The position numbers and the translations under genes are program-made. Of a DNA stretch of 64,000 bases, positions 1 to 64,000 are shown piece by piece. The first letter of the stretch is position 1. Each line of letters begins with the position of its first letter. Below the pieces are notes generated by a model, which did not search any database, was not told the DNA's origin, and saw nothing but the letters and a program-made list of their open reading frames with translations. This DNA comes from Crassaminicella profunda (lineage in GTDB: Bacteria; Bacillota; Clostridia; Peptostreptococcales; Thermotaleaceae). The stretch lies in the NCBI RefSeq assembly GCF_019884785.1, contig NZ_CP082326.1, forward strand, positions 3,403,355 through 3,467,354, written 5' to 3'.

Positions 1-107
1 AAATGAATATGTTCTCCATCTATTTGCTGCTGTTCTTCTTTTATAGTAATTTCTTGAGCTAATGCAATTGCCTCCTGTGCCCTTTGTGTGAATTTTTCAA
101 TATTCAT
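1..107 (-). CDS. clpB: ClpB disaggregase, N-terminal fragment (runs off the window)
   Basis: Thirty-five codons are visible from an ATG at 107 to the window edge. The peptide begins MNIEKFTQRAQEAIALAQE and reaches a GEHIH segment, which matches the start of the Clp N domain of ClpB/ClpC AAA+ chaperones; the MN.EKFT opening is typical of ClpB. A strong Shine-Dalgarno (AGGAGGGG) precedes the ATG. ClpB is a cytoplasmic hexameric disaggregase that works with DnaK. The operator and promoter just upstream fit a heat-shock gene under CtsR. Only the first 35 residues are seen, so ClpC or another Clp ATPase cannot be fully excluded. Confidence 0.8.
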   Translation of the reverse strand, partial: MNIEKFTQRAQEAIALAQEITIKEEQQQIDGEHIH

Positions 108-145
108 ACGATCCCCTCCTAATTTTTATATTTTCCTACTTCTAC

Positions 146-162
146 TTTGACTTTCTTTGACC
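146..162 (-). promoter_or_regulatory. CtsR heat-shock operator
   Basis: On the minus strand the sequence GGTCAAAGAAAGTCAAA is a direct heptad repeat with a 3-nt spacer and fits the CtsR consensus (A/GGTCAAA-NAN-A/GGTCAAA) in both half sites. It lies between the -10 box and the clpB start, where a bound repressor would block early transcription. Confidence 0.82.
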
Positions 163-170
163 TTAATTTC

Positions 171-199
171 ATTATAGATAAATGCTTTGAAAATAGCAA
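171..199 (-). promoter_or_regulatory. Vegetative promoter of clpB
   Basis: Minus-strand TTGCTA (-35, 194-199) and TATAAT (-10, 171-176) are separated by 17 bp, a standard SigA-type promoter. The CtsR operator starts 8 bp downstream of the -10 box. Confidence 0.75.
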
Positions 200-241
200 G
201 GGGTTTTATCCATTTTTTTACTTGTTGAATACATACTCTAT

Positions 242-296
242 AAAAAACATAAAAAATAAGAATCCCTAAGTGACTACAAAATCACAAAAGAGATTC
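242..296 (-). terminator. Terminator after the ABC-F gene
   Basis: An imperfect hairpin (GAATC...GTGA paired with TCAC...GATTC, 260-296) is followed on the minus strand by a U-rich tract (242-259). It lies about 30 bp beyond the stop codon of the ABC-F gene. Confidence 0.55.
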
Positions 297-324
297 TCAT
301 AGAATTAAATTTTATTTTGCAAAT

Positions 325-2241
325 TTAACGTCCTTTTTCTTCTTCAATTCTCTCTGCTAATTCATTTAAATATTCCCATCGCTCTATTTTTTCTTCTAAT
401 TCCTTTTCTAATGCTTCTTTTTCACTTACGCATTTTTGTAAGAGCTCAAAATCACTTCCTGCATGATTGATTTTTTCATTAATCTCATCAAGTTTTTCCT
501 CTATCTTTTCAATCATTTCATCAATCTGATCATATTCTCTTTGCTCTTTAAAGGTAAATTTAAGCTTTTTCGGTTTATTCTCTACTTTATTTTTCTTTTT
601 CTCTATATTTTTGTTGCTCTTTTCATTGTTAGAGCTTATTCGTTTTTGATCTACTGATTCTTCATATTCTGAATAGTTTCCGGTGTATTGCTTGATCATG
701 CCGTTTCCTTCAAATGCAAATATTTTATCTGTAATTTTATCTAAAAAATATCGATCATGAGAAACAACAATCACAGCACCCTGAAATTCTTCAAGATAAT
801 CTTCAAGGATTGTTAACGTTTTTATATCTAAATCATTTGTAGGCTCATCTAAAAAGATTACATTAGGAGCACTCATTAAAACCTTTAATAAATATAGTCT
901 TCTCTTTTCTCCCCCAGATAATTTCTCAATAGGAGTCCATTGAACATGAGGCGGAAATAAAAATCTCTCTAACATTTGAGAAGCAGTGATTTTCATACCT
1001 TCTCCATTAGTAATATACTCTGCTTCATTTCTTATATAATCAATAACTCTTAATGAATCCTCCATTTCGGTACTTTCTTGTGAAAAATATCCTATTTTTA
1101 CCGTCTCTCCTCTTTCAATCGTTCCATGATCCGGTTGAATTTTCTCTGCCATAATATTTAATAAAGTAGATTTTCCCATTCCATTAGGTCCTACAATCCC
1201 CACCCGATCATTTCTTAATACAATATAGGTAAAATCATCAATACACTTTTTTTCTCCATAGCTTTTATGGATATGGTTTAATTCAATAACCTTTTTCCCT
1301 AAACGTCTTGTCCCTACGGATATCTCCATTTTTTCTTCATCTGTATTTATTTTTTCTTCCTCTAACTTTTCAAACCGCTGAATTCTTGCCTTTTGTTTTG
1401 TACTTCTAGCTTTTACACCACTTTTGATCCAAGCTAATTCTTTACGATAAAGATTCTTTCTTTTCTTTTCTGCTGATACTCTTAGTTCTTCTCTTTCTGA
1501 TTTTGCTTGTAAAAAGGTGCTATAGTTTCCTGTATATTGATAAAGAGTGCCTCCATCTATTTCCAATATCCGATTGGTTACCCGATCTAAAAAATATCGA
1601 TCATGGGTAATCATAAGTAGAGCACCTTTTCTTTTATTTAAATATTCTTCTAACCATTTTATGGTTTCATTATCTATGTGATTCGTCGGTTCGTCTAAAA
1701 CTAATAAATCACAAGGACTAATCAACGCACTGGCTAATGCAATTCTTTTTCTCTGGCCTCCTGAAAGGGTTCCTACCTTCACATCAAAATCATAAATGCC
1801 TAGTTTTGTTAAAACATTTTTCGCTTCACTTTCTAGTTGCCATGCTCCTAAATCATCCATCTCTTGATTTAACTTCATAAATTTATTTTGTAAATCATTA
1901 TCATTTGGAGAATGCTTTAATTTCTCGAGTAGTTCTTCATATGCTCTTAGCACTGTCATAATAGGAGAATTTCCTTTGAATACTTGCTGAAGTATAGTTG
2001 CATCTGGATCAAAATAAGGATTCTGTGACAAATACTCAATACGAACAGTATTTCCTTTAATCACCCTACCCGTATCAGTAGTTTCTGCCCCTACGATAAT
2101 TTTTAAAAAGGTAGATTTTCCTGTTCCATTCACCCCTATTAGTCCTATTTTTTCTCCTTCATTTATTCCAAAGGATACGTCACTAAATAATATTCTTTCT
2201 CCATAGCTTTTAGAAATATTTTCAACAGACAATAGATTCAT
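325..2241 (-). CDS. ABC-F family ATPase, Uup/YfmR-like
   Basis: A soluble twin ABC ATPase of 638 residues. Walker A motifs are at 36-44 (GVNGTGKST) and 351-359 (GPNGMGKST), signatures LSGGQ at 159 and LSGGE at 441, and Walker B LDEPTN at 182 and 464. There are no membrane segments. The linker at about 240-310 is the basic helical arm that reaches the ribosomal P-site tRNA in ABC-F proteins. Residues about 535-638 form a Lys/Glu-rich coiled coil, as in the Uup/YfmR branch, which relieves stalled translation. The start has a good Shine-Dalgarno (AAGGAAGGT). A resistance-type ABC-F is less likely because of the C-terminal coiled coil. Confidence 0.88.
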   Translation of the reverse strand: MNLLSVENISKSYGERILFSDVSFGINEGEKIGLIGVNGTGKSTFLKIIVGAETTDTGRVIKGNTVRIEYLSQNPYFDPDATILQQVFKGNSPIMTVLRAYEELLEKLKHSPNDNDLQNKFMKLNQEMDDLGAWQLESEAKNVLTKLGIYDFDVKVGTLSGGQRKRIALASALISPCDLLVLDEPTNHIDNETIKWLEEYLNKRKGALLMITHDRYFLDRVTNRILEIDGGTLYQYTGNYSTFLQAKSEREELRVSAEKKRKNLYRKELAWIKSGVKARSTKQKARIQRFEKLEEEKINTDEEKMEISVGTRRLGKKVIELNHIHKSYGEKKCIDDFTYIVLRNDRVGIVGPNGMGKSTLLNIMAEKIQPDHGTIERGETVKIGYFSQESTEMEDSLRVIDYIRNEAEYITNGEGMKITASQMLERFLFPPHVQWTPIEKLSGGEKRRLYLLKVLMSAPNVIFLDEPTNDLDIKTLTILEDYLEEFQGAVIVVSHDRYFLDKITDKIFAFEGNGMIKQYTGNYSEYEESVDQKRISSNNEKSNKNIEKKKNKVENKPKKLKFTFKEQREYDQIDEMIEKIEEKLDEINEKINHAGSDFELLQKCVSEKEALEKELEEKIERWEYLNELAERIEEEKGR

Positions 2242-2301
2242 AAATTTACCTTCCTTTTGTATAATTTCTTCATTTATTATATCTTATATTTGAATATTGT
2301 C

Positions 2302-2357
2302 CAAAAAAAAAGAGCTGTCTTCCTCTAGAAGTTACTTTCTAAAGTGAGACAATCTCT
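2302..2357 (-). terminator. Terminator of the acc operon
   Basis: On the minus strand, AGAG..TGTCT pairs with AGACA.CTCT (2311-2357), followed by a run of nine U (2302-2310). It lies just beyond the accA stop. Confidence 0.75.
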
Positions 2358-2374
2358 TATTCAACCTTTTTTTA

Positions 2375-3316
2375 TCATCCAAATTTTCTTATCTTTTCAT
2401 ATCTATCCTTTAGTAAGGTATCATGGTCTAATTCCAGTAAATTAGATATTTCTTTTAATGCATATTCTTTTATTCCCTCAGCAACAAAGTCAATATCTTT
2501 ATGAGCACCACCTAATGGCTCTTCAATGATTTTATCAATTACTTTAAATGAAAGTAAATCATCAGCAGTTAATTTCATAACAGTTGCTGCCTTTTTTGCT
2601 AAACTTGCATCTTTCCAAAGAATACTTGAAAGTCCTTCTGGGGAAATCACTGAATATATACTATTTTGAAGCATACAAACCCGATCTCCTACTCCTAAAG
2701 CTAGTGCCCCTCCACTTCCACCTTCTCCAATTACTACGACCATTATTGGTGTTTTAAGTCTACTCATCTCTAGTAAATTAAGGGCAATTGCTTCTCCTTG
2801 ACCTCTCTCCTCTGCCCCTAATCCACAATAAGCACCAGGAGTATCCACAAAAGTAATAATCGGCCTTTTAAATTTTTCAGCTTGCTTCATAAGCCTTAAA
2901 GCCTTTCTATATCCTTCTGGATGAGCCATCCCAAAGTTTCTTTTGATATTTCCCTTCGTATCCTTTCCCTTTTGATGACCAATCACTGTAACAGGCATTC
3001 CTTCAAGGGTTCCAATACCACCAACAATAGCAAAGTCATCTCCATATAATCGATCTCCATGAAGTTCTATAAAATCAGGGATGATTCTTTCTATATAATC
3101 TAGTGTAGTAGGTCTTTCTTGCATTCTTGCAATTTTTACTTTCTGCCATGGTGTCAAATTTGTATATTCATCTTTTTTTATATTTTCTAATTTATTTTTT
3201 AAAATGTTGATTTCTGTATCTAAAAGGACTTCATTTTCTTTTGCAAAAATCTCTAATTCTTTTATTTTATTCTCAAGCTCTAGAATAGGCTTTTCAAATT
3301 CTAAACAATTATTCAT
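2375..3316 (-). CDS. accA: Acetyl-CoA carboxylase carboxyltransferase, alpha subunit
   Basis: AccA pairs with AccD to transfer CO2 from carboxybiotin to acetyl-CoA, giving malonyl-CoA for fatty acid synthesis. The protein shows the N-terminal helical region, [16 protein letters not shown], the [16 protein letters not shown] segment and the [15 protein letters not shown] crotonase-type core. Length (about 313 aa) is normal. The ATG at 3316 is preferred to the in-frame GTG at 3325 because AGAGGTG is then spaced 6 nt from it. The gene overlaps the end of accD by 8 nt, suggesting translational coupling. It is the last gene of the acc operon and is followed by a terminator. Confidence 0.95.
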
Positions 3317-4238
3317 TTTTTTCACCTCTTACTGTGTGAATACTTAATATTTTATATAATACTTCTCTTAAATTTTTTCTATGAACAATCTTGTCTACAA
3401 ATCCTTTTTCCTTTAGAAATTCAGCCCTTTGAAATCCTTCAGGTAATCTTTGTCTTATGGTTTGCTCTATCACTCTAGGGCCTGCAAAGCCTATTAATGC
3501 TTTAGGTTCTGCTAGGATGATATCTCCAAGCATAGCAAAACTAGCCGTAACACCACCTGTAGTTGGATCTGTCAATGCTGAAATATAGAGTAGTCCTTTA
3601 TCTGATAATCTACTAAGTGCTGCTGATGTTTTTGCCATTTGCATTAAGGATAATATACCTTCCTGCATTCTTGCCCCGCCAGAAGCTGTGAAAATAATTA
3701 CGGGTAATCTTTTCTCTATAGCCTTTTCAATTGCCCTTGTTATTTTTTCTCCAACTACGCACCCCATACTTCCCATCATAAAATCTGGATTCATAACACA
3801 AAGGACAAAGGGGATTTCATTCATCTCTCCTTCACCTGTTACAACTGCATCCTTCTCTTTTGATTTTTCCTTTGCTAAATTTACTTTTTCCTTATATTCT
3901 GGAAAATTTAATGGATCATTGGCTTCTAATTCTTTATCATATTCTATAAAACTATTCTCATCTACTAATAAATGAATTCTTTCTCTCGCTCCTATTCTAA
4001 AATGCTGATCACATTTAGGACATACATACATATTATTTTTAACATCTTCTCTTAATACAAATTCATTACATCCCCTACATTTAACCCAAAGAGAATCATC
4101 TATTTTTTTCTGATTATTTTCATTACTTTTATGATTATTTAATGAAATTTCTTTTTTCCCTTTATTTTCTTCATTCTTCTTACTATCATATATATTAATG
4201 GTTCCATACTTTTTTTTACGAAACAATTCTTTTATCAT
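3309..4238 (-). CDS. accD: Acetyl-CoA carboxylase carboxyltransferase, beta subunit
   Basis: AccD, the zinc-ribbon-bearing partner of AccA. Counting from the ATG at 4238, the zinc ribbon cysteines are C54, C57, C73 and C76 (KCRGC...YVCPKC), followed by the crotonase-fold core ([35 protein letters not shown]). The 50 residues before the ribbon are Lys/Asn/Glu-rich and look like a disordered species-specific extension. The ATG is preferred over the GTG at 4247 because AAAGGTG is better spaced from it. The gap to accC is 24 bp and the end overlaps accA. Confidence 0.95.
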
Positions 4239-4262
4239 ATTATTCACCTTTCTACGATGAAC

Positions 4263-5606
4263 CTACTTCATCATTTCTTTTCCTATAAAAGAAGTATCAA
4301 TTTTATTTTCAATAAATCTCTCATGATTTAAAATTTCTTTATGAAAATCAGTATTCGTTTTTACTCCAATAATAATTAGCTCATCAATAGCTCTTTTCAT
4401 TCTAGCTATTGCCTCATTTCTATCTCTTCCCCATACAATAAGCTTCCCAATCATAGAATCATAAGTAGCAGGAATCTTATACCCACTATAAATATGACTA
4501 TCAATACGAACACCATTTCCTCCAGGTATAAAGTAATCTTCAATCATTCCTGGACATGGTGCAAAGTTATTATTTGGATCCTCTGCATTAATCCTGCATT
4601 CTATTGCATGTCCATTGATTTTTATACCGTCTTGGGTAAAACTTAGTTTTTCCCCAGCAGCAATTTTAATTTGTTCCTTTATTAAATCTATCCCTGTAAT
4701 GGCTTCTGTAATAGGATGTTCCACTTGAATTCTCGTATTCATTTCAATAAAGTAAAAATTATAATGCTTGTCTAATAAAAATTCTATGGTTCCTGCACTT
4801 ACATAATTTACAGCTTTTGCAGCTTTTATAGCCATTTGTCCCATTCTTTTTCTTAAATCATCATCAATCTTCGTACACGGAGCTTCCTCTAACACCTTTT
4901 GATTCCTTCTTTGCAAAGAACAATCCCGCTCCCCTAAATGAACAATATTTCCATGTTCATCTGCTAAAATTTGAAATTCAATATGTCTTGGCTCTTCAAT
5001 AAATTTTTCTATATACATATCATCATCATTAAATGCAGCAGCTGCTTCTGACTTTGCCATATTAAATTTATTGACAAAATCTTCTTCCTCATGAACAATT
5101 CTTATTCCTCTTCCACCACCACCACTTGAAGCTTTGATCATAACAGGAAATCCTATCTTTTGGGCAATGTCTAACGCCTCTAGTGAATCTTTCGTAGCAC
5201 CTTCTGAACCCGGAACAACACTTACCCCAGCTTCAATCATAGTCTTTCTAGCCTCTGATTTATTCCCCATTCTTCTAATATGCTCTTCCTTTGGTCCAAT
5301 TAACTTTATTTCATTTTCTTCACAAAGCTTAGCAAACTTTGTACTCTCTGATAAAAAACCATACCCTGGATGAATGGCTTCTGCATGAGTAATACGTGCC
5401 GCGCTAATAATATTGTTCATATTTAAATAACTCTTAGATGAAATAGCTGGTCCTATGCACACAGCCTCATCTGCCATATGTACATGCAGGGAATCTTTAT
5501 CTATCTCTGAATAAACAGCAACCGTTTGTACGCCTAATTCCTTACATCCTCGAATAATCCTTAGTGCAATTTCTCCTCTATTGGCAATCAATATTTTTTT
5601 AAACAT
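4263..5606 (-). CDS. accC: Biotin carboxylase subunit of acetyl-CoA carboxylase
   Basis: AccC carboxylates biotin on AccB using ATP and bicarbonate. The 447-residue protein has the N-terminal preATP-grasp start (FKKILIANRGEIALRIIR), HPGYGFLSE, the ATP-grasp glycine loop KASSGGGGRGIRIV at about 158-170, the EKFIEEPRHIEFQ segment, the EMNTRIQVEHPITE catalytic segment and the C-terminal biotin carboxylase domain. Length is standard. AGGAGGT sits 7 nt before the ATG and overlaps the stop region of accB, 5 bp upstream, so the two are probably translated together. Confidence 0.96.
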   Translation of the reverse strand: MFKKILIANRGEIALRIIRGCKELGVQTVAVYSEIDKDSLHVHMADEAVCIGPAISSKSYLNMNNIISAARITHAEAIHPGYGFLSESTKFAKLCEENEIKLIGPKEEHIRRMGNKSEARKTMIEAGVSVVPGSEGATKDSLEALDIAQKIGFPVMIKASSGGGGRGIRIVHEEEDFVNKFNMAKSEAAAAFNDDDMYIEKFIEEPRHIEFQILADEHGNIVHLGERDCSLQRRNQKVLEEAPCTKIDDDLRKRMGQMAIKAAKAVNYVSAGTIEFLLDKHYNFYFIEMNTRIQVEHPITEAITGIDLIKEQIKIAAGEKLSFTQDGIKINGHAIECRINAEDPNNNFAPCPGMIEDYFIPGGNGVRIDSHIYSGYKIPATYDSMIGKLIVWGRDRNEAIARMKRAIDELIIIGVKTNTDFHKEILNHERFIENKIDTSFIGKEMMK

Positions 5607-5611
5607 GATAG

Positions 5612-6055
5612 TTACCTCCTAATTTTCATTAAAGGCTGACCATATTCTACAATATCCTCATTTTCTACTAAAAGCTCTACTACTTGACCTGATTCTTCAC
5701 TTTGAATCTCATTCATGATCTTCATAGCCTCTATGATACAAATAGGTTGTCCTTTTTCTACAGTGTCTCCTACCTCAACAAAGGGTTGTGCATCAGGACT
5801 AGGTGTTGCATAAAAAACTCCTACAATAGGAGATTTCACAATATATAATTCTTCCTCTTCTACAAGTATCTCTTCCTTAATACTTTCAACAGGTTTTTCT
5901 ATTTTTATTTCATTTTTATTACTTTCATAAGATAAATCATATTCATGAACTGATTTTGTAACACTGATCTTTAAATCCTTTTCTTGAATATCTACTCTTT
6001 CTATACTTGTTTGATCTATTGTTAATAATAATTCTTTGATATCTTTTATATTCAT
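5612..6055 (-). CDS. accB: Biotin carboxyl carrier protein
   Basis: AccB carries the covalently bound biotin between AccC and AccAD. The C-terminal biotinyl domain (about residues 72-147) contains the biotinylation motif EAMKIMNE with Lys112 as acceptor and the preceding SPIVGVFY and [11 protein letters not shown] segments. The N-terminal half is a typical variable acidic linker. The 147-residue length is normal. It is the first gene of the operon, with AGGAGGA before the ATG and a FapR-type operator in its leader. Confidence 0.95.
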
Positions 6056-6086
6056 CTATAAATCCTCCTGTTTCTTATAGCTAGTT

Positions 6087-6103
6087 TTAGTATCTGGTAC
6101 TAA
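6087..6103. promoter_or_regulatory. FapR-type operator in the acc leader
   Basis: Minus-strand TTAGTACCAGATACTAA is a 17-bp inverted repeat identical to the FapR consensus as I recall it. It begins about 12 bp downstream of the -10 box, so a bound FapR would block transcription of accBCDA until malonyl-CoA accumulates. FapR itself is not encoded in this window. Confidence 0.82.
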
Positions 6104-6114
6104 TATCTTGTATT

Positions 6115-6144
6115 ATTATATCATATAAAATATATTTCCATCAA
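6115..6144 (-). promoter_or_regulatory. Promoter of the accBCDA operon
   Basis: Minus-strand TTGATG (6139-6144) and TATAAT (6115-6120) with an 18-bp spacer. The FapR-type operator lies immediately downstream, and the accB Shine-Dalgarno follows. Confidence 0.65.
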
Positions 6145-6290
6145 TTAATTATCTTCTAATAGCAATTTTCTCTATATCTTTCTTATTTAAAACCCTCTAT
6201 TGGCTTATTTAAAATGAAGATTGTCAATTCCTCAAAATAAAGATTTATTTTAATCTAGTATTGATCCTTAATAAGATAAATCTTTCATAC

Positions 6291-6318
6291 AAAAAAATAA
6301 GGACGAAATCGTCCTTAT
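6291..6318 (-). terminator. Terminator after the efflux adaptor gene
   Basis: A tight hairpin (ATAAGGACGA paired with TCGTCCTTAT, 6297-6318) overlaps the stop codon of the adaptor gene and is followed on the minus strand by a U-run. The rest of the 6145-6290 gap is AT-rich with nothing recognisable. Confidence 0.8.
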
Positions 6319-7412
6319 TTTATTTCAACTACACTTCCATCTTCCAAATTTTCATGTCCCACTACAATAATCTGCTCACCTTTTTTAACACCTTCTAAAA
6401 TTTCATAAGCATCATCACTTGAAAATCCTATTTTCACTTCTCTTTTTACTGCCTTTTTATTTTCATCTACAAATACATAATATTTTTCTTTTTCTTTTAT
6501 TACAGCTTTTTTAGGTACTGCTAATGCATCTTTGTGTTGATCTAATATAATCTTAGCTGTTGCAAACATGCCTGATTTTAATTTTCTTTTTTCATTATTG
6601 ATCAAAATTTTTACAGGATATGTCTTCGTTTCTTGTTCAGGTTCTGGCCCTATGTTTGTAATTTTCCCCTCAAAGGTATCTGAAAATACCTCTACCTTTA
6701 TAATACATTTTTGTCCCTTTTTTATAAAAGGCATATCTTTTTCAGCAATCCCTACTTCTACATACATTTGATCTATATTTACAAGTTTAAATAGTTCCGT
6801 TCCAACAGAGAGCATTTGGCCCATCAGAACCTTTTTACTACTGATAATCCCAGAAATAGGTGATTTGATATTAGTATCCTCCATATTTTTCTTTGCCAAT
6901 GCTACATCATTTTCTTTCATTCCTAATGATTCTTTTTGTTTTTTATATTCCTTTTCTACTATCTCAAATTCGGATTTTGATTTTACATTATTTTCATAAA
7001 GTGCTTTTATTCTTTCATAATCATTTGTTAGATTATTATATTCTATATGAGCCATAGAAAGGTCCTTATTTTTATTTTCATATGCTAATTGATAAGTTGT
7101 ATCATCTAATTTACAAAGGGACTGCCCTTTCCTTACATTACTTCCTAAATCTCCATAAATTTCTTTTACTTTTCCATTAACTTCTGCTGTTACAACCGCT
7201 TCTTCCTTAGGCTTTAAATTTCCAGGTAACAGAATTTCATTGGTAAAATCCATGGTTCTCACAGGCTCCGCTTTTACATACACAACTTCTTCTTTTTTTA
7301 ATTCCTCTACATCCTTTCCATCTGTTTCTTTTACCTTATTTCCTCCACAGCCTACAAGTAAAAAACTATTGATAATCAATATCCATCCTACTATGAATAC
7401 TAGCTTCTTCAA
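6315..7412 (-). CDS. RND-type efflux periplasmic-adaptor lipoprotein (membrane fusion protein)
   Basis: A 365-residue HlyD/AcrA-like adaptor. It opens with a lipoprotein signal ending LLVGC (Cys22 lipidation site). A split biotinyl-lipoyl domain follows (AEVNGKVKEIYGDLGSNVRKGQSLCKLD and SPISGIISSKKVLMGQ), interrupted by a coiled-coil hairpin at about 110-180. Beta-barrel and membrane-proximal domains come next. In Gram-positives such lipid-anchored adaptors partner RND or MacB-like pumps on the outer face of the membrane. It is the last gene of a co-directional cluster with an RND pump and a two-component system, which suggests it serves that pump. Confidence 0.85.
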   Translation of the reverse strand: MKKLVFIVGWILIINSFLLVGCGGNKVKETDGKDVEELKKEEVVYVKAEPVRTMDFTNEILLPGNLKPKEEAVVTAEVNGKVKEIYGDLGSNVRKGQSLCKLDDTTYQLAYENKNKDLSMAHIEYNNLTNDYERIKALYENNVKSKSEFEIVEKEYKKQKESLGMKENDVALAKKNMEDTNIKSPISGIISSKKVLMGQMLSVGTELFKLVNIDQMYVEVGIAEKDMPFIKKGQKCIIKVEVFSDTFEGKITNIGPEPEQETKTYPVKILINNEKRKLKSGMFATAKIILDQHKDALAVPKKAVIKEKEKYYVFVDENKKAVKREVKIGFSSDDAYEILEGVKKGEQIIVVGHENLEDGSVVEIK

Positions 7413-7528
7413 TCTACTATCTCCTCTCTATTCTTTTTCTCTTTTCATAAAACGCTCACTTTTGTCATTAAAAATAGAAATTAATTTAAGTAAGCAGCCA
7501 CTCCACCTCAATCCCAAATTTACTGTTT

Positions 7529-8953
7529 TTATATTTTCAATCCTAATGTAATTATAAATATAGTTACAGCTTCTTGATCTGATGTAAGCGTCATACTTCC
7601 TCCATGTCTTTCTATAATCTTTTTCGTTATGGCAAGGCCTAATCCTGACCCATCATGGGTACCTCTACTCTTATCTCCTCTTACAAAAGAATCAAAAATA
7701 ACCTTTTTTAATTCTTCTCTTATGCCAATTCCATCGTCTGCAATAGTGAGTAGTACCTGATCTTCATCCCTATGGCATCTAATCCACAGAGTAGTTTTTG
7801 GTGGATTATATTTAATAGCATTGGATAATATATTAATCACTGCTCTTGCCATTTGCTTTTTATCAAATTCTATCAGGATAGGCATATGACTAATATCTAT
7901 ATGTAAATCAAATTGTTTCCTTTCGATTTCTGGATAATATTCACTAATCACTTGTCTCAACCACTCAGCAAAATCATAAGTTTCAAAGTTAAGTTGAAAA
8001 TTTTCATCTTCTAATTTTGAAAAGCTAAAGAAATCTTCTATCAAATTAGATACATAAAAAGATTTATTGTATATATATTTTAAATACTTTTTCTCATCCT
8101 CTTTCGTCTTTGCTTCTCCATCATAAAGTAGTTTAGAAAACCCATAAATAGAGGTAATAGGCGTCTTTAAATCATGAGATATATCTACAATCATCCGTTG
8201 CTTACTCTTAGCTATTTTCATTTTTTCCATTTCTACTGCTTCGAGTTTACTGGCCATTTTATTAAAAGCATCTCTTATTTCTCCAAACTCCCTTTGAGCA
8301 TGAAAATCTAATCTGGTACTATAATTTTGCCTTTCCATTTCTCGAATCCCTTTTCTAAAATATTTAAGAGGTGTCTTTATATATTTAGATGTAAATCGAC
8401 TATAAAAAATAAGACTTACAAAGAGAAAAAATAAAAAGACAATTAGAAAAGTTCCATAGGTTACATTTCCTATGCTGTTAATTTTTTCTGTATTGATTAA
8501 TTTGGGCGTAACTACAAAGTAAAATTTATCTCTTGGCCATTTGAATACATATAAATAGGGTTCCCCCTTCGGTCCCTCTACGGGAGAAATGTTATACCAA
8601 TAGGGATATTTTTCTCTATCAAAATGAATAGATGTTTGATCATACAAAAACCTTTCATCATACTGGTATATATTGTCTAACTTTTTTCCCTTTACATAGA
8701 TCACTTTTTTATTTTCATCTAAAATTTCAATCCAACATTCCATCATTTCAATACATTTTGTATCCATTTCTTCAAAAGGAATCTTGTAGATATCCTTTGG
8801 TTCAATATACTCCGTAGCTATATTTCTATAAATAACATTCTCTAAAATAAAATCTGTTACATAAATGGTTAAGATCAATGACACAACCATAATAAAAAAT
8901 ATAATGATATAATTTTTAAATAAAAAGCTATTGATACTTTTTTTATCCTTCAT
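7529..8953 (-). CDS. Sensor histidine kinase (HAMP, HisKA, HATPase)
   Basis: A 474-residue membrane kinase. TM1 is at about 13-35 and TM2 at about 167-190, with a roughly 130-residue extracytoplasmic sensor between them. HAMP follows at about 190-243. The phosphoacceptor is His260 in DISHDLKTP. ATP-binding boxes are N (ILSNAIKYN, about 375-383), G1 (DDGIG, 406-410) and G2 (GSGLGLAI). It overlaps the response regulator gene by 11 bp, so the two form a coupled system. Its position between the RND pump and its adaptor suggests it senses a stress or compound handled by that pump. The signal is unknown. Confidence 0.92.
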   Translation of the reverse strand: MKDKKSINSFLFKNYIIIFFIMVVSLILTIYVTDFILENVIYRNIATEYIEPKDIYKIPFEEMDTKCIEMMECWIEILDENKKVIYVKGKKLDNIYQYDERFLYDQTSIHFDREKYPYWYNISPVEGPKGEPYLYVFKWPRDKFYFVVTPKLINTEKINSIGNVTYGTFLIVFLFFLFVSLIFYSRFTSKYIKTPLKYFRKGIREMERQNYSTRLDFHAQREFGEIRDAFNKMASKLEAVEMEKMKIAKSKQRMIVDISHDLKTPITSIYGFSKLLYDGEAKTKEDEKKYLKYIYNKSFYVSNLIEDFFSFSKLEDENFQLNFETYDFAEWLRQVISEYYPEIERKQFDLHIDISHMPILIEFDKKQMARAVINILSNAIKYNPPKTTLWIRCHRDEDQVLLTIADDGIGIREELKKVIFDSFVRGDKSRGTHDGSGLGLAITKKIIERHGGSMTLTSDQEAVTIFIITLGLKI

Positions 8954-9659
8954 TTTTCACATTCCCCTCAAACCTATACCCAAGACCTCTTATGGTTTTT
9001 AAGTAATCAGGGCTTTTTGAATCATACTCGATCTTGTCTCTTAATCTACTAACATAAACCATAATAATATTGTCATCACCCATATAATCTTGTTCCCATG
9101 TAGATTCATATAATTGTTTCTTCGTAAATACTTTATTTGGATTTTTCATTAAAAATTGAAGGAGCTTATATTCTAAGGTAGTAAGTTCTACTATTCTTTC
9201 TCCCTTATAAACTTGGCAACTCTTTTCTTCTAAGCACAACTCCCCTATACAAATATTTTGTTTAGATTTTTGATTATAATTTTCATCCTTATCATATTGA
9301 TGACATCTTCTCATTAAAGCCTGCATCCGTGCAACTACTTCCAGGGGATTAAAAGGCTTAGTCATGTAATCATCGGCTCCTATTCCTAAACCATAAATCT
9401 TATCCATATCCTCATCTTTTGCTGATAAAAACATAACAGGAATGTTAGATATTTTTCTCATTTCTTTTATGAATTCAATACCATCCATTTTAGGCATCAT
9501 AATATCTAGAATAATAGCATCTACAACATTTTCTTTCATACACTTAAGTGCCATTTCTCCATCATAAGCCTTTAATCCATGAAAGCCATGGTTTTCTAAA
9601 TAAATCTTTAGTAGTTCTACAATTTCCTTCTCATCATCTACTATTAAAATATTCTTCAT
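8943..9659 (-). CDS. OmpR/PhoB-family response regulator
   Basis: The receiver domain has the acidic pocket DDE near residue 9, phosphoacceptor Asp52 (LDIMMPKMDG) and conserved Lys101 (TKPFNP). The C-terminal winged helix (LTTLEYKLLQFLMKNPNKVFTKKQL, then RGLGYRFE) binds DNA. Three in-frame ATGs lie close together; I chose the third (9659) because the G-rich AGGGGG then sits at the proper distance, and the upstream ATGs overlap that ribosome-binding site. It is translated together with the overlapping kinase and lies 64 bp downstream of the RND pump gene. Confidence 0.92.
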   Translation of the reverse strand: MKNILIVDDEKEIVELLKIYLENHGFHGLKAYDGEMALKCMKENVVDAIILDIMMPKMDGIEFIKEMRKISNIPVMFLSAKDEDMDKIYGLGIGADDYMTKPFNPLEVVARMQALMRRCHQYDKDENYNQKSKQNICIGELCLEEKSCQVYKGERIVELTTLEYKLLQFLMKNPNKVFTKKQLYESTWEQDYMGDDNIIMVYVSRLRDKIEYDSKSPDYLKTIRGLGYRFEGNVKNEG

Positions 9660-9723
9660 CCCCATCCCCCTCATAAAGTGAACTCGTCATAGTTTTATAT
9701 TCCTATCTTTAGTAAAAGATCTT

Positions 9724-12700
9724 TTATAAATTTTGTGGATTCATCTCCATTTTCCTCAATTTCCTATTCTTAAAATATGCTTTCATCCCCTCTACTAAAG
9801 AATAGAGTATAGGTACAATCACTAATGTCAATAACGTTGCAAAACTTAATCCAAATATGATTGCATATCCCATAGGTGCATAAAAATCATTTTTTAACGT
9901 AAGGGGTAGTATTCCTCCTACAGTAGTTATAGTCGTTGACATAACAGGTATAAATCTAGTCATAGCCGTTTCTTTTATAGCCTGATCCATCTCATATCCA
10001 TTTTTCCTCAAATAATTGATATAATCCACTAATACAATGGCATCATTTACTGCGATTCCTACTAAGGATACCATTCCTATTAATGAGGTTAATCCCAAAT
10101 AGCTTCCTACTAGGGTAAGCCCTATGAATACACCAATTACAGCAAGTGGTACAGAAAATAATATAACAAATGGCTGAGATAAAGAATTAAATTGTATAGA
10201 AAGAATAAGATATACAAGAATCATGGCAATCAACATATTTTTCCCCATGTTGATAAAATAATCATTCACCTCTTCTTGTTCTCGATCGAACCCTATAGAA
10301 TACCCCTTTGGCATAGAATATTCATTCACTTTCTTCATAAACGCTTCTTGTATAGCCATCTTTTGTTCTTGATTTTTTACATTTGCTCCAACCTTTGCAT
10401 ATCTTTTCTCGCTATGATGAAAAATTGCTGAACAGCCTTCCTCTTCTTTTGCAGTAGCTACATAAGAAAAAGGTATAGGTTGATTGCTTTTTCCATAGAA
10501 ATAAATATTATTAAAATCTTCCTTATGAGATAATTTTTCCTTCGTTGTACGAATCATCACATCAATCTCTTCTTGATTGATTTTAAAAGTAGTTGCCTTC
10601 AAACCATGTACAGCATTTCTTATGCCCATAGAAATACTTCTATGATCTAAACCTAATAAAGCTGCCTTTTCTCTATTGATAATAATCTGCATTTCACTTA
10701 AACCATTTTCAAAATTGTTTCCTGCATCAAAAGTACCCTCTATATTCTTTAATGTATCTGTAAAATCTCCTGCGATGGTCTTTAAGGTATCAAAGTTCTT
10801 TCCATAAATCATGATTTCTATATCCTTATTCCCAAAGTCAATACCACCTTTCATTTGTCCTATAGTGATCTCTGCCCCTGGAATATCTTTTATACGCTGC
10901 CTACAATCCTCTGCAATTTCCATACTTGTTCTTTCTCTTTTATCCTTCTCTAAAAGCTTTACTCGAATTCTTGCTCTTTCAGGATTTGAAATACTTGTGC
11001 TAAAGCTCTTCATTTCAGGATAATCAAACAATATTTTTTCAACCTCTGCTGCTATATTAGATGTAGTTTCTAGCTCTGAACCTACTGGCGTTTTAATATT
11101 TACATTAAATTCTTCTGCATCCATATCTCCAAATACGGTAATCTTTAATATACCTGATATAGGTAACATGACACTTCCTATCAATAAAGCTAAAACAATT
11201 CCTAATACTGCAAATTTTTTCTTTTTGCTAATAATAATGCTGTGTAGGATATTCCCATAAGTTTTTATAAAAGGACTATCTAATGGATTTTTCTTTCCTT
11301 TTATCAGCTTATACAAAATGGCACCTGTAAAAACAATAGTAAAACTCCAAGCAAGTATATTTGTATTTAAAAACCCTTCATGTTTATCCTTAAAGGAAAG
11401 CATAGAAAGAATAAATACAGAAAGTATGGATATTCCTCTGATTCCTATATCTAAAAATTTCTTTCTTTTTTTATCTTTTTTACCATGTTCTTTTAAAAAT
11501 ACAGAACTTAATGCTGGTGTTACAGTAGTAGCAATAAAAAAAGATGATCCTAGTGCTGCAATTACAGTTATAGGAATCCATTTTAACCAATAACCATAAA
11601 GACCAGGAGTTATTGCCATAGGTAAAAATGCAGCCAATGTAGTAAGAGTTGCTGATAAGATGGCTGGTGCTACTTGATTTGTAGCAGCCTTTGCTGCATC
11701 CTTAGCATTTACGCCCTTCATCCTCAAGCGATCTATATTTTCCATCACTACAATTCCATTATCCACAAGCATCCCTACAGCTAAAATCATAGAGAAAAGA
11801 ATCATTGTATTGATGGAAGCTCCCATATTCTTAAGTAATATGGTAGATGCCAAAAGGGCTAGTGGAATAACTACAGAAACGACTAATGACTCTGATAATC
11901 CTATAAATATGTACAAAACAATAATTACTAGAAATAAACCTGATTTAGCATTATCGAAAACATCTCCAAGCTGACGATCTATTTCTTCCGCTAAATCCAT
12001 GGTGATATGAGTCTCCATCTCCTCTGGATAAATACTTCCTTTCCCTTCAGTTAAGATATTTCGTACTTCTTCCCCTATGGCTATGGCATCAGACCCTTCT
12101 TTTCTCTTTACTACTAATGTTACTGATTTTTTCACCGTAGGATTTTTAGTCCCTATTCCAACAGACATCCTAGCATCAGATTGTATTTCCTTATAACCAT
12201 CTACTACAACACCTATATCCTTTATATATAAAGGGCCACTTCCTGTATAGGAAACAACTACATTTTTCATATCTTCTACAGCTTTAAACTTACCTATCGT
12301 TCTTACATTATATTTTTTATGATCTAGATAGACATTTCCTCCTGGTATAGTTGTGTTGCTATCTTTTAGTGCATTTCCTATCTGGTCTAGCCTTAAGTTG
12401 TATGCTACTAACTTATGAGGATCTACAATGACCTTGATTTCTCTTTCTAACCCTCCATATACCTCTACATCAGATACATCCTTATTCTTTTTAATCTCAT
12501 CCCTTATTCGATCCGCAGAATTTTTAAGCTCTACTAAATCATCTACTCCTGTGAGATTAAGGATCAATACATATTTATTTCCTGTTTCAGCTTCACTTAT
12601 ATAAGGTTCATCTGCATCATCTGGAAGTGCTCCTTTTGCTTCTGATACCTTATCCTTTATCTCATTTTTCATCTTTTCCATATCAGCACTTACATCAAAG

Positions 12701-13044
12701 CTAATATCAATATTTGAATACCCTAATGCAGATGTGGATTTCAAGCTTTTTATTCCTTCTATCTCACTGATTTTATTTTCTAATTCATCCGTCACTAAAG
12801 TTTCCATTTCTTCTGGTGATGCTCCTGTATAAGTTGTTGTAACATTTATATACGGAAGTCTTATCTCTGGATTGATTTCTTTTGGCATTTGGGTAAAAGA
12901 AATCATGCCAGCATAAACAATCAAAATAATTAATAAAATCATAATTCTCGGTCTATCTACAAACAAACAAGCCCATTTACCAAGAACATTTTTTTCATCA
13001 TGAAGTTCTGGTATATAGCTTGAATATTCCTTTTGGTCTTTCAT
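9724..13044 (-). CDS. RND-family efflux pump (AcrB/SwrC-like, HAE1 type)
   Basis: A 1106-residue inner-membrane transporter of the AcrB fold. TM1 is at about 33-53, large extracytoplasmic pore/docking regions follow each first helix of the two halves, and a cluster of helices runs from about 367 to 520 with a matching set near the C terminus. The proton-relay helix TM4 reads GMLVDNGIVVMENIDR: Asp428 is present, while the second AcrB Asp is Asn429, as in a number of family members. An extra pair of hydrophobic segments (about 535-580) sits between the halves. The start has AAAGGAG. No TolC-like outer-membrane factor gene is nearby, as expected for a monoderm. Confidence 0.93.
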   Translation of the reverse strand: MKDQKEYSSYIPELHDEKNVLGKWACLFVDRPRIMILLIILIVYAGMISFTQMPKEINPEIRLPYINVTTTYTGASPEEMETLVTDELENKISEIEGIKSLKSTSALGYSNIDISFDVSADMEKMKNEIKDKVSEAKGALPDDADEPYISEAETGNKYVLILNLTGVDDLVELKNSADRIRDEIKKNKDVSDVEVYGGLEREIKVIVDPHKLVAYNLRLDQIGNALKDSNTTIPGGNVYLDHKKYNVRTIGKFKAVEDMKNVVVSYTGSGPLYIKDIGVVVDGYKEIQSDARMSVGIGTKNPTVKKSVTLVVKRKEGSDAIAIGEEVRNILTEGKGSIYPEEMETHITMDLAEEIDRQLGDVFDNAKSGLFLVIIVLYIFIGLSESLVVSVVIPLALLASTILLKNMGASINTMILFSMILAVGMLVDNGIVVMENIDRLRMKGVNAKDAAKAATNQVAPAILSATLTTLAAFLPMAITPGLYGYWLKWIPITVIAALGSSFFIATTVTPALSSVFLKEHGKKDKKRKKFLDIGIRGISILSVFILSMLSFKDKHEGFLNTNILAWSFTIVFTGAILYKLIKGKKNPLDSPFIKTYGNILHSIIISKKKKFAVLGIVLALLIGSVMLPISGILKITVFGDMDAEEFNVNIKTPVGSELETTSNIAAEVEKILFDYPEMKSFSTSISNPERARIRVKLLEKDKRERTSMEIAEDCRQRIKDIPGAEITIGQMKGGIDFGNKDIEIMIYGKNFDTLKTIAGDFTDTLKNIEGTFDAGNNFENGLSEMQIIINREKAALLGLDHRSISMGIRNAVHGLKATTFKINQEEIDVMIRTTKEKLSHKEDFNNIYFYGKSNQPIPFSYVATAKEEEGCSAIFHHSEKRYAKVGANVKNQEQKMAIQEAFMKKVNEYSMPKGYSIGFDREQEEVNDYFINMGKNMLIAMILVYLILSIQFNSLSQPFVILFSVPLAVIGVFIGLTLVGSYLGLTSLIGMVSLVGIAVNDAIVLVDYINYLRKNGYEMDQAIKETAMTRFIPVMSTTITTVGGILPLTLKNDFYAPMGYAIIFGLSFATLLTLVIVPILYSLVEGMKAYFKNRKLRKMEMNPQNL

Positions 13045-13170
13045 ATATTTGCTCCTTTCTCATCTTACAAAATTTAAAATATACTATTTCTAAAATTTAT
13101 TGCAGCATGATTTTACCATATATTTGAGTATAATAGACAAATTTACGCTTTTTTTAATATTATATTAAGA

Positions 13171-13200
13171 AAAAGCTGTGTGATCATTCACACAGCTTTT
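13171..13200. terminator. Bidirectional-looking terminator
   Basis: A strong hairpin, AAAAGCTGTGTGA paired with TCACACAGCTTTT around a 4-nt loop. It lies 12 bp past the stop of the hydroxyacid dehydrogenase gene and separates it from the RND operon. Confidence 0.85.
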
Positions 13201-13212
13201 AGCTTATATTCA

Positions 13213-14172
13213 TTAAAGATTTACAACATTCACAGGTGTTCCTTTCAAAAATTGTTTTAAATTATCTACAGCAATATTCATAAGTCTCTCTCTTGCTTCC
13301 CTTGGAGCCCATGCTATATGAGGGGTAATGATACAATTTTTAGCTATCATTAATGGATTATCCATAGCTGCTGGTTCTTCAGATAACACATCTACCGCCG
13401 CACTCGCCACTTTACCACTATTTAAAGCTTCTGCTAAATCCTCTTCAATAATCAAAGGTCCTCTAGATGTATTAATAATCATCACACCATCCTTCATTTT
13501 TGCTATATTCTCTTTATTGATGATTCCTCTAGTATTTTCAAATAATGGACAATGCAAACTAATTATATCTGATTTTTCAAATAATGTATCAAGCTCTACA
13601 TATTTTAACATCTCATTTTCTAATTCTCTCTTTGGATGATTAGCATAGGCTAATACATTCATCCCAAAGGCTTGTGCAATTTTAGCTACCTCTTGACCAA
13701 TTCTACCAAGTCCAATAATCCCCATGGTCTTTCCTGCAAGCTCCATCAAAGGATACTTCCAATAACAAAAGTCTATACTTTTGCTCCATACTCCTCTTTT
13801 CACACTTAAATCATGCTCTCCCACATGATGACAAATTTCTAAAAGAAGTGCAAAAGTAAATTGCGCTACAGCCTGTGTGCCATAGGTAGGAATATTTGTA
13901 ACAACTATCCCTAACTCCTTCGCAGCATCTACATCAACTACATTATATCCTGTAGCAAGAACTCCAATAAACTTCACATGTGATAATTTTTCAAGGGTTT
14001 CTCTTTTTAAAACCGTTTTATTAATATAAATAATCTGTGCATCTCCAACTCTTTCAATAATTTTTTCTTCTGGTGTACGATTATATACCATAACCTCTCC
14101 TAATTTTTCTAATCCTTCCCATGTTAAATCTCCAGGGTTTAATGTATATCCATCTAGCACAACGATCTTCAT
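13213..14172 (-). CDS. D-isomer 2-hydroxyacid dehydrogenase (glycerate dehydrogenase-like)
   Basis: A cytoplasmic NAD(P)-dependent reductase of 2-oxoacids such as hydroxypyruvate. The Rossmann motif GLGRIG is at 154-159. The catalytic triad of the family is complete: Arg237 (NTSRGPLI), Glu266 (SEEP) and His285 (TPHIAW). The 319-residue length and the N-terminal VVLDGYTLNPGDLTW segment are typical of glycerate/hydroxypyruvate reductases. AAGGAGGAG precedes the ATG. The gene appears monocistronic, with its own terminator. The exact substrate cannot be fixed from sequence alone. Confidence 0.9.
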   Translation of the reverse strand: MKIVVLDGYTLNPGDLTWEGLEKLGEVMVYNRTPEEKIIERVGDAQIIYINKTVLKRETLEKLSHVKFIGVLATGYNVVDVDAAKELGIVVTNIPTYGTQAVAQFTFALLLEICHHVGEHDLSVKRGVWSKSIDFCYWKYPLMELAGKTMGIIGLGRIGQEVAKIAQAFGMNVLAYANHPKRELENEMLKYVELDTLFEKSDIISLHCPLFENTRGIINKENIAKMKDGVMIINTSRGPLIIEEDLAEALNSGKVASAAVDVLSEEPAAMDNPLMIAKNCIITPHIAWAPREARERLMNIAVDNLKQFLKGTPVNVVNL

Positions 14173-14302
14173 GTGCGCTCCTCCTTACTCCTTTGTATTG
14201 ATATTATTTTATATAATTTATCATTTGGTTACAATGTTATTCTTATTAGAACAAAAGACAATTCAAAATCTATCACTTTTACTGAACTAACTGGTATCCA
14301 TC

Positions 14303-14352
14303 AAAAAAAGTCATGTGTATCTATGCATTTTTAGCATAAATTTACATGACTT
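14303..14352 (-). terminator. Terminator after the DUF234 ATPase gene
   Basis: AAGTCATGT (14308-14316) pairs with ACATGACTT (14344-14352), with an inner ATGCAT/AGCAT stem. The minus-strand product ends in a U-run (14303-14309). Confidence 0.7.
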
Positions 14353-14384
14353 CATACAATAATTTTATTTTTCAAATATACAAC

Positions 14385-15767
14385 TTACAATAACTTTTCA
14401 TATAAATAGATACACTTATTCTTCTCCCCATAATCTAAAACCTCTTTTGTAAAACCACTTTTAGAGAAAAAAGCATAATATTTTTCTTTATAGGGTAGTA
14501 TTTGAGCCTTTTCTATAAGAGCCATGACTACCTTCATATCTAAGGGTTCATTTCTCCATTTACATTCCCCAATAAACGCACATTCCTTACTAACTGCCAA
14601 AATATCTATTTCTTCTTGACGTCTTTTTATAGGATTATTCCCCCACCATGAACCAATTTTTTCAAAAACAAAAGGTAACTCATACTTTTTATTTTGTCTG
14701 ATCAAATAATCTATACAAATCTTTTCAAATATATATCCTAAATAATGATTCATCTCAGGCTTTATTTTCTTTTCATAAAGATAATCAATCATTTCCTGTT
14801 CAATCAGTGATGGATAGTCAAAGACAAATCGATACCAAAAATTAAATAAATTATCTTTTAATCGATAAATGGTCTTTCTTGAGCTTTCCTTTTCTCCAAC
14901 AGGCACTTGTTTTTCTACAATCTGTAATTCTATTAAAGTTTTTAAATAAGCTGAACATTTACTCCCTGCCTCTCCTACCTTCGTTGCAATTTCATTTAAT
15001 TTAGACGCACCTGTTGCAATGGCCTCAATAATAGAATTATACATAGCAGGTTCCCTTAGTTCTTGCTTTAAAAGATTCATAGGCTCTGTATACAAATAAC
15101 TGGATTTATCTAATATCTGCCTTTTTATATTCTCTTCAATAGAGTCTTTATCTCTAAATTTCAATAGATATTGAGGAATCCCCCCTAAAACACCATAGGC
15201 TTTTACTTGTTCTTCAAAGCTATAATTTTGAAAAAACTTTATACTATCAAAAAAATCAAAAGGCTCTATTTTTAATTGTGCTGTTCTTCTTCCATACAAA
15301 GGACTTCTATAAGATAAAATCTCCTTTTCCATAAAACTCATAGATGAACCACATACCACCAAATACAATTTTGTGTTCTTTAAATCATGATCAATCAAAT
15401 TCTGAAGCAAAGATGGTATACTCTTATTGGCTAAAGCCACATAAGGAAATTCATCCATTACTAAAACAATTTTTCTATCAAGACTTTGCTTTGCCAAAAA
15501 TAAGAACGCCTTCTCCCAAGATTCAAAGCTTGATATAAAGTCCTCCATTTGAAAATGCTCTAAAATCTTTTGAGAAAATTTTTCTAACGCCATCTTTTCA
15601 TTGTATTCTTCCGCTACATAGAAAATAGATTCTTTGTCTTTGCAAAACTCTGTCAATAATCTGGTTTTTCCTACTCTTCTTCTTCCATATATAACAACAA
15701 ATTGAAATTGGTCTTCTGTATATAAACGATTTAATGTATTTAACTCATAATCTCTACCGATAAACAT
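14385..15767 (-). CDS. AAA ATPase of the ATPase_2/DUF234 family
   Basis: A 460-residue STAND-like ATPase. The N terminus has the typical FIGRDYELNTLNRLY opening and Walker A YGRRRVGKTRLL at about 29-40; Walker B-like LVMDEFPY is at about 102-109. A winged-helix region sits mid-protein. The C-terminal DUF234 part carries EIDILAV...FIGECKW, the acidic-Lys pattern of a PD-(D/E)XK nuclease-like fold. Such proteins are common in archaea and clostridia; their role is not established, though some sit near defence or toxin-like loci. It lies directly downstream of the putative anti-phage operon but has its own leader and terminator. A 48-bp perfect palindrome abuts its ribosome-binding site. Confidence 0.82.
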   Translation of the reverse strand: MFIGRDYELNTLNRLYTEDQFQFVVIYGRRRVGKTRLLTEFCKDKESIFYVAEEYNEKMALEKFSQKILEHFQMEDFISSFESWEKAFLFLAKQSLDRKIVLVMDEFPYVALANKSIPSLLQNLIDHDLKNTKLYLVVCGSSMSFMEKEILSYRSPLYGRRTAQLKIEPFDFFDSIKFFQNYSFEEQVKAYGVLGGIPQYLLKFRDKDSIEENIKRQILDKSSYLYTEPMNLLKQELREPAMYNSIIEAIATGASKLNEIATKVGEAGSKCSAYLKTLIELQIVEKQVPVGEKESSRKTIYRLKDNLFNFWYRFVFDYPSLIEQEMIDYLYEKKIKPEMNHYLGYIFEKICIDYLIRQNKKYELPFVFEKIGSWWGNNPIKRRQEEIDILAVSKECAFIGECKWRNEPLDMKVVMALIEKAQILPYKEKYYAFFSKSGFTKEVLDYGEKNKCIYLYEKLL

Positions 15768-15782
15768 TTGTAATCTCCTTTT

Positions 15783-15830
15783 ATATAATTAAGATTAAGT
15801 AAATCTAGATTTACTTAATCTTAATTATAT
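15783..15830. repeat. 48-bp perfect palindrome upstream of the DUF234 ATPase
   Basis: Two 24-nt arms are perfect inverted copies with no loop, centred on AAATCTAGATTT at 15806/15807. It ends next to the AAAAGGAG ribosome-binding site of the ATPase gene. It could be an operator, a strong leader hairpin that occludes the ribosome-binding site, or a cleavage site. Confidence 0.9.
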
Positions 15831-15880
15831 TATATCCAAAATATCGAATAAAACAACTTATTTACAATAACATACCTCTC

Positions 15881-15913
15881 AAAAACAAAAGTATAGCTCT
15901 ACACTATACTTTT
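15881..15913 (-). terminator. Terminator of the RADAR-like operon
   Basis: AAAAGTATAG (15887-15896) pairs with CTATACTTTT (15904-15913) around a 7-nt loop. It overlaps the last codons of the deaminase gene, and a U-rich tract follows on the minus strand. Confidence 0.75.
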
Positions 15914-18778
15914 ATCTGTTGCCTTTCTTAATTCTCTTATAATCAGATCTAATTCTATTAACACTTGCTGAACACTTTTAGAATCTTCTCTTATAAAACT
16001 CGAATTCATTCCGTGTTCTCTTATTTTATCAATCCATTGTAATACTTTTTCTTTAGAATACCCCTTCTCCACTAAGGAATAAAATATATATGCAAATTCA
16101 TTACTAAGATTCGTATTAAACACAGAAGGGTCATCTGTATTGATACTGATCATCAGAGAATCTATATTACCACTATTTTCAATACTGTTTAATTTTGTTA
16201 TATAGTGATTAAAAATATTCTCAATCTCACCTATAGCTGTATTAGAGGTTGGATTGGTTTCTACGATGATTCCTTTATTACTGGTTTTCTTTAATACTAA
16301 TTTTTGCATTTCCTGTATAATACTTAATTTTTCTTTCGGCACTTCCACTTGAATAGGCTCTACCATTTTTTCTAGATATTTTTTGCAATAATAAGCTCCA
16401 ATAAGTTTTTCTTTATCCCATGCTCTATTTTCCCCTTCTATGCAAGGACAACAAATCATCTCTTCTAGTGAATATGCTTCACAAGCTACTTTATCTTCTC
16501 TTATTTTAAAGTGCCTATTTGATGTATCAAATTTCTTAAATTTACATTCATAAGCTTCCCATAGATTGTAAATAGTAATCCCTTCAGTATTCACATATAT
16601 TTCCTTCGCATAATCCATGATTTTTCTTTCTAAATAGCCCATATCAATACTTGAATTGTTATATTTACAGCTTCCCCAAATCCAAATTAAATTTTCCAAA
16701 TACTCCATACGAGGCATGGTTACTACTGGATGCTTCTCCCTCCAACACTTAATATTTATCCCTAGAGCAATTCCATGTCCAATTCGATCTCCAGCATGAT
16801 ATTTATAACGATCAATAGTCTCATCTATTCTTCTAAGCCCTGTTAATATATGTCTAAAATCTTCTCCTGCATGAAAGGTAAAGCCTAATGTTTTTAAAGG
16901 CTTCATTCCTTCTCCATACATTGAATGTAAGCTATCTCGAAGTTCATCATAAACTTGTGAAAATACCCAAGGATCAGCATAATTTTCTATACTCGCCCCA
17001 TCAATGCCTACAATATATTCTGATATCTTAGGGATTTCTTTTCTGATTTTCAAAATAGCCTCCGCTTGTAATTCATACTCATATTTCTGTTTTTCATAAT
17101 ATAGATGTTCTCTTTCCTTTTCTCTTTCATAATCAACCCAACACTTTTTATTGATTGGTAAATCTGGCTTTTTAATAAAATGATAGATGATTCCTAGTTG
17201 AGGAATTGGTAATATTGTTTTTGCATTATATTGATTAAGATAAAACAACCAATTGTAATGATCCGAAAGACTCGGAAATGATCCCTCTAAAAAATCACAT
17301 TCGCTTTCTCTTTTCAAGATTTTTTTATAAGCTTCAAAGATTAATAATAGTTCTTCACACATTTCTCTTTTTATATTTTCACATCTTCTAAATTGATTCT
17401 TTTTTCCTTCCTCAAAAACATCTGCTGGAGAAATACGAATTTCTAGCTTTTTTAAATTTTTATCTTTAAATTGAGCATTCAATCGTTCTTCCCAGCATAT
17501 ATTTTTATCTGAATATCTTCCATTTTTTGTAGATTGTTGAAAATATCCCTCAAAATTATTTAGTCCTTTGATTTCATTTCCTTGAACCATAAAAGAGAAA
17601 AATTCATTCTTTACTCTTAAATAATTCATAAAACAATTGCTAAAATCTTTGTCACACTCATTTTTATCAATATATTTAACAGCTTTCATTAGAAATATAT
17701 TTTCTGTATAGGTTCCAATTTCACTTTTAAAATCACTCTCTTCATCAAACATCATATAGTTTAGTATATCCATTGGATCATTCTGAAGTTTATTTATATC
17801 CTCTTCTTTTGACCCTGTACTTACGTTAAAAACATCTTCAAACAATAGTATAAAAATATTTTTTAATTCTTCTTCTTCAAATTTTTCATATCTTTCATAG
17901 TCTACTTCTTTTTCTTGACCCTCACTTAATAGTTCCGTTATGAATGTATTTAACAGGGGCTTTTCATAAAAAATACTATTTTTCTTATCTGTATCACTTC
18001 TTAGATAAGGAATTAACTCAACAAAACAACGAAAACAGCAATCTAAATGTTTATATTTCACAAGAAAACAAGCCATGATCATTCTCAAAATACTTGCAAC
18101 TTTAAAATATTTTCCTAATGTATATTTCTTACTTCCAATTACCTCATGGTATCGTAAAGCCTTCGGTTCATCGTTATAAAGATTCATCAAGTTTTTCCAA
18201 GAAGTATAAAAATCTGTAGATGCAGATACATGCAAATGTGTTTCCGCAGTTCCTTTCTTTAAAATGCTTTCTAGTTGCATATCTTCAAGAGCTACTCTTG
18301 AATAGTACCCTTCTAAATATTCCTCCTGCTTCTTATCATTATCAAGTAAGTATAATACCCCTAGTATATCTGTAGTAAAATACCTATTTAAACTATTCCA
18401 TAATAATACCTTGCTAATACCCTTATACACCTTAAAATATTTATTATTTTCTGTTTCCCAATATTTAAAAACTAATCTACCATCTCTATGTGCAATAAAT
18501 GTACGAGAAAATTTTTTCAATAACTCTAAACAATAAATATCTACATTATAATCATATTCTTCTACTTTTCTTTTAGGGTAAAACAATTCCCAAAACATAT
18601 TGATTTCGTCTAAATTGTCAATGGTCATATATTTATTGAGTACAGGATATATGGCTCTTTTTTGATTCGCTCCTTTCTTCTCTAAAGGATTATTTTCAAA
18701 GTATTCTATCTGTGTCATAGGTAATAAGGCAGTCTTAATCATCAAATCCATATTTTTGATATTTACTGAATAGCTCAT
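15899..18778 (-). CDS. rdrB: RdrB-like divergent adenosine deaminase (RADAR)
   Basis: A 959-residue protein with every zinc and catalytic motif of adenosine deaminases: HLH at 181-183, HAGED at 636-640 (His636 metal, Glu639 proton shuttle), RIGHG with His668, NPTSN at 842-846 and TDDP at 881-884. The motifs are spread by a roughly 450-residue insertion between HLH and HAGED and another of about 170 residues before NPTSN. This matches RdrB of RADAR rather than a 340-residue housekeeping deaminase. RADAR RdrB is reported to form a large shell and deaminate adenosine nucleotides (ATP/dATP to ITP/dITP; RNA editing was first proposed). It starts 15 bp after rdrA with AGGTGA, and a terminator overlaps its end. 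Confidence 0.87.
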   Translation of the reverse strand: MSYSVNIKNMDLMIKTALLPMTQIEYFENNPLEKKGANQKRAIYPVLNKYMTIDNLDEINMFWELFYPKRKVEEYDYNVDIYCLELLKKFSRTFIAHRDGRLVFKYWETENNKYFKVYKGISKVLLWNSLNRYFTTDILGVLYLLDNDKKQEEYLEGYYSRVALEDMQLESILKKGTAETHLHVSASTDFYTSWKNLMNLYNDEPKALRYHEVIGSKKYTLGKYFKVASILRMIMACFLVKYKHLDCCFRCFVELIPYLRSDTDKKNSIFYEKPLLNTFITELLSEGQEKEVDYERYEKFEEEELKNIFILLFEDVFNVSTGSKEEDINKLQNDPMDILNYMMFDEESDFKSEIGTYTENIFLMKAVKYIDKNECDKDFSNCFMNYLRVKNEFFSFMVQGNEIKGLNNFEGYFQQSTKNGRYSDKNICWEERLNAQFKDKNLKKLEIRISPADVFEEGKKNQFRRCENIKREMCEELLLIFEAYKKILKRESECDFLEGSFPSLSDHYNWLFYLNQYNAKTILPIPQLGIIYHFIKKPDLPINKKCWVDYEREKEREHLYYEKQKYEYELQAEAILKIRKEIPKISEYIVGIDGASIENYADPWVFSQVYDELRDSLHSMYGEGMKPLKTLGFTFHAGEDFRHILTGLRRIDETIDRYKYHAGDRIGHGIALGINIKCWREKHPVVTMPRMEYLENLIWIWGSCKYNNSSIDMGYLERKIMDYAKEIYVNTEGITIYNLWEAYECKFKKFDTSNRHFKIREDKVACEAYSLEEMICCPCIEGENRAWDKEKLIGAYYCKKYLEKMVEPIQVEVPKEKLSIIQEMQKLVLKKTSNKGIIVETNPTSNTAIGEIENIFNHYITKLNSIENSGNIDSLMISINTDDPSVFNTNLSNEFAYIFYSLVEKGYSKEKVLQWIDKIREHGMNSSFIREDSKSVQQVLIELDLIIRELRKATDKSIV

Positions 18779-18793
18779 CTTATCACCTAACCT

Positions 18794-21700
18794 TTAATCT
18801 AATAATTTGAATGCTGTATTATATAAATCTTTATTGTAATCATCAAGTTTTTTCAATAATTCCTTATAGAATTCCTCTTTTTCTTCATAAACTTCTTTAG
18901 GTGTAGTTTCTTTCTTAATAATCGCATATAAAAGTGCGTATATTCTAAAGTGCATTTTTTCTTTTGTAGTTAATGGTTCTATTGGAATATCTTTTTTTAT
19001 TTTTCTAAGTTCATAAGCTATTTCTTTAATATATGCTTCTTCTTTCTCTAACACCCTTCTAAATCTTACATCTTCTTCATTCATGTATTCTGGTATTCCA
19101 TGCATTAGATAAAAATCTATACTTCCCATAAAATCCATAAAATCCTTCACATATATTAACTTTTCCTTTATCGCATCCCCTGACCCAAAGTTATATATTT
19201 TTTCATTTTTAAGTTTTTCTAACTTTCCTTTTAAATCATCCGCTATTAGAATAAATTTATTATTCTTTAATTCATCATCTTTATATTTTAAAGCTCTTCG
19301 AATTCTTCTTACATGGTCTTCTTTTAAATCAATTTCTTGCATCTTATTCTTTTTTAACACAGAAATTATTTGATATAAAAAATAATATGCATCTACAGAA
19401 TTACAATCATAACTTACTTTTTCCTCATCTTCATTGATAATTCTATCTTTTAAATCTATCACATCTCTTCCTAAATATCGATAGATCATTTCTAATTCTT
19501 CTTTTTTATCCTTTCCCTTTTCCATAATTCTATCTTGTAATTCATTCATAATATTATAGTTTTTCAGATTTTCATTATATTCCTCTGCTTCTTGAATAAG
19601 AATTTGTTCTAGAATCCAAAATAAATCTCTAATCATTATTTTATTTTCTTTTACTAAATAATCCGTTCTTTGATTTAATTCGTCAATACAACCATTTTCT
19701 ACATATGCTTTAATGTTATAAAAAAAGTTTAATGTGTTCATTTTTCTATCTTCTATCAAAAAGTTCTTAATGTAATCATATACATTATATTCTGATGAAT
19801 CTCCCCATTCCTCTTTAAAATAATTAGCCACACCACTCATCATATTCATCTTATCTATATGATGTCTTACTGATTTTTGTAAATTTTTTAAAAATACATC
19901 TAGTTTTTTCATTTCTTCATTTTCAAAATCCGCTTTTCTTATTACTTTATTTAACTTTTCATTTTTATCCATATTATTATCTCTAGCTACAATCTTTTCA
20001 AACTCTTTTAATCGTTCTTCTTGCTTTTGTTTGTTTTCGAATATTATCTTAAATTGCTCTCTATTTTCTATTCCTAATTTTTCTATATCCTCTACTCTTT
20101 TATGCATTTCTTCTATCATTTCTATTACATATTGTTTATGCTTTTCTTTACGCAAAAACTCTTTTTTTTCTATTTGTTCTCTAATTGCAAAATATCCATT
20201 AAACCAACCTAGATTTCTAGCTTCTATTCTTGTTCGTTTCCCTTTTCTTTTCCATTCTGCTCTTTTCTTTTGCCATTCTTCTTCTTCCAACTTCTCTATT
20301 TTCTTTAATGATGCTTTTACATTGTTCCAATCATTTTTTGTTTCTTTAAAAAATTGTCTGTTTTGTTCTACAATTTCTTCTTTTTCTATGAAAAGATATG
20401 AATGTAATATTTCATCTAATTCATCTTCAACATCTAACGCTAATAGTTCAGAACCTATTTCGCATATTTCTTTTATTTCGCTTAACCACATTTCTTCTTC
20501 AATTTTTTTCATTTTAATATATTTAAGAATTTCTTCTGCTTTTCCTTTTTCTATTTTAATTGTTTCTTTAGTAATCCATCGCTCTTCTAAAGATACTTCA
20601 ATTAAAGTTTTTCCTATCGCAAGAATATTTTCTTTTTTACGTTCAGTTCTTACAGGATAATTCAATGCTACAGAAAAAACGTACAACATTTCAAAAGGGT
20701 TTTCCATTTTACTTATTATATTTCTGTAAATACTCTTTTCATTTAGTAACTGTTTATTTAAAAAATCTCTAATTTCTCCAACTTCATCATTATCTCGTGT
20801 TGTATTGAAAATTTTCTTATAATCTTCTTTATTAAGGGCACAACAAATCCCATCAAATAACATTCCTAAACTCAGAACATCTAGTTTTCGTCGTTTTTTA
20901 ATAATTTTTTTCCCTTCTATTTCTCCTTGAAAAATATCTACATACCTTACATCTATATATATTTTCTTGTCTTCTGCTGGGTCTTTTTTTATTTTAATAA
21001 CCGATTTGATATTTTCTTTATATATATTTAATTCAGATGAAGAATCAATAATAATATCTAAAAACCGATTTAATTCTTCTGCTGTCCATATTTTATGAAT
21101 ATCATCTGTTTTCTCAATTTTTTTACTCATAGAATTTAGATAATAATAAACATTCATTAATCCCCTTGGCTTGTTGTCAAAGCATTTGAACAAAGTAGGA
21201 ATTACAAAGTTTTTATCTTTTCCATGAATGCTTTCATACATTAAAAAGTTAGTTTCTTCTAGTTTGAATGTTTCTTTTAATAATTCAAATAAAGATTTAT
21301 ACTCTGTGTTTTCTTGCGAACTGTATTTAAAATTAACTTTTTCTTCATCTGTTATTTTTTTCAAGTTGTATCTTAATGCAGGAGATAATACTTTTTTCAA
21401 ATAATCATAAGCAAGCTCTTTTCGGATTTCTAGTGCTGTTTTACTCTCTTTCACACTATCTGTAGTAAAACTCTTTTCTATTAACTTTGCATCTAGTATT
21501 TTATCGTTATACAAATAATTAATGATAATAGTTTCTTCAAAGGTAATATAATTCCCAGAAACAAATATGACAATATTAGAATGAGATAAAAATCTAATAA
21601 TGGTTTCTAATACATTCAGACATTTCCTTGTACTAATATCCACATCATCAAAAAATATATAAATAAGTGCATCCTCATTTCCACAATTTTTTCTTGTATG

Positions 21701-22438
21701 TCTTTGGTATTCTACATATTCATCTATAAATTCTTTGAAACATTTTGCTAGTTCTATATCCTTTGATAATGTATCAGAACTTAAATCTACATAGTCTCTC
21801 TTAGAACCTACATCACTCAATGATTTTTTATATTCTTCTTTTCTCAAAAAGTATGCTTTCTCTACTTTTTTGAATGCCTCTCCTACATAATTAATTTTAT
21901 CTGCCCTTGGAAATGCTCTATCTGTTCCGCACAACGGACAATTTCTACTACTGCTTTTATAATTAAATATACTTTTATCTTCTTGAAAATCTTCTTGTAC
22001 TTTTTTAACGATCTCTGCAAAGAATCCAATAATCCAGCCTAAAGAATCACTTTCTTCATCCATGTCTTGTGGTACGATAATAGGTAAAACGGTATCATAC
22101 TTTCTAATATTTTTTCTCTTTTCTCCTTTTATGCCTTCCATAATTTTATTCTTTATGGTTAATAATACAGAAGTTTTTCCACTTCCTCGCTCTCCTAAAA
22201 TAGAAAATACATTATTATGATGCTTTACAAATTCAGGCTCTTCTTTTACTATCTCTGCAAATTTTTTATGTTTATCATCAGTTCCTTCTAATCTCTCTCT
22301 CAGCAATTTTGCATTATCTCTTATTTCTTTTATTTGATCATAGATATTTTCATGATTAGGTAATAATATATTCATACTATCTTTAGGTAATATTCTTGAT
22401 CCTATTTTGATAGTATTATCATAATTTTCTGTAGTCAC
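18794..22438 (-). CDS. rdrA: RdrA-like P-loop ATPase (RADAR)
   Basis: A 1214-residue soluble ATPase. Walker A is GERGSGKT at 82-89, Walker B IYIFFDDVDIS with Asp264/265/267, and a sensor-like IFVSGNY follows at about 291-297. A CPLC pair (Cys167, Cys170) lies in the insertion between them. Residues about 690-880 are strongly charged and predicted by eye to be long coiled coil. In RADAR, RdrA is the ring-forming ATPase that works with RdrB. This copy seems longer than the roughly 900-residue RdrA proteins I recall. The start is GTG: its G is shared with the TAG stop of the upstream gene (TAGTG), with GGAG 13 nt before. Identification rests on the P-loop fold plus adjacency to rdrB. Confidence 0.78.
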   Translation of the reverse strand: MTTENYDNTIKIGSRILPKDSMNILLPNHENIYDQIKEIRDNAKLLRERLEGTDDKHKKFAEIVKEEPEFVKHHNNVFSILGERGSGKTSVLLTIKNKIMEGIKGEKRKNIRKYDTVLPIIVPQDMDEESDSLGWIIGFFAEIVKKVQEDFQEDKSIFNYKSSSRNCPLCGTDRAFPRADKINYVGEAFKKVEKAYFLRKEEYKKSLSDVGSKRDYVDLSSDTLSKDIELAKCFKEFIDEYVEYQRHTRKNCGNEDALIYIFFDDVDISTRKCLNVLETIIRFLSHSNIVIFVSGNYITFEETIIINYLYNDKILDAKLIEKSFTTDSVKESKTALEIRKELAYDYLKKVLSPALRYNLKKITDEEKVNFKYSSQENTEYKSLFELLKETFKLEETNFLMYESIHGKDKNFVIPTLFKCFDNKPRGLMNVYYYLNSMSKKIEKTDDIHKIWTAEELNRFLDIIIDSSSELNIYKENIKSVIKIKKDPAEDKKIYIDVRYVDIFQGEIEGKKIIKKRRKLDVLSLGMLFDGICCALNKEDYKKIFNTTRDNDEVGEIRDFLNKQLLNEKSIYRNIISKMENPFEMLYVFSVALNYPVRTERKKENILAIGKTLIEVSLEERWITKETIKIEKGKAEEILKYIKMKKIEEEMWLSEIKEICEIGSELLALDVEDELDEILHSYLFIEKEEIVEQNRQFFKETKNDWNNVKASLKKIEKLEEEEWQKKRAEWKRKGKRTRIEARNLGWFNGYFAIREQIEKKEFLRKEKHKQYVIEMIEEMHKRVEDIEKLGIENREQFKIIFENKQKQEERLKEFEKIVARDNNMDKNEKLNKVIRKADFENEEMKKLDVFLKNLQKSVRHHIDKMNMMSGVANYFKEEWGDSSEYNVYDYIKNFLIEDRKMNTLNFFYNIKAYVENGCIDELNQRTDYLVKENKIMIRDLFWILEQILIQEAEEYNENLKNYNIMNELQDRIMEKGKDKKEELEMIYRYLGRDVIDLKDRIINEDEEKVSYDCNSVDAYYFLYQIISVLKKNKMQEIDLKEDHVRRIRRALKYKDDELKNNKFILIADDLKGKLEKLKNEKIYNFGSGDAIKEKLIYVKDFMDFMGSIDFYLMHGIPEYMNEEDVRFRRVLEKEEAYIKEIAYELRKIKKDIPIEPLTTKEKMHFRIYALLYAIIKKETTPKEVYEEKEEFYKELLKKLDDYNKDLYNTAFKLLD

Positions 22439-24156
22439 TACTTCTCACTCTCCTCTTCTGTATTCTCTGATTTTTCTTCCTTTGCATCAGCTTTTTCTAC
22501 TTTTTTCTCACTATTTTGCCCTCTTGCCATTACCAACTCATACAAGAAATTGTCTAATGCCTTTCCTTGATTTGGATGTTTTCCATATATGATCTTCATA
22601 CCTCTTTCTTGTAAGATTTTTTCTTGCACAGGATCTGGTGTTGTTGTAAATACAAAGAAATTTCTTTCCTTTTTATCAACATGATTTTCTTCTATTTCAT
22701 TAGAAGGATTTTGTCCCATTTTATATAGAAAATATCTAATATTCATATCACTTAGACTATATCCTAAGAAAACAAAAATTTTATTCGCCTTTATATCATC
22801 TGCTAATTCTTTATACAAATTTTTCTCTTTTTGGGCTTCTTCATCTTTATCTTCTTCATCTTTTTTATTTACTTTTTTATTTGCTTTTTCGATTTCTTTG
22901 AAAGCTTCAAAATAACTTGTTTCCGTTAAAACTATCTTCTTATCAAATTCAGCTTCATCAATCTTTTCACCTTTTTTACCTATTATCTCTCTTATATCTC
23001 CGTGTATTTTTATAATTCTAACTTCCTTTTTGCTAAGACAATTTCTTTCTCCTTGTAAACCTTTTACAAGACATTCTTTCATCTCCGTTTCCATATCTGT
23101 ATGAATTTCAAAAGCTTTTTCTAATGTTTCTTCATAATTAGTGGTGTAAATTTTTTCTGGTGATAATGCTACAATACTTTTATATATAGATGACTGATAG
23201 ACGTCTCTTGCAATATCTCGTTCACCTAATTCTTCACCTTCTATTGAAAAATTATTTTTAAACTCTTCTAGCAACTTTTCTTTATCTTCTTTCATTGCAA
23301 ATTCTGCAAGGGCTAGATAATCATCAGATAATGAAAAAAAGACTTCTTCATCATAGCCTAATTTTTTGCCTATATTTTGTAGTAACCCTCTCCATGTAGG
23401 CATCTTCAAATTATTCGGCACACCTGCTCCTATAAATAATATAAGTTTTATCTCATCAGATTGTTTTTTATTAGCGTCTTCTTTGTTAAATTGTTTTTTC
23501 TTTATTGCTTCTTTTAGTTTATCTTTGTTCGTATCAGATCGTTCATAGAAAACAATCTCATTCTTTTTTAAATACTCTCGTAATTTATTAATGGCTTTTC
23601 TTCTCATGGATATTTTATTTTTTTCTTCTTCCATCATTTCCCCATACGTTTTTTTACAAGGGTTATCTTTCCTTGGAATAAAAATAGCATCCCATCCAAA
23701 TCCATGATTTCCCCTAGGGCATCTAGAAATTTCACCCTCTGCAATTCCTTCAAATGTAATTATTTTCTTTCCATCACAATATCCAATAATCGTTCTTGCC
23801 GTTGCGCATCTATATTCGGTGTTTATCATTTTTTCACAGATGGCTTCATTTGACATTTTCTTTAAAAATTCTTTTGTGATATGTGATGGCAATCCTCCAA
23901 AATAAGGAATTTGTAACATTGTATGTTCAACAATAATGGGCATTTTGATTTTTTTAAAGGCATTTAATGTTTTCTTTTTTACAAATTCGTTTATATTATC
24001 CATTTCTTGAACTTCTTCTAGATTTAATAACTCTCCTACTCGCTCAATCCTATATAATTCACTTACTTCCTTCATTATATCTTGCATTTCTTTCTCTTTT
24101 CGTTTATTGGAAGTTACAAATGCAATAACTTGTTCTTGTCTTTTTTTAGAGTTCAT
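22438..24156 (-). CDS. HAM1/ITPase-like and SIR2 NADase fusion, putative inosine-nucleotide sensor-effector
   Basis: Numbering is from the first in-frame ATG (24171), but the true start is probably Met6 (24156): GGAGG lies 8 nt before it and overlaps the earlier ATG. Residues 14-202 align with ITP pyrophosphatases: FVTSNKRK (18-25), VEHT (81-84), FGGLP (91-95), PRGNHGFGWD (152-161), EKNKISMR (183-190). The catalytic Asp of the VEDT motif in human ITPA is His83 here, and the SHR base-recognition motif is SMR, so catalysis is probably lost. Residues about 240-550 form a SIR2 domain with FIGAG (246-250), TTNYE (Asn345), KIHGD (His390) and FLGYSLSD (468-475), all intact for NAD+ cleavage. It is first in the operon and overlaps rdrA by one base. 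It resembles KomB and KomC of Kongming fused into one chain. Confidence 0.85.
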   Translation of the reverse strand: MNSKKRQEQVIAFVTSNKRKEKEMQDIMKEVSELYRIERVGELLNLEEVQEMDNINEFVKKKTLNAFKKIKMPIIVEHTMLQIPYFGGLPSHITKEFLKKMSNEAICEKMINTEYRCATARTIIGYCDGKKIITFEGIAEGEISRCPRGNHGFGWDAIFIPRKDNPCKKTYGEMMEEEKNKISMRRKAINKLREYLKKNEIVFYERSDTNKDKLKEAIKKKQFNKEDANKKQSDEIKLILFIGAGVPNNLKMPTWRGLLQNIGKKLGYDEEVFFSLSDDYLALAEFAMKEDKEKLLEEFKNNFSIEGEELGERDIARDVYQSSIYKSIVALSPEKIYTTNYEETLEKAFEIHTDMETEMKECLVKGLQGERNCLSKKEVRIIKIHGDIREIIGKKGEKIDEAEFDKKIVLTETSYFEAFKEIEKANKKVNKKDEEDKDEEAQKEKNLYKELADDIKANKIFVFLGYSLSDMNIRYFLYKMGQNPSNEIEENHVDKKERNFFVFTTTPDPVQEKILQERGMKIIYGKHPNQGKALDNFLYELVMARGQNSEKKVEKADAKEEKSENTEEESEK

Positions 24157-24592
24157 TTTTGGTTCCTCCATTTACTTATTTACTACCGTATAACGCTCTA
24201 TTTGTAGCTATCCTATTTTTCAAACAAGGATTCTTATTTTTACACTATACTTCATGATTAGTAATAAAATATCAATTTATAGTTAAATTTTCCAACACCA
24301 TTTATAATTCTACATTTCTCTTAAATCTACCTTTGTCGAACTTTCACTTGTTTTGTTGAATTTACTAAAACAATCTCATCCTTTTTTAAACAAATAAACT
24401 AACAATCACTATTAAAACCCTATTTCGAAAGAATACAAAACTACTCTACATTGAACAATTCCAAAATTCTAAATTCTCCAACCATTAAAAACCAATACCA
24501 ATTGACATGTCTACTTATATGAGATACTATATTACTCATAGGACAATGTTATATTTTTACATATATCTTAAAAATTACAAGGGGGTAGATTT
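24157..24592. other. Divergent intergenic region between the defence operon and the reductase gene
   Basis: This 436-bp AT-rich gap separates the divergent HAM1-SIR2/rdrA/rdrB operon from the + strand reductase. The reductase promoter is clear (24502-24530). I could not find a convincing promoter for the defence operon: TTGATA and TATAGT occur on the minus strand near 24246-24274 but are 20 bp apart, so no call is made. No small ORF stands out. Confidence 0.5.
24502..24530 (+). promoter_or_regulatory. Promoter of the flavin reductase gene
   Basis: A consensus TTGACA (24502-24507), 17-bp spacer and TACTAT (24525-24530). ATGAG...CTCAT half-sites at 24519-24539 flank the -10 box and could be an operator. 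Confidence 0.72.
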
Positions 24593-25933
24593 ATGCAAAA
24601 AGTAGATTTATTGATTATTGGTGGAAGTGCAGGGGGCATCCTTAGTGCTACTACTGCAAGAAAAGTATATGGGGATATTGATATTACCGTTATACGTGAT
24701 AAAGAAACCGTAATGGTTCCTTGTGGTATTCCCTATATCTATGGCACCCTAAAGGATACATCAAAAAATATTATCCCTGATAAAGTGTTGACAAGTAATG
24801 ATATCAACTTATTAGTAGACAAAGTTACTAAAATCAATAAACAAGAAAAATTTGTAGTAACGGAAAAAAATGAAAATATCTATTATGACAAATTGATTAT
24901 TGCAACAGGTTCTCTTCCGATCATTCCATCCTTTCCTGGAAAAGAACTAGAGAATATATTCCCTGTATATAAAGATGAAGTTTATTTGAAGAGTCTCCTA
25001 GCAAAAATGAGCGATTTTCAAGATATCGTAGTCATCGGTGGCGGATTTATCGGTGTAGAATTTGCTGAGCAAATGAAGAAATCTGGAAAAAACATTACAT
25101 TGGTTCAAAGAGGCGATAAATGCTTGAGAAGAAATTTTGATGCTGAATTTAGTGATGAAGCAGAAAAACTTTTAATTGAAAATGGTATCAATGTAAAAAC
25201 AAATACACAAATAGAAGAATTTATTGGAGAAAAGTGCGTAAAAGAAATTAAACTTTCAAATGGAGAAACCATAAAAGCAGATGCAGTATTACTTGGAGCT
25301 GGTGTAAAAGCAAATTCTATTCTTGCACAGGATGCAGGTATTGAAGTAAATGATGATGAAGCTATTGTTGTCAATGAATACATGAGAACCTCAGACCCAG
25401 ATGTATTAGCAGTTGGCGATTGTGCTCAAAAGACATGCTTTTTCACTAGAAATAGCGTTCCAATCTTATTAGCATCTACTGCTGCTGTTGAAGCAAAAAT
25501 CGCAGGATATAATGTTTTTAAAAACAAATTGACTCGTAAAAATAAAGGAACGATCAACGCATTCTCAACAAAAATCTATGGTAGAGCATTTGGTGCAGTT
25601 GGTTTAACTGAAAAACAAGCTATTGCTGAAAACTTTGATATTGTTGTAGGTGAATTTTCTACAATGGATCATCATCCTGGTTCCCTTCCTAATACACAGA
25701 CCATTAAAATGAAATTGATTTTCTCAAAATATTCAGGTGTGATTATGGGGGGACAAATTTCTGGTGGAGATTCTATTGGTGAAATGATCAATATATTGAG
25801 TCTTGCAATCCAACAAGGAATGAGTGCTGCAGATTTGAATACCCTTCAAGTTGCTACTCATCCTCTTCTTACAGCATCTCCAATTGCTTATCCTATTAAT
25901 GGAGCAGCTATGAATGTCATTGAAAAAATGTAG
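24593..25933 (+). CDS. FAD-dependent NAD(P)H:disulfide oxidoreductase (CoA-disulfide reductase/NADH oxidase family)
   Basis: A 446-residue flavoprotein of the single-cysteine disulfide reductase family. FAD-binding GGSAGG is at 10-15, the redox cysteine is Cys44 in VPCGIPY, the NAD(P)-binding GGGFIG is at 149-154, and the second FAD contact is AVGDCAQ at about 275. A dimerisation domain fills the C-terminal third. Relatives reduce O2, polysulfide or CoA disulfide and protect anaerobes from oxidative stress; the actual substrate is not evident. It has its own promoter, the Shine-Dalgarno AAGGGGG and a terminator, so it is monocistronic and is one of the few + strand genes. Confidence 0.88.
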   Translation: MQKVDLLIIGGSAGGILSATTARKVYGDIDITVIRDKETVMVPCGIPYIYGTLKDTSKNIIPDKVLTSNDINLLVDKVTKINKQEKFVVTEKNENIYYDKLIIATGSLPIIPSFPGKELENIFPVYKDEVYLKSLLAKMSDFQDIVVIGGGFIGVEFAEQMKKSGKNITLVQRGDKCLRRNFDAEFSDEAEKLLIENGINVKTNTQIEEFIGEKCVKEIKLSNGETIKADAVLLGAGVKANSILAQDAGIEVNDDEAIVVNEYMRTSDPDVLAVGDCAQKTCFFTRNSVPILLASTAAVEAKIAGYNVFKNKLTRKNKGTINAFSTKIYGRAFGAVGLTEKQAIAENFDIVVGEFSTMDHHPGSLPNTQTIKMKLIFSKYSGVIMGGQISGGDSIGEMINILSLAIQQGMSAADLNTLQVATHPLLTASPIAYPINGAAMNVIEKM

Positions 25934-25967
25934 TTAATCCCTTATTCTATAAAAACATATATAAAGA

Positions 25968-26006
25968 AATCCTGTAACTCATTTATAAGTTACAGGATTT
26001 TTTTAT
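25968..26006. terminator. Terminator between convergent genes
   Basis: AATCCTGTAACT pairs with AGTTACAGGATT (25968-26000), followed by a U-run on the + strand. The hairpin may also end the convergent YitT-family gene. Confidence 0.88.
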
Positions 26007-26060
26007 ATACAAATACTTATAATCATTTTTGTAACTAAACAACTGAACTGACAGGCACAA

Positions 26061-26915
26061 CTATAAAGCAGGTTTCTTAAATCCTTTTCCATGAACTTCT
26101 GATGTATCTAATATAGAAATAAATGCTTGAGGATCTGTATCTTCAATTAATTTTTGTATTTTAGGCAATTGCCTTAAGGTTACTATACAATAAATAACAT
26201 TTCTTTCGTTCCCTGTATAAGCTCCCTGCCCATGAAGAAAAGTAACCCCTCTTCCTACTTCTTTTATAATATGATCTGCAATCATTCTTTCCTTTTGCGT
26301 TACAACAAATAATAATTTTTTTCTTTCTATTCCGTCCATTACTCTATTCATTACTTGTGATGTAATATACATAGAAATCAATGTATAAAGTGCAATACTT
26401 AATCCGTTAATAGTTGTTCCAATCAGTACAACTACTATGTTCATGGCAAACAAATAAGTGGCTATGGTTCCTCCAGTTTTTTTCTTAAGGATCACAGCAA
26501 TAATATCTGTTCCTCCCATAGAAGCTCTATTTTGAAAAACGATGGCTCCACCAATGCCGCCTAATATTCCTCCATATATACTAGATACAATCATATCGTC
26601 TATTGAATAGTAATGGGATATATTTTGAGTTAAAATCATAAATAAAGATAAAGACAGCATACCAATTAAACTAAAAATACAAAAATCTTTATCCACTTGC
26701 TTCATTCCTATTAAAAATATAGGTATATTCACAGCTAATATATAATAACCCGACTGAATATTGGTTAGATACTGTAAAATTAGAGCAATGCCCCCTACTC
26801 CTCCACTTAAAAACTTATGCGGTATTATAAAGGTATTAATACCTATGGATGTGATTGCACTTCCTAACATAATCAACAATATTCTTTTTGCTAATTCTTT
26901 TTTGTTATATTTCAT
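26061..26915 (-). CDS. YitT-family membrane protein (DUF161/DUF2179)
   Basis: A 284-residue integral membrane protein. About five hydrophobic helices lie between residues 10 and 190, including the family opening LLIMLGSAITSIGINTF and LSGGVGGIALIL. They are followed by a roughly 80-residue cytoplasmic DUF2179 domain (KLLFVVTQKERMIADHII, then GVTFLHGQGAYTG). Such proteins are widespread in Firmicutes in several paralogues; their function is not established, though nucleotide or ligand sensing by the C-terminal domain has been proposed. GGGAGTGGG precedes the ATG. It appears monocistronic. Confidence 0.88.
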   Translation of the reverse strand: MKYNKKELAKRILLIMLGSAITSIGINTFIIPHKFLSGGVGGIALILQYLTNIQSGYYILAVNIPIFLIGMKQVDKDFCIFSLIGMLSLSLFMILTQNISHYYSIDDMIVSSIYGGILGGIGGAIVFQNRASMGGTDIIAVILKKKTGGTIATYLFAMNIVVVLIGTTINGLSIALYTLISMYITSQVMNRVMDGIERKKLLFVVTQKERMIADHIIKEVGRGVTFLHGQGAYTGNERNVIYCIVTLRQLPKIQKLIEDTDPQAFISILDTSEVHGKGFKKPAL

Positions 26916-27040
26916 AAAAATCCCACTCCCTTCTTTCTATTTTTAAGCACCAACGAATTATATCAGTATTTAATGTATATTTCAATTCAGATTTCGTTAA
27001 TTTTTTTTAAATTTTTCCAGGAGTTTCATTCCATATATTT

Positions 27041-27586
27041 TTATATATCTAATATACTTCTATCTACCTCTACTATTTTTAAAAACAACTCTGCCGTAGC
27101 TTTTGCATCCCAAGATGCCCTATGATAATTTTTAAGTACTATACCATAATACTGACAAGCTGTATCTAATTTATTATTTATACCAGCATAAAGTCCTTGC
27201 TTTTTTAGTTTATTTAATGCCTTTAATGTACATATATGTCGATTGATTAGAGGTAACCCTAATTTTTTAAAATAATGATTCAAAAAAGGTACATCAAATT
27301 TTGCATTATGACAAACAACAATACTATCTCCTATATATTTTCTAACTCTTGGTAATACTTCTTCAAGCTCAGGTTGATCCTTTGTCATTTCTTTTGTTAT
27401 ACCATGTGCCTTGAATGCAAAAGGATCCATTTCCCCATGAAAACGAATTAATGAGCCTCTTCTTTTTGAAATTTTCCCATCACTAATTTGCACGGCTCCA
27501 ACCTCTATAATTTCAGCACCGTTTTTATAGCTTAATCCTGTTGTTTCTATATCTACCACTGTATATTTTCGATCCCTTTTATACAT
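27041..27586 (-). CDS. DEDDh 3'-5' exonuclease (DnaQ/PolC-type)
   Basis: A compact 181-residue exonuclease domain with all catalytic residues: Asp12 and Glu14 in VDIETTG, Asp98 in HNAKFD, His155 and Asp160 in HRASWDA. The single-domain size matches stand-alone DNA polymerase III epsilon-like nucleases of clostridia, distinct from the domain embedded in PolC. It probably degrades single-stranded DNA or RNA ends in repair or turnover. AAGGTG lies 8 nt before the ATG. No clear terminator follows it before the YitT gene. Confidence 0.9.
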   Translation of the reverse strand: MYKRDRKYTVVDIETTGLSYKNGAEIIEVGAVQISDGKISKRRGSLIRFHGEMDPFAFKAHGITKEMTKDQPELEEVLPRVRKYIGDSIVVCHNAKFDVPFLNHYFKKLGLPLINRHICTLKALNKLKKQGLYAGINNKLDTACQYYGIVLKNYHRASWDAKATAELFLKIVEVDRSILDI

Positions 27587-27633
27587 ACTAACTACACCTT
27601 TCCTTTTTATATATTGCCATCTTCTGCACCTCT

Positions 27634-27688
27634 AAACAAATAAAAAACAACTGTTCTTTATTGCATATTATCACAAAACAGTTGTTTT
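27634..27688 (-). terminator. Terminator after the TPR protein gene
   Basis: AAAACAACTGTT (27644-27655) pairs with AACAGTTGTTTT (27677-27688) around a 21-nt loop; the minus-strand product ends in U-rich sequence. It lies 14 bp past the TPR gene stop. Confidence 0.8.
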
Positions 27689-27702
27689 CAATTCCCTCAA
27701 AG

Positions 27703-28377
27703 CTATATAGCTTTACGTACTCTAGCTAAAATTGCCCACTTTCTATGAATCCTTCTTATTCCCTTTGGACAATATGCATATTCTATTAAAACTTTTGAAA
27801 ATAATTTTTTTGCTACTTCATTATATCCTTGTTTTTTATAAATCATTCCTAACTTATAAAGATTTTCGGTGTTCCCAAACCTTTCCACTTCTTCTTCCCA
27901 AACATTTATCTTATTTTTATCAGGAGTATGCTTTTTTATCTCATGATCTATTAAATAAATATATGGCAACCCATATCCTACACGAGGATTTGATTCTAAT
28001 GCTTTCTCAATATAACTTTTTCCCTCCATTGCTTTTCCAAGCTCCATAAGGGTCATTCCTAGATAATGATAATATTTAGCACCTTCATCCTTTTGTAACT
28101 TAGGATGATTGAAATATTCGAGTGCTTTTTCGTATTTTTTCTTTTCAAAATAATATTCTCCAAGGGCAAAAGCTGCTTGAGCATTTTCTGGATTTACATT
28201 CAGTTCCATCAAGCTATTTTTCATCTGACGTTTTTTACGAAAACCTTTTGTAAAATCAGGTAAAAATCCTAAATAAAATTTGTCAACAAGTGCATATATC
28301 AGTAACACACCAATAAGTGCTACTAATGGATTGCCTGTAAACATTCTTAATAAAAAATATAGAAAAAATCCTTTCAT
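27703..28377 (-). CDS. Membrane-anchored tetratricopeptide-repeat protein
   Basis: A 224-residue protein with an N-terminal hydrophobic segment (about 5-35) and a basic stretch GFRKKRQMK, then TPR-like helices: NPENAQAAFALGEYYFEKKKYEKALEYF, EGAKYYHYLGMTLMELGKAMEGKSYIEKAL and TENLYKLGMIYKKQGYNEVAKKLFSKVL. The repeats span about residues 57-205 and would face the cytoplasm or the cell surface as a scaffold. No enzymatic motif is present and no partner is suggested by the neighbours. AAGGGGG precedes the ATG. Confidence 0.75.
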   Translation of the reverse strand: MKGFFLYFLLRMFTGNPLVALIGVLLIYALVDKFYLGFLPDFTKGFRKKRQMKNSLMELNVNPENAQAAFALGEYYFEKKKYEKALEYFNHPKLQKDEGAKYYHYLGMTLMELGKAMEGKSYIEKALESNPRVGYGLPYIYLIDHEIKKHTPDKNKINVWEEEVERFGNTENLYKLGMIYKKQGYNEVAKKLFSKVLIEYAYCPKGIRRIHRKWAILARVRKAI

Positions 28378-28530
28378 TTAATTTCCCCCTTTTCTTTCAT
28401 AATTTGGAAGCAAGTTTTATTATACTAGAAATTGATCAAAATCTATATTACAGATATTTTACAAATCCTTTCATAAAAAAATGTATCATCAAAAAAAAGT
28501 AGTTATAATGCGTTTTTTTATATCCTATTA

Positions 28531-28572
28531 AGATGCAAACGCTCTCTTCATAGATGCAAACGGTTTTTTCAT
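28531..28572 (+). promoter_or_regulatory. Tandem 21-bp direct repeats upstream of small-peptide gene 1
   Basis: Two abutting 21-bp units (28531-28551 and 28552-28572) each begin AGATGCAAACG and end TCAT. They sit about 60-90 bp before the inferred transcription start. A period of 21 bp is two helical turns, so two regulator molecules would bind the same face of the DNA. Confidence 0.65.
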
Positions 28573-28594
28573 TCATTTTAAAGAATTATGCCTT

Positions 28595-28623
28595 TTTACG
28601 GTTTAAATTACAGGTGCTATAAT
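28595..28623 (+). promoter_or_regulatory. Promoter of small-peptide gene 1
   Basis: TTTACG (28595-28600) and a perfect TATAAT (28618-28623) are 17 bp apart. The weak -35 box together with upstream repeats suggests an activated promoter. Confidence 0.65.
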
Positions 28624-28708
28624 GTATTCAAAGTTAAGTAATTCAATATTCAAGAGCTTAAGTACTAGCTCCATAAATAAAATATAAAAATAAAAGGAGG
28701 AATTTATT

Positions 28709-28813
28709 ATGTTTCAAACAGTATATATGTTTTTAGGATTAACATTCTTATCAGGGATTGCATTAATTGCTTCAATTGATGATAAAAACAAAAGATCTTT
28801 TAAGCTAAAATAA
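28709..28813 (+). CDS. 34-residue single-pass membrane peptide, copy 1
   Basis: ATG at 28709 is preceded by AAAGGAGG. The peptide starts MFQTVYMFLG, has a hydrophobic helix at about 3-22 and ends with a charged tail rich in Asp, Lys and Arg (DDKNKRSFKLK). The second copy at 35088 differs only at residue 2 (Phe here, Leu there), although the surrounding DNA has diverged, which argues for selection on the protein. A promoter, Shine-Dalgarno and terminator frame it. I do not recognise the family; a small membrane regulator, toxin-like or signalling peptide are all possible. Confidence 0.75.
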   Translation: MFQTVYMFLGLTFLSGIALIASIDDKNKRSFKLK

Positions 28814-28836
28814 TTAGCCTAAAAGATCTTTTATTT
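28790..28836. terminator. Terminator of small-peptide gene 1
   Basis: The last codons form the 5' arm of a long hairpin: AAAAGATCTTTTA.GCTAA pairs with TTAGC.TAAAAGATCTTTT (28790-28832). It probably also ends the convergent deacylase gene, whose stop lies at 28839. Confidence 0.85.
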
Positions 28837-28838
28837 TA

Positions 28839-30194
28839 TCAAATTCTTTTAATAATCTTTCCACTACGATAATTGATTACACTTCCCTTTTCCATAGCTA
28901 TTTTTCCATTCACCAAAACATAATCAAGCCCTTGGGCTTTTAGTGTAGGTTCCTCAAAAGAAGCTTGATCTATAATGATTTGATCATCAAAAATGGTAAT
29001 ATCCGCATCCATTCCCTCTTTGATCTCACCCTTTTGAAATAATTTTAACCTCTGAGCAGGTATTTTTGTCATTTTTTCTAAAGCATCTATCAATTCCATG
29101 GTATTTTTTTCTCTAACAAAATAACCCAGTACCCGTGGAAATGTTCCTGCTCCTCTTGGATGACCCTGTCCATTCACATAAATACCATCAGATGCTACCA
29201 TCACAAAAGGTTCTTTTAAAGCTTGAATCACTTCTTTTTCTTCCATAACAAAAGCAACCGTTAACATATTTGGATGATTTTTTCTTGCCTCTTGGAATAT
29301 TTCAGGTGTACACCGTTGATTCTTAAAGGGTGGCTGTGTCAAAAGTAAATCCTTATACTCCTTATGCCAACGCTCTAAAAAACCCTCGTCAAATACAGCA
29401 GAACCAATATGTGTGCAAAATGCTTCATAAGGATAACAATCTGCCATAATATCAATTTTATCATTACGTGCTCTTCGAATCGTATCTAAGCAACTATCCA
29501 TAAATCCAAAGGCTGCACCACTTCCTAAATGTGAAATTTGAAAAGGTATTTTCGTCTCTTTTGCAATTTCAATCATCTCATCCATAGCTTCTTTAGCTCG
29601 CGCTTCATCATATCGATAATGAGCACTCAAAAGATAATCATCATTTGGAATAACAAGAGATGCTTCCACCATTTCTTTAAATGAAATACCAGGAGCATAC
29701 TCAATTCCAAAGCTCATACCTGCTGCCCCTGCACGAATATCTCGTTCAATTAACTTCTTGATTTTCCCCACAGCCTGTGAATTAATTTTAGCATACCGAT
29801 CATTATACCCAGCTTCTTCTCTCAAACTATTGTATCCTGTGAACATAATATAATTAGTAGGAGCGCCTTTTTCTTCCACAAAAGACATGAAATCAATTAA
29901 TGGTGTCTTAGATAATCCACAATTCCCTCCTGCGCAGGTAGTCACACCCATATTTAACATATAATTCGTAATATCATAGTTATAGTTTTCTTCTACCAAA
30001 TTTTCTTCATGCATATGTATATCTATAAACCCCGGTGAAACAATTTTACCCTGTGCATCAATAATCTCATCTGCCTTTTTATGAACCTGACCTACTTCTA
30101 CAATCTTTCCTTCTTTAATAAAAATATCCTTTTGAACAAATTTTCTTTGATTAAAATCAGGAATTTTTCCATTAATAATCTTAATTGTATCCAC
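28839..30194 (-). CDS. N-acyl-D-amino-acid deacylase family amidohydrolase
   Basis: A 451-residue metal-dependent amidohydrolase. The N-terminal composite beta domain leads to the metal motif GFIDIHMH (His60, His62). ACAGGNCG (Cys87, Cys92) carries the cysteine ligand typical of D-aminoacylases, and ISHLGS and MVASDGIYV supply further ligands. The likely substrates are N-acyl-D-amino acids or related dipeptides. The start codon is GTG with GGGGTGGAG upstream. It is the last gene of a co-directional module with an M20 hydrolase and two YfcC transporters, consistent with uptake and deacylation of peptide-like compounds. Confidence 0.85.
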   Translation of the reverse strand: MDTIKIINGKIPDFNQRKFVQKDIFIKEGKIVEVGQVHKKADEIIDAQGKIVSPGFIDIHMHEENLVEENYNYDITNYMLNMGVTTCAGGNCGLSKTPLIDFMSFVEEKGAPTNYIMFTGYNSLREEAGYNDRYAKINSQAVGKIKKLIERDIRAGAAGMSFGIEYAPGISFKEMVEASLVIPNDDYLLSAHYRYDEARAKEAMDEMIEIAKETKIPFQISHLGSGAAFGFMDSCLDTIRRARNDKIDIMADCYPYEAFCTHIGSAVFDEGFLERWHKEYKDLLLTQPPFKNQRCTPEIFQEARKNHPNMLTVAFVMEEKEVIQALKEPFVMVASDGIYVNGQGHPRGAGTFPRVLGYFVREKNTMELIDALEKMTKIPAQRLKLFQKGEIKEGMDADITIFDDQIIIDQASFEEPTLKAQGLDYVLVNGKIAMEKGSVINYRSGKIIKRI

Positions 30195-30276
30195 AACTCC
30201 ACCCCTTTTGACATAGACTTACTAACAATCAATCCATCTATTATAATTCTTATATAATATTTTAAATTTTTAGTGA

Positions 30277-31440
30277 TTATCTATTTTTTCTAAATTCCTG
30301 CCAAATATTTTCAAGTAACGTTGGATCTGTTAAAACATCATATCCCGTCCATGCCATAGCTATTGCTCCTCTTTTAACAGCTTCTTTTGCTTGATTTGTT
30401 TGAGTATAATCAGCAAACTCTTTTGTATGCAAAGCAATATTCTCACATCCAATACCCAACCATGGGTGAATAGAAGGTACCTCATAACTAACATTCCCCA
30501 TGTCAATAGAGCCTGCACTTTCTTGGTCCGGAATAATAAAGGGCTCTCCTGCACTTATCAAATTGGTATCAAAGCAATGAGATAATGCTTGATTTGTCAT
30601 CATATCATCATAGGATAGTTCAAAAGGAACCATTTCCATCTCTGCCCCCACTGAAAGAGCTGATGCTTTAGCACAATTGATTACCTTTTGGGATACCTCC
30701 TCAAGATATTTTTTCTTATTTGCTCGAACATAAAATTGACACGATGCATAATCTGGAACAATGTTAGCAGCTTTTCCTCCGTCATCGATAATTCCATGAA
30801 TTCGTACATCACTTGTCACATACTGACGTAAAGCATTAATGTTATTGTAAGTCCCTATAACTGCTTCTAGTGCATTGATTCCTTTCTCCGGCTCTTTTGC
30901 CGCATGAGTTGTTTTTCCAAAAAATTTGAATTGCATAGGACACAATGCCAAAGAACTCCCACTTGAAACAGTTTTATTACTAGGATGAGTCATCATGGCA
31001 ATTGATAGATTCTTAAAGACTCCACGCTTAGCCATTTCAACTTTTGCACCATTTGTTTCTTCTGCAGGTGTTCCAAAAACATGAATTTCTCCACCGATGG
31101 TATCAATAACAGATTGCAGTCCTAATGCTGCCAAAATACTCATTGTAGAAATGAGATTATGTCCACAGCCATGACCCATACTAGGTAAAGCATCATATTC
31201 ACAAATCAAAGCAATTTGAGGACCCTTTCTATTACTTTTATAGGTTGCTTTAAAGGCTGTTTCAATGTTGCAAAATTTTTCTTCAACACTAAAATTTTTC
31301 TTTTTAAAAAAATCCGTAATCAATTTGCTTGATTTATATTCTTCTTCACTTATTTCAGGATGATTATAAAGTGCTGTCCCAATATGACAAAAAACTTCAT
31401 CCCAATACTGGTTAATTGTTTTTTCTATTTCCTTTTTCAA
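30277..31440 (-). CDS. M20D-family amidohydrolase/peptidase (aminoacylase-2/AbgB-like)
   Basis: A 387-residue dizinc hydrolase of the M20 family. CEYDALPSMGHGCGHN (about 80-95) provides metal ligands around His94, and GTPAEETNG (about 123-131) includes the catalytic Glu pair; the lid/dimerisation domain spans about 180-290. The M20D branch removes acyl or aminobenzoyl groups or splits dipeptides. The start is TTG with AGGAGG 7 nt upstream, a rare start codon that may lower yield. The gap to the upstream transporter is 15 bp, so the two are co-transcribed. Confidence 0.87.
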   Translation of the reverse strand: MKKEIEKTINQYWDEVFCHIGTALYNHPEISEEEYKSSKLITDFFKKKNFSVEEKFCNIETAFKATYKSNRKGPQIALICEYDALPSMGHGCGHNLISTMSILAALGLQSVIDTIGGEIHVFGTPAEETNGAKVEMAKRGVFKNLSIAMMTHPSNKTVSSGSSLALCPMQFKFFGKTTHAAKEPEKGINALEAVIGTYNNINALRQYVTSDVRIHGIIDDGGKAANIVPDYASCQFYVRANKKKYLEEVSQKVINCAKASALSVGAEMEMVPFELSYDDMMTNQALSHCFDTNLISAGEPFIIPDQESAGSIDMGNVSYEVPSIHPWLGIGCENIALHTKEFADYTQTNQAKEAVKRGAIAMAWTGYDVLTDPTLLENIWQEFRKNR

Positions 31441-31455
31441 TGGAAAGCCTCCTAA

Positions 31456-32859
31456 CTAGAATGGTCCAAATTTTATCATATGGGCAACTGTCACCAAAAT
31501 TCCTCCTAAAAGATACTCTAATATAATTAATGGTAACATCCATTTCGCCCATTTATCCCATGGGATTTTAGCTAATGCCAAACCTGCCATAAAATAACCA
31601 GATGTAGGTGTAAAAATATTAGAAATACCATCTCCTAATTGATAAGCCAATACAGCTGTTTGTCTAGTTACCCCTGATAAATCAGCTAATGGCGCCATAA
31701 TTGGCATACTAACAGCTGCTTGCCCACTACCTGATGGCACAATAAAATTCAATAAACATTGGAAAATATACATACCTAATGCAGTAAATGTGGAAGGAAC
31801 ACCTGCTAGCATATTACTAATACTAAAAAGCATAGAATCAAGTATATGCCCTTCATCTAATACCACCAAAATAGCAGTTGCAAATCCCACTACTAAAGCT
31901 CCCCCTGTTAATTCAGACATACCTTTGATTAAATTTTGAGCATACTCATTCACACTATAACCATAAACCAAACCAACTACTATACTCATTCCAAAGAACA
32001 ATGCTCCTATTTGTGTAATATACCATCCATATTTAATCACGCCAAAGACTAAAATAGCAATTGTTATAAGAACTGTCCAAAGAACCAATTTATGACGTGT
32101 TGTAAATTCAGGTAATTGATTAAAATCAAAATGATTCTCTCTTTTCTGATCAACTTCATACATCAAACTTTTTCTAGGATCTTTTTTGATTTTACCAGCA
32201 TACAGATAAATAAAACCAATATTAAGAATCAAGAAAGCGCAATAAACAAAAATTCTATAGGTCATACCAGAAAAAATTGGCAATCCTGCAATCCCCTGAG
32301 CAACACCAATTGTAAATGGATTCATAAATGCTCCTGCAAATCCAGCTCCTGCTCCAATCAAAACCATTCCAGCTCCTGTCAAAGAATCAAATCCAAGAGC
32401 CATTGCTAATGCAATTCCCATTGGAATAAAGGGAAGTGTTTCTTCTGCCATACCAAAGGTTGAACCCCCTAATGAAAATACAAACATAATAACAGGAATT
32501 AATATTCGCTCTCTTCCAGCCATTTTTTTTGACAATCTTGCAATAGCAGCATTAATAGCCCCTGTCTTAGAAACCAATCCAAAAGCGCCACCTACAATAA
32601 AAATAAAGAAAATAATAGATGCTCCTTTACCAAGACCCTTTGGAATACTTTGGAGGGCTCCCCACAGATTAACAGGTGATTGATCAATATAATTAAAACT
32701 AGTTGCATCAACAACCATTCTACCATCAGGAGCTTCTACTCGAGCATATTCACCAGCAGGAATCACGTAAGTTAATAGTGAAAAAATTAAAATAACACCT
32801 AATAAAATAATATACACATGTGGCACTTGAAATTTTTTCTTTTTTGCTTCCGTTAACAT
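31456..32859 (-). CDS. YfcC/DcuC-type membrane transporter, copy 1
   Basis: A 467-residue transporter with about 12 hydrophobic helices. Family features are the N-terminal IILLGVILIFSLLTYVIPAGEYAR, the GGAFGLVSKTGAINAAIA segment and GSGQAAVSMPIMAPLADLSGVTRQ near residue 385. The family moves dicarboxylates, peptides or amino-acid derivatives; its link here to the M20 hydrolase and deacylase suggests acylated amino acids or dipeptides. It is a clear paralogue of the gene at 33260-34624, with co-linear motifs, but has diverged. The start has GGGGGAGA. Confidence 0.85.
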   Translation of the reverse strand: MLTEAKKKKFQVPHVYIILLGVILIFSLLTYVIPAGEYARVEAPDGRMVVDATSFNYIDQSPVNLWGALQSIPKGLGKGASIIFFIFIVGGAFGLVSKTGAINAAIARLSKKMAGRERILIPVIMFVFSLGGSTFGMAEETLPFIPMGIALAMALGFDSLTGAGMVLIGAGAGFAGAFMNPFTIGVAQGIAGLPIFSGMTYRIFVYCAFLILNIGFIYLYAGKIKKDPRKSLMYEVDQKRENHFDFNQLPEFTTRHKLVLWTVLITIAILVFGVIKYGWYITQIGALFFGMSIVVGLVYGYSVNEYAQNLIKGMSELTGGALVVGFATAILVVLDEGHILDSMLFSISNMLAGVPSTFTALGMYIFQCLLNFIVPSGSGQAAVSMPIMAPLADLSGVTRQTAVLAYQLGDGISNIFTPTSGYFMAGLALAKIPWDKWAKWMLPLIILEYLLGGILVTVAHMIKFGPF

Positions 32860-32945
32860 TGATTCTCCCCCTTTTTTTATTGTTACATGTTTATATGTTT
32901 AATAATATCAACGCGTTTGGTTTAAAAAAATTAACACTCCCTCCT

Positions 32946-33230
32946 TTAAATTGAAATAAACCTCAACAGCCCTTCTGCTAAAGATGTAATTGCGTAGATA
33001 TTAATTGAATAATAAATCTCTTTTCCTTCTTTTCTAGCATAAACAAGATTAGCTCTTTTTAAAATCTGCAAATGATGTGAAACAGTTGGTCTTGAAATAT
33101 CAAATTGCTCTGCAAGGTCATTTACATTCATTTCTTCCATTTTAAGAAGATATAAAATATCCATACGTATTTCATCTGCCATAGCCTTGAGCACATTAAC
33201 GTCTAAACTATTTTCATTTATTCCAGACAT
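32946..33230 (-). CDS. ArsR/SmtB-family winged-helix regulator
   Basis: A 94-residue regulator with the ArsR pattern: MADEIRMDILYLLK, then the recognition helix region LAEQFDISRPTVSHHLQILKRANLV and a wing ARKEGKEIYYS. There are no cysteines, so it lacks the usual metal sites and probably senses something else or acts constitutively. It lies between the two YfcC transporter genes in the same operon and likely controls the module. Operators could be in the 86-bp gap downstream or before the first transporter; none was identified. Confidence 0.88.
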   Translation of the reverse strand: MSGINENSLDVNVLKAMADEIRMDILYLLKMEEMNVNDLAEQFDISRPTVSHHLQILKRANLVYARKEGKEIYYSINIYAITSLAEGLLRFISI

Positions 33231-33259
33231 ATCATACTCCCTACTTATTCTATATTTAT

Positions 33260-34624
33260 TTAAAATGGTCCATAATCAATCATCGTTGAAAATATTAGAA
33301 TCAAACAAGCTTCTATACTAAATATGATAAATAATGGCATCATCCATTTTAACCATTCTTTCCACTTAATATTAGTAATTGCCAAACACGCCATGAAATA
33401 ACCAGATGTTGGAAACATGATGTTTGATAAACCATCTCCAAACTGAAATGCAAGAACAGACGTCTGCCTTGTAATCCCTGATAAATCTGCTAAATTTTTC
33501 ATAATAGGCATTGTAACAGATGCCTGACCTGTTGCCGATGATAAAAACAGATTAATCACCGTATGAAAAACATACATCAACATAGATCCTGCTACAGGTT
33601 GAACATCATCTAAAATACTAGCACAATAGTAAATAATCGTATCTGAAATATGTCCATATTCCATCACAACAAATACTGCCTTGGCCATTCCAATAATTAA
33701 TGCACCATAAACCAATGCTGAAGCACCTTTAACAAATTCTGCAACAATTCGATTAGAACTAAGTCCCCCTACGATCCCTACAGCCAAACCCATTATAATA
33801 AAAACGGTGGAAACATCAATTGTATCAAATTGTAATGATAATACTCCATAAAAAATAAAGCTAATACTACTAATCACTACTATTATTATTGCCAAGTCGT
33901 GCCGTTTGAAACGATATACCTTTTGAGTTTCTATCATTTGATTTTGTTTCTTGATTTTAGTAGCATAACGCATAACATATATAATCCCTGTTACTAAAAA
34001 TATAATAAATGTTGCTAATCTTAATGAAATTCCTGAAAAAAGTGGTAGCTCCACAATTTGTTGGGCTATCCCCGTTGTAAAAGGATTTAAAACACCTGCT
34101 GCAAATCCAGTACAACCACCTACTAAAACAACTGCAAGCCCTGTTATTCGATCCATCCCTAATGCCATAAAAAGAGAGATAATAATTGGACAAAATGGCA
34201 AAAGTTCTTCAGCTGTTCCAAAAGTTGTTCCAAATACAGCAAACATAGTCATTAAAATAGGAATAATCAAGCTTTCTTTTCCTTGATATTTTTGAGTTAA
34301 TACCTTAATACTTCGATCCATAATACCTGTGGAATTAATAATACCAAAACTCCCTCCAACAATAAAAACAAAAATAATAATATTGGATCCTGCAATCATA
34401 CCTTGTGGTATAGCTTTAAATAGTTGAAAAATGGATACGGGTGTTCTAGGTATTTCCATATAACTTCCTGGCTTCACATAAGTAATATGAGTTGTGGGAT
34501 CAACAATGCGCTCGTAACTTCCCGCTGGAATAATATATGATAATCCCGCTAATATTACTACAATAGTAAAAATTAAAACATATGAATCTAAGACCTTTGG
34601 TTTTTTCCATTTGCGCACAATCAT
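33260..34624 (-). CDS. YfcC/DcuC-type membrane transporter, copy 2
   Basis: A paralogue of the 31456-32859 gene. It has about 12 membrane helices, YIIPAGSYERI near the N terminus, GGSFGIINSTGIMDR and SATGQASVTMPIMKNLADLSGITRQ near residue 370. The ATG at 34624 is chosen because GGGGGA lies 5 nt before it; the longer in-frame start at 34660 would have no ribosome-binding site. It is the first gene of the peptide/acyl-amino-acid module. Two paralogous transporters around one regulator suggest two related substrates or exchange of substrate and product. Confidence 0.85.
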   Translation of the reverse strand: MIVRKWKKPKVLDSYVLIFTIVVILAGLSYIIPAGSYERIVDPTTHITYVKPGSYMEIPRTPVSIFQLFKAIPQGMIAGSNIIIFVFIVGGSFGIINSTGIMDRSIKVLTQKYQGKESLIIPILMTMFAVFGTTFGTAEELLPFCPIIISLFMALGMDRITGLAVVLVGGCTGFAAGVLNPFTTGIAQQIVELPLFSGISLRLATFIIFLVTGIIYVMRYATKIKKQNQMIETQKVYRFKRHDLAIIIVVISSISFIFYGVLSLQFDTIDVSTVFIIMGLAVGIVGGLSSNRIVAEFVKGASALVYGALIIGMAKAVFVVMEYGHISDTIIYYCASILDDVQPVAGSMLMYVFHTVINLFLSSATGQASVTMPIMKNLADLSGITRQTSVLAFQFGDGLSNIMFPTSGYFMACLAITNIKWKEWLKWMMPLFIIFSIEACLILIFSTMIDYGPF

Positions 34625-34910
34625 AAGATTCCCCCATGATACGTTTAAATTTTTCAACATATCTTAATTTATATAATAACCTATTTGTTTAGAATTTTCA
34701 ATAAAATGTGCAAGTTAATTTCCATATTTTTAAAATATTTCATTCAATTCAAAATATAAGAAGAAAATGAATAGCATCCTCTTCCTATATTTATAAGTTA
34801 CATATTGTATTTTTTACAACATAACTAAATATATTATATCTTGTAACATAAGATCTACTTCTAAAGACGCTAATTAGTCTAGCTATCCTACGCTTTTTTA
34901 TATCCTATTA

Positions 34911-34952
34911 AGAAGCAAACGCTCTCTTCATAGATGCAAACGGTTTTTCAAT
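34911..34952 (+). promoter_or_regulatory. Tandem 21-bp direct repeats upstream of small-peptide gene 2
   Basis: Two abutting units (34911-34931 and 34932-34952) share GCAAACG and the T-rich 3' half with copy 1. The spacing to the promoter matches copy 1, which supports a bound regulator. Confidence 0.65.
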
Positions 34953-34974
34953 GTTTTTTAGTCAATTATGCCTT

Positions 34975-35003
34975 TTTACTCTTTCAATTACTGATGCTAT
35001 AAT
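34975..35003 (+). promoter_or_regulatory. Promoter of small-peptide gene 2
   Basis: TTTACT (34975-34980) and TATAAT (34998-35003) with a 17-bp spacer, at the same place as in copy 1. Confidence 0.65.
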
Positions 35004-35087
35004 GTAATCAAAGTTAAGTGATTTAATATTTAACAGCTTAATTACTAGCTCAACAAATAAAATATAAAATTAATGGAGGGATTTATT

Positions 35088-35192
35088 ATGTTACAAACAG
35101 TATATATGTTTTTAGGATTAACTTTCTTATCAGGGATTGCATTAATTGCTTCAATTGATGATAAAAATAAAAGATCTTTTAAGCTAAAATAA
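35088..35192 (+). CDS. 34-residue single-pass membrane peptide, copy 2
   Basis: ATG at 35088 follows TGGAGGG. The product is identical to copy 1 (28709-28813) except Leu at position 2. One hydrophobic helix (about 3-22) is followed by a basic/acidic tail. Synonymous changes between the copies (for example in the Thr12 and Asn27 codons) show that coding is conserved. Function unknown. Confidence 0.75.
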   Translation: MLQTVYMFLGLTFLSGIALIASIDDKNKRSFKLK

Positions 35193-35215
35193 TTAGCCTA
35201 AAAGATCTTTTTTTA
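35169..35215 (+). terminator. Terminator of small-peptide gene 2
   Basis: The same hairpin as in copy 1 (AAAAGATC arms, 35169-35211), overlapping the last codons and followed by a U-run. Confidence 0.85.
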
Positions 35216-35361
35216 TGCTCTCAACAAAATTACAACTATATTTTTCAAAGATTAAAATTTTTCTTCAAAATAAATTTTTTTATTGTTTTCTAGAACTCAA
35301 ATAGCATTTATACCACTAATTTACAACATATATATTCCTTTTATGATGAAAACTAATCTTA

Positions 35362-35382
35362 TATAGATTAACTTAATCTATA
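35362..35382. repeat. 21-bp palindrome upstream of the LysM-CAP gene
   Basis: TATAGATTAA and TTAATCTATA are perfect inverted arms around a single C. It lies 40 bp before the ATG, where an operator or a start-proximal element would be expected. Confidence 0.8.
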
Positions 35383-35422
35383 CAATGTCATTAATAAAAT
35401 GGAAAGCTAGGTGATATTTTAA

Positions 35423-36046
35423 ATGAAAAAATTTTTGACTATCTGTGTTATGTTGCTTTTTATAATAACGATCGTTCCAGCATCTGCTCAAGCTGCATCA
35501 AACACTTATACGGTACAGTCTGGAGATAGTATGTGGAAAATTGCTGTAAAATACGAAGTAGGTTTGAGCGAAATTATTGCTAGTAACCCTCAAATCAAAA
35601 ATCCAGCATTGATTTATCCCGGTCAAAAGTTAAATATCCCAAACATCCAAGATATTAAAACATTAGAAAATCAAGTTATAAAACTCGTAAATATAGAAAG
35701 GTCAAAAAAAGGTCTACCAGCTCTTAAATCAAACTGGCAACTTTCTAGATGTGCAAGATATAAATCTCAAGATATGATCAATAAAAACTATTTTTCTCAT
35801 CAATCTCCAACTTATGGTTCTCCTTTTAAAATGATGGAATCTTTCGGGTTAAAGTTTTCATCTGCTGGAGAAAATATTGCAAAAGGACAAAGAACTCCAA
35901 AAGAAGTTATGAATTCTTGGATGAACTCACCTGGACATAGAAGTAATATTTTAAGTAGTTCCTTTAGTGAAATCGGTGTTGGACTTGCCAAAGATAAGTA
36001 TGGTCGATGCTATTGGACACAAATGTTTATGAGACCTACAAGATAA
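35423..36046 (+). CDS. Secreted LysM-CAP (SCP-like) protein
   Basis: A 207-residue exported protein: signal peptide at about 1-25 (cut after AQA), one LysM domain at about 28-72 (YTVQSGDSMWKIAVKYEVGL, then YPGQKLNIP) for peptidoglycan binding, and a CAP domain at about 80-207. The CAP cavity residues are present in NYFSHQSP, SAGENIA and SPGHRSNIL. This YkwD/SafA-like layout is common in spore-formers and acts at the wall or spore coat; the precise function of the CAP domain is unknown. AGGTGA lies 9 nt before the ATG. The gene is monocistronic with a palindrome before it and a terminator after it. Confidence 0.9.
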   Translation: MKKFLTICVMLLFIITIVPASAQAASNTYTVQSGDSMWKIAVKYEVGLSEIIASNPQIKNPALIYPGQKLNIPNIQDIKTLENQVIKLVNIERSKKGLPALKSNWQLSRCARYKSQDMINKNYFSHQSPTYGSPFKMMESFGLKFSSAGENIAKGQRTPKEVMNSWMNSPGHRSNILSSSFSEIGVGLAKDKYGRCYWTQMFMRPTR

Positions 36047-36051
36047 CCACT

Positions 36052-36088
36052 AAAAAATTCCTTCTTTTCATTTAAGAAGGAATTTTTT
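36052..36088. terminator. Bidirectional terminator
   Basis: AAAAAATTCCTTCTT pairs with AAGAAGGAATTTTTT around a 7-nt loop, symmetric for the convergent LysM-CAP and opine dehydrogenase genes. Confidence 0.9.
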
Positions 36089-36102
36089 ACTTAAATATTT
36101 TT

Positions 36103-37191
36103 TTATCCATTTATAATCAAATTCATAATTTCATCCATACTCATCTTATTTAAACCCATATTTTCAAAAGATCTTCCATAGCTTGTAAGATCCTTTTGTA
36201 ACATAAGCTCAGATAACTTTATAATCAATTCCATTCGTTCTACCTGTACCCCTAGTTTTTTTCCTAAAGACACAAAAGGTACTAAACCCATAGGAATATC
36301 TTCAAGAATATAACGTGTTTCAAGAGTTTTTTGACCATATACACCTGAATAAGCATCTGTATTTTTAAAAATTTCGCTTATATTTTCTCCCTCTGCATGG
36401 TATTCTACACGATATTGATCTTTTATAGCATCCATCTTATATCCTAGCTTTTCAGCTATATTTAATCTTTCATGATCCATCCCTTCTATAAAATTCCCTA
36501 CAGCAGTTGTGATTCCATCCCAATAAAATAACCAATCTTTATTGGATTCTACTAAAGATGTACTAAATAATGTAGCTGGTGGATGGATCATTGGATTTGT
36601 ATTATCTAAGCTAGTCATCATTACATTATCAAGTCCTTCTATCTGTGGATATGCACTTTTTAAAATTTTCACTACTTCTTCTGTTTTAACCGCTGGCAAA
36701 GCAGCTATTTGTAATCTATCTTTAATCCCTAATATACATGCCATGCCAGGTTTACTGAGGCGACATGCATAGATTAGCGTACTAGTTTCAACAATTGTAG
36801 TATCTGCTTTACAATTTTCATCTTTCAATGCTTTATAAAAAGCTAATGCTCCAAAAGTTGCTCCTGGATGAAGAACAATCATCTGATTATCTTTTAAATA
36901 GGGGGCACAATCCTTTGCAACCTGAGCATGGTCTAAAGCAGGAGTAATTACCATTATAATATCTGCTCCTGAAAGGGCTTCTTCTAAATCATTAGTTGCA
37001 TATACACATCCGAATCCTTTAACTGCCCCTTCTAAAAATACGCCTCCTTGCTTTTTTATTACGTTTATTGGCTCTAAACAAATATCATATATGCTCACAT
37101 CAAACCCCATCAATCCTAAATGACCTGCAACAGATTGTCCTCCATTTCCAGCTCCTATAATAGTCCACTTTAAGTCTTTGTTCTCACTCAT
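36103..37191 (-). CDS. NAD/NADP octopine/nopaline dehydrogenase family protein
   Basis: A 362-residue opine-type dehydrogenase. The N-terminal Rossmann fold has GAGNGGQSVAGHLG (about 13-26) and DIIMVITPALDHA. The C-terminal octopine DH domain begins around residue 190 and contains NTNPMIHPPATL with the conserved His. The family couples an amino acid and a 2-oxoacid by reductive condensation, or the reverse; in clostridia the substrate is unknown. The neighbouring amino-acid binding lipoprotein suggests amino-acid metabolism. AGGAGGAAG precedes the ATG. Confidence 0.87.
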   Translation of the reverse strand: MSENKDLKWTIIGAGNGGQSVAGHLGLMGFDVSIYDICLEPINVIKKQGGVFLEGAVKGFGCVYATNDLEEALSGADIIMVITPALDHAQVAKDCAPYLKDNQMIVLHPGATFGALAFYKALKDENCKADTTIVETSTLIYACRLSKPGMACILGIKDRLQIAALPAVKTEEVVKILKSAYPQIEGLDNVMMTSLDNTNPMIHPPATLFSTSLVESNKDWLFYWDGITTAVGNFIEGMDHERLNIAEKLGYKMDAIKDQYRVEYHAEGENISEIFKNTDAYSGVYGQKTLETRYILEDIPMGLVPFVSLGKKLGVQVERMELIIKLSELMLQKDLTSYGRSFENMGLNKMSMDEIMNLIING

Positions 37192-37230
37192 AATTTTTCT
37201 TCCTCCTATTTAAAAACGTTAAAAATTTCA

Positions 37231-37262
37231 AGCAAAAGGCTATAATCACATAACCTTTTGCT
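37231..37262 (-). terminator. Terminator after the amino-acid binding lipoprotein gene
   Basis: AGCAAAAGG pairs with CCTTTTGCT; the tail on the minus strand is moderately U-rich. It may reduce read-through into the opine dehydrogenase gene. Confidence 0.6.
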
Positions 37263-37279
37263 CTATTTTTTCTTAGTAT

Positions 37280-38104
37280 TTATTCTTCATTTGCTAATTG
37301 AGTTGCATTTTCAATAAATTGATCAATCTTACCTTCCTTTTTTAGTTGATCTATAATGTTATTTAACTCTTTAACAAAATCTTCATTCCCTTTCTTCACT
37401 GCTATAGCAGAACCATTTCCTCCCCCTAAAGAGAATTCTGGTACAAAAAGTTCTTCATTTCTATCTGCATAAGCTTGTGCAGTTGCTTTTCCTAAAATAA
37501 CCGCATCAATTTTATCATTAGATATTTCTAATACTAAATCCGTTATTTTACTGATTAGCTTCAAATCCGCTCCTTCAATCCCTTGTGCAATGCCTTCCTG
37601 TATAGATGCTTTTTGTGCACCTATTTTTAGGTTCTTCAAATCATCTGCTGTTTTGATTTTTTCTGCATCTTTACTTTTTATCAATACTTTATGTTCATCT
37701 ACAAAATATTCCTTAGAAAAATCAACACTTTGTTTTCTTTCTTCTGTTGGTGTCATTCCTGCAATAATCAAATCGATTTTATCTGCAGCTAAAGCAGCTA
37801 ATAATCCATCAAATTTTATGTCCTTAATTTCAAGTTCAACTCCAAGTTCTTCTGCTAGTGCTTTTGCCATTTCAATCTCAAATCCTACAATTGTATCTTT
37901 TCCATCAATTTCTTTATGGAATTCATAAGGTGGATAATCTGCAGATGTACCTAATACAATTTTTCCTGCTTTTTTAATTTCTTCAATCTTTGTTAAGGGT
38001 GCATTATCTGCACTACTTTTTTCTTTTGCACATCCTGTAAATGCAAATACCATACAAATCATAAGCATTATAGCCAATGTCTTTTTACCTTTTATCTTGA
38101 TCAT
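37280..38104 (-). CDS. Amino-acid ABC transporter substrate-binding lipoprotein (SBP_bac_3)
   Basis: A 274-residue polar amino-acid binding lipoprotein. The ATG at 38104 is chosen because AGGAGG lies 9 nt upstream and it gives a clean lipoprotein signal (IKIKGKKTLAIMLMICMVFA, then FTGC). The SBP_bac_3 fold shows GTSADYPPYEF, VGFEIEMAKALAEELG, DLIIAGMTPTEERK and a DAVILGKATAQAY hinge segment. No permease or ATPase gene is adjacent, so it must share a transporter encoded elsewhere or act as a receptor-like binding protein. The longer upstream extension lacks a ribosome-binding site. Confidence 0.88.
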   Translation of the reverse strand: MIKIKGKKTLAIMLMICMVFAFTGCAKEKSSADNAPLTKIEEIKKAGKIVLGTSADYPPYEFHKEIDGKDTIVGFEIEMAKALAEELGVELEIKDIKFDGLLAALAADKIDLIIAGMTPTEERKQSVDFSKEYFVDEHKVLIKSKDAEKIKTADDLKNLKIGAQKASIQEGIAQGIEGADLKLISKITDLVLEISNDKIDAVILGKATAQAYADRNEELFVPEFSLGGGNGSAIAVKKGNEDFVKELNNIIDQLKKEGKIDQFIENATQLANEE

Positions 38105-38341
38105 GTTTATCATCCTCCTAATAGATAACTTTTTTTCTCGCTTTTGTAATATTATACATTCAAGATTATATTTATGCAAGTAGTTTTTTGTTTTTTCTCT
38201 ATTTGAAAAATATTTTTTATTTTCTATAATGTACTTTTCTAAATTCCACCTACTTTATTTCAAAAAAACATTACACCTTCAAACAAGACTATTACTTCAT
38301 CTCAATCATTCCCCACTCATAAATATAAGTATATACAATCA

Positions 38342-38380
38342 AAAAAAGTCTACCTCTATAAATAAAAGGTAGACTTTTTT
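38342..38380. terminator. Terminator after the SDR gene
   Basis: AAAAAAGTCTACCT pairs with AGGTAGACTTTTTT around an 11-nt loop, giving a U-run in either direction. Confidence 0.88.
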
Positions 38381-38450
38381 TAGAAAAACACTATATATAT
38401 TTTCTATTTTTATACATTTATTCAAGTACTCAAACAACCCATTTCTTTAT

Positions 38451-39218
38451 TTAAAATCCTATGCTGACTCCACCATCAACTGGTAATATTACACCATTTA
38501 CAAATTTTGCAGCTTTTGAGCAAAGATATACGGCTGCCCACCCGATATCTTCAGGATCTCCAAATTCACCCATAGGTGTACGTCCTAGAATTTTATTTTT
38601 TCTTGCATCGTCTCCATCTAATGCTTTATGTAACATAGGTGTTTCAATCCAACCTGGAGCAATGGCATTTACACGAATCCCATCCGATGAAATTTCTGCA
38701 GCTAATGACCGAACCATTCCTAAATATGCAGATTTAGCAGCTGCATACGGTAATACATAAGGGATTCCAAAAAGAGATGCCATGGAAGCTGTAAATAAGA
38801 TATTTCCTTTTTTCTGCTTTTTCATATAGGGGATTATTGCTCTTGTTAGGGCAAAAGCTCCTACCACATGAACATTCATGGTTTTTACAAAATCTTCATC
38901 GGTCATATTTTCAATCGTTTTTTTCACATGTACTCCTGCATTATTTACTAATATAGTAATTTCTCCAACATTTTTTATAACTTCTTCTATCAAATCATTC
39001 GCTTTGTCCGTATGGGTTACATCAAATTGACGATAAACTGCTTTTTCTCCAAGTTTTTCACATGCTTTTTTTAACTTTTCTTCATTTCTACCTACAATAA
39101 TAACTTCTGCTCCTGCTGTAACAAAACATTGTGCTATTGCAAAACCAATCCCAGTAGCTCCCCCTGTAACTAAAGCTCTTTCTCCCTCTAATCTAAACAT
39201 TTTTTTATCCTCTAACAT
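38451..39218 (-). CDS. Short-chain dehydrogenase/reductase (gluconate 5-dehydrogenase-like)
   Basis: A classical SDR of about 255 residues. The cofactor motif [10 protein letters not shown] is near the N terminus, NNAG follows the fourth strand, and the catalytic Ser is in TASM with the YAAAK Tyr/Lys pair near residues 160-164. The C terminus ends DGGVSIGF. The ATG at 39218 is chosen because AGGAG lies 8 nt before it. The family oxidises sugars or hydroxyacids, and some members reduce 3-oxoacyl groups; the sequence resembles sugar-alcohol/gluconate SDRs more than FabG, but the substrate is not certain. It is monocistronic with its own terminator. Confidence 0.87.
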
Positions 39219-39313
39219 ACGCTCATCTCCTGTATTTAGCAACATAGTATTCTTGGATTTATATTGTATTTAACACTTTAATATTTTCTTTATCCTTATT
39301 ATAGCAAACCTAC

Positions 39314-39844
39314 TTATCCTCTATCAACAAAAGGACTTTTCCCTGCTACGGCTAAAGGTACACCATACGCAATCTTTACATCCTCATGAAAATATCCCAA
39401 ATTGAGTGCCGCTTTTCCTACAGAAAACATGACTCTATTATCACAACGATGATTTGCAGCAACAGATACGGCAGAACCTATTGCAATCCCTAGATCTCCT
39501 GTATTAAAAGCACAAATTCCATTATTTGCACGATTTTCTGCACAATTTTTATAACCACAAAAACCACAGTTAGGACAATCAATCGGATCAATACTTGTTC
39601 CAAATATTACAACAACCTGAGATTGATCTACATTTCCACCATCTCTTTTAATAAAATCAATGTTATTTTCTTCTCCTATCCTACGCATTTCTTCTGCAAG
39701 TCTATCTTTTTCAGATCCTTCTACAATAATGATTTCCAAGTTATCAACAGCATTTGCTTTTGGTGCTGTTCTTGCTGCTACCACCATTAATTCAGCTACT
39801 GTTTTTACAGCTTTCTTTTCAGCTTCTAAACTTTTCGTAATCAT
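39314..39844 (-). CDS. DUF2148 ferredoxin-domain protein
   Basis: A 176-residue anaerobe protein. The N-terminal part (TVAELMVVAARTAPKA) resembles nitroreductase-like sequences, followed by an Fe-S cluster motif CPNCGFCGYKNCAEN and a CAFNTGDLGIAIGSAVSVAA segment. The DUF2148 family is found in anaerobic bacteria and archaea and is of unknown function, presumably in redox chemistry. The ATG at 39844 is chosen because GGAGGG is 7 nt upstream. It may share a transcript with the 21-codon ORF 90 bp upstream. Confidence 0.85.
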   Translation of the reverse strand: MITKSLEAEKKAVKTVAELMVVAARTAPKANAVDNLEIIIVEGSEKDRLAEEMRRIGEENNIDFIKRDGGNVDQSQVVVIFGTSIDPIDCPNCGFCGYKNCAENRANNGICAFNTGDLGIAIGSAVSVAANHRCDNRVMFSVGKAALNLGYFHEDVKIAYGVPLAVAGKSPFVDRG

Positions 39845-39933
39845 TGCTTGTCCCTCCATCTATTATATTTTTTATAAGATTTACGACAATTTTATATAAT
39901 TTATTAAATCTTAAATAAACACTAATTCTATTC

Positions 39934-39999
39934 CTATTTTTTTAACATACCAGCTACACCAATAATTTTTATATGCATATTTATAATTTTTCTAAACAT
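39934..39999 (-). CDS. Possible 21-residue basic amphipathic peptide
   Basis: A short ORF with AAGGAG 11 nt upstream and a promoter-like pair 35 bp before it. The product begins MFRKIINMH and ends GMLKK; it alternates hydrophobic residues with Lys/Arg/His, like small secreted amphipathic peptides or leader peptides. It lies on the same strand as, and 90 bp before, the DUF2148 gene. Coding is supported only by the ribosome-binding site and promoter; it could be chance. Confidence 0.35.
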   Translation of the reverse strand: MFRKIINMHIKIIGVAGMLKK

Positions 40000-40033
40000 A
40001 AATATAGTCACTCCTTAAATCGTTCATATTAAT

Positions 40034-40062
40034 ACTATAATTTAAATTTCTAAATTATACAA
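40034..40062 (-). promoter_or_regulatory. Promoter for the 21-codon ORF and DUF2148 gene
   Basis: Minus-strand TTGTAT (40057-40062), 17-bp spacer and TATAGT (40034-40039). Confidence 0.5.
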
Positions 40063-40077
40063 ATTTTTTCCAATATC

Positions 40078-40113
40078 AAAATCCCTTTATGGCTAAATGC
40101 ATAAAGGGATTTT
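40078..40113 (-). terminator. Terminator after the DUF4397 gene
   Basis: AAATCCCTTTAT pairs with ATAAAGGGATTT (40078-40113), 15 bp beyond the stop codon. Confidence 0.8.
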
Positions 40114-40127
40114 AGTTCTAAAAAAAA

Positions 40128-40763
40128 CTACCTTGGTTCTGAAGCTACTATAGCCTGCAAAGGTGGTGTTTCACCTGCTAACCCAACTGCATAGATTGTA
40201 TAATAATTGTCTGCCATTAGCTCCACATTTGGAATAGTTAATACCACATCATCAGTCCCTGAAGGACGAACTTGGAAGGTATAAGTTCCAGAAGGAATAC
40301 AAGCATAATCTGTAATATCTTTATAGCTAATATTACTAAATATTTTTCTCCCATCAGATAGGGTTATATCCACAGCTGGTGCATTTGGAGATAAATGCAC
40401 AAATCTTATACAAGGTCTTCCAAAATTTTGTGCAGTGGTTGGTTCTGGAATAGGATATAAACTTATATTTGGAAGTTCTCCAATAGCAGCTACATTAAAA
40501 AACGTACCTTGTGGAATATATACATCTGTATCTATAACAGGGTTTTCTTTTTTTCCAGTAGGATAAACCTCAATATTATAGTTACCAGGAGTAACAGGCA
40601 CATAAGGTGAAAATTGCCTATACGCAAGATCTTGTACAATAAGATTTCCATTTGCATAAACATCTACATTCGGTGCATTAGGTACAGCATGTAATACTCT
40701 AATATAAGAATTATCTGGTGTATTTTTTTTTCTCACCATGGGCATATATGGATAATAGTACAT
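40128..40763 (-). CDS. DUF4397-domain protein
   Basis: A 211-residue protein with two tandem beta-rich DUF4397 repeats: IRVLHAVPNAPNVDVYANG (about 20-110) and IRFVHLSPNAPAVDITLSDG (about 120-211). The N terminus MYYYPYMPM is Tyr-rich with no signal peptide. Members are often cell-surface or spore-associated, but the function is unknown. The ATG at 40763 is chosen over an in-frame start at 40808 because AAAGGGGG is 9 nt before it. The Tyr/Pro-rich N terminus recalls that of the cupin protein at 62750, which begins similarly. Confidence 0.85.
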   Translation of the reverse strand: MYYYPYMPMVRKKNTPDNSYIRVLHAVPNAPNVDVYANGNLIVQDLAYRQFSPYVPVTPGNYNIEVYPTGKKENPVIDTDVYIPQGTFFNVAAIGELPNISLYPIPEPTTAQNFGRPCIRFVHLSPNAPAVDITLSDGRKIFSNISYKDITDYACIPSGTYTFQVRPSGTDDVVLTIPNVELMADNYYTIYAVGLAGETPPLQAIVASEPR

Positions 40764-40904
40764 ACTAGTTTGCCCCCTTTCAATATTACAATATGAAAAT
40801 AATCTCAATTTGTGCTATAAACCATTAGGATACATTATATACTATCCCACAATTCATGTTCTACTTCTTATATCTTGTACATATACTCTTATAGGTGATT
40901 TTCC

Positions 40905-41009
40905 ATGAACAATGTATCCCATGTATTCTCAGACGACCCAAATGATAAAACCCTTGATGATATACTCATAACAATTTTAAAGATTATAGCAAGAGAAGAG
41001 GATGACTAA
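40905..41009 (+). CDS. Possible 34-residue acidic small protein
   Basis: ATG at 40905 with AGGTGA 8 nt upstream. The product opens MNNVSHVFSDDPNDK, continues with a predicted helix LDDILITILKIIAREEDD and ends at a stop inside a terminator hairpin (40995-41019). The hairpin at the stop indicates a transcript ending exactly here. It is the only + strand signal in this gap. No family recognised. Confidence 0.5.
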   Translation: MNNVSHVFSDDPNDKTLDDILITILKIIAREEDD

Positions 41010-41023
41010 CATCCTCTTCTTTT
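40995..41023 (+). terminator. Terminator of the 34-codon ORF
   Basis: GAAGAGGATG pairs with CATCCTCTTC around a 5-nt loop that contains the stop codon, followed by TTTT. Confidence 0.75.
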
Positions 41024-41036
41024 AATGTATAATAAA

Positions 41037-41063
41037 ATGAGAGGATGTCTATTATCCTCTCAT
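41037..41063 (-). terminator. Terminator after the lipoprotein gene
   Basis: ATGAGAGGAT pairs with ATCCTCTCAT around a 7-nt loop, with U-rich sequence following on the minus strand, 30 bp past the stop. Confidence 0.75.
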
Positions 41064-41092
41064 TTTCAGTAATCTAAATTTATAAATATTTT

Positions 41093-42319
41093 CTATTGTT
41101 CTAGTACGCCCTCATCAACAGTTTCTACTTGTTCAGTTTGTACTATAGCTGATTTCATCATATCACTAAAATATAATGTATTTTCAATTGTTAATGCAGG
41201 CTTCTCAATTTCAATCTCTTTATTAATATTGTATATTTTTGAATTAAAGTTTAATCCTATTTTGAATACACCATTTTTTGCTGGTACACTATTTGTTTTA
41301 TTAGTATTTACTTTTTTAAATGCTTTTTCTAGTTTTGCTAAATCAATATTTAAATCAATTGTCCCTTTTTCGTTGACAATATATCCATCTTCATTGATCA
41401 TATACTCTATCACAATGCCATTCTCGCCTAAAACCTCTACATCCTCAAAAGCATCCATGAATACATTGATATTTTCCTTCATTTGAGGAATATTATTTTT
41501 AAATTCATCAAACCCTTTATCCATCTCTTCTTTAGCAGTTTCCTTTTCTGTATCTATAGCCTCTGTCATATCCACTACTGTAGTCATATATTCTTTTATA
41601 AATTTTAACGCATCTTCATTTTCTAAGAAGTTATTTGCTGCATATCTTACAAGCTTTTTAAAAGATCTATCGTCTAATCTTAATTCATAAACAGATACAT
41701 TTTTTCCATCAACAGATTTATTGCCTTTGTATTCTACCATTTCAAGTCTAGGATTAAATTGTCCTGCATAATCTCTTAAAAACTTTGTTAGTTTTGGCTG
41801 TAGTTCTTTACTAACATTCATTAATTTATTAAAATCAACTTCTTTATTTTGATTCATATCCATCATTTCATTAAAATTATATACTATGTATTCCTTATTT
41901 TGAAATTCTGGAGCTGCTGCCATTACCATTGGCGGTAATTTTATAACTTCAACTAATTTTGGTGTCTTCCCTGATAAATCAGTATCTACCCATACTTGTG
42001 TGTTCATCATCATTCCACCAAAAGTAATATCTGCATCTACTTTAGCTTTAGCTATTGTCTTTTCTTCATTTTGCAACATTTTTTGATGTAAACTAATTTT
42101 TGAATCCTTTAACATTTGTTGTACCATTTGCATACTATTTTGCTCTTCCTGTGAAAACCCTGTTGTATTAAAAGTAAAAGTAATATCTGTGTCACTTTCC
42201 ATTGATGTAATTTCTTGCGCTTTTTCAAAAGCACTATACAACTTCATTTCTTTGTTTGAGCATCCAGTAAAAGATAAAACAAGTATTACTACTAGTGCCA
42301 TAATCGACATTTTTTTCAT
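41093..42319 (-). CDS. Lipoprotein of unknown function
   Basis: A 408-residue lipoprotein. The ATG at 42319 (AAGGAG 9 nt upstream) gives a signal ending SFTGC with Cys20 as lipid site. The rest is soluble, with no recognised domain: Met-rich (LPPMVMAAAPEF, FGGMMMN), a helical Glu/Lys-rich middle and a C-terminal beta-like section. The overall pattern of paired beta segments (DITFTFN, ADITFGGMMMNTQVWVD) recalls outer-leaflet lipoproteins that bind lipids or lipoproteins, but this is only a resemblance. It follows the AI-2E-type exporter gene by 53 bp and is probably co-transcribed. Confidence 0.7.
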   Translation of the reverse strand: MKKMSIMALVVILVLSFTGCSNKEMKLYSAFEKAQEITSMESDTDITFTFNTTGFSQEEQNSMQMVQQMLKDSKISLHQKMLQNEEKTIAKAKVDADITFGGMMMNTQVWVDTDLSGKTPKLVEVIKLPPMVMAAAPEFQNKEYIVYNFNEMMDMNQNKEVDFNKLMNVSKELQPKLTKFLRDYAGQFNPRLEMVEYKGNKSVDGKNVSVYELRLDDRSFKKLVRYAANNFLENEDALKFIKEYMTTVVDMTEAIDTEKETAKEEMDKGFDEFKNNIPQMKENINVFMDAFEDVEVLGENGIVIEYMINEDGYIVNEKGTIDLNIDLAKLEKAFKKVNTNKTNSVPAKNGVFKIGLNFNSKIYNINKEIEIEKPALTIENTLYFSDMMKSAIVQTEQVETVDEGVLEQ

Positions 42320-42372
42320 AACATATTTCTCCTTTTCTTGACATTTGTTTACATCAGTATACAATATATTCT

Positions 42373-43539
42373 TTAGCTTTTCCAGCAAAATCTTTTCTTT
42401 TTCTTTTTATCATTATTTTCAGATAAATTCACAACCTCTAATTTATCCATATTTTTAAGTTTCAATCTTCTTTCAATGTCTTCCTCTAAAAGGGTTTTTA
42501 CAAGTACCAATACAGGAACGCCTAAAAACATCCCAGCAACCCCTCCTATAGCACCACCAGTAGTTACTGCTATAATAATCCAAAAAGCACCTACCCCTAC
42601 TTTATCACCTAAAATCTTTGGTCCTAAAATCAATCCATCAAACTGTTGTAATAAAACAATAGTTATTGCAACTCCAATAGCTAGCTTTGGACTAGTAAGA
42701 AGAGTAATCAGTACTGCAGGCACGCCTCCTATAAATGGTCCAAAATAAGGAATCATATTGGTAGCCCCTACTACTAGAGCAATAATTGAAGCATAAGGAA
42801 CTCCTATACTAAAAAGAATCACAAAGCACAATAACCCTATAATAGCTGAATCTATCATTTTACCTATAACAAAGCTTGAAAATATATCATTTCCTTTTTC
42901 AATACCATATAAGATATAATCTGCTTTTTTTTCATCTACAAAAGCATATAGCAACCTTTTCATTCTGGCCAGTAAATCTCTTTTATCTAAAAGCATATAT
43001 ATAGCAACAACAAAGCTTACTATTCCTCCGAACACCCCTGATGTTACAGCATATATTTTACTAAGGAGTTGTTTTAGTATAATACTCCCTGCTTTACTGA
43101 TCTTGGTTAAAATTTCTTGCAATGAATTTTCTATATAATCATTGATTGCCTTGATACTTTCATTATCCATGTCTTGTGTAAGTTCATCAAAGAACTGATC
43201 ATTTCCCTCAAAAGATTCAGGAATCACTTGCAAAAACTCTGATATATTATTGACTAAATTAGGTATAGCAATAGCTCCTAAACAAACCATCAATAATAAT
43301 AGTACGATTAATACACAAAAAACACTCTTTCCTCTAGCCCACTTTAATTTTTTTTCTAAAAAACTCACAGCTCCATCTAAGATATAAGCTATGGCAAAAG
43401 CTATTACAATAGGCTTAATCACCTTCATTACACCCATCCTTACACTAGAAACTGTAAAAAAAAGATATAATAAAATAGAGCTTATTACTATACTCATAAT
43501 TTCTATATATCTAAATCTATGCTTGCTGTTCTCCACCAT
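42373..43539 (-). CDS. AI-2E-family (PerM/YtvI-like) membrane protein
   Basis: A 388-residue membrane protein with about eight helices. The family pattern is seen in PIVIAFAIAYILDGAVSFLEKK near residues 40-60, a cytoplasmic/extracytoplasmic loop rich in Asn/Glu, then VGATNMIPYFGPFIGGVPAVLITLL and FLGVPVLVLVKTL near the end. Members have been linked to AI-2 export and Na+/H+ antiport; the substrate is undetermined. The C-terminal tail is Lys-rich. GGGAGGA precedes the ATG. Confidence 0.88.
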   Translation of the reverse strand: MVENSKHRFRYIEIMSIVISSILLYLFFTVSSVRMGVMKVIKPIVIAFAIAYILDGAVSFLEKKLKWARGKSVFCVLIVLLLLMVCLGAIAIPNLVNNISEFLQVIPESFEGNDQFFDELTQDMDNESIKAINDYIENSLQEILTKISKAGSIILKQLLSKIYAVTSGVFGGIVSFVVAIYMLLDKRDLLARMKRLLYAFVDEKKADYILYGIEKGNDIFSSFVIGKMIDSAIIGLLCFVILFSIGVPYASIIALVVGATNMIPYFGPFIGGVPAVLITLLTSPKLAIGVAITIVLLQQFDGLILGPKILGDKVGVGAFWIIIAVTTGGAIGGVAGMFLGVPVLVLVKTLLEEDIERRLKLKNMDKLEVVNLSENNDKKKKKRFCWKS

Positions 43540-43757
43540 TATTCCTCCCTATGCTCATTTCATTCAGATAACATTCAGTATTTTTTATATCATTTAGCAT
43601 AGCATTCCTATACTTTTGCCCACCTCCGCATACCATATAATTTATATCAAAATTTATATTATTAGATAGATACTATCACATGATATTTTAAAATTCAACA
43701 AACACAAAGGATTCCTCTACTAATTTGTTTTAACGCTATAACCATAAAAGAATTTAA

Positions 43758-43790
43758 ATAAGGCTTTCCATAAAAATTGGAAAGCCTTAT
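43758..43790. terminator. Terminator of the mgl operon
   Basis: ATAAGGCTTTCC pairs with GGAAAGCCTTAT around a 9-nt loop, 13 bp past the mglC stop. The rest of the 43540-43757 gap shows nothing else. Confidence 0.82.
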
Positions 43791-43803
43791 TTTCTATCAT
43801 TAT

Positions 43804-44862
43804 TTATTTTTTCTTAATATATTTTCTCGAATCAATAGCTACTGCTGTAATAATAATAAGTCCTTTAATGATGAATTGAAGATATGGATTTACCCCAATA
43901 AATGATAATCCATATGCAATAACTTGGAATATCAGTACCCCAATTACAATCCCTCCAACAGTACCAATTCCTCCTGAAAAAGATAATCCTCCTACAATAC
44001 ATGCTGAAATGGCATCGAGTTCATACATGTTCCCTGTGTTATTAGTTGCACTACCAATACGAGCAGCCTCCAAAGATCCTCCTAATCCATACAGAATACC
44101 ACCTAACATATACACTAATAATAAATACTTCACAACATTTACTCCTGATACAGTAGCAGCTTCTATATTTCCTCCAATAGCAAATATATTTTTTCCGAAT
44201 TTTGTTTTGTTCCACAATACCCAAATGAAAAGAGTAACAAGAGCTGCATATATTATAAGATACGGAATCTTAAATCCCCCAATATAAAAGGCATCTTGTG
44301 CAAAATCCGTAAACGCTTTGTCTAACCCTCCAATAGGTTGTGCACCATAAGGTGGACGATCAAAATAAATGGAGTTAACCCCATAAACAATAACCATCAT
44401 TCCTAATGTTGCAATAAATGGATCAACTTTTAATTTTGCCACAACAAATCCATTGATCAATCCGAAAAAACCTGTAATCATCATAACAAATACTATTGGT
44501 ATTAAAATTGGCAAATGAGGCAAATTAGGATACATTTTATAAGCATAATCGGGTGCTTGTAAAAGAGATGCCGATACAACAGCAGCAAGCCCTACTAGTC
44601 GTCCTAAAGAAAGGTCTGTACCCTTTGCAACAATAATTCCACCAACTCCAAGTGCCATAATAACACGGGTGGATGCTTGAGATAAAATATTTCTAAAATT
44701 CCTTATAGATATGAAATCAGGTGAGACAGAAATAATAATAACTAGTAACCCAATTAATACTAAAAATATAGCATTATTCATCATCCAATTTAATACATCT
44801 TCTTTTTTCATATTTTTAGGTTTTTTGTTTTTTATATCAATAGATCCTTTCATTCCAGACAT
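43804..44862 (-). CDS. mglC: Galactose/methyl galactoside ABC permease
   Basis: The 352-residue BPD_transp_2 permease aligns over its whole length with MglC as I know it: ALGVGGIIVAKGTDLSLGRLVGLAAVV, INGFVVAKLKVDPFIATLGMM, NIFAIGGNIEAATVSGVN and GSATNNTGNMYELDAISACIVGG. It has about 8-10 membrane helices and works with MglA and MglB to import galactose or related sugars. GGGGGATA precedes the ATG. The gap to mglA is 16 bp. Confidence 0.92.
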   Translation of the reverse strand: MSGMKGSIDIKNKKPKNMKKEDVLNWMMNNAIFLVLIGLLVIIISVSPDFISIRNFRNILSQASTRVIMALGVGGIIVAKGTDLSLGRLVGLAAVVSASLLQAPDYAYKMYPNLPHLPILIPIVFVMMITGFFGLINGFVVAKLKVDPFIATLGMMVIVYGVNSIYFDRPPYGAQPIGGLDKAFTDFAQDAFYIGGFKIPYLIIYAALVTLFIWVLWNKTKFGKNIFAIGGNIEAATVSGVNVVKYLLLVYMLGGILYGLGGSLEAARIGSATNNTGNMYELDAISACIVGGLSFSGGIGTVGGIVIGVLIFQVIAYGLSFIGVNPYLQFIIKGLIIITAVAIDSRKYIKKK

Positions 44863-44878
44863 ATTATCCCCCCATAAT

Positions 44879-46390
44879 CTATAGATATTTAGCTGATAAC
44901 TTTAATATTTCTTCTTGGGTTGTTTCTTTTGTATTTACAATACCAGCTAATCTTCCATTACTCATAACTAAAATCCTATCCGTAACGCCTAATAATTCTG
45001 CCATCTCAGACGATACCATAATAACGCCCTTTCCTTTATTAGCTAACTCAATCATCAATTGATAGATTTCATATTTTGCACCCACATCAATTCCACGAGT
45101 TGGTTCATCTAATAATAATATTTTAGGATCTGTTAATAGCCATCTTCCAACAATAACCTTTTGTTGATTTCCACCAGATAATGAGCTAATGAGTGTTTTA
45201 TGAGAAGGCGTCTTTACGCTCATACTATCAATCACCCAGTTTGTATCCTCCATCATCTGTTTGTCATCTAATACATTAAATAATAACAGGCTCTTTAAAT
45301 ACTTATCTATATTCGCAATAATAGAATTAAAACGAACATCTAAAGTCGAAAAAATTCCTGTGGCACGCCGTTCTTCTGTAACAAGAGCAAATCCATTTTT
45401 TATTGCAATATATGGATTTTTATTTTCTAATTTCGCACCATTTAAATAGATACTTCCAGATTGTATATGCCTTGCACCAAAAATAGATTCCACTAATTCC
45501 GTTCTTTTTGCTCCTACCAATCCTGCAATCCCTAAAATTTCACCTTTTCTTAGCTCAAAGGAAACATCCTTTATAGACGGTTGGTAGGTAGCTGTTAAAT
45601 TTTTTACTTCTAATATAATATCTCCAGGTTCATTTGTCTTTGGTGGAAATCGATTTGTTAAATCCCTCCCCACCATTAAATTAATAATTTCATCTGTTGT
45701 TATATCCTTAGATTCCCTTGTTGCAATCCATTTTCCATCCCGCATAATGGTTACTTCATCCGATATCTTTGATATTTCTTCCATCTTATGAGATATGTAT
45801 ATGATACCTACCCCTCTATCCTTTAATGCTCTTATAATCTTAAATAAATGATTTACTTCTTTTTCTGTTAATGATGATGTTGGTTCATCCATTACAATAA
45901 TTTTTGAATGATATGAAACAGCTTTTGCAATTTCAACCATTTGACTTTGCGATACAGGTAAATTTTCAATCTTTTCACGAGGATCTAAAGGAATATCTAG
46001 TTCCTTGAAAATTTTCAATGTATCCTGATACATCTTCTCTTCATCAATGAATAGTCCTTTTTTAGGAAATCTTCCTAACCAAATATTATCCATAATCGTT
46101 GTACTTTGCACTTGATTTAGTTCTTGGTGTACCATAGAAACACCATGATCTAACGCTTGCCTAGATGACTCAAAATTTACGCCTTTCCCTTCCAAGAGAA
46201 TTTTTCCTTCATCCTTATGATAAATTCCAAACAAACATTTCATTAAAGTTGATTTGCCAGCACCATTTTCTCCCATCAATGCATGAACAGTTCCTGTACG
46301 AACCTTTAAGCTTACCCCATCTAATGCCTTAACCCCTGGAAATTCCTTAGAAATTTCTAACATTTCTAATAAATAATTGTCATCCTTCAT
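44879..46390 (-). CDS. mglA: Galactose/methyl galactoside ABC ATPase
   Basis: A 503-residue double ATPase of the monosaccharide importer class. Domain 1 has Walker [10 protein letters not shown] and signature LPVSQSQM (degenerate, as usual), with Walker [12 protein letters not shown]. Domain 2 has a degenerate Walker A (GLVGAKRTE), signature LSGGNQQKV and [11 protein letters not shown]. This paired arrangement, together with mglC and mglB, fits MglA. It is separated from mglB by a hairpin (46434-46471), which probably lowers its expression relative to the binding protein. Confidence 0.93.
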
Positions 46391-46433
46391 CCATAAGCCC
46401 CCTTTTCTTTCACGCTTATCTTCTATGAATATA

Positions 46434-46471
46434 AAAGATGCATATGCATTTACAATGCACCATGCATCTTT
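46434..46471 (-). other. Intercistronic hairpin between mglB and mglA
   Basis: AAAGATGCAT pairs with ATGCATCTTT, with a nested TGCAT/ATGCA stem inside. It can stabilise the upstream mglB message or partly terminate transcription, giving more binding protein than ATPase and permease. Confidence 0.7.
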
Positions 46472-46505
46472 ATATGAGCTTTGTCTTTATTCTTAGATTT
46501 GACAA

Positions 46506-47576
46506 TTATTCTGAATAACAATCTTTTGCAATTTGAATATTATCTAATGTTATTGGTAGATACGGTACACGAACAGCCTTTTTATCATCAAGCTTCCACT
46601 CTGTTCCTTCTAATATATCCTTTCCTTGGGCAGCATTTAAAGATACATCTACAGTAGCTTTACCTTGATTTGCTGCATCATTCAATACACTACCTACCAT
46701 AAGTCCTGCTTCGATTTGTGTAAGTGCATCTGGAATAGCATCTACACCCACTACAGGCATGAATTTTTCACCTTCAAAGTAGCCTTCTGCTTTTAATGAG
46801 TTGATTGCACCTAATGCCATTGCATCATTGTTACAAATAACAAACTCAATATTGTCTCCATGCTTAGCAATCCATGCATCCATTAATTCTTTCCCTTTTA
46901 CACTATCCCACATACCTGTTTGAAGCTCTAATTCTTCTACTTGGATTCCTTCAGAAACGATGGTTTCTACAGAATATTTTGTACGAGCTTCAGCATCTGG
47001 ATGTCCTGGCTCTCCCTTTAACAATACATATTGTAATTTACCATCACTATTTTTATCCCACTCTGGATGTGCTTTCCAAGCATCTACAATTAATTTACCT
47101 TGGATCACTCCTGATTCAGATGAATCAGTACCTACATACCAACATTTTTCATAACTTGCTAAATCTTCTTCACTTGGCTCTTTATTGAAGAATACAACTG
47201 GTAAATCTACTTCTTTTGCTTTAGAAATAATAGTCGCTGCTGCTTGTGGATCAACTAAGTTAATAGCTAAAGATTTAACCCCTTTAGAAATCATCATTTC
47301 AACTTGTTCATTTTGTTTAGCTTGATCATTTTGTGAATCATTTAAAACTAATTCTGCTTTATCCTTTGCATCCTTCTCAATAGCACGACGTACAAAAGAC
47401 ATAAAGTTATCATCAAATTTGTAGATTGTTACACCAATCTTAGGCATTGCTTCAGCATTTTCAGTACTTGCTTGCTCCTGTGAATCATTTTCAGTACTTG
47501 CTTGTTCTCCCCCACCACATGCTACCAATGCAAACACTAATGATAACACAAGTAATAATGATAATAGTTTTCTCAT
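46506..47576 (-). CDS. mglB: Galactose-binding lipoprotein
   Basis: A 356-residue periplasmic-binding-protein fold. The ATG at 47576 (GGGAGGAAGAGG upstream) gives the signal MRKLLSLLLVLSLVFALVAC with Cys20 as lipidation site. The mature protein has the sugar-binding Peripla_BP_4 pattern: IGVTIYKFDDNFMSFVRRAIE, SLAINLVDPQAA, VVFFNKEPS, FVICNNDAMALGAI, PVVGVDAIPDAL and GSVLNDAANQGKA. A short linker after the lipidation site contains a direct repeat, EQASTEN twice. It probably also serves as a chemoreceptor ligand protein, given the MCP next door. Confidence 0.91.
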   Translation of the reverse strand: MRKLLSLLLVLSLVFALVACGGGEQASTENDSQEQASTENAEAMPKIGVTIYKFDDNFMSFVRRAIEKDAKDKAELVLNDSQNDQAKQNEQVEMMISKGVKSLAINLVDPQAAATIISKAKEVDLPVVFFNKEPSEEDLASYEKCWYVGTDSSESGVIQGKLIVDAWKAHPEWDKNSDGKLQYVLLKGEPGHPDAEARTKYSVETIVSEGIQVEELELQTGMWDSVKGKELMDAWIAKHGDNIEFVICNNDAMALGAINSLKAEGYFEGEKFMPVVGVDAIPDALTQIEAGLMVGSVLNDAANQGKATVDVSLNAAQGKDILEGTEWKLDDKKAVRVPYLPITLDNIQIAKDCYSE

Positions 47577-47614
47577 ACCTCTTCCTCCCACATTTTGATT
47601 TAAATAGTATTTTT

Positions 47615-47627
47615 GGAAAGCTTTTCC
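47615..47627. promoter_or_regulatory. Possible cre (CcpA) site
   Basis: GGAAA-AGC-TTTCC on the minus strand resembles a cre half-palindrome and lies just downstream of the -10 box, a roadblock position. The match is partial. Confidence 0.3.
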
Positions 47628-47635
47628 TTTGTTTA

Positions 47636-47664
47636 ATTTTATTAAATATTTTGACAAAAGTCAA
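47636..47664 (-). promoter_or_regulatory. Promoter of the mgl operon
   Basis: Minus-strand TTGACT (47659-47664) and TAAAAT (47636-47641) with a 17-bp spacer. A short inverted repeat, TTGAC-tttt-GTCAA, overlaps the -35 box. Confidence 0.65.
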
Positions 47665-47949
47665 CGATTCTGTTTTTTTAGATTTTTCAAAACTTATATT
47701 TATTCAGTTTTTTATTCTTCTATACAAAATCTCTATAAGATTAAAGAACTTTTTATTTTTCCTCATCTTCCAAATTTATGTAATCTCACACCTTCTTTTT
47801 CTTTTTTTGTTAGAAATTTTATAAGTATACATTACAACAACTAATCATTTTGTATAAATATTCACAAAATATTTAATCATTCTCTTTATTAAACGCACTC
47901 TTATTACTTTACGGATTATTGTATGCATTGCTCATAGCCTATTTTAAAT

Positions 47950-47983
47950 GAAAAAACAATAGCGCCTAAGCCCTATTGTTTTT
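47950..47983 (-). terminator. Terminator after the chemoreceptor gene
   Basis: AAAAACAATAG pairs with CTATTGTTTTT around a 9- to 10-nt loop, about 14 bp past the stop of the MCP gene. Confidence 0.8.
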
Positions 47984-47996
47984 CATTAATCTTTTT

Positions 47997-50105
47997 TTAC
48001 ATTTTAAAATAATTCATTTCTACATTTAATTTTTCAGCTAATTTATTCAATTTCTCAGCCGCACTTGCCACTTCTTCTACAGCTGCTGATTGTTGCTCCA
48101 TAGATGCACTTACTTCTTCTGTAGCAGCTGCCGTTTCTTCTGAAACGGAAGATATATTTCCAATGGTATAGACTATATTGTCCTTATCCTTACTAATATC
48201 ATTTACAAATTCCGTTATATCCTCAATCTTTTGAGCGATATTTTCTATAGCCTTATAGATATCTTCAAAAGAATGATTTGCTTCCATTACTGCATTATGC
48301 TGTTCTAGCGATCTTTCACTTACTTCTTTCATAATATCTACCGTATTGCTACTTTCCTTTTGTATATCTACTATAATTTTATTGATTTCATCGGCAGCTC
48401 TTGCTGAACCTTCTGCTAATTTTCTTATTTCATCAGCAACTACTGCAAATCCTCTTCCATGTTCTCCAGCTCTTGCTGCTTCAATGGATGCATTTAACGC
48501 CAATAAATTTGTCTGTTCTGCAATTGAAGTAATGGTCTCTAATATGCTTCCAATATCTTTTGACTTTATTGCAAGTGCATGAATAGCCCCTTCCACTCTT
48601 TTTGTGGCATCATTGTTTATTTCTGTTTTTTCTTTTAATTCATTCACTAGTTGTACACCTTTTACATTAGCATCCATAACCTCTTTTGTTGCATTACTCA
48701 TATCTTTGCTATTCTCTGATAATTGATTAAATTTGTGGTCTAATCCGATTGTAAGCTCTGCACCTTTTTCAGCATCAGCAGCTTGTTCACTAGCTCCTCT
48801 TGCAATTTCATCAACAGCTCTTGCCACTTCTTCTACAGACATATTTGTCTCTTTCGAAGATTTTTCCAAATAGTTAGATGCACTTGCCACTTCCCCTGCA
48901 ATAGTTTTTGCACTAGACACTAATTTTTTCATATTTTCAACCATTATATTAAACTTTGAAGAGATTTCTCCAATTTCATCATTTGATTGAATATTTAACT
49001 TTACTGATAAATCTCCATTTGATACAGCAGTTAAACCTTCTAAAATAACAGGTACATCCTTTAATATTTTTTTCGTTAATAAAAGTATACTTATAGCAAG
49101 ACCTACACAACTTAATCCATAAAGCAATAGAATAATTTTTCTAATGGCATTTACTTTATCTAATACATAAGTCTCAGGTATAGTCATAGCAACAGACCAT
49201 CCATTAATCTCTATAGGCATATAGGCAATATATTTTTTTTCTCCATCATGAACATATTTTGTTACCCCAGATTCTCCACGAACCATAGCTTGTCCAATCT
49301 CGCCTAGTTCGCCATCTATTTGTGTCATATTTGATTCTAATATCAGCTTTTCATCTGGATGATAAACAACCGTTCCTGTGTTATCTATAAGTATGGCATA
49401 GCTACCTTCTCCGATTTTATACTGAGACATCATAGTAGATAATCTATCTATGGATACATCAATGGCTGAAGCTCCAATAGATTTACCATTTTCAAATATT
49501 GGAGTAACTGCACTAATTACAAGCTTGTTTGTAACATTATCTATATATGGAACAGTAAAGTGGATATCTTTTTTGGCTACGGCATCTGTATACCATGCTC
49601 TTTGCATGATATCCCATTCTGTAGGAACTTCCCATGCTGGATCTTCACTAATAAAATTATTATTATCTTCTAATGCTACATAAACAAGTCCCAAATCTTT
49701 ATCAGATTTTTTCATATTCTGCAAGGTTCTTAATATAGAAGGATAGCTGGGTGTTTGCTTTACTTCACTTCTACTTGCTAATCCCTCTGTACCTTTAATA
49801 TAGTTTGTAATACTATCTGTATTGGCCATAATTTTTACAATATCAGCTTTTTCTGTAAAAAAATTTCCTATATTGGCACTAATATTTTGGGATTGACTAA
49901 CCATATCATTCCTTACTAAATCTGTAACCATGGTACTCACCTTATTATTAATAATAAATCCTGTCAACATAAATGTAATAACTACTAAAGTAATAACTAC
50001 TAAAGTAATAACTACTAAAGTAATAACCACCATTAACAATTTATTAGCTATGCTTTTGCTTTTTTTATTGGAATGTCCTTTAGATTTGCGTTTAATCTTT
50101 TTCAT
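47997..50105 (-). CDS. Methyl-accepting chemotaxis protein with dCache sensor
   Basis: A 702-residue chemoreceptor. A basic N-terminal tail (1-20) is followed by TM1 (about 22-52), an extracytoplasmic dCache-like sensor (about 55-320, with [20 protein letters not shown] and [20 protein letters not shown]), TM2 (about 322-342), HAMP (about 345-400) and a long signalling coiled coil whose tip carries [41 protein letters not shown]. dCache domains often bind amino acids or organic acids. TM1 contains a tandem VVITL repeat (residues 26-45) arising from a 15-bp DNA repeat. AAAGGGTGATC lies before the ATG. Confidence 0.94.
49975..50030. repeat. 15-bp in-frame tandem repeat inside the chemoreceptor TM1
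   Basis: Three identical 15-bp units (49975-49989, 49990-50004, 50005-50019) plus a partial fourth, each encoding VVITL. The unit is a multiple of three, so changes in copy number would lengthen or shorten TM1 without a frameshift. Confidence 0.92.
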
Positions 50106-50590
50106 CTGATCACCCTTTCCTATGTAATTTTTAATCTTTTTTCAAATTTTTTCTACTAGTTTATCCCTCCCTTGATTGATTCATTTTATAAAATTTTTTT
50201 AGGAATATTATCTTCATACTATAGAATATAAGGAATGTTTCTTTATGAAAACCTAGATATATTTATATAGGAATGTTTTCGACGCAAACATATGCATTGC
50301 ACATATATTAATTAGACCTCTCTTTATCTATTATAGATAAGTAATAATGATAAGCTTTTTTATTTAATGATCCTTTCTATAATCTATTTCTACATTTTTT
50401 GATATTTTCCTTCGTATTTTTCTCTTTTATCATCTTATAGATACCCCATTTTTTTCCTTTATATTCAGATTTTTTAATTTCCTATGTACACATTTATGAC
50501 TTTAATCTTTCACAAATCTTATATATATGTTTTCATTATATTTGTACCTTATACAAAAAAATCATAGAGAGATATATCTCCCTATGATTT
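50106..50590. other. AT-rich intergenic region
   Basis: A 485-bp gap between the chemoreceptor start and the stop of the iron ABC ATPase. It contains the ATPase-gene terminator (50550-50590) and must include the chemoreceptor promoter, but no clear SigA or SigD box was found. No ORF above about 20 codons with a ribosome-binding site was seen. Confidence 0.5.
50550..50590 (-). terminator. Terminator of the iron transport operon
   Basis: AAAATCATAG.GAGA pairs with TCTC.CTATGATTTT directly after the stop codon, and the minus-strand product ends in a U-run. Confidence 0.85.
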
Positions 50591-51271
50591 TTAGTTTAAA
50601 AGCTCTTTTGGATTTCCTACTTGAATGATTTTTCCTTCCTTTAATATAACTACTCTATCTGCAATAGCTTTTGCATCATCTTTATCATGGGTAACAAAAA
50701 TAGATGTGATTTGGGTACTTTTTATGATTTTTTTCAATTCTTCTCTTATTTTTATCTGCAAATCTTTATCTAGATTGCTAAAGGGTTCATCTAATAATAA
50801 TAAGGACGGATTAGGTGCTAATGATCTTGCTAATGCAATTCGTTGCTGTTGTCCTCCACTTAATTCATAAGGATATCTCTTATGGAATTTTTCCATGTTG
50901 ACTAATGTTAAAACTTCTTTTACCCTTTGACCTTTTCCCTTTCTGCCTATTCCTTTTAATCCAAATTCTATATTTTGGGCTACTGTCATATGAGGAAAAA
51001 GGGCATAATCTTGAAAAACCATTCCTATTCCTCTATTTTCAGGTAATATAAAAGTGTGTTGATCTACCATAGTCCTTTGGTTTATTTGAATAAATCCGTC
51101 TTTAGGTACTTCCAGCCCTGAAATCAATCTTAGAACAGTACTTTTTCCACTTCCACTTTCTCCCAAAATACCTATAATTTCTCCTTTTTCTATATTCATA
51201 GAAAAATCCTTTACTGCATCTTCCTTTGCATTTTTATACTGAAAATTTAATCCTTTTATCTTAACATACAT
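50591..51271 (-). CDS. Iron(III)-type ABC transporter ATPase
   Basis: A 226-residue ABC ATPase. Walker A is GESGSGKST, the signature is LSGGQQQRIALARSLA, Walker B is LLLLDEPFSNLD, and the H-loop is VTHDKDDA. It ends soon after the core domain, so it lacks the C-terminal regulatory domain of longer FbpC-like ATPases. It overlaps the permease gene by one base and has no separate ribosome-binding site problem. It powers the ferric transporter encoded just upstream. Confidence 0.88.
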   Translation of the reverse strand: MYVKIKGLNFQYKNAKEDAVKDFSMNIEKGEIIGILGESGSGKSTVLRLISGLEVPKDGFIQINQRTMVDQHTFILPENRGIGMVFQDYALFPHMTVAQNIEFGLKGIGRKGKGQRVKEVLTLVNMEKFHKRYPYELSGGQQQRIALARSLAPNPSLLLLDEPFSNLDKDLQIKIREELKKIIKSTQITSIFVTHDKDDAKAIADRVVILKEGKIIQVGNPKELLN

Positions 51272-52914
51272 TAAACTTCCTCCTTATCCCCTACCTTATA
51301 AAAAAAATATATTGAAACAACACTAATAATAATGATTATTAATGAAGATATAGCCGCTTCATGAATCATCTCGTCATTGGCATATTCAAAAGATTTTGTA
51401 GCTAAAGTATTGAAATTAAAAGGTCTTAATATAAGGGTAAGGGGTAATTCTTTTAATATATCTACAAAAACAAGCACAAATGCACTTAAAATTGCAGGCT
51501 TAATCATTTGAAAATCAACTTTAAAGAAAGTCTGTGTCATATTCATTCCAAGGGTTCTAGAAGCTTCGAAAAATCTTTTACCCACCTTTTCAAATCCTGA
51601 TTCTATAGAATTGTATCCTATGGCTAAAAATCTTATGATATACGCAAAAATAAGCATAATAATACTTGTACTTAAAAGTAATTTAGACGTATTCGGATTG
51701 ATTATTTTGTAAATCCAATACAACTTATGATCCAAGTTTATAAAAAACACAATCACACCTATTGCAATAACAGCCCCTGGAATAGAATAACCCACCACTG
51801 TCATTTTTGAATAAACTTTGGAAATGATCCCTTCATGTACTCTACAATAATTAGCAATTACAATCCCTATGATCACTATGAGCACTGAAGAAAATAAGGC
51901 AATCCATAAAGAATTCATCATAAGTCCTAAAAACTTCATGTCTAAAATCTTTTTATAGGTCATGATTGTCCAATGGGTTAGCTGTAGGGTAGGAATAAGA
52001 AAACTAAGACTAAACACTAAAAAGCAATAGCTACATGCCAAGATTCCTTTGATTCCTTTTAATTGAATACATGTTAAAGGTCTTACTTTTGCAGTAGTAT
52101 AACTAAATTTCTTTCTTCCTCTTAAAAATTTCTCTAATATTAAAATACCAAAAACCAGAAACATTAAAATAGAAGATAACTTCACTGCTGAATCTATATC
52201 TCCCATAGCAAACCATGTCTTAAAAATAGCCGTACTAAAGGTTGGAATACCAAAGTATTTCACAACACCATAATCATTTAATACTTCTAATATAACTAAA
52301 CTAACACCACCAATAATAGCTGCTCTTGATATAGGCACTACTACATGTATAAAAATTCCTAAAGAGTTTCTTCCTAAAACTCTCCCACTTTCAATTAAGG
52401 ATGAAGATTGCTTTTCTAAAAAGGATCTGGTAATAATATATACATACGGAAACAAAAACATAGTAAAGACAAAGATGGCACCCTTCATGGACATGACATT
52501 AAAATATTTTTGATTTACATATATGTCCAAATAATTTCTAAGAAATGTTTGTATAACACCTGTATAATTTAACAATCCATTATAAGTGTACGCTCCTATA
52601 TATGCTGGTATTGCAAGGGATAAAACTAACCCCCATTTAAAGAATCTTTTCATAGGAAAATCATATATAGAGACAATCCATGCAAGACTTGTCCCAAGCA
52701 TAGTGGTAAACAGTCCCGTAAAAACAATCAATATAGTAGAGTTTACAACATAGTCTTTTAAAAGATATTTCTTAATATGAAACCAGTTTTCATTTGGTTC
52801 ATTAAAAAAATTGATAAATATATTCATATTAGGTAATATTACTAATCCTACAAATATGAAACTTAGGATCGCCCATATATTAAAATTGGATTTTAAGTTC
52901 CTTGTTTTAATCAA
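51271..52914 (-). CDS. Iron(III) ABC transporter permease, fused two-domain type
   Basis: A membrane protein of about 547 residues with about 12 helices in two permease halves, like FbpB/SfuB. The EAA-type loops are at about 180-205 (ESGRVLGRNSLGIFIHVVVP) and about 455-480 (EASRTLGMNMTQTFFKVDF). The likely start is TTG at 52914, since AAAGGAAG lies 7 nt before it, while the in-frame TTG at 52938 has no ribosome-binding site. A hairpin precedes it in the gap to the binding protein gene. Confidence 0.88.
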   Translation of the reverse strand: MIKTRNLKSNFNIWAILSFIFVGLVILPNMNIFINFFNEPNENWFHIKKYLLKDYVVNSTILIVFTGLFTTMLGTSLAWIVSIYDFPMKRFFKWGLVLSLAIPAYIGAYTYNGLLNYTGVIQTFLRNYLDIYVNQKYFNVMSMKGAIFVFTMFLFPYVYIITRSFLEKQSSSLIESGRVLGRNSLGIFIHVVVPISRAAIIGGVSLVILEVLNDYGVVKYFGIPTFSTAIFKTWFAMGDIDSAVKLSSILMFLVFGILILEKFLRGRKKFSYTTAKVRPLTCIQLKGIKGILACSYCFLVFSLSFLIPTLQLTHWTIMTYKKILDMKFLGLMMNSLWIALFSSVLIVIIGIVIANYCRVHEGIISKVYSKMTVVGYSIPGAVIAIGVIVFFINLDHKLYWIYKIINPNTSKLLLSTSIIMLIFAYIIRFLAIGYNSIESGFEKVGKRFFEASRTLGMNMTQTFFKVDFQMIKPAILSAFVLVFVDILKELPLTLILRPFNFNTLATKSFEYANDEMIHEAAISSLIIIIISVVSIYFFYKVGDKEEV

Positions 52915-52945
52915 TTTTGCACTTCCTTTACATTTCAATAGTTTT

Positions 52946-52969
52946 AAAGCAGCCCAAAAGGACTGCTTT
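52946..52969 (-). other. Intercistronic hairpin after the iron-binding lipoprotein gene
   Basis: AAAGCAG pairs with CTGCTTT around a 10-nt loop right after the binding-protein stop. It has a short U-poor tail, so it probably acts as a partial terminator or mRNA stabiliser. Confidence 0.65.
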
Positions 52970-52972
52970 CAT

Positions 52973-54049
52973 TTACTTCCATCCAACTTCGTTAAAAATT
53001 TCTACTGCCTTTTTATTATTTTCTCCTAGTTTAGATAGGTTTATATTTTGAGTCTTAAATTCTCCCCATGACTTTAAAAGTTCTGATGGTTCATTTTTAG
53101 GGTTTACAGGATATTCATAGTTTGCCTGGGCGAATTGTTTTTGAGCTTTTTCACTAGATAAGAACTCTATCAGCTTTATAGCATTTTCTTTATTTTTAGC
53201 ATGTTTCGTAAGTCCTATCCCACTCACATTGATATGTGTTCCTGTAGTGTCTTGATTTGGGAAAAATACCCCTACATTTTCAGCTACTTTCACCTCTTCA
53301 GGATTAGAAGAATTTAGCATTTTTCCTACATAATAAGTGTTCATGATTGCTAAGTCCCCTTCGCCTGCCACAACAGCTGTAGCTTGTGCTCTATCATTTC
53401 CTTTTGGCTCTCTAGCCATATTTCCAACTAACCCTTTTGCCCATTCTTTAGCCTTTTCTTCCCCGTTGATCTCTATAAAAGATGCAAGAAGGGATTGATT
53501 GTATAGATTCGATGATGATCTTACAAGTATTTTCCCTTGCCATTTAGAATTTGTTAGATCCTCATACGTTGATAAATCTGAAGGATTTACTCGATCCTTA
53601 GCATATACCACAACTCTTCCTCTTACCGTCAAACAAAACCATTGATTGTCTTCATCTCTTAAATTTTCAGGAATATTTTCCAATAGCTCTTCACTTGCTA
53701 CAGATTGCAATAAGTCTTTTTCCTTTGCTCTATGTAGCCTTCCTGCATCTGCTGTAATTAATAAATCTGCTTCTGTATCCTTTCCTTCTCTTGCAAGTCT
53801 TTCAATTAATTCATCTGAGTCGCCTTTTACTACATTGACTTTTATCCCTGTTTCTTCAGTAAATAATTGTAATAATTGTTCATCTGTATCATAGTGTCGA
53901 TTTGTATAAAGATTTACAGCTTGTTCTTTACTTTCCTCTGTTTTTTCAGTAGCTCCACTTGTCTCCTGGGTACTTGAACACCCTGCAAGAGTTAGTAGTG
54001 AAAAAATTAGTACAAGACTTAAAGAAATTAAAATAGATCTTTTTTTCAT
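52973..54049 (-). CDS. Iron(III)-binding lipoprotein (FutA/FbpA-like)
   Basis: A 358-residue periplasmic-type binding lipoprotein. The signal ends LTLAGC with a lipid Cys at about residue 24. The mature part matches ferric-binding proteins: AVNLYTNRHYDTDEQLL, LLITADAGRLHRAKEKDLL, VRGRVVVYAKDRV and NTYYVGKM with the adjacent Tyr pair that ligates iron, plus RHYDTD. It is the first gene of a binding protein-permease-ATPase operon preceded by Fur-type boxes. The ion is therefore very likely ferric iron; a related metal cannot be excluded. Confidence 0.92.
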   Translation of the reverse strand: MKKRSILISLSLVLIFSLLTLAGCSSTQETSGATEKTEESKEQAVNLYTNRHYDTDEQLLQLFTEETGIKVNVVKGDSDELIERLAREGKDTEADLLITADAGRLHRAKEKDLLQSVASEELLENIPENLRDEDNQWFCLTVRGRVVVYAKDRVNPSDLSTYEDLTNSKWQGKILVRSSSNLYNQSLLASFIEINGEEKAKEWAKGLVGNMAREPKGNDRAQATAVVAGEGDLAIMNTYYVGKMLNSSNPEEVKVAENVGVFFPNQDTTGTHINVSGIGLTKHAKNKENAIKLIEFLSSEKAQKQFAQANYEYPVNPKNEPSELLKSWGEFKTQNINLSKLGENNKKAVEIFNEVGWK

Positions 54050-54100
54050 TATTTGTTCCCTCCTCGTTGATAATTTTTTTCATTTTGTATTATTGTTAAT

Positions 54101-54147
54101 TTGATAACAATTATCGATATCATCATTGTAATTGATAGTTATTCTCA
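54101..54147. promoter_or_regulatory. Tandem Fur-type boxes
   Basis: Two 7-1-7 inverted repeats resembling TGATAAT-N-ATTATCA: TGATAAC-A-ATTATCG (54102-54116) and TGATAGT-T-ATTCTCA (54133-54147), each 12 of 14 by eye. The second occupies the promoter spacer and the first lies at the start site, an arrangement expected for iron repression. Confidence 0.75.
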
Positions 54148-54153
54148 CGTCAA
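54125..54153 (-). promoter_or_regulatory. Promoter of the iron transport operon
   Basis: Minus-strand TTGACG (54148-54153) and TACAAT (54125-54130) with a 17-bp spacer that is filled by a Fur-like box. Confidence 0.72.
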
Positions 54154-54247
54154 TATAAATGCATATATTTTATATATGTAATTTATACCTTAATAGGAAA
54201 TGTATAAAATTAATGTAATATATATCAATAGTCAAAAAAACTAACCT

Positions 54248-54299
54248 TGAATAAATAATAAATGACCAGGATTAATCCTGATCATTTATTATTTATTCA
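54248..54299. repeat. 52-bp near-perfect palindrome
   Basis: Two 26-nt inverted arms with one mismatch and no loop, centred at 54273/54274 with core CAGGATTAATCCTG. It is about 95 bp beyond the stop of the 858-residue enzyme gene and about 95 bp upstream of the iron promoter. It may be an extended terminator, but no U-run follows on either strand. Confidence 0.85.
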
Positions 54300-54394
54300 T
54301 GATCTACCTCACTGCATACAATCCTATAAAAACTATTTCCTATAACTTATTTAATCTTTTTTTCAACTTTTTTCATCAGCATTTTGTAAAAATA

Positions 54395-56971
54395 TTATTC
54401 TTTAATTATTCTAACAATCCCATTTGATCCATCAACTTCAAGTATGTCACCATCTTTGACAATATCCATAATGCCAAGCATTCCACTCACACAAGGAATA
54501 CCATACTCTCTGGCTATTATACCACCATGCTGAAGAGGTCCTCCTACTTCCATAATAACACCTGCTGCATTGATGAAAATCGGTGTCCATGATGGTTCTG
54601 TGGCTTTGGTTACTAATATCTCACCTGAATTTAATGGTTTCTCATAGGGAGTTCTCAGCACCTTGGCCTTGCCCCTCGCAACACCAGGAGCTATTGGCGC
54701 ACCCACTAAATCGCCATCTTCAGCATTAATTTTTGGCTTAAATATCTTTCCTCTACTATCAATTACAAGGGGCCAATCCTTAATATGTGCAACTTTTTTA
54801 TAAGGTTCCAAGTTTTCATCTCTTATCCTCTTAAGATCAATGTCTTCACCCTTTTGAGCACAAACAATTTCATTAACATGAAGATCAAATATATGCCATT
54901 TATCTTTAAGTCTACCCTCTTGTACAAATTTTTTTCCAATTTCAAGAGCAATATCATGAAGTTTTGCATAGATCATTACAATCATATATTTAGGGTGTTC
55001 TCTGTAACCAAAAGTTGCTTGATAAATTTTTGCTTGTTTTTCAAACTTTTTATCGAAACCACCTATCTTTGCTACAGCAAGTAATTTTTTATATGCCTCT
55101 TCTCTTTTTGTTTTTACATTTAAAATTTGACTATCTTTAATATTGATATTTGTAAGCTTCTCATATAGCAATGTAGGGTCTTCGTATACCCTTTTAGAAG
55201 CAACATCTATCTCCATAAAGCCCCTTGCTCCAAATTTGTCTAAATACTCAACGTAATCATTCATAAACTCCTTTGAATATGACTTTTCTTTAATTTTTTT
55301 CATAAACGCCTCTACGGATTTAGTTGCCTGAAATTCATCATAAGAGGCAAGTTTAAATAATAAATGCCCCATTTGACTCGTTGGGTTTCCCTCTAAATCC
55401 ATCCCTAAGGCCGTTACAAGTGTCTCTACATCCTTCCCTTTAAACATTTTCTTAATAGAAGAAAATGCTGACATTCCTGCTATCATTATTCCCATGGTAT
55501 TCATAATAGTTTCAAGGTCTTTCATTGTAAAATCAACGATTTCACTAAAATTTTTATTTGAGTTTAATATTTTAAGATGTTCTATAATCCTACTTGCTGT
55601 CATATTATATTCCTCAACAACTTCTTTATAATCGGAAAACTTGGCTTTTATTGTAGATGGTATCATTGGAAAAATCATTTTTAACATATTTAATTTTGTT
55701 TTTTTCATTACTTCTGGCATTTGAGCAGGTTTATATTCTTTGCCTAAATCTATATCCTCAAATATTTTTTTTACATTTTCATCATAACTTTTTAAAAATT
55801 TTTTTGTTGCGAAAGAACCCCAGCCTGCCATTATATTAGAAACATTCATATATTGTCTGCCATGGAGAGCTGGCATAGCTCCATCTAGTGAGGTTGGCAT
55901 AATACCCCCTTTTAAGTCATCTAGCATTCTTGCCCATAGTTCAATACCAAGAACAGACATACTTTCAGTAAATCCTTGTGTAAGTCCCATTACATCAATA
56001 TAAATATTTTTCTTTTCTCCAGGTTTAGTTACAAGCTCAGGAAATAAGGGAATATACGTTGTAATAGGTCTTGATTGTAATAGATATAATATATCTTTTT
56101 CAAAAGCCCATTCTGTATCCATAGGCTTTTTATAATACTTTTCACATTTTTTAATAAGTTCTGTTAGCTCTAAGATCTGCTGATCCGTAAGCGCCTGCTC
56201 ATCTGAATTATTATTATCTTTTTGAATCGTACCTCCATCATCTTTAAGCCACAGTGCAGTTTGTTTATCTCCTATTTTCTTTTTAATAATTTTATTTTTT
56301 ATACTATCTATAATATACGTATCAGGTGTTACTACTCCTGAAACGATACTTTCCCCAAGTCCAAAAGAAGCATTGACCATCACTTCATCATAACAATTGT
56401 TATTAGGATTCAGTGAAAACCCTACACCACTTACATCCGAAGCAATTTGTTTTTGCACGATAACGGCTATACATGTGTTTTCAAGGTCTATGTTATATTG
56501 CTTTTTATATTCCATAACTCTAACATCGAAACAGGAAGAAAATGCAGAAGCTATAGCCTGCTCAAGCCCCTGTGTTGTTATGCCAAGTAACGTCTCATAC
56601 ATTCCAGCAAAACTAGTGCCTTCTAAATCCTCTTCCGGAGAAGACGAACGCACAGCAAAAACTGTACCTACCTCAAATTCTCTTAACGCTTCTTCCATAG
56701 CTACCTTTTGTTTTTCATTAAACATAAGCTGTGCTGCTTTTAATTTTACTGCTTCACACTGTTCTCTTGTCACCTTTAAAAGTACTTCTAACCATTCACT
56801 TGAATCTTTTATTTCTTGAAGCCACGGATTAAAAAAATCAACAGATAAGACAAAACCTGATGGAACTAGAAAACCTGCCTTTGTCGTTTCTATAAGTGCT
56901 TTCGCTTTACCTCCAACTTCAGATAATAGTGGACTATCTTTTGTCGTAAAAGGATATATCTTCTTATTCAT
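54395..56971 (-). CDS. PEP synthase/rifampin phosphotransferase-family enzyme
   Basis: An 858-residue three-domain enzyme. The N-terminal PPDK ATP-grasp domain (about 1-310) shows GGKAKALIE, FAVRSSSPEEDLEGTSFAG, GFSLNPNNN, NASFGLGES and the ATP-binding end MDTEWAFEKD...LLQSRPI. The middle (about 315-750) is helical. The C-terminal phosphohistidine domain has GGPLQHGGIIAREYGIPCV with His815. Length and order match rifampin phosphotransferases and Bacillus Pps rather than true PEP synthase, which has an additional pyruvate-binding TIM barrel. It may inactivate rifamycins or act on another substrate. GGAGGGA precedes the ATG. Confidence 0.82.
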   Translation of the reverse strand: MNKKIYPFTTKDSPLLSEVGGKAKALIETTKAGFLVPSGFVLSVDFFNPWLQEIKDSSEWLEVLLKVTREQCEAVKLKAAQLMFNEKQKVAMEEALREFEVGTVFAVRSSSPEEDLEGTSFAGMYETLLGITTQGLEQAIASAFSSCFDVRVMEYKKQYNIDLENTCIAVIVQKQIASDVSGVGFSLNPNNNCYDEVMVNASFGLGESIVSGVVTPDTYIIDSIKNKIIKKKIGDKQTALWLKDDGGTIQKDNNNSDEQALTDQQILELTELIKKCEKYYKKPMDTEWAFEKDILYLLQSRPITTYIPLFPELVTKPGEKKNIYIDVMGLTQGFTESMSVLGIELWARMLDDLKGGIMPTSLDGAMPALHGRQYMNVSNIMAGWGSFATKKFLKSYDENVKKIFEDIDLGKEYKPAQMPEVMKKTKLNMLKMIFPMIPSTIKAKFSDYKEVVEEYNMTASRIIEHLKILNSNKNFSEIVDFTMKDLETIMNTMGIMIAGMSAFSSIKKMFKGKDVETLVTALGMDLEGNPTSQMGHLLFKLASYDEFQATKSVEAFMKKIKEKSYSKEFMNDYVEYLDKFGARGFMEIDVASKRVYEDPTLLYEKLTNINIKDSQILNVKTKREEAYKKLLAVAKIGGFDKKFEKQAKIYQATFGYREHPKYMIVMIYAKLHDIALEIGKKFVQEGRLKDKWHIFDLHVNEIVCAQKGEDIDLKRIRDENLEPYKKVAHIKDWPLVIDSRGKIFKPKINAEDGDLVGAPIAPGVARGKAKVLRTPYEKPLNSGEILVTKATEPSWTPIFINAAGVIMEVGGPLQHGGIIAREYGIPCVSGMLGIMDIVKDGDILEVDGSNGIVRIIKE

Positions 56972-57101
56972 TTCTTTCCCTCCTTTTTATCTTTTATTTA
57001 AATTTCATTCTCTACTAAAGGATACGCTGAATCCTATTGAGAACACGCTGTACATATATTCATTAGCTATTACCTTCTGTATAAATGTCTTCACTAGAAT
57101 G

Positions 57102-57242
57102 TTAATGAACATAATAGGTCATCATCACATCCATTAAAGCAATACCTATAAACAATAGTTTACTTAAACCTATATATTTTCCAAATCCGACCAAAATATA
57201 CTTTTCAATAAAAATAAGAATAATCCAATGGTTGCTGCACAT
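57102..57242 (-). CDS. Possible 46-residue hydrophobic small protein or remnant
   Basis: An open frame from ATG 57242 to TAA 57102. The product is hydrophobic with a FIGIALMDVMMTYY segment near the end. The ribosome-binding site is weak, and no family is recognised, so it may be chance or a decayed membrane gene. Confidence 0.22.
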   Translation of the reverse strand: MCSNHWIILIFIEKYILVGFGKYIGLSKLLFIGIALMDVMMTYYVH

Positions 57243-57289
57243 TCTCTAACATCAATTATATATAGGAATATAATCAACATTTGTATAAA

Positions 57290-57315
57290 AAGACACCCTT
57301 TTTATTGAGTGTCTT
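57290..57315 (-). terminator. Hairpin, possible terminator on the minus strand
   Basis: AAGACAC pairs with GTGTCTT; the minus-strand product continues TTTTATAC. It could terminate transcripts from the 57551-58810 gene. Confidence 0.5.
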
Positions 57316-57439
57316 AAAAAATTCTTTTTTACTTTTCTTCTTATACCTTTCATCTTGTGCCTAAGCTTAAATGCCTGCATCTATATAATCTTTTTTATTT
57401 CATTAATGCTTATATTCATATCAGATCCATCTTCAAAAT

Positions 57440-57479
57440 AACTTCCCATTATAATATATGCTTCTTATAATGGGAAGTT
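57440..57479. terminator. Strong hairpin after the 419-residue protein gene
   Basis: AACTTCCCATTATAA pairs perfectly with TTATAATGGGAAGTT around a 10-nt loop. The tail on the minus strand is only moderately U-rich, so termination is likely but not certain. Confidence 0.55.
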
Positions 57480-57550
57480 GAACAGCTCAAAGATTAGTCT
57501 TGGTACGGTTAGCCCTTTCGCTACTTGGCTTACATTTCCTATATATCTCT

Positions 57551-58810
57551 TTATTCCTCTGTCTCTTTAACAGATTTAAGTTTCATATCAAAACCATTTA
57601 CATGATTCCCATTCAAAGAAATAGCTATGATTTTATTTCTGCCTGTTTTTTCATCTTTTCCATATATAAATTTGTATTCTCCTAAACTATTACTTTCTAT
57701 GCACTTGATGTCTTCTTCATCTGCAAATTTATGTTTTTTAATAAATACTGCTGCAATTTTTTTACCTTCCTCTTTTGTTAAAGAAGCTTGTTTTATTTCT
57801 TCACCATAACCTACACCTTCAATTTTCCCTTCCTTTGTTAAGACTATAGAATATTTTTCGCCATCCCACCGTGCAAACCAAATAGCAAAACTATAATTAT
57901 ATTGTAAATCCTCTGCTACATCCTTCGTATCTACTTTTACATTAAAATACTTTTCAAATACATTTTCAGTAATTTTTACAGCTTCTTCTCTTGTAATCTT
58001 CTTGCTTTCTACTTCTTTTGCTTCAACTATATGATAAGCATTCTTCTCATACTCTGATACTGCCTTTTTCCCTACAGAGAAATAATTTACTTTCCCTGAA
58101 ACCCTATCAATCTTTATATTTATTTTTTTACTGACATCATTCATATTTTCATAAAAAAGCATAAAAGTATCAAATATATGTTCATCCTGTTCAAAATAAG
58201 TTACATCCTCTATAAGTCCAATAAACTTTAATTGCTCTACATCTTCAAGATTATTTCTAGCTATAAATGCTTCTGCTATTTTCTTTGATTGTTCAAAACT
58301 AATAAAATCTATTGGTTTTAATTTTTTTAATACATCTCTTTTTATACATGTAACTTGTAAAATTTCTTTTGTTTCATCATCAAAAGACACAGCATATGTT
58401 TCTAACTTTTTACCCCCATATACGTCCCCAAAAAAATCAATGGTTCCAAATTTAATTCTCTTTTTTTCTTCTTCTAAATAATCTATGGTTGCTCCTCTTT
58501 CTCCTGTTCTTGTTGATAATTCGACTATCATACTTTCTATTCTTTCTAATTGCTTTTCTACTGTATTATGCTCAATATTAAATTCTAATTTGTCTCCATC
58601 TATTTTTACTTTGTAATGCTTTTCAATAGCTTCTATTGCTTTAATTTTTAGATACTCATTTTCTGCTTCTTCTCTTTTTTCTTCATGTACTACCTTTTGT
58701 TTGATTTTATTTGATGCAGTATTATTTTCTACAAGATTATATATATTGTATCCTGCTACTAATAAAACACCTGCTACTAAAATGCCTACTATTATTTTTT
58801 CCCCTTTCAT
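57551..58810 (-). CDS. Membrane-anchored protein of unknown function (PepSY-like repeats)
   Basis: A 419-residue protein with one N-terminal membrane helix (about 5-25) and a large extracytoplasmic part. Repeated patterns such as LTKEEGKKIAAVFIKKHKF and ITREEAVKITENVFEKYF resemble the PepSY/YcdB type in which a helix with an EEA.K.A motif precedes a beta segment. No catalytic motif is seen. It follows the TolB-like lipoprotein gene by 15 bp and is probably in one transcript with the two-component system upstream. The Lys/Glu content is high. Confidence 0.65.
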   Translation of the reverse strand: MKGEKIIVGILVAGVLLVAGYNIYNLVENNTASNKIKQKVVHEEKREEAENEYLKIKAIEAIEKHYKVKIDGDKLEFNIEHNTVEKQLERIESMIVELSTRTGERGATIDYLEEEKKRIKFGTIDFFGDVYGGKKLETYAVSFDDETKEILQVTCIKRDVLKKLKPIDFISFEQSKKIAEAFIARNNLEDVEQLKFIGLIEDVTYFEQDEHIFDTFMLFYENMNDVSKKINIKIDRVSGKVNYFSVGKKAVSEYEKNAYHIVEAKEVESKKITREEAVKITENVFEKYFNVKVDTKDVAEDLQYNYSFAIWFARWDGEKYSIVLTKEGKIEGVGYGEEIKQASLTKEEGKKIAAVFIKKHKFADEEDIKCIESNSLGEYKFIYGKDEKTGRNKIIAISLNGNHVNGFDMKLKSVKETEE

Positions 58811-58825
58811 TTTATATCCCTTTCA

Positions 58826-59989
58826 TTACTTTAATGTAACTACATTGGTAACATCCATTTCATCAAATGGTCTTCCATTATTTTTAGGCTTTTTACTATG
58901 CATCATTATTTTTTGACCAGATGGACTCCATTTAATAGGTGTGTAATATTCCCCTGTAGCAATCAATGATTTTTTCTTTGTTTTTACATCTACTACATAA
59001 ACCCCTTCATGTCCCTCTTCATTTGATATATAAACTACCTTTGTTCCATCAACAGACCACTTTGCACCAAATATATATCCTTCCACTAAAATATCTCTTT
59101 GTTTTCCTTCTAAATCTATTGTAATCAATTCATTTACATCTTTATCAAGGTTTGATGTAATCATAAGTAGTTGTTCTTTACTAGGAGATAGCGTAACCTC
59201 TTGAACATGGTCTTTCACTAATACTTTCTTTTCTTTTTTATTCATATCATAAACTTTTAGCTTGTTATCATCATGTGCTCCTCGATGTATTGTTACATAA
59301 TATATTTTATCTAAAACTTTTATTGGGTTTGTAATACTAAGTCCATCTAACGGATCTTGTGTCCCCATTGTTCCACTTTCTACATCTTTTATTTTTTTTA
59401 TCCTTCCATCAACGTTTATAGTAGCAAACCCTCTGATACTGTGGCAAGGAATAATTAATTCTTCATTATTTATCCATTGAGCTTCACTCAAATCATACTC
59501 ATCTATAACATTATCTGTAATTTTAGCTATCGTATTTCCTTGTGCGTCTGAAATATATCCTGTTGCCTTTTCTTCAAATTCATTTCTATAAAATAGATAC
59601 TTATTATTAGGTGCAAAAATTGCCCCATCTTGGAATTTTGATTGATCACCAATGCTTTTTTCTGCTTTATCATTTAGATTATATACATAAAGATTTTTCA
59701 CTTCAAAATCAGCCTTCAGTTTCGCATTATCAATTTTTACTGGTTCTAATTCACTATTTTCCTTTGTGATTACTATTTTATTTTCATCTATCCAATCATT
59801 TCCTATTATTCCTTCATAAATATCAATTTTAGATGCAACAACTTCAGTTGCTAAGATATCTTTTGTGTCCTTTATGATAGTTATATTTTCATTATTTTCT
59901 TGTCCCTCTGCTTTGTATTGTGTACATCCCACTGTTCCTACTAAAGCACTAAGCACCAAAATACCTGCTAATAATTTTCTTTTGATCAT
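58826..59989 (-). CDS. TolB-like beta-propeller lipoprotein
   Basis: A 387-residue lipoprotein. The signal ends GTVGC with Cys22 as lipid site. The mature part has WD40/TolB-type blades, such as GAKWSVDGTKVVYISNEEGHEGVYVVD and PIKWSPSGQKIMMHSK, with related blades before them (AIFAPNNKYLFYRNE). Such propellers on the outer face commonly bind proteins or peptides or work as sensors. It is probably part of the output or signal input of the adjacent two-component system. AGGAGG-type ribosome-binding site precedes the ATG. Confidence 0.78.
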   Translation of the reverse strand: MIKRKLLAGILVLSALVGTVGCTQYKAEGQENNENITIIKDTKDILATEVVASKIDIYEGIIGNDWIDENKIVITKENSELEPVKIDNAKLKADFEVKNLYVYNLNDKAEKSIGDQSKFQDGAIFAPNNKYLFYRNEFEEKATGYISDAQGNTIAKITDNVIDEYDLSEAQWINNEELIIPCHSIRGFATINVDGRIKKIKDVESGTMGTQDPLDGLSITNPIKVLDKIYYVTIHRGAHDDNKLKVYDMNKKEKKVLVKDHVQEVTLSPSKEQLLMITSNLDKDVNELITIDLEGKQRDILVEGYIFGAKWSVDGTKVVYISNEEGHEGVYVVDVKTKKKSLIATGEYYTPIKWSPSGQKIMMHSKKPKNNGRPFDEMDVTNVVTLK

Positions 59990-60076
59990 TTTTCAATTCC
60001 TCCTTATTTTCTATAAGGATACTATACCTAATTGATTTTTCAAAAGTATATCTAATTGTTTCAAAACTGTAAACTT

Positions 60077-61528
60077 TTATAAAGCTGGAAAAGAAATCAA
60101 AAATGTAGTTCCTTTTTCGTTTGTATCTAATACAGAAATGATTCCTTTTTGTTTTTCTATTAATTCTTTTACAAGAGAAAGGCCTAATCCTGTCCCCTCA
60201 TGATTTTGAGATTGATCTTTATTAACGGTATAAAAAGGTTCAAATATTTTCTTCCTTGCTTCTTTTGGAATTCCTATTCCTGTATCTGCTACTTCTATAA
60301 ATACTTTTTTATCCCGCATATAGCTGTTAATAAATATTTTTCCTTGAACCTTATTATATTTTATAGCATTGTCTATCAAATTTATAAAAATATGCATTAG
60401 ATTTTCCTTATCTCCTAGAATAAAGCCAGATTGCAAGCTTTTTATTATGAGAATATTAAACTTTTGAGCTTTTCCTTCCATACGGCTACAAATTTCTTCT
60501 AATATTTCTTTTACATCTATTTTTTCACATTGAAATTCAAAATCATATTTTTGTAATGAAGACAAATATAAAATCTTCTCCACCATCTCATATAGTCTTT
60601 GTGTTTCTTTTGCTATATTTACCTTTGCATCTCTTAACAAATTCGGATCGTCTGAATACATATCTAATAAATCTATATAGGTTCTTATAACTGTAAGAGG
60701 TGTTTTGAATTCATGGGTTATATTCCCAATAAAAATTTTCTGCTGCTTTTCTAATGCTTTTAATTTCTGTACTGCTAGTTTGAGTTTTTCCTGTTCTTCT
60801 TCCATCTCTTTTATATTTTTTTCAATTCGACTACTCATATAATAAATGTCTTCACTCAATTCCCCAATTTCATCCGTTCTTGTAAGGGGAATAATACGAT
60901 TATATAATCCCATTTTAATGTCTCGTGTATCTTTTTTTAGTTTAAAAATACTTTTAGTAAATGTATTAAAATAAAAATATGCACTAATAAAACTAAATAC
61001 AAATACAACTACTCCGATCTTCATAAAAAGAACCTTTATAGCATTATAAAAATCAATATTTTTTTTAAGAGAGTAATGAAATTTGATAACTCCTATTTGT
61101 CTCTCATTATAAAGTGGAGCCATATATACTACATGCTCTCCTACAATTTCATATGCTATTTGATCTTTCAATGCATGAGAAAGTAACTCTTTTGTATCTG
61201 TTCTATTATTATACGGCATAGAATTAACTAATTCTTTTCCATTCATATCATAAATGGCAATATGCATTCCATTTATTGAATTTAACTGCAATACAAGTTC
61301 TTGTGCACTTTTTTGTAAAAATTGTTCTTGATCTTCTATTGATTTTGTAAGATACATCTGCCTAATATAGGTGTTTGCAATTTTTACTTGTCGTGCTAAA
61401 TACATTTCATAGTCCTTCTTTTGATTGTTTTGTATTCCATTTAGTACTAGTGTACTGAGTATACTTACTGTTAAAAGTAAAAGAATTGCTAAAAATACAC
61501 TGGATTTTATCTTTATACTAACCTTCAT
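60077..61528 (-). CDS. Sensor histidine kinase of the second two-component system
   Basis: A membrane kinase of about 483 residues counted from the ATG at 61528, which has AGGTGA 5 nt upstream; the GTG three codons earlier is less likely. TM1 is at about 10-31 and TM2 at about 168-188, flanking a roughly 135-residue sensor that resembles a Cache-like fold. HAMP follows, then His272 (NITHEFKTPLT) and ATPase boxes INLIDNAIKYN, DTGIGIP and GTGLGLSL. It overlaps its response regulator gene by 11 bp. Confidence 0.92.
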   Translation of the reverse strand: MKVSIKIKSSVFLAILLLLTVSILSTLVLNGIQNNQKKDYEMYLARQVKIANTYIRQMYLTKSIEDQEQFLQKSAQELVLQLNSINGMHIAIYDMNGKELVNSMPYNNRTDTKELLSHALKDQIAYEIVGEHVVYMAPLYNERQIGVIKFHYSLKKNIDFYNAIKVLFMKIGVVVFVFSFISAYFYFNTFTKSIFKLKKDTRDIKMGLYNRIIPLTRTDEIGELSEDIYYMSSRIEKNIKEMEEEQEKLKLAVQKLKALEKQQKIFIGNITHEFKTPLTVIRTYIDLLDMYSDDPNLLRDAKVNIAKETQRLYEMVEKILYLSSLQKYDFEFQCEKIDVKEILEEICSRMEGKAQKFNILIIKSLQSGFILGDKENLMHIFINLIDNAIKYNKVQGKIFINSYMRDKKVFIEVADTGIGIPKEARKKIFEPFYTVNKDQSQNHEGTGLGLSLVKELIEKQKGIISVLDTNEKGTTFLISFPAL

Positions 61529-62213
61529 AGATTTCACCTATCGCTTTATATCCTACTCTATATACTGTCTGTATGATATTTTCATAAGGCTTATCTAATT
61601 TTTTTCTGAGTCTTTGAATATGAATATCCACTGTACGAGTTCCCCCAATATACTCCATTCCCCAAATTAAATCTAAAAGCTCATCTCTTGTATATACTCG
61701 ATCTAAATTTGATAATAAAAGAACTAACAAATCAAATTCTTTAGGCGTAAATTCCAATTCTTTTTCTTTTATAAGAACTTTTCTTTGTTTTAACATGACC
61801 TTTAAATCTTTAATTTGTATATGTGTATCTTCAGATTCATTTGTATTTTTATTTAACCTTCTAAGTAATGATTTAACCCTTGCTATTACTTCCCTTATAT
61901 CAAAGGGCTTTGTTATATAATCATCCGCTCCTAACTCTAGCCCTAATACTTTATCTACAATATCATTTTTTGCAGTAAGCATGACAATCCCTAAATTTTC
62001 TCTATTATCTAATTTCCTACATACTTCAAATCCATTCATTTTAGGCATCATCACATCTATAATCACTATATGTGGATTAAAGTTTTTTATTGTATTTAAT
62101 GCTTCTTCTCCATTATAAGCAGTCTCAACACTATAGCCTTCTCTTGTAAAAGCATATGCAATTAAATCCGCAATACTTTTTTCATCATCTACTACTAGTA
62201 TTTTTTCTTTCAT
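61518..62213 (-). CDS. OmpR/PhoB-family response regulator
   Basis: A 231-residue regulator. The receiver has DDE at 9-11, phosphoacceptor Asp53 (IDVMMPKMNG) and Lys102 (TKPFDI). The winged helix follows at about 135-231 (LEFTPKEFDLLVLLLSNLDRVYTRDELL and RTVDIHIQRLRKKL). It starts the operon RR-HK-lipoprotein-membrane protein, and the stop overlaps the kinase start. The target genes are likely the two envelope genes that follow. Confidence 0.93.
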   Translation of the reverse strand: MKEKILVVDDEKSIADLIAYAFTREGYSVETAYNGEEALNTIKNFNPHIVIIDVMMPKMNGFEVCRKLDNRENLGIVMLTAKNDIVDKVLGLELGADDYITKPFDIREVIARVKSLLRRLNKNTNESEDTHIQIKDLKVMLKQRKVLIKEKELEFTPKEFDLLVLLLSNLDRVYTRDELLDLIWGMEYIGGTRTVDIHIQRLRKKLDKPYENIIQTVYRVGYKAIGEIYEG

Positions 62214-62749
62214 TTATTCATCCACCTCTCTATCTATATCACAGTATAATATATCTAATAAGAAATTAGAAATTATTTATAGACTTCTGGTGGTTCTCTT
62301 ATTTTCATTTCTTTTTATATTATTTATTCATCTAGTATATCCTTAAATATACTATTCTCACTTTATTTTAGAAAAAAATACAGTTATTTATAATACGCTT
62401 CATCTCACCAAATCCTAAATTTCTATATTTTATCCTTTCTAAAATAATTTTTCTTGCATATTATGTAGTAATTGTTAGTTACTCATGAGGTGCTAAAATA
62501 TTGTTATCTATATTTATTTTATTTATAGGCACGGGATTTTTAACACCTTTATTTTCAACAAATTTATTTAAGTCTTTCATTATAAAATCAACGATTTCAC
62601 TAAATTTTTTCTCTACATTTAATGTTTTAAGACATGCTATGTTATAAGGTATTATGAACTCTGGAACATAGCATTCCTGTGAATCGAATCACATTTTCTA
62701 AACATAGTGCATATGCTAATTTTATAAGACTATGAAAGGAATGAACCCT
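62214..62749. other. Intergenic region with a gene remnant
   Basis: A 536-bp AT-rich gap between the divergent regulator and cupin genes. It includes the remnant at 62479-62656. The promoters of both flanking genes must lie here, but I found no unambiguous boxes. Confidence 0.5.
62479..62656 (-). pseudogene. Remnant resembling part of the 858-residue PEP-synthase/RPH-family gene
   Basis: A 22-nt stretch (TAAAATCAACGATTTCACTAAA at about 62582-62603, quoted only for its first 20 bases as TAAAATCAACGATTTCACTA) is identical to a segment near 55529-55550 of the 858-residue gene, and similarity extends over about 85 bp. In translation, LK.LN..K.FSEIVDF.MKDL is shared with residues around 463-483 of that enzyme. 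The downstream part reads through a short unrelated tail to a stop at 62479. No start with a ribosome-binding site is seen, so it looks like a decayed duplicate. Confidence 0.45.
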
Positions 62750-63316
62750 ATGTATAATGTTTATAATCTATATCCATGTCCTTATTACATTAACACACCA
62801 ATGTATAATATGTATAAAACGTATCCCTATCCTTACTACGTTAATATACCAATGTATAGCTCAAACTTTTCAAAACAGTATACTACATTGAAGGATTATG
62901 GACCAGAACCCTTTGTAATTAATATTGAGGAGGCTACTACACAAAACCCTACTTTTCGTACCGCCTTATGGACAGGAGAAAATTTGCAAGTTACCTTGAT
63001 GAGCATCCCAGTTGGAGAGGATATAGGTTTAGAAGTTCATCCCACAGGTGATCAATTCATACGTATTGAAGAAGGTCAAGGACTTGTTAAAATGGGGGAT
63101 AGTAAAGATCAATTAGATTTTCAAGAAAAAGTCTATGATGACTATGCAATCATGATCCCTGCTGGTAAATGGCACAATATCATCAATACAGGTGATAAAC
63201 CACTTAAATTGTACGCTATCTATGCGCCACCTGAGCATCCGCGTGGTACAGTTCATAAAACTAAAGCAGATGCAGAAGCTGATGAAGATAACAAGAAATA
63301 CAAAAAGGGCTATTAA
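62750..63316 (+). CDS. Cupin-domain protein with Tyr-rich N terminus
   Basis: A 188-residue protein. The first 40 residues repeat MYN.Y..YPYPYY-type units, and a cupin domain follows at about 60-165. The cupin motifs are LEVHPTGDQFIRIEEG and IPAGKWHNIINTG, with His ligands for a metal. Related cupins are annotated as mannose-6-phosphate isomerase-like or spore-coat-associated. The ATG at 62750 is preferred because AAAGGA lies 9 nt upstream; an in-frame ATG at 62732 overlaps that site. The C terminus is charged. It has its own terminator. Confidence 0.85.
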   Translation: MYNVYNLYPCPYYINTPMYNMYKTYPYPYYVNIPMYSSNFSKQYTTLKDYGPEPFVINIEEATTQNPTFRTALWTGENLQVTLMSIPVGEDIGLEVHPTGDQFIRIEEGQGLVKMGDSKDQLDFQEKVYDDYAIMIPAGKWHNIINTGDKPLKLYAIYAPPEHPRGTVHKTKADAEADEDNKKYKKGY

Positions 63317-63329
63317 CTATGCCCTTTTT
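63302..63329 (+). terminator. Terminator after the cupin gene
   Basis: AAAAAGGGC pairs with GCCCTTTTT around a 10-nt loop, overlapping the stop codon and followed by T-rich sequence. Confidence 0.85.
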
Positions 63330-63389
63330 TATATAGCAATTATTTTTAATTTTTGCTTGACATCCGTTAGCTGATTTAATGTTTCTATA

Positions 63390-64000
63390 TTAAGTACCGC
63401 AAAAAGTTCTGTAAGGACAGGTTGATGGCGGAGGCAATGTGGAGTAATCAACCTGTTCGGGAGAATGGGCATAGGGACTTGAAAGAACATCAAGAAACCG
63501 CTTCATCACGCTATAGTCTCCTTGTTTCACTGCAGCTTCTAGTGCTTCTTCTACCCGGTGATTTCGAGGGATTAGCGCGGGATTGGAGTTTCGCATCAGT
63601 TGTTGCGAGGAATCTTTTGGTTCATGCTGCCTGTCTAATCTCGCCTGCCACAGCTCGTACCACTGAGCAAATTCCGTTGTGCCAAACAGAGCCGTATCCT
63701 CTGACTTATCAAAAGTTAATGCTAGAAAGGTATTGGTATAATCCGCACGATACTTCTGCATCATACTGAGGAGACCTTCAATAAGAGATTCATCCTGTAC
63801 CTCTTCGTTAAAAATTCCCAGTTTTGCTCTCATTCCCGTGATCCAATTACAATGATACAACTCAGTAAAATCTGAAATCGCATCCTGAGCTAGTTTAACA
63901 GCCTGTTCCTGGTTAACATGCAGCAGCGGCAATAGAGTTTCAGCAAACCTGGCAAGATTCCACGCGGCAATATTCGGCTGATTGCCATAGGCATAACGGC
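63390..64000 (-). CDS. selO: SelO/YdiU protein adenylyltransferase, C-terminal part (runs off the window)
   Basis: The reading frame is open from the window edge to the stop at 63390, about 203 residues. It matches the C terminus of SelO (UPF0061): [50 protein letters not shown] and the terminal CPYRTFCGT. SelO is a pseudokinase-fold enzyme that AMPylates proteins using ATP and is linked to redox stress; the Cys near the end replaces selenocysteine in eukaryotes. The gene body is visibly richer in G+C than everything else here and uses GC-ending codons (CTG, GCC), indicating recent transfer or a join with foreign DNA. Confidence 0.9.

Follow-up and report, generated by a model that had tools for sequence, protein, structure and literature searches.

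The locus described here touches two known immune systems, RADAR and Kongming. RADAR subtypes in print comprise the rdrAB pair, a Csx27-associated rdrABC form and a SLATT-associated rdrABCD form (PMC7699616). On infection, RADAR is reported to convert ATP and dATP to ITP and dITP, with RdrA enhancing the activity of RdrB; in E. coli carrying RADAR and infected with T4, dITP reportedly stood at over 15 times the level of dATP by 15 min, and the E. coli RdrB is described as accepting triphosphates and not AMP or monophosphates (PMC9994260). That same structural study leaves open the step that leads from (d)ITP accumulation to abortive infection (PMC9994260). In Kongming, KomA is reported to turn dAMP into dITP together with two kinases, one from the phage and one from the host, and dITP bound to KomB to activate the NADase KomC (PMC12948488, PMC12774641). 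Here we describe an operon of Crassaminicella profunda in which an rdrAB pair directly follows a gene for a HAM1-SIR2 fusion.

The operon lies in a window of 64,000 nucleotides (the window being, throughout, the whole stretch of DNA analysed), which corresponds to positions 3403355-3467354 of a single-contig 4.59-Mb genome. It occupies window positions 15899-24156 on the minus strand in the order fusion, rdrA, rdrB, and all three open reading frames were confirmed. The first gene (22438..24156, minus strand) encodes the HAM1-SIR2 fusion, a single-chain KomB-KomC-like protein of 572 aa when read from an ATG behind a GGAGG, or of 577 aa when read from an alternative upstream ATG at 24171. Its TAG stop codon (22440-22438) overlaps by one base, as TAGTG, the GTG start at 22438 of the second gene (18794..22438, minus strand), which encodes an RdrA-like AAA+ ATPase of 1214 aa. 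Exactly 15 bp (18779-18793) separate the latter from the third gene (15899..18778, minus strand), which encodes an RdrB-like deaminase of 959 aa; this succession of rdrA and rdrB on one strand is the gene order of RADAR. A non-coding stretch at 24157..24473 of the minus strand forms the 5' part of the extra unit delimited below; a promoter is expected there, and none was singled out. At the 3' end, a terminator-like feature predicted from sequence and folding (15881..15913, minus strand) overlaps the RdrB stop codon, the last stop of the operon, and consists of an A+T-rich hairpin (15913-15887) followed by GTTTTT. Folding of 15860-15925 on the minus strand gave -16.2 kcal/mol (z -3.4), a value equalled by 1 of 200 shuffles. 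A generic terminator scan, which returned 2 sites in total against a shuffle mean of 1.5, did not report the hairpin at the RdrB stop, probably because its stem holds too few G-C pairs. Composition is uninformative, the GC content being 27.5% here against 31.2% for the remainder. The arrangement of the trio is not due to chance, since it recurs in three other genomes. A preliminary description made from the sequence alone had placed the genes on the minus strand in this order with the TAGTG overlap and the 15-bp gap, all exact by coordinates, and had closed the operon with a terminator, in keeping with the hairpin and T-run found here.

The borders of the unit emerge from comparison with the same-genus genome G008 (Marinisporobacter sp. 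McD1.33). Window segment 15864..24473 is missing from the same chromosomal site of that genome (L110); the two window stretches on either side of it, 14377-15863 and 24474-27480, run up to one and the same L110 position, 3027, with borders good to about ten bases. The unit comprises the three genes, the 5' region and the terminator-like hairpin, and nothing else of note. The operon's neighbours in the window, an ATPase_2 gene and a gene for a 446-aa oxidoreductase (94% identical), are directly adjacent in G008, where the dehydrogenase gene beyond the ATPase is also present (89%) and an extra 567-aa gene, which the window lacks, lies between ATPase and dehydrogenase. The ATPase_2/DUF234 protein encoded at window 14385-15767, which PADLOC lists as a candidate (PDC-S27), adjoins the unit and is not part of it, since its gene is present at the same G008 site without the unit. 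G008 carries its own version of the trio at another place, with an RdrB that is 40% identical. Repeats at the borders amount to one 6-base direct match, with no inverted match of at least 6 bases, and we therefore claim no mechanism of insertion; segment 15864-24473 was either gained in the window or lost in G008.

The deaminase is recognisable as RdrB in each comparison made. It matches A_deaminase in Pfam (2.6e-8), RdrB in NCBIfam (1.5e-50) and 8fnw among PDB sequences (E 7e-26), and an hhalign comparison of 21 relatives with five canonical RdrB sequences gave 100% (E 4e-69) over 717 aligned columns. Residues H181, H183, H636, H668 and E639 are invariant in the 21-row alignment (A4, as A3 below, holding some and not all relatives) and are spaced like H152, H154, H498, H530 and E501 of E. 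coli RdrB, so that the zinc His tetrad and the catalytic Glu are both in place. The ATPase matches NCBIfam RdrA at 2.4e-9, and its single sequence gave zero PDB matches at E 1. A profile of 24 relatives (A3, 24 rows) nevertheless placed 8hr7/8fnt first among PDB sequences (E 1.4e-7), and hhalign against five canonical RdrA sequences gave 99.1% (E 1.5e-18) over the ATPase part only. Its Walker A motif GERGSGKT (K88), Walker B motif FFDDVD (D264, D265 and D267), K349 and R356 correspond to invariant residues of canonical RdrA, as in an AAA+ ATPase of the RADAR type. The PDB sequence file labels 8fnw as 'Adenosine deaminase' and 'Archaeal ATPase', and 8hr7 likewise without the RADAR name; we take 8fnw, 8fnt and 8hr7 to be RADAR structures. 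Both proteins score far under the NCBIfam equivalog cut-offs (NF041743, NF041744), with 36.2 of 600 bits for RdrA and 172.6 of 800 bits for RdrB, although such a cut-off singles out close relatives and does not define function; Aliivibrio RADAR, which supplies one member of each canonical set, passes both. Given these scores, the window RdrA and RdrB are, on sequence grounds, a divergent RADAR branch, and their distance from characterised RADAR means that their substrates could differ.

The fusion carries Ham1p_like (1.5e-39, residues 16-200) and SIR2_2 (9e-17, residues 340-528) Pfam domains within one chain, and in 577-aa numbering the HAM1 part extends over about 16-200 and the SIR2 part over about 241-548. 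Among PDB sequences, KomB (8zsg, 6e-32) ranks first for the HAM1 part, above ITPases from archaea and human, and KomC (8zsf, 6e-22) scores highest for the SIR2 part; 9v0g, a second HAM1 plus SIR2 entry, matches the fusion more weakly. The fusion of a Clostridia MAG (L030) behaves likewise, with 1.6e-52 to KomC and 3e-37 to KomB. In the komABC loci L071 and L069, komB lies directly upstream of komC with overlapping ends, which is the order of the two halves here, and the fusion thus resembles a KomB chain continued by KomC. Judged purely by homology, the HAM1 half corresponds to the HAM1-like dITP sensor KomB (8zsg match and KomB-like substitutions), and the SIR2 half to the SIR2 NADase KomC (8zsf match, with the His and the Asn kept). 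The preliminary description had called the three proteins a KomBC-like HAM1-SIR2 fusion, an RdrA-like ATPase and an RdrB-like deaminase, and each name survives these comparisons.

Residues within the HAM1 half bear on its function. At the position of the DD pair of stand-alone HAM1 proteins the fusion has E82-H83 (577-aa numbering). In the alignment, the second residue of the pair is Asp in 11/11 stand-alone HAM1 proteins, His in 4/4 fusions, and His in 6/7 and Gln in 1/7 KomB-like proteins (fusions and KomB-like proteins pooled, His 10/11 and Gln 1/11). The pair as a whole reads EH in all four fusions and in four of the seven KomB-like proteins, the remaining three having DQ, DH and DH; the archaeal ITPase 1b78 has ED. 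Similarly, the His of the SHR motif is Met in 4/4 fusions and in 5/7 KomB-like proteins (Ala in two), and at this position stand-alone HAM1 proteins have His in 10/11, Ala in 1/11 and Met in 0/11. By protein, L071, L069, L012 and L085 combine EH with SMR, L077 combines DQ with SMR, and L078 and L079 combine DH with SAR. The fusion keeps the motif Lys, the FxWD Asp and the SMR Arg. In RdgB, the Asp that stands second in the DD pair (Asp69 of the E. coli enzyme) presumably carries out catalysis. With His in its place, as in KomB-like proteins, the HAM1 half looks like a sensor, and we infer that as an enzyme it is probably hydrolysis-dead. On these residues we rejected a housekeeping ITPase for this half; the genome's other HAM1 gene (L002) has DD and SHR. 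In the SIR2 half, N345 and H390 (577-aa numbering) are retained, and H390 aligns with KomC H146, which is mutated in 9xvc. A Thoeris or DSR identity for this half was rejected, the best SIR2 match being KomC.

We consider it likely, and hold this with good confidence, that the trio is one anti-phage system in which RADAR makes a signal and a fused KomB-KomC receives it. Under this proposal, RdrA would register infection and license RdrB, which would deaminate ATP and dATP to ITP and dITP; the KomB-like and probably hydrolysis-dead HAM1 domain would bind the inosine triphosphate (dITP and/or ITP); and, once occupied, it would switch on the SIR2 domain of the same chain, whose hydrolysis of NAD+ would stop the cell. 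The proposal draws on what was observed here, namely gene order, protein families, residues, recurrence, unit borders and the absence of a KomA match in 3/4 fusion genomes; by analogy, the three proteins would act like their published homologues and their parts would be coupled, with an inosine nucleotide activating the NADase of the fusion. With somewhat less assurance, we also think it probable that RADAR serves in these bacteria as a second-messenger synthase and not as a poisoner of the nucleotide pool, its (d)ITP being read by a one-chain HAM1-SIR2 receptor-NADase.

The operon holds no KomA gene, and a search with Vibrio KomA at E 0.001 gave no match in three of the four fusion genomes (the window's own genome G000, G008 and G1129); this search is not very sensitive, as RdrB itself went unreported. 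In the fourth (G198, Peptostreptococcaceae McD6.36) it returned one separate adenosine-deaminase-like gene, whose 3.9-kb locus has no KomB or KomC match. Since KomA is without a match in 3/4 fusion genomes, RdrB is the evident source of inosine nucleotides. KomB-KomC pairs also occur at L012, L077, L078 and L079, where the stretch fetched gave neither a KomA nor an RdrB match, and HAM1-SIR2 proteins may therefore read other signals as well; L077-L079, which have DQ or DH for DD, form a separate branch. KomC-like SIR2 proteins were likewise seen at L072, L073, L074, L075 and L076, with no KomA, KomB or RdrB match within the stretch fetched.

How often the fusion accompanies RADAR was assessed in several samples. 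A scan of GTDB genomes with an RdrB alignment yielded 23 loci; adding the results of plasmid, viral and genome searches brought the distinct rdrB loci examined to 32, not counting the window. This count omits L001 and L002 (HAM1 loci of the window's own genome) as well as 13 rdrB match loci (L003-L007, L015-L022) that lie inside larger counted loci or in the window itself; L013/L028 and L023/L040 are the same places, each counted once, and L045, with two rdrAB pairs, was also counted once. The fusion lies beside rdrAB at 4/33 distinct rdrB loci (the window and 3/32) and was not found at the other 29/33, several loci being truncated where their contig stops. At seven distant loci (L009-L011, L047-L050), searching with the window RdrA as a single sequence gave no match. 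In G008 the fusion is upstream of rdrAB with a 6-bp gap, on contig 61 of G198 it is also upstream, and in the Clostridia MAG (L030) it is downstream of rdrB with a 19-bp gap; the trio thus has two gene orders, with the fusion upstream in 3/4 loci and downstream in 1/4. At the G008 locus (L013:10616-14023), the RdrA region consists of two open reading frames (590 and 525 aa) separated by 57 bases, and a match to the window RdrA was obtained for the first (590 aa) only; this is either a natural split or decay. With the fusion at 4/33 rdrB loci, RADAR does not need it, and we class it as an accessory type outside the RADAR core.

In samples drawn from the order, rdrB occurs in 6/393 genomes and fusion-profile matches occur in 6/386, of which three span both halves in one frame, and all three of these full-length fusions adjoin rdrAB. 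A hypergeometric P of 2e-6 for this association mixes the draw of 6 rdrB in 393 with that of 3 fusions in 386 and ignores relatedness, and is a rough guide. No fusion besides the window's was found in the class (371) or phylum (398) genome samples, which overlap, and no further rdrB in the phylum sample (1/398 genomes); in all these large samples, those of the order included, scoring covered the top 2 or 3 candidates of each genome, so that a fusion or an rdrB could be missed. The preliminary description had held that absence of the fusion from related rdrAB loci would refute it; on that point the outcome is divided, with the fusion present at four loci and not found at 29.

Phylogenies add to this picture. 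A 30-row RdrB tree puts the four RdrBs that accompany a fusion at three places and requires three changes of state, three of them forced by well-supported branches, and the fusion label is no more clustered than in shuffles (84/500 as low). The three places could reflect repeated pairing, or one gain followed by losses. A KomB-KomC tree of 10 rows, which weighs one origin of the fusion against two, recovers a single origin in 58% of bootstrap trees.

Scanning viral contigs with P0003 and P0001 as single sequences gave nothing. Alignment scans turned up two loci in which komA, komB and komC are separate genes, one distant RdrB with no HAM1 or SIR2 match nearby, and 11 KomC-like loci, of which L085 (its HAM1) and the two komABC loci were examined. 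Phage records gave 8 matches, each covering about a third of the query and mainly its HAM1 part. Among the plasmid records listed (15 of 138 in one search and 40 of 309 in another), KomB and KomC are annotated as distinct genes wherever the two halves both matched.

Other rdrAB loci have neighbours of their own. On contig 54 of G198 (L115:1289-15805 and L023:809-12465), a type III-D CRISPR-Cas operon encoding Cas10, Cas5/Cas7 proteins, a NARF-domain Cas7, a 1381-aa protein with no PADLOC match and a 1424-aa Cas7-like protein is followed, after a one-base gap, by rdrA-rdrB; no direct repeats of at least 24 bases within 200 bases were found in L115 or L023:12400-19901. Here RADAR appears to form part of a type III operon, and the genome also has fusion-type RADAR at another place. 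On Rhizobium leguminosarum plasmid pRLN3 (L010:5150-13169), rdrAB is followed after a 0.9-kb gap by a 542-aa open reading frame that contains an adenylosuccinate-synthetase domain; enzymes of this type use IMP. In another genome of the same genus as the window (G006, L014:7650-17933), rdrAB without the fusion precedes genes for a radical-SAM/SPASM protein and a 929-aa protein that we label, from reading its sequence, SNF2-type helicase-like. A Csx27-like neighbour occurs at L034, and DUF4231 or SLATT neighbours at L041 and L009, the last under Pfam's cut-off.

Alternative accounts of the trio were weighed against a shared signal. HAM1 family members hydrolyse (d)ITP, and NCBIfam names agree; the HAM1 half might thus be an active (d)ITP pyrophosphohydrolase that curbs leaky RADAR product while no infection is under way, with the SIR2 half as a separate or backup killer. 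Such a brake would be consistent with the toxicity reported for RdrB overexpressed without phage in E. coli (PMC9994260) and with the retained motif Lys, FxWD Asp and SMR Arg. However, the second Asp found in all 11 stand-alone HAM1 proteins has become His in all four fusions, as in six of seven KomB-like proteins, KomB is itself a reported dITP sensor (PMC12948488, PMC12774641), and the SIR2 half would be superfluous in a brake; we regard this account as quite improbable.

Independence of the two parts is another possibility, in which two defences share a promoter, RADAR poisoning the nucleotide pool and the fusion answering a different trigger. The 29/33 rdrB loci without a fusion, and the KomB-KomC-like pairs that occur with no deaminase match nearby, point that way. 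The one-base overlap of fusion and rdrA argues against it, as do an extra unit made up of the trio alone, the three order-sample fusions adjoining rdrAB (with none but the window's in the overlapping samples of 371 and 398 genomes) and the fact that the product of RADAR is the reported ligand of KomB-KomC, and we think independence improbable. Very unlikely, in our estimate, is an account in which the fusion docks on the RdrA-RdrB assembly and responds to protein contact, or to some nucleotide that is not an inosine triphosphate (IMP, XTP or a product of RdrA): RADAR is reported to form giant assemblies, and the 1214 aa of the window RdrA, compared with a published average of about 900 aa (PMC9994260), would leave room for extra contacts, but the HAM1 pocket is a nucleotide pocket bearing KomB's substitutions. 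We therefore retain the reading of the trio as RADAR coupled to a KomB-KomC receiver through (d)ITP.

If that reading is true, several consequences follow. The operon offers a testable answer to the question of abortive infection for at least one RADAR branch and recasts the product of RADAR as a signal. KomB-KomC would be a portable readout of deaminated purine nucleotides that different deaminases can drive, and the trio would be an instance of recombination between the signal makers and signal readers of different immune systems; the single-chain form is, in addition, suited to structural work. In openly licensed literature, which omits most subscription papers, we found no description of a combination of RADAR with HAM1-SIR2, in agreement with the preliminary description, which knew of none.

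Set beside the known systems, the operon has the adjacent rdrA and rdrB genes, the ATPase motifs and the RdrB His tetrad and Glu of RADAR, alignable over 717 columns of RdrB and the ATPase part of RdrA; it departs from RADAR in that its branch is divergent and its third gene encodes a KomB-KomC-like fusion and not a membrane protein. The fusion adds a further accessory type to RADAR, the first found here that might read RADAR's product. Cad1, a CARF-adenosine deaminase of type III CRISPR, resembles the trio in converting ATP to ITP as an immune step (PMC11645235). Unlike the trio, it has a sensor domain of the cyclic-oligoadenylate type. To our knowledge, no RdrA or NADase partner of Cad1 has been described. 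Thoeris ThsA (SIR2-SLOG) likewise fuses a SIR2 NADase to a nucleotide-sensing domain, and PADLOC's ThsA matches the window SIR2 half at 1.6e-13; its sensor, however, is reported to be a SLOG domain for cyclic ADP-ribose isomers (PMC11204291), whereas the fusion has HAM1. With Kongming the operon shares KomB and KomC homologues in the same order, the His for Asp and SMR substitutions and a SIR2 His equivalent to KomC H146, but KomB and KomC form one chain, KomA is absent, and the deaminase is an RdrB with an AAA+ partner. Without KomA the trio is not filed as Kongming, although it would work like Kongming's back half. The reported action of E. coli RdrB on triphosphates, compared with a KomA route that starts from dAMP, implies that the trio would not need a phage kinase; if the reading holds, it would bypass that step and the phage tricks that starve it. 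The comparison as a whole suggests that the trio joins two known kinds of system, RADAR and a Kongming-type KomB-KomC.
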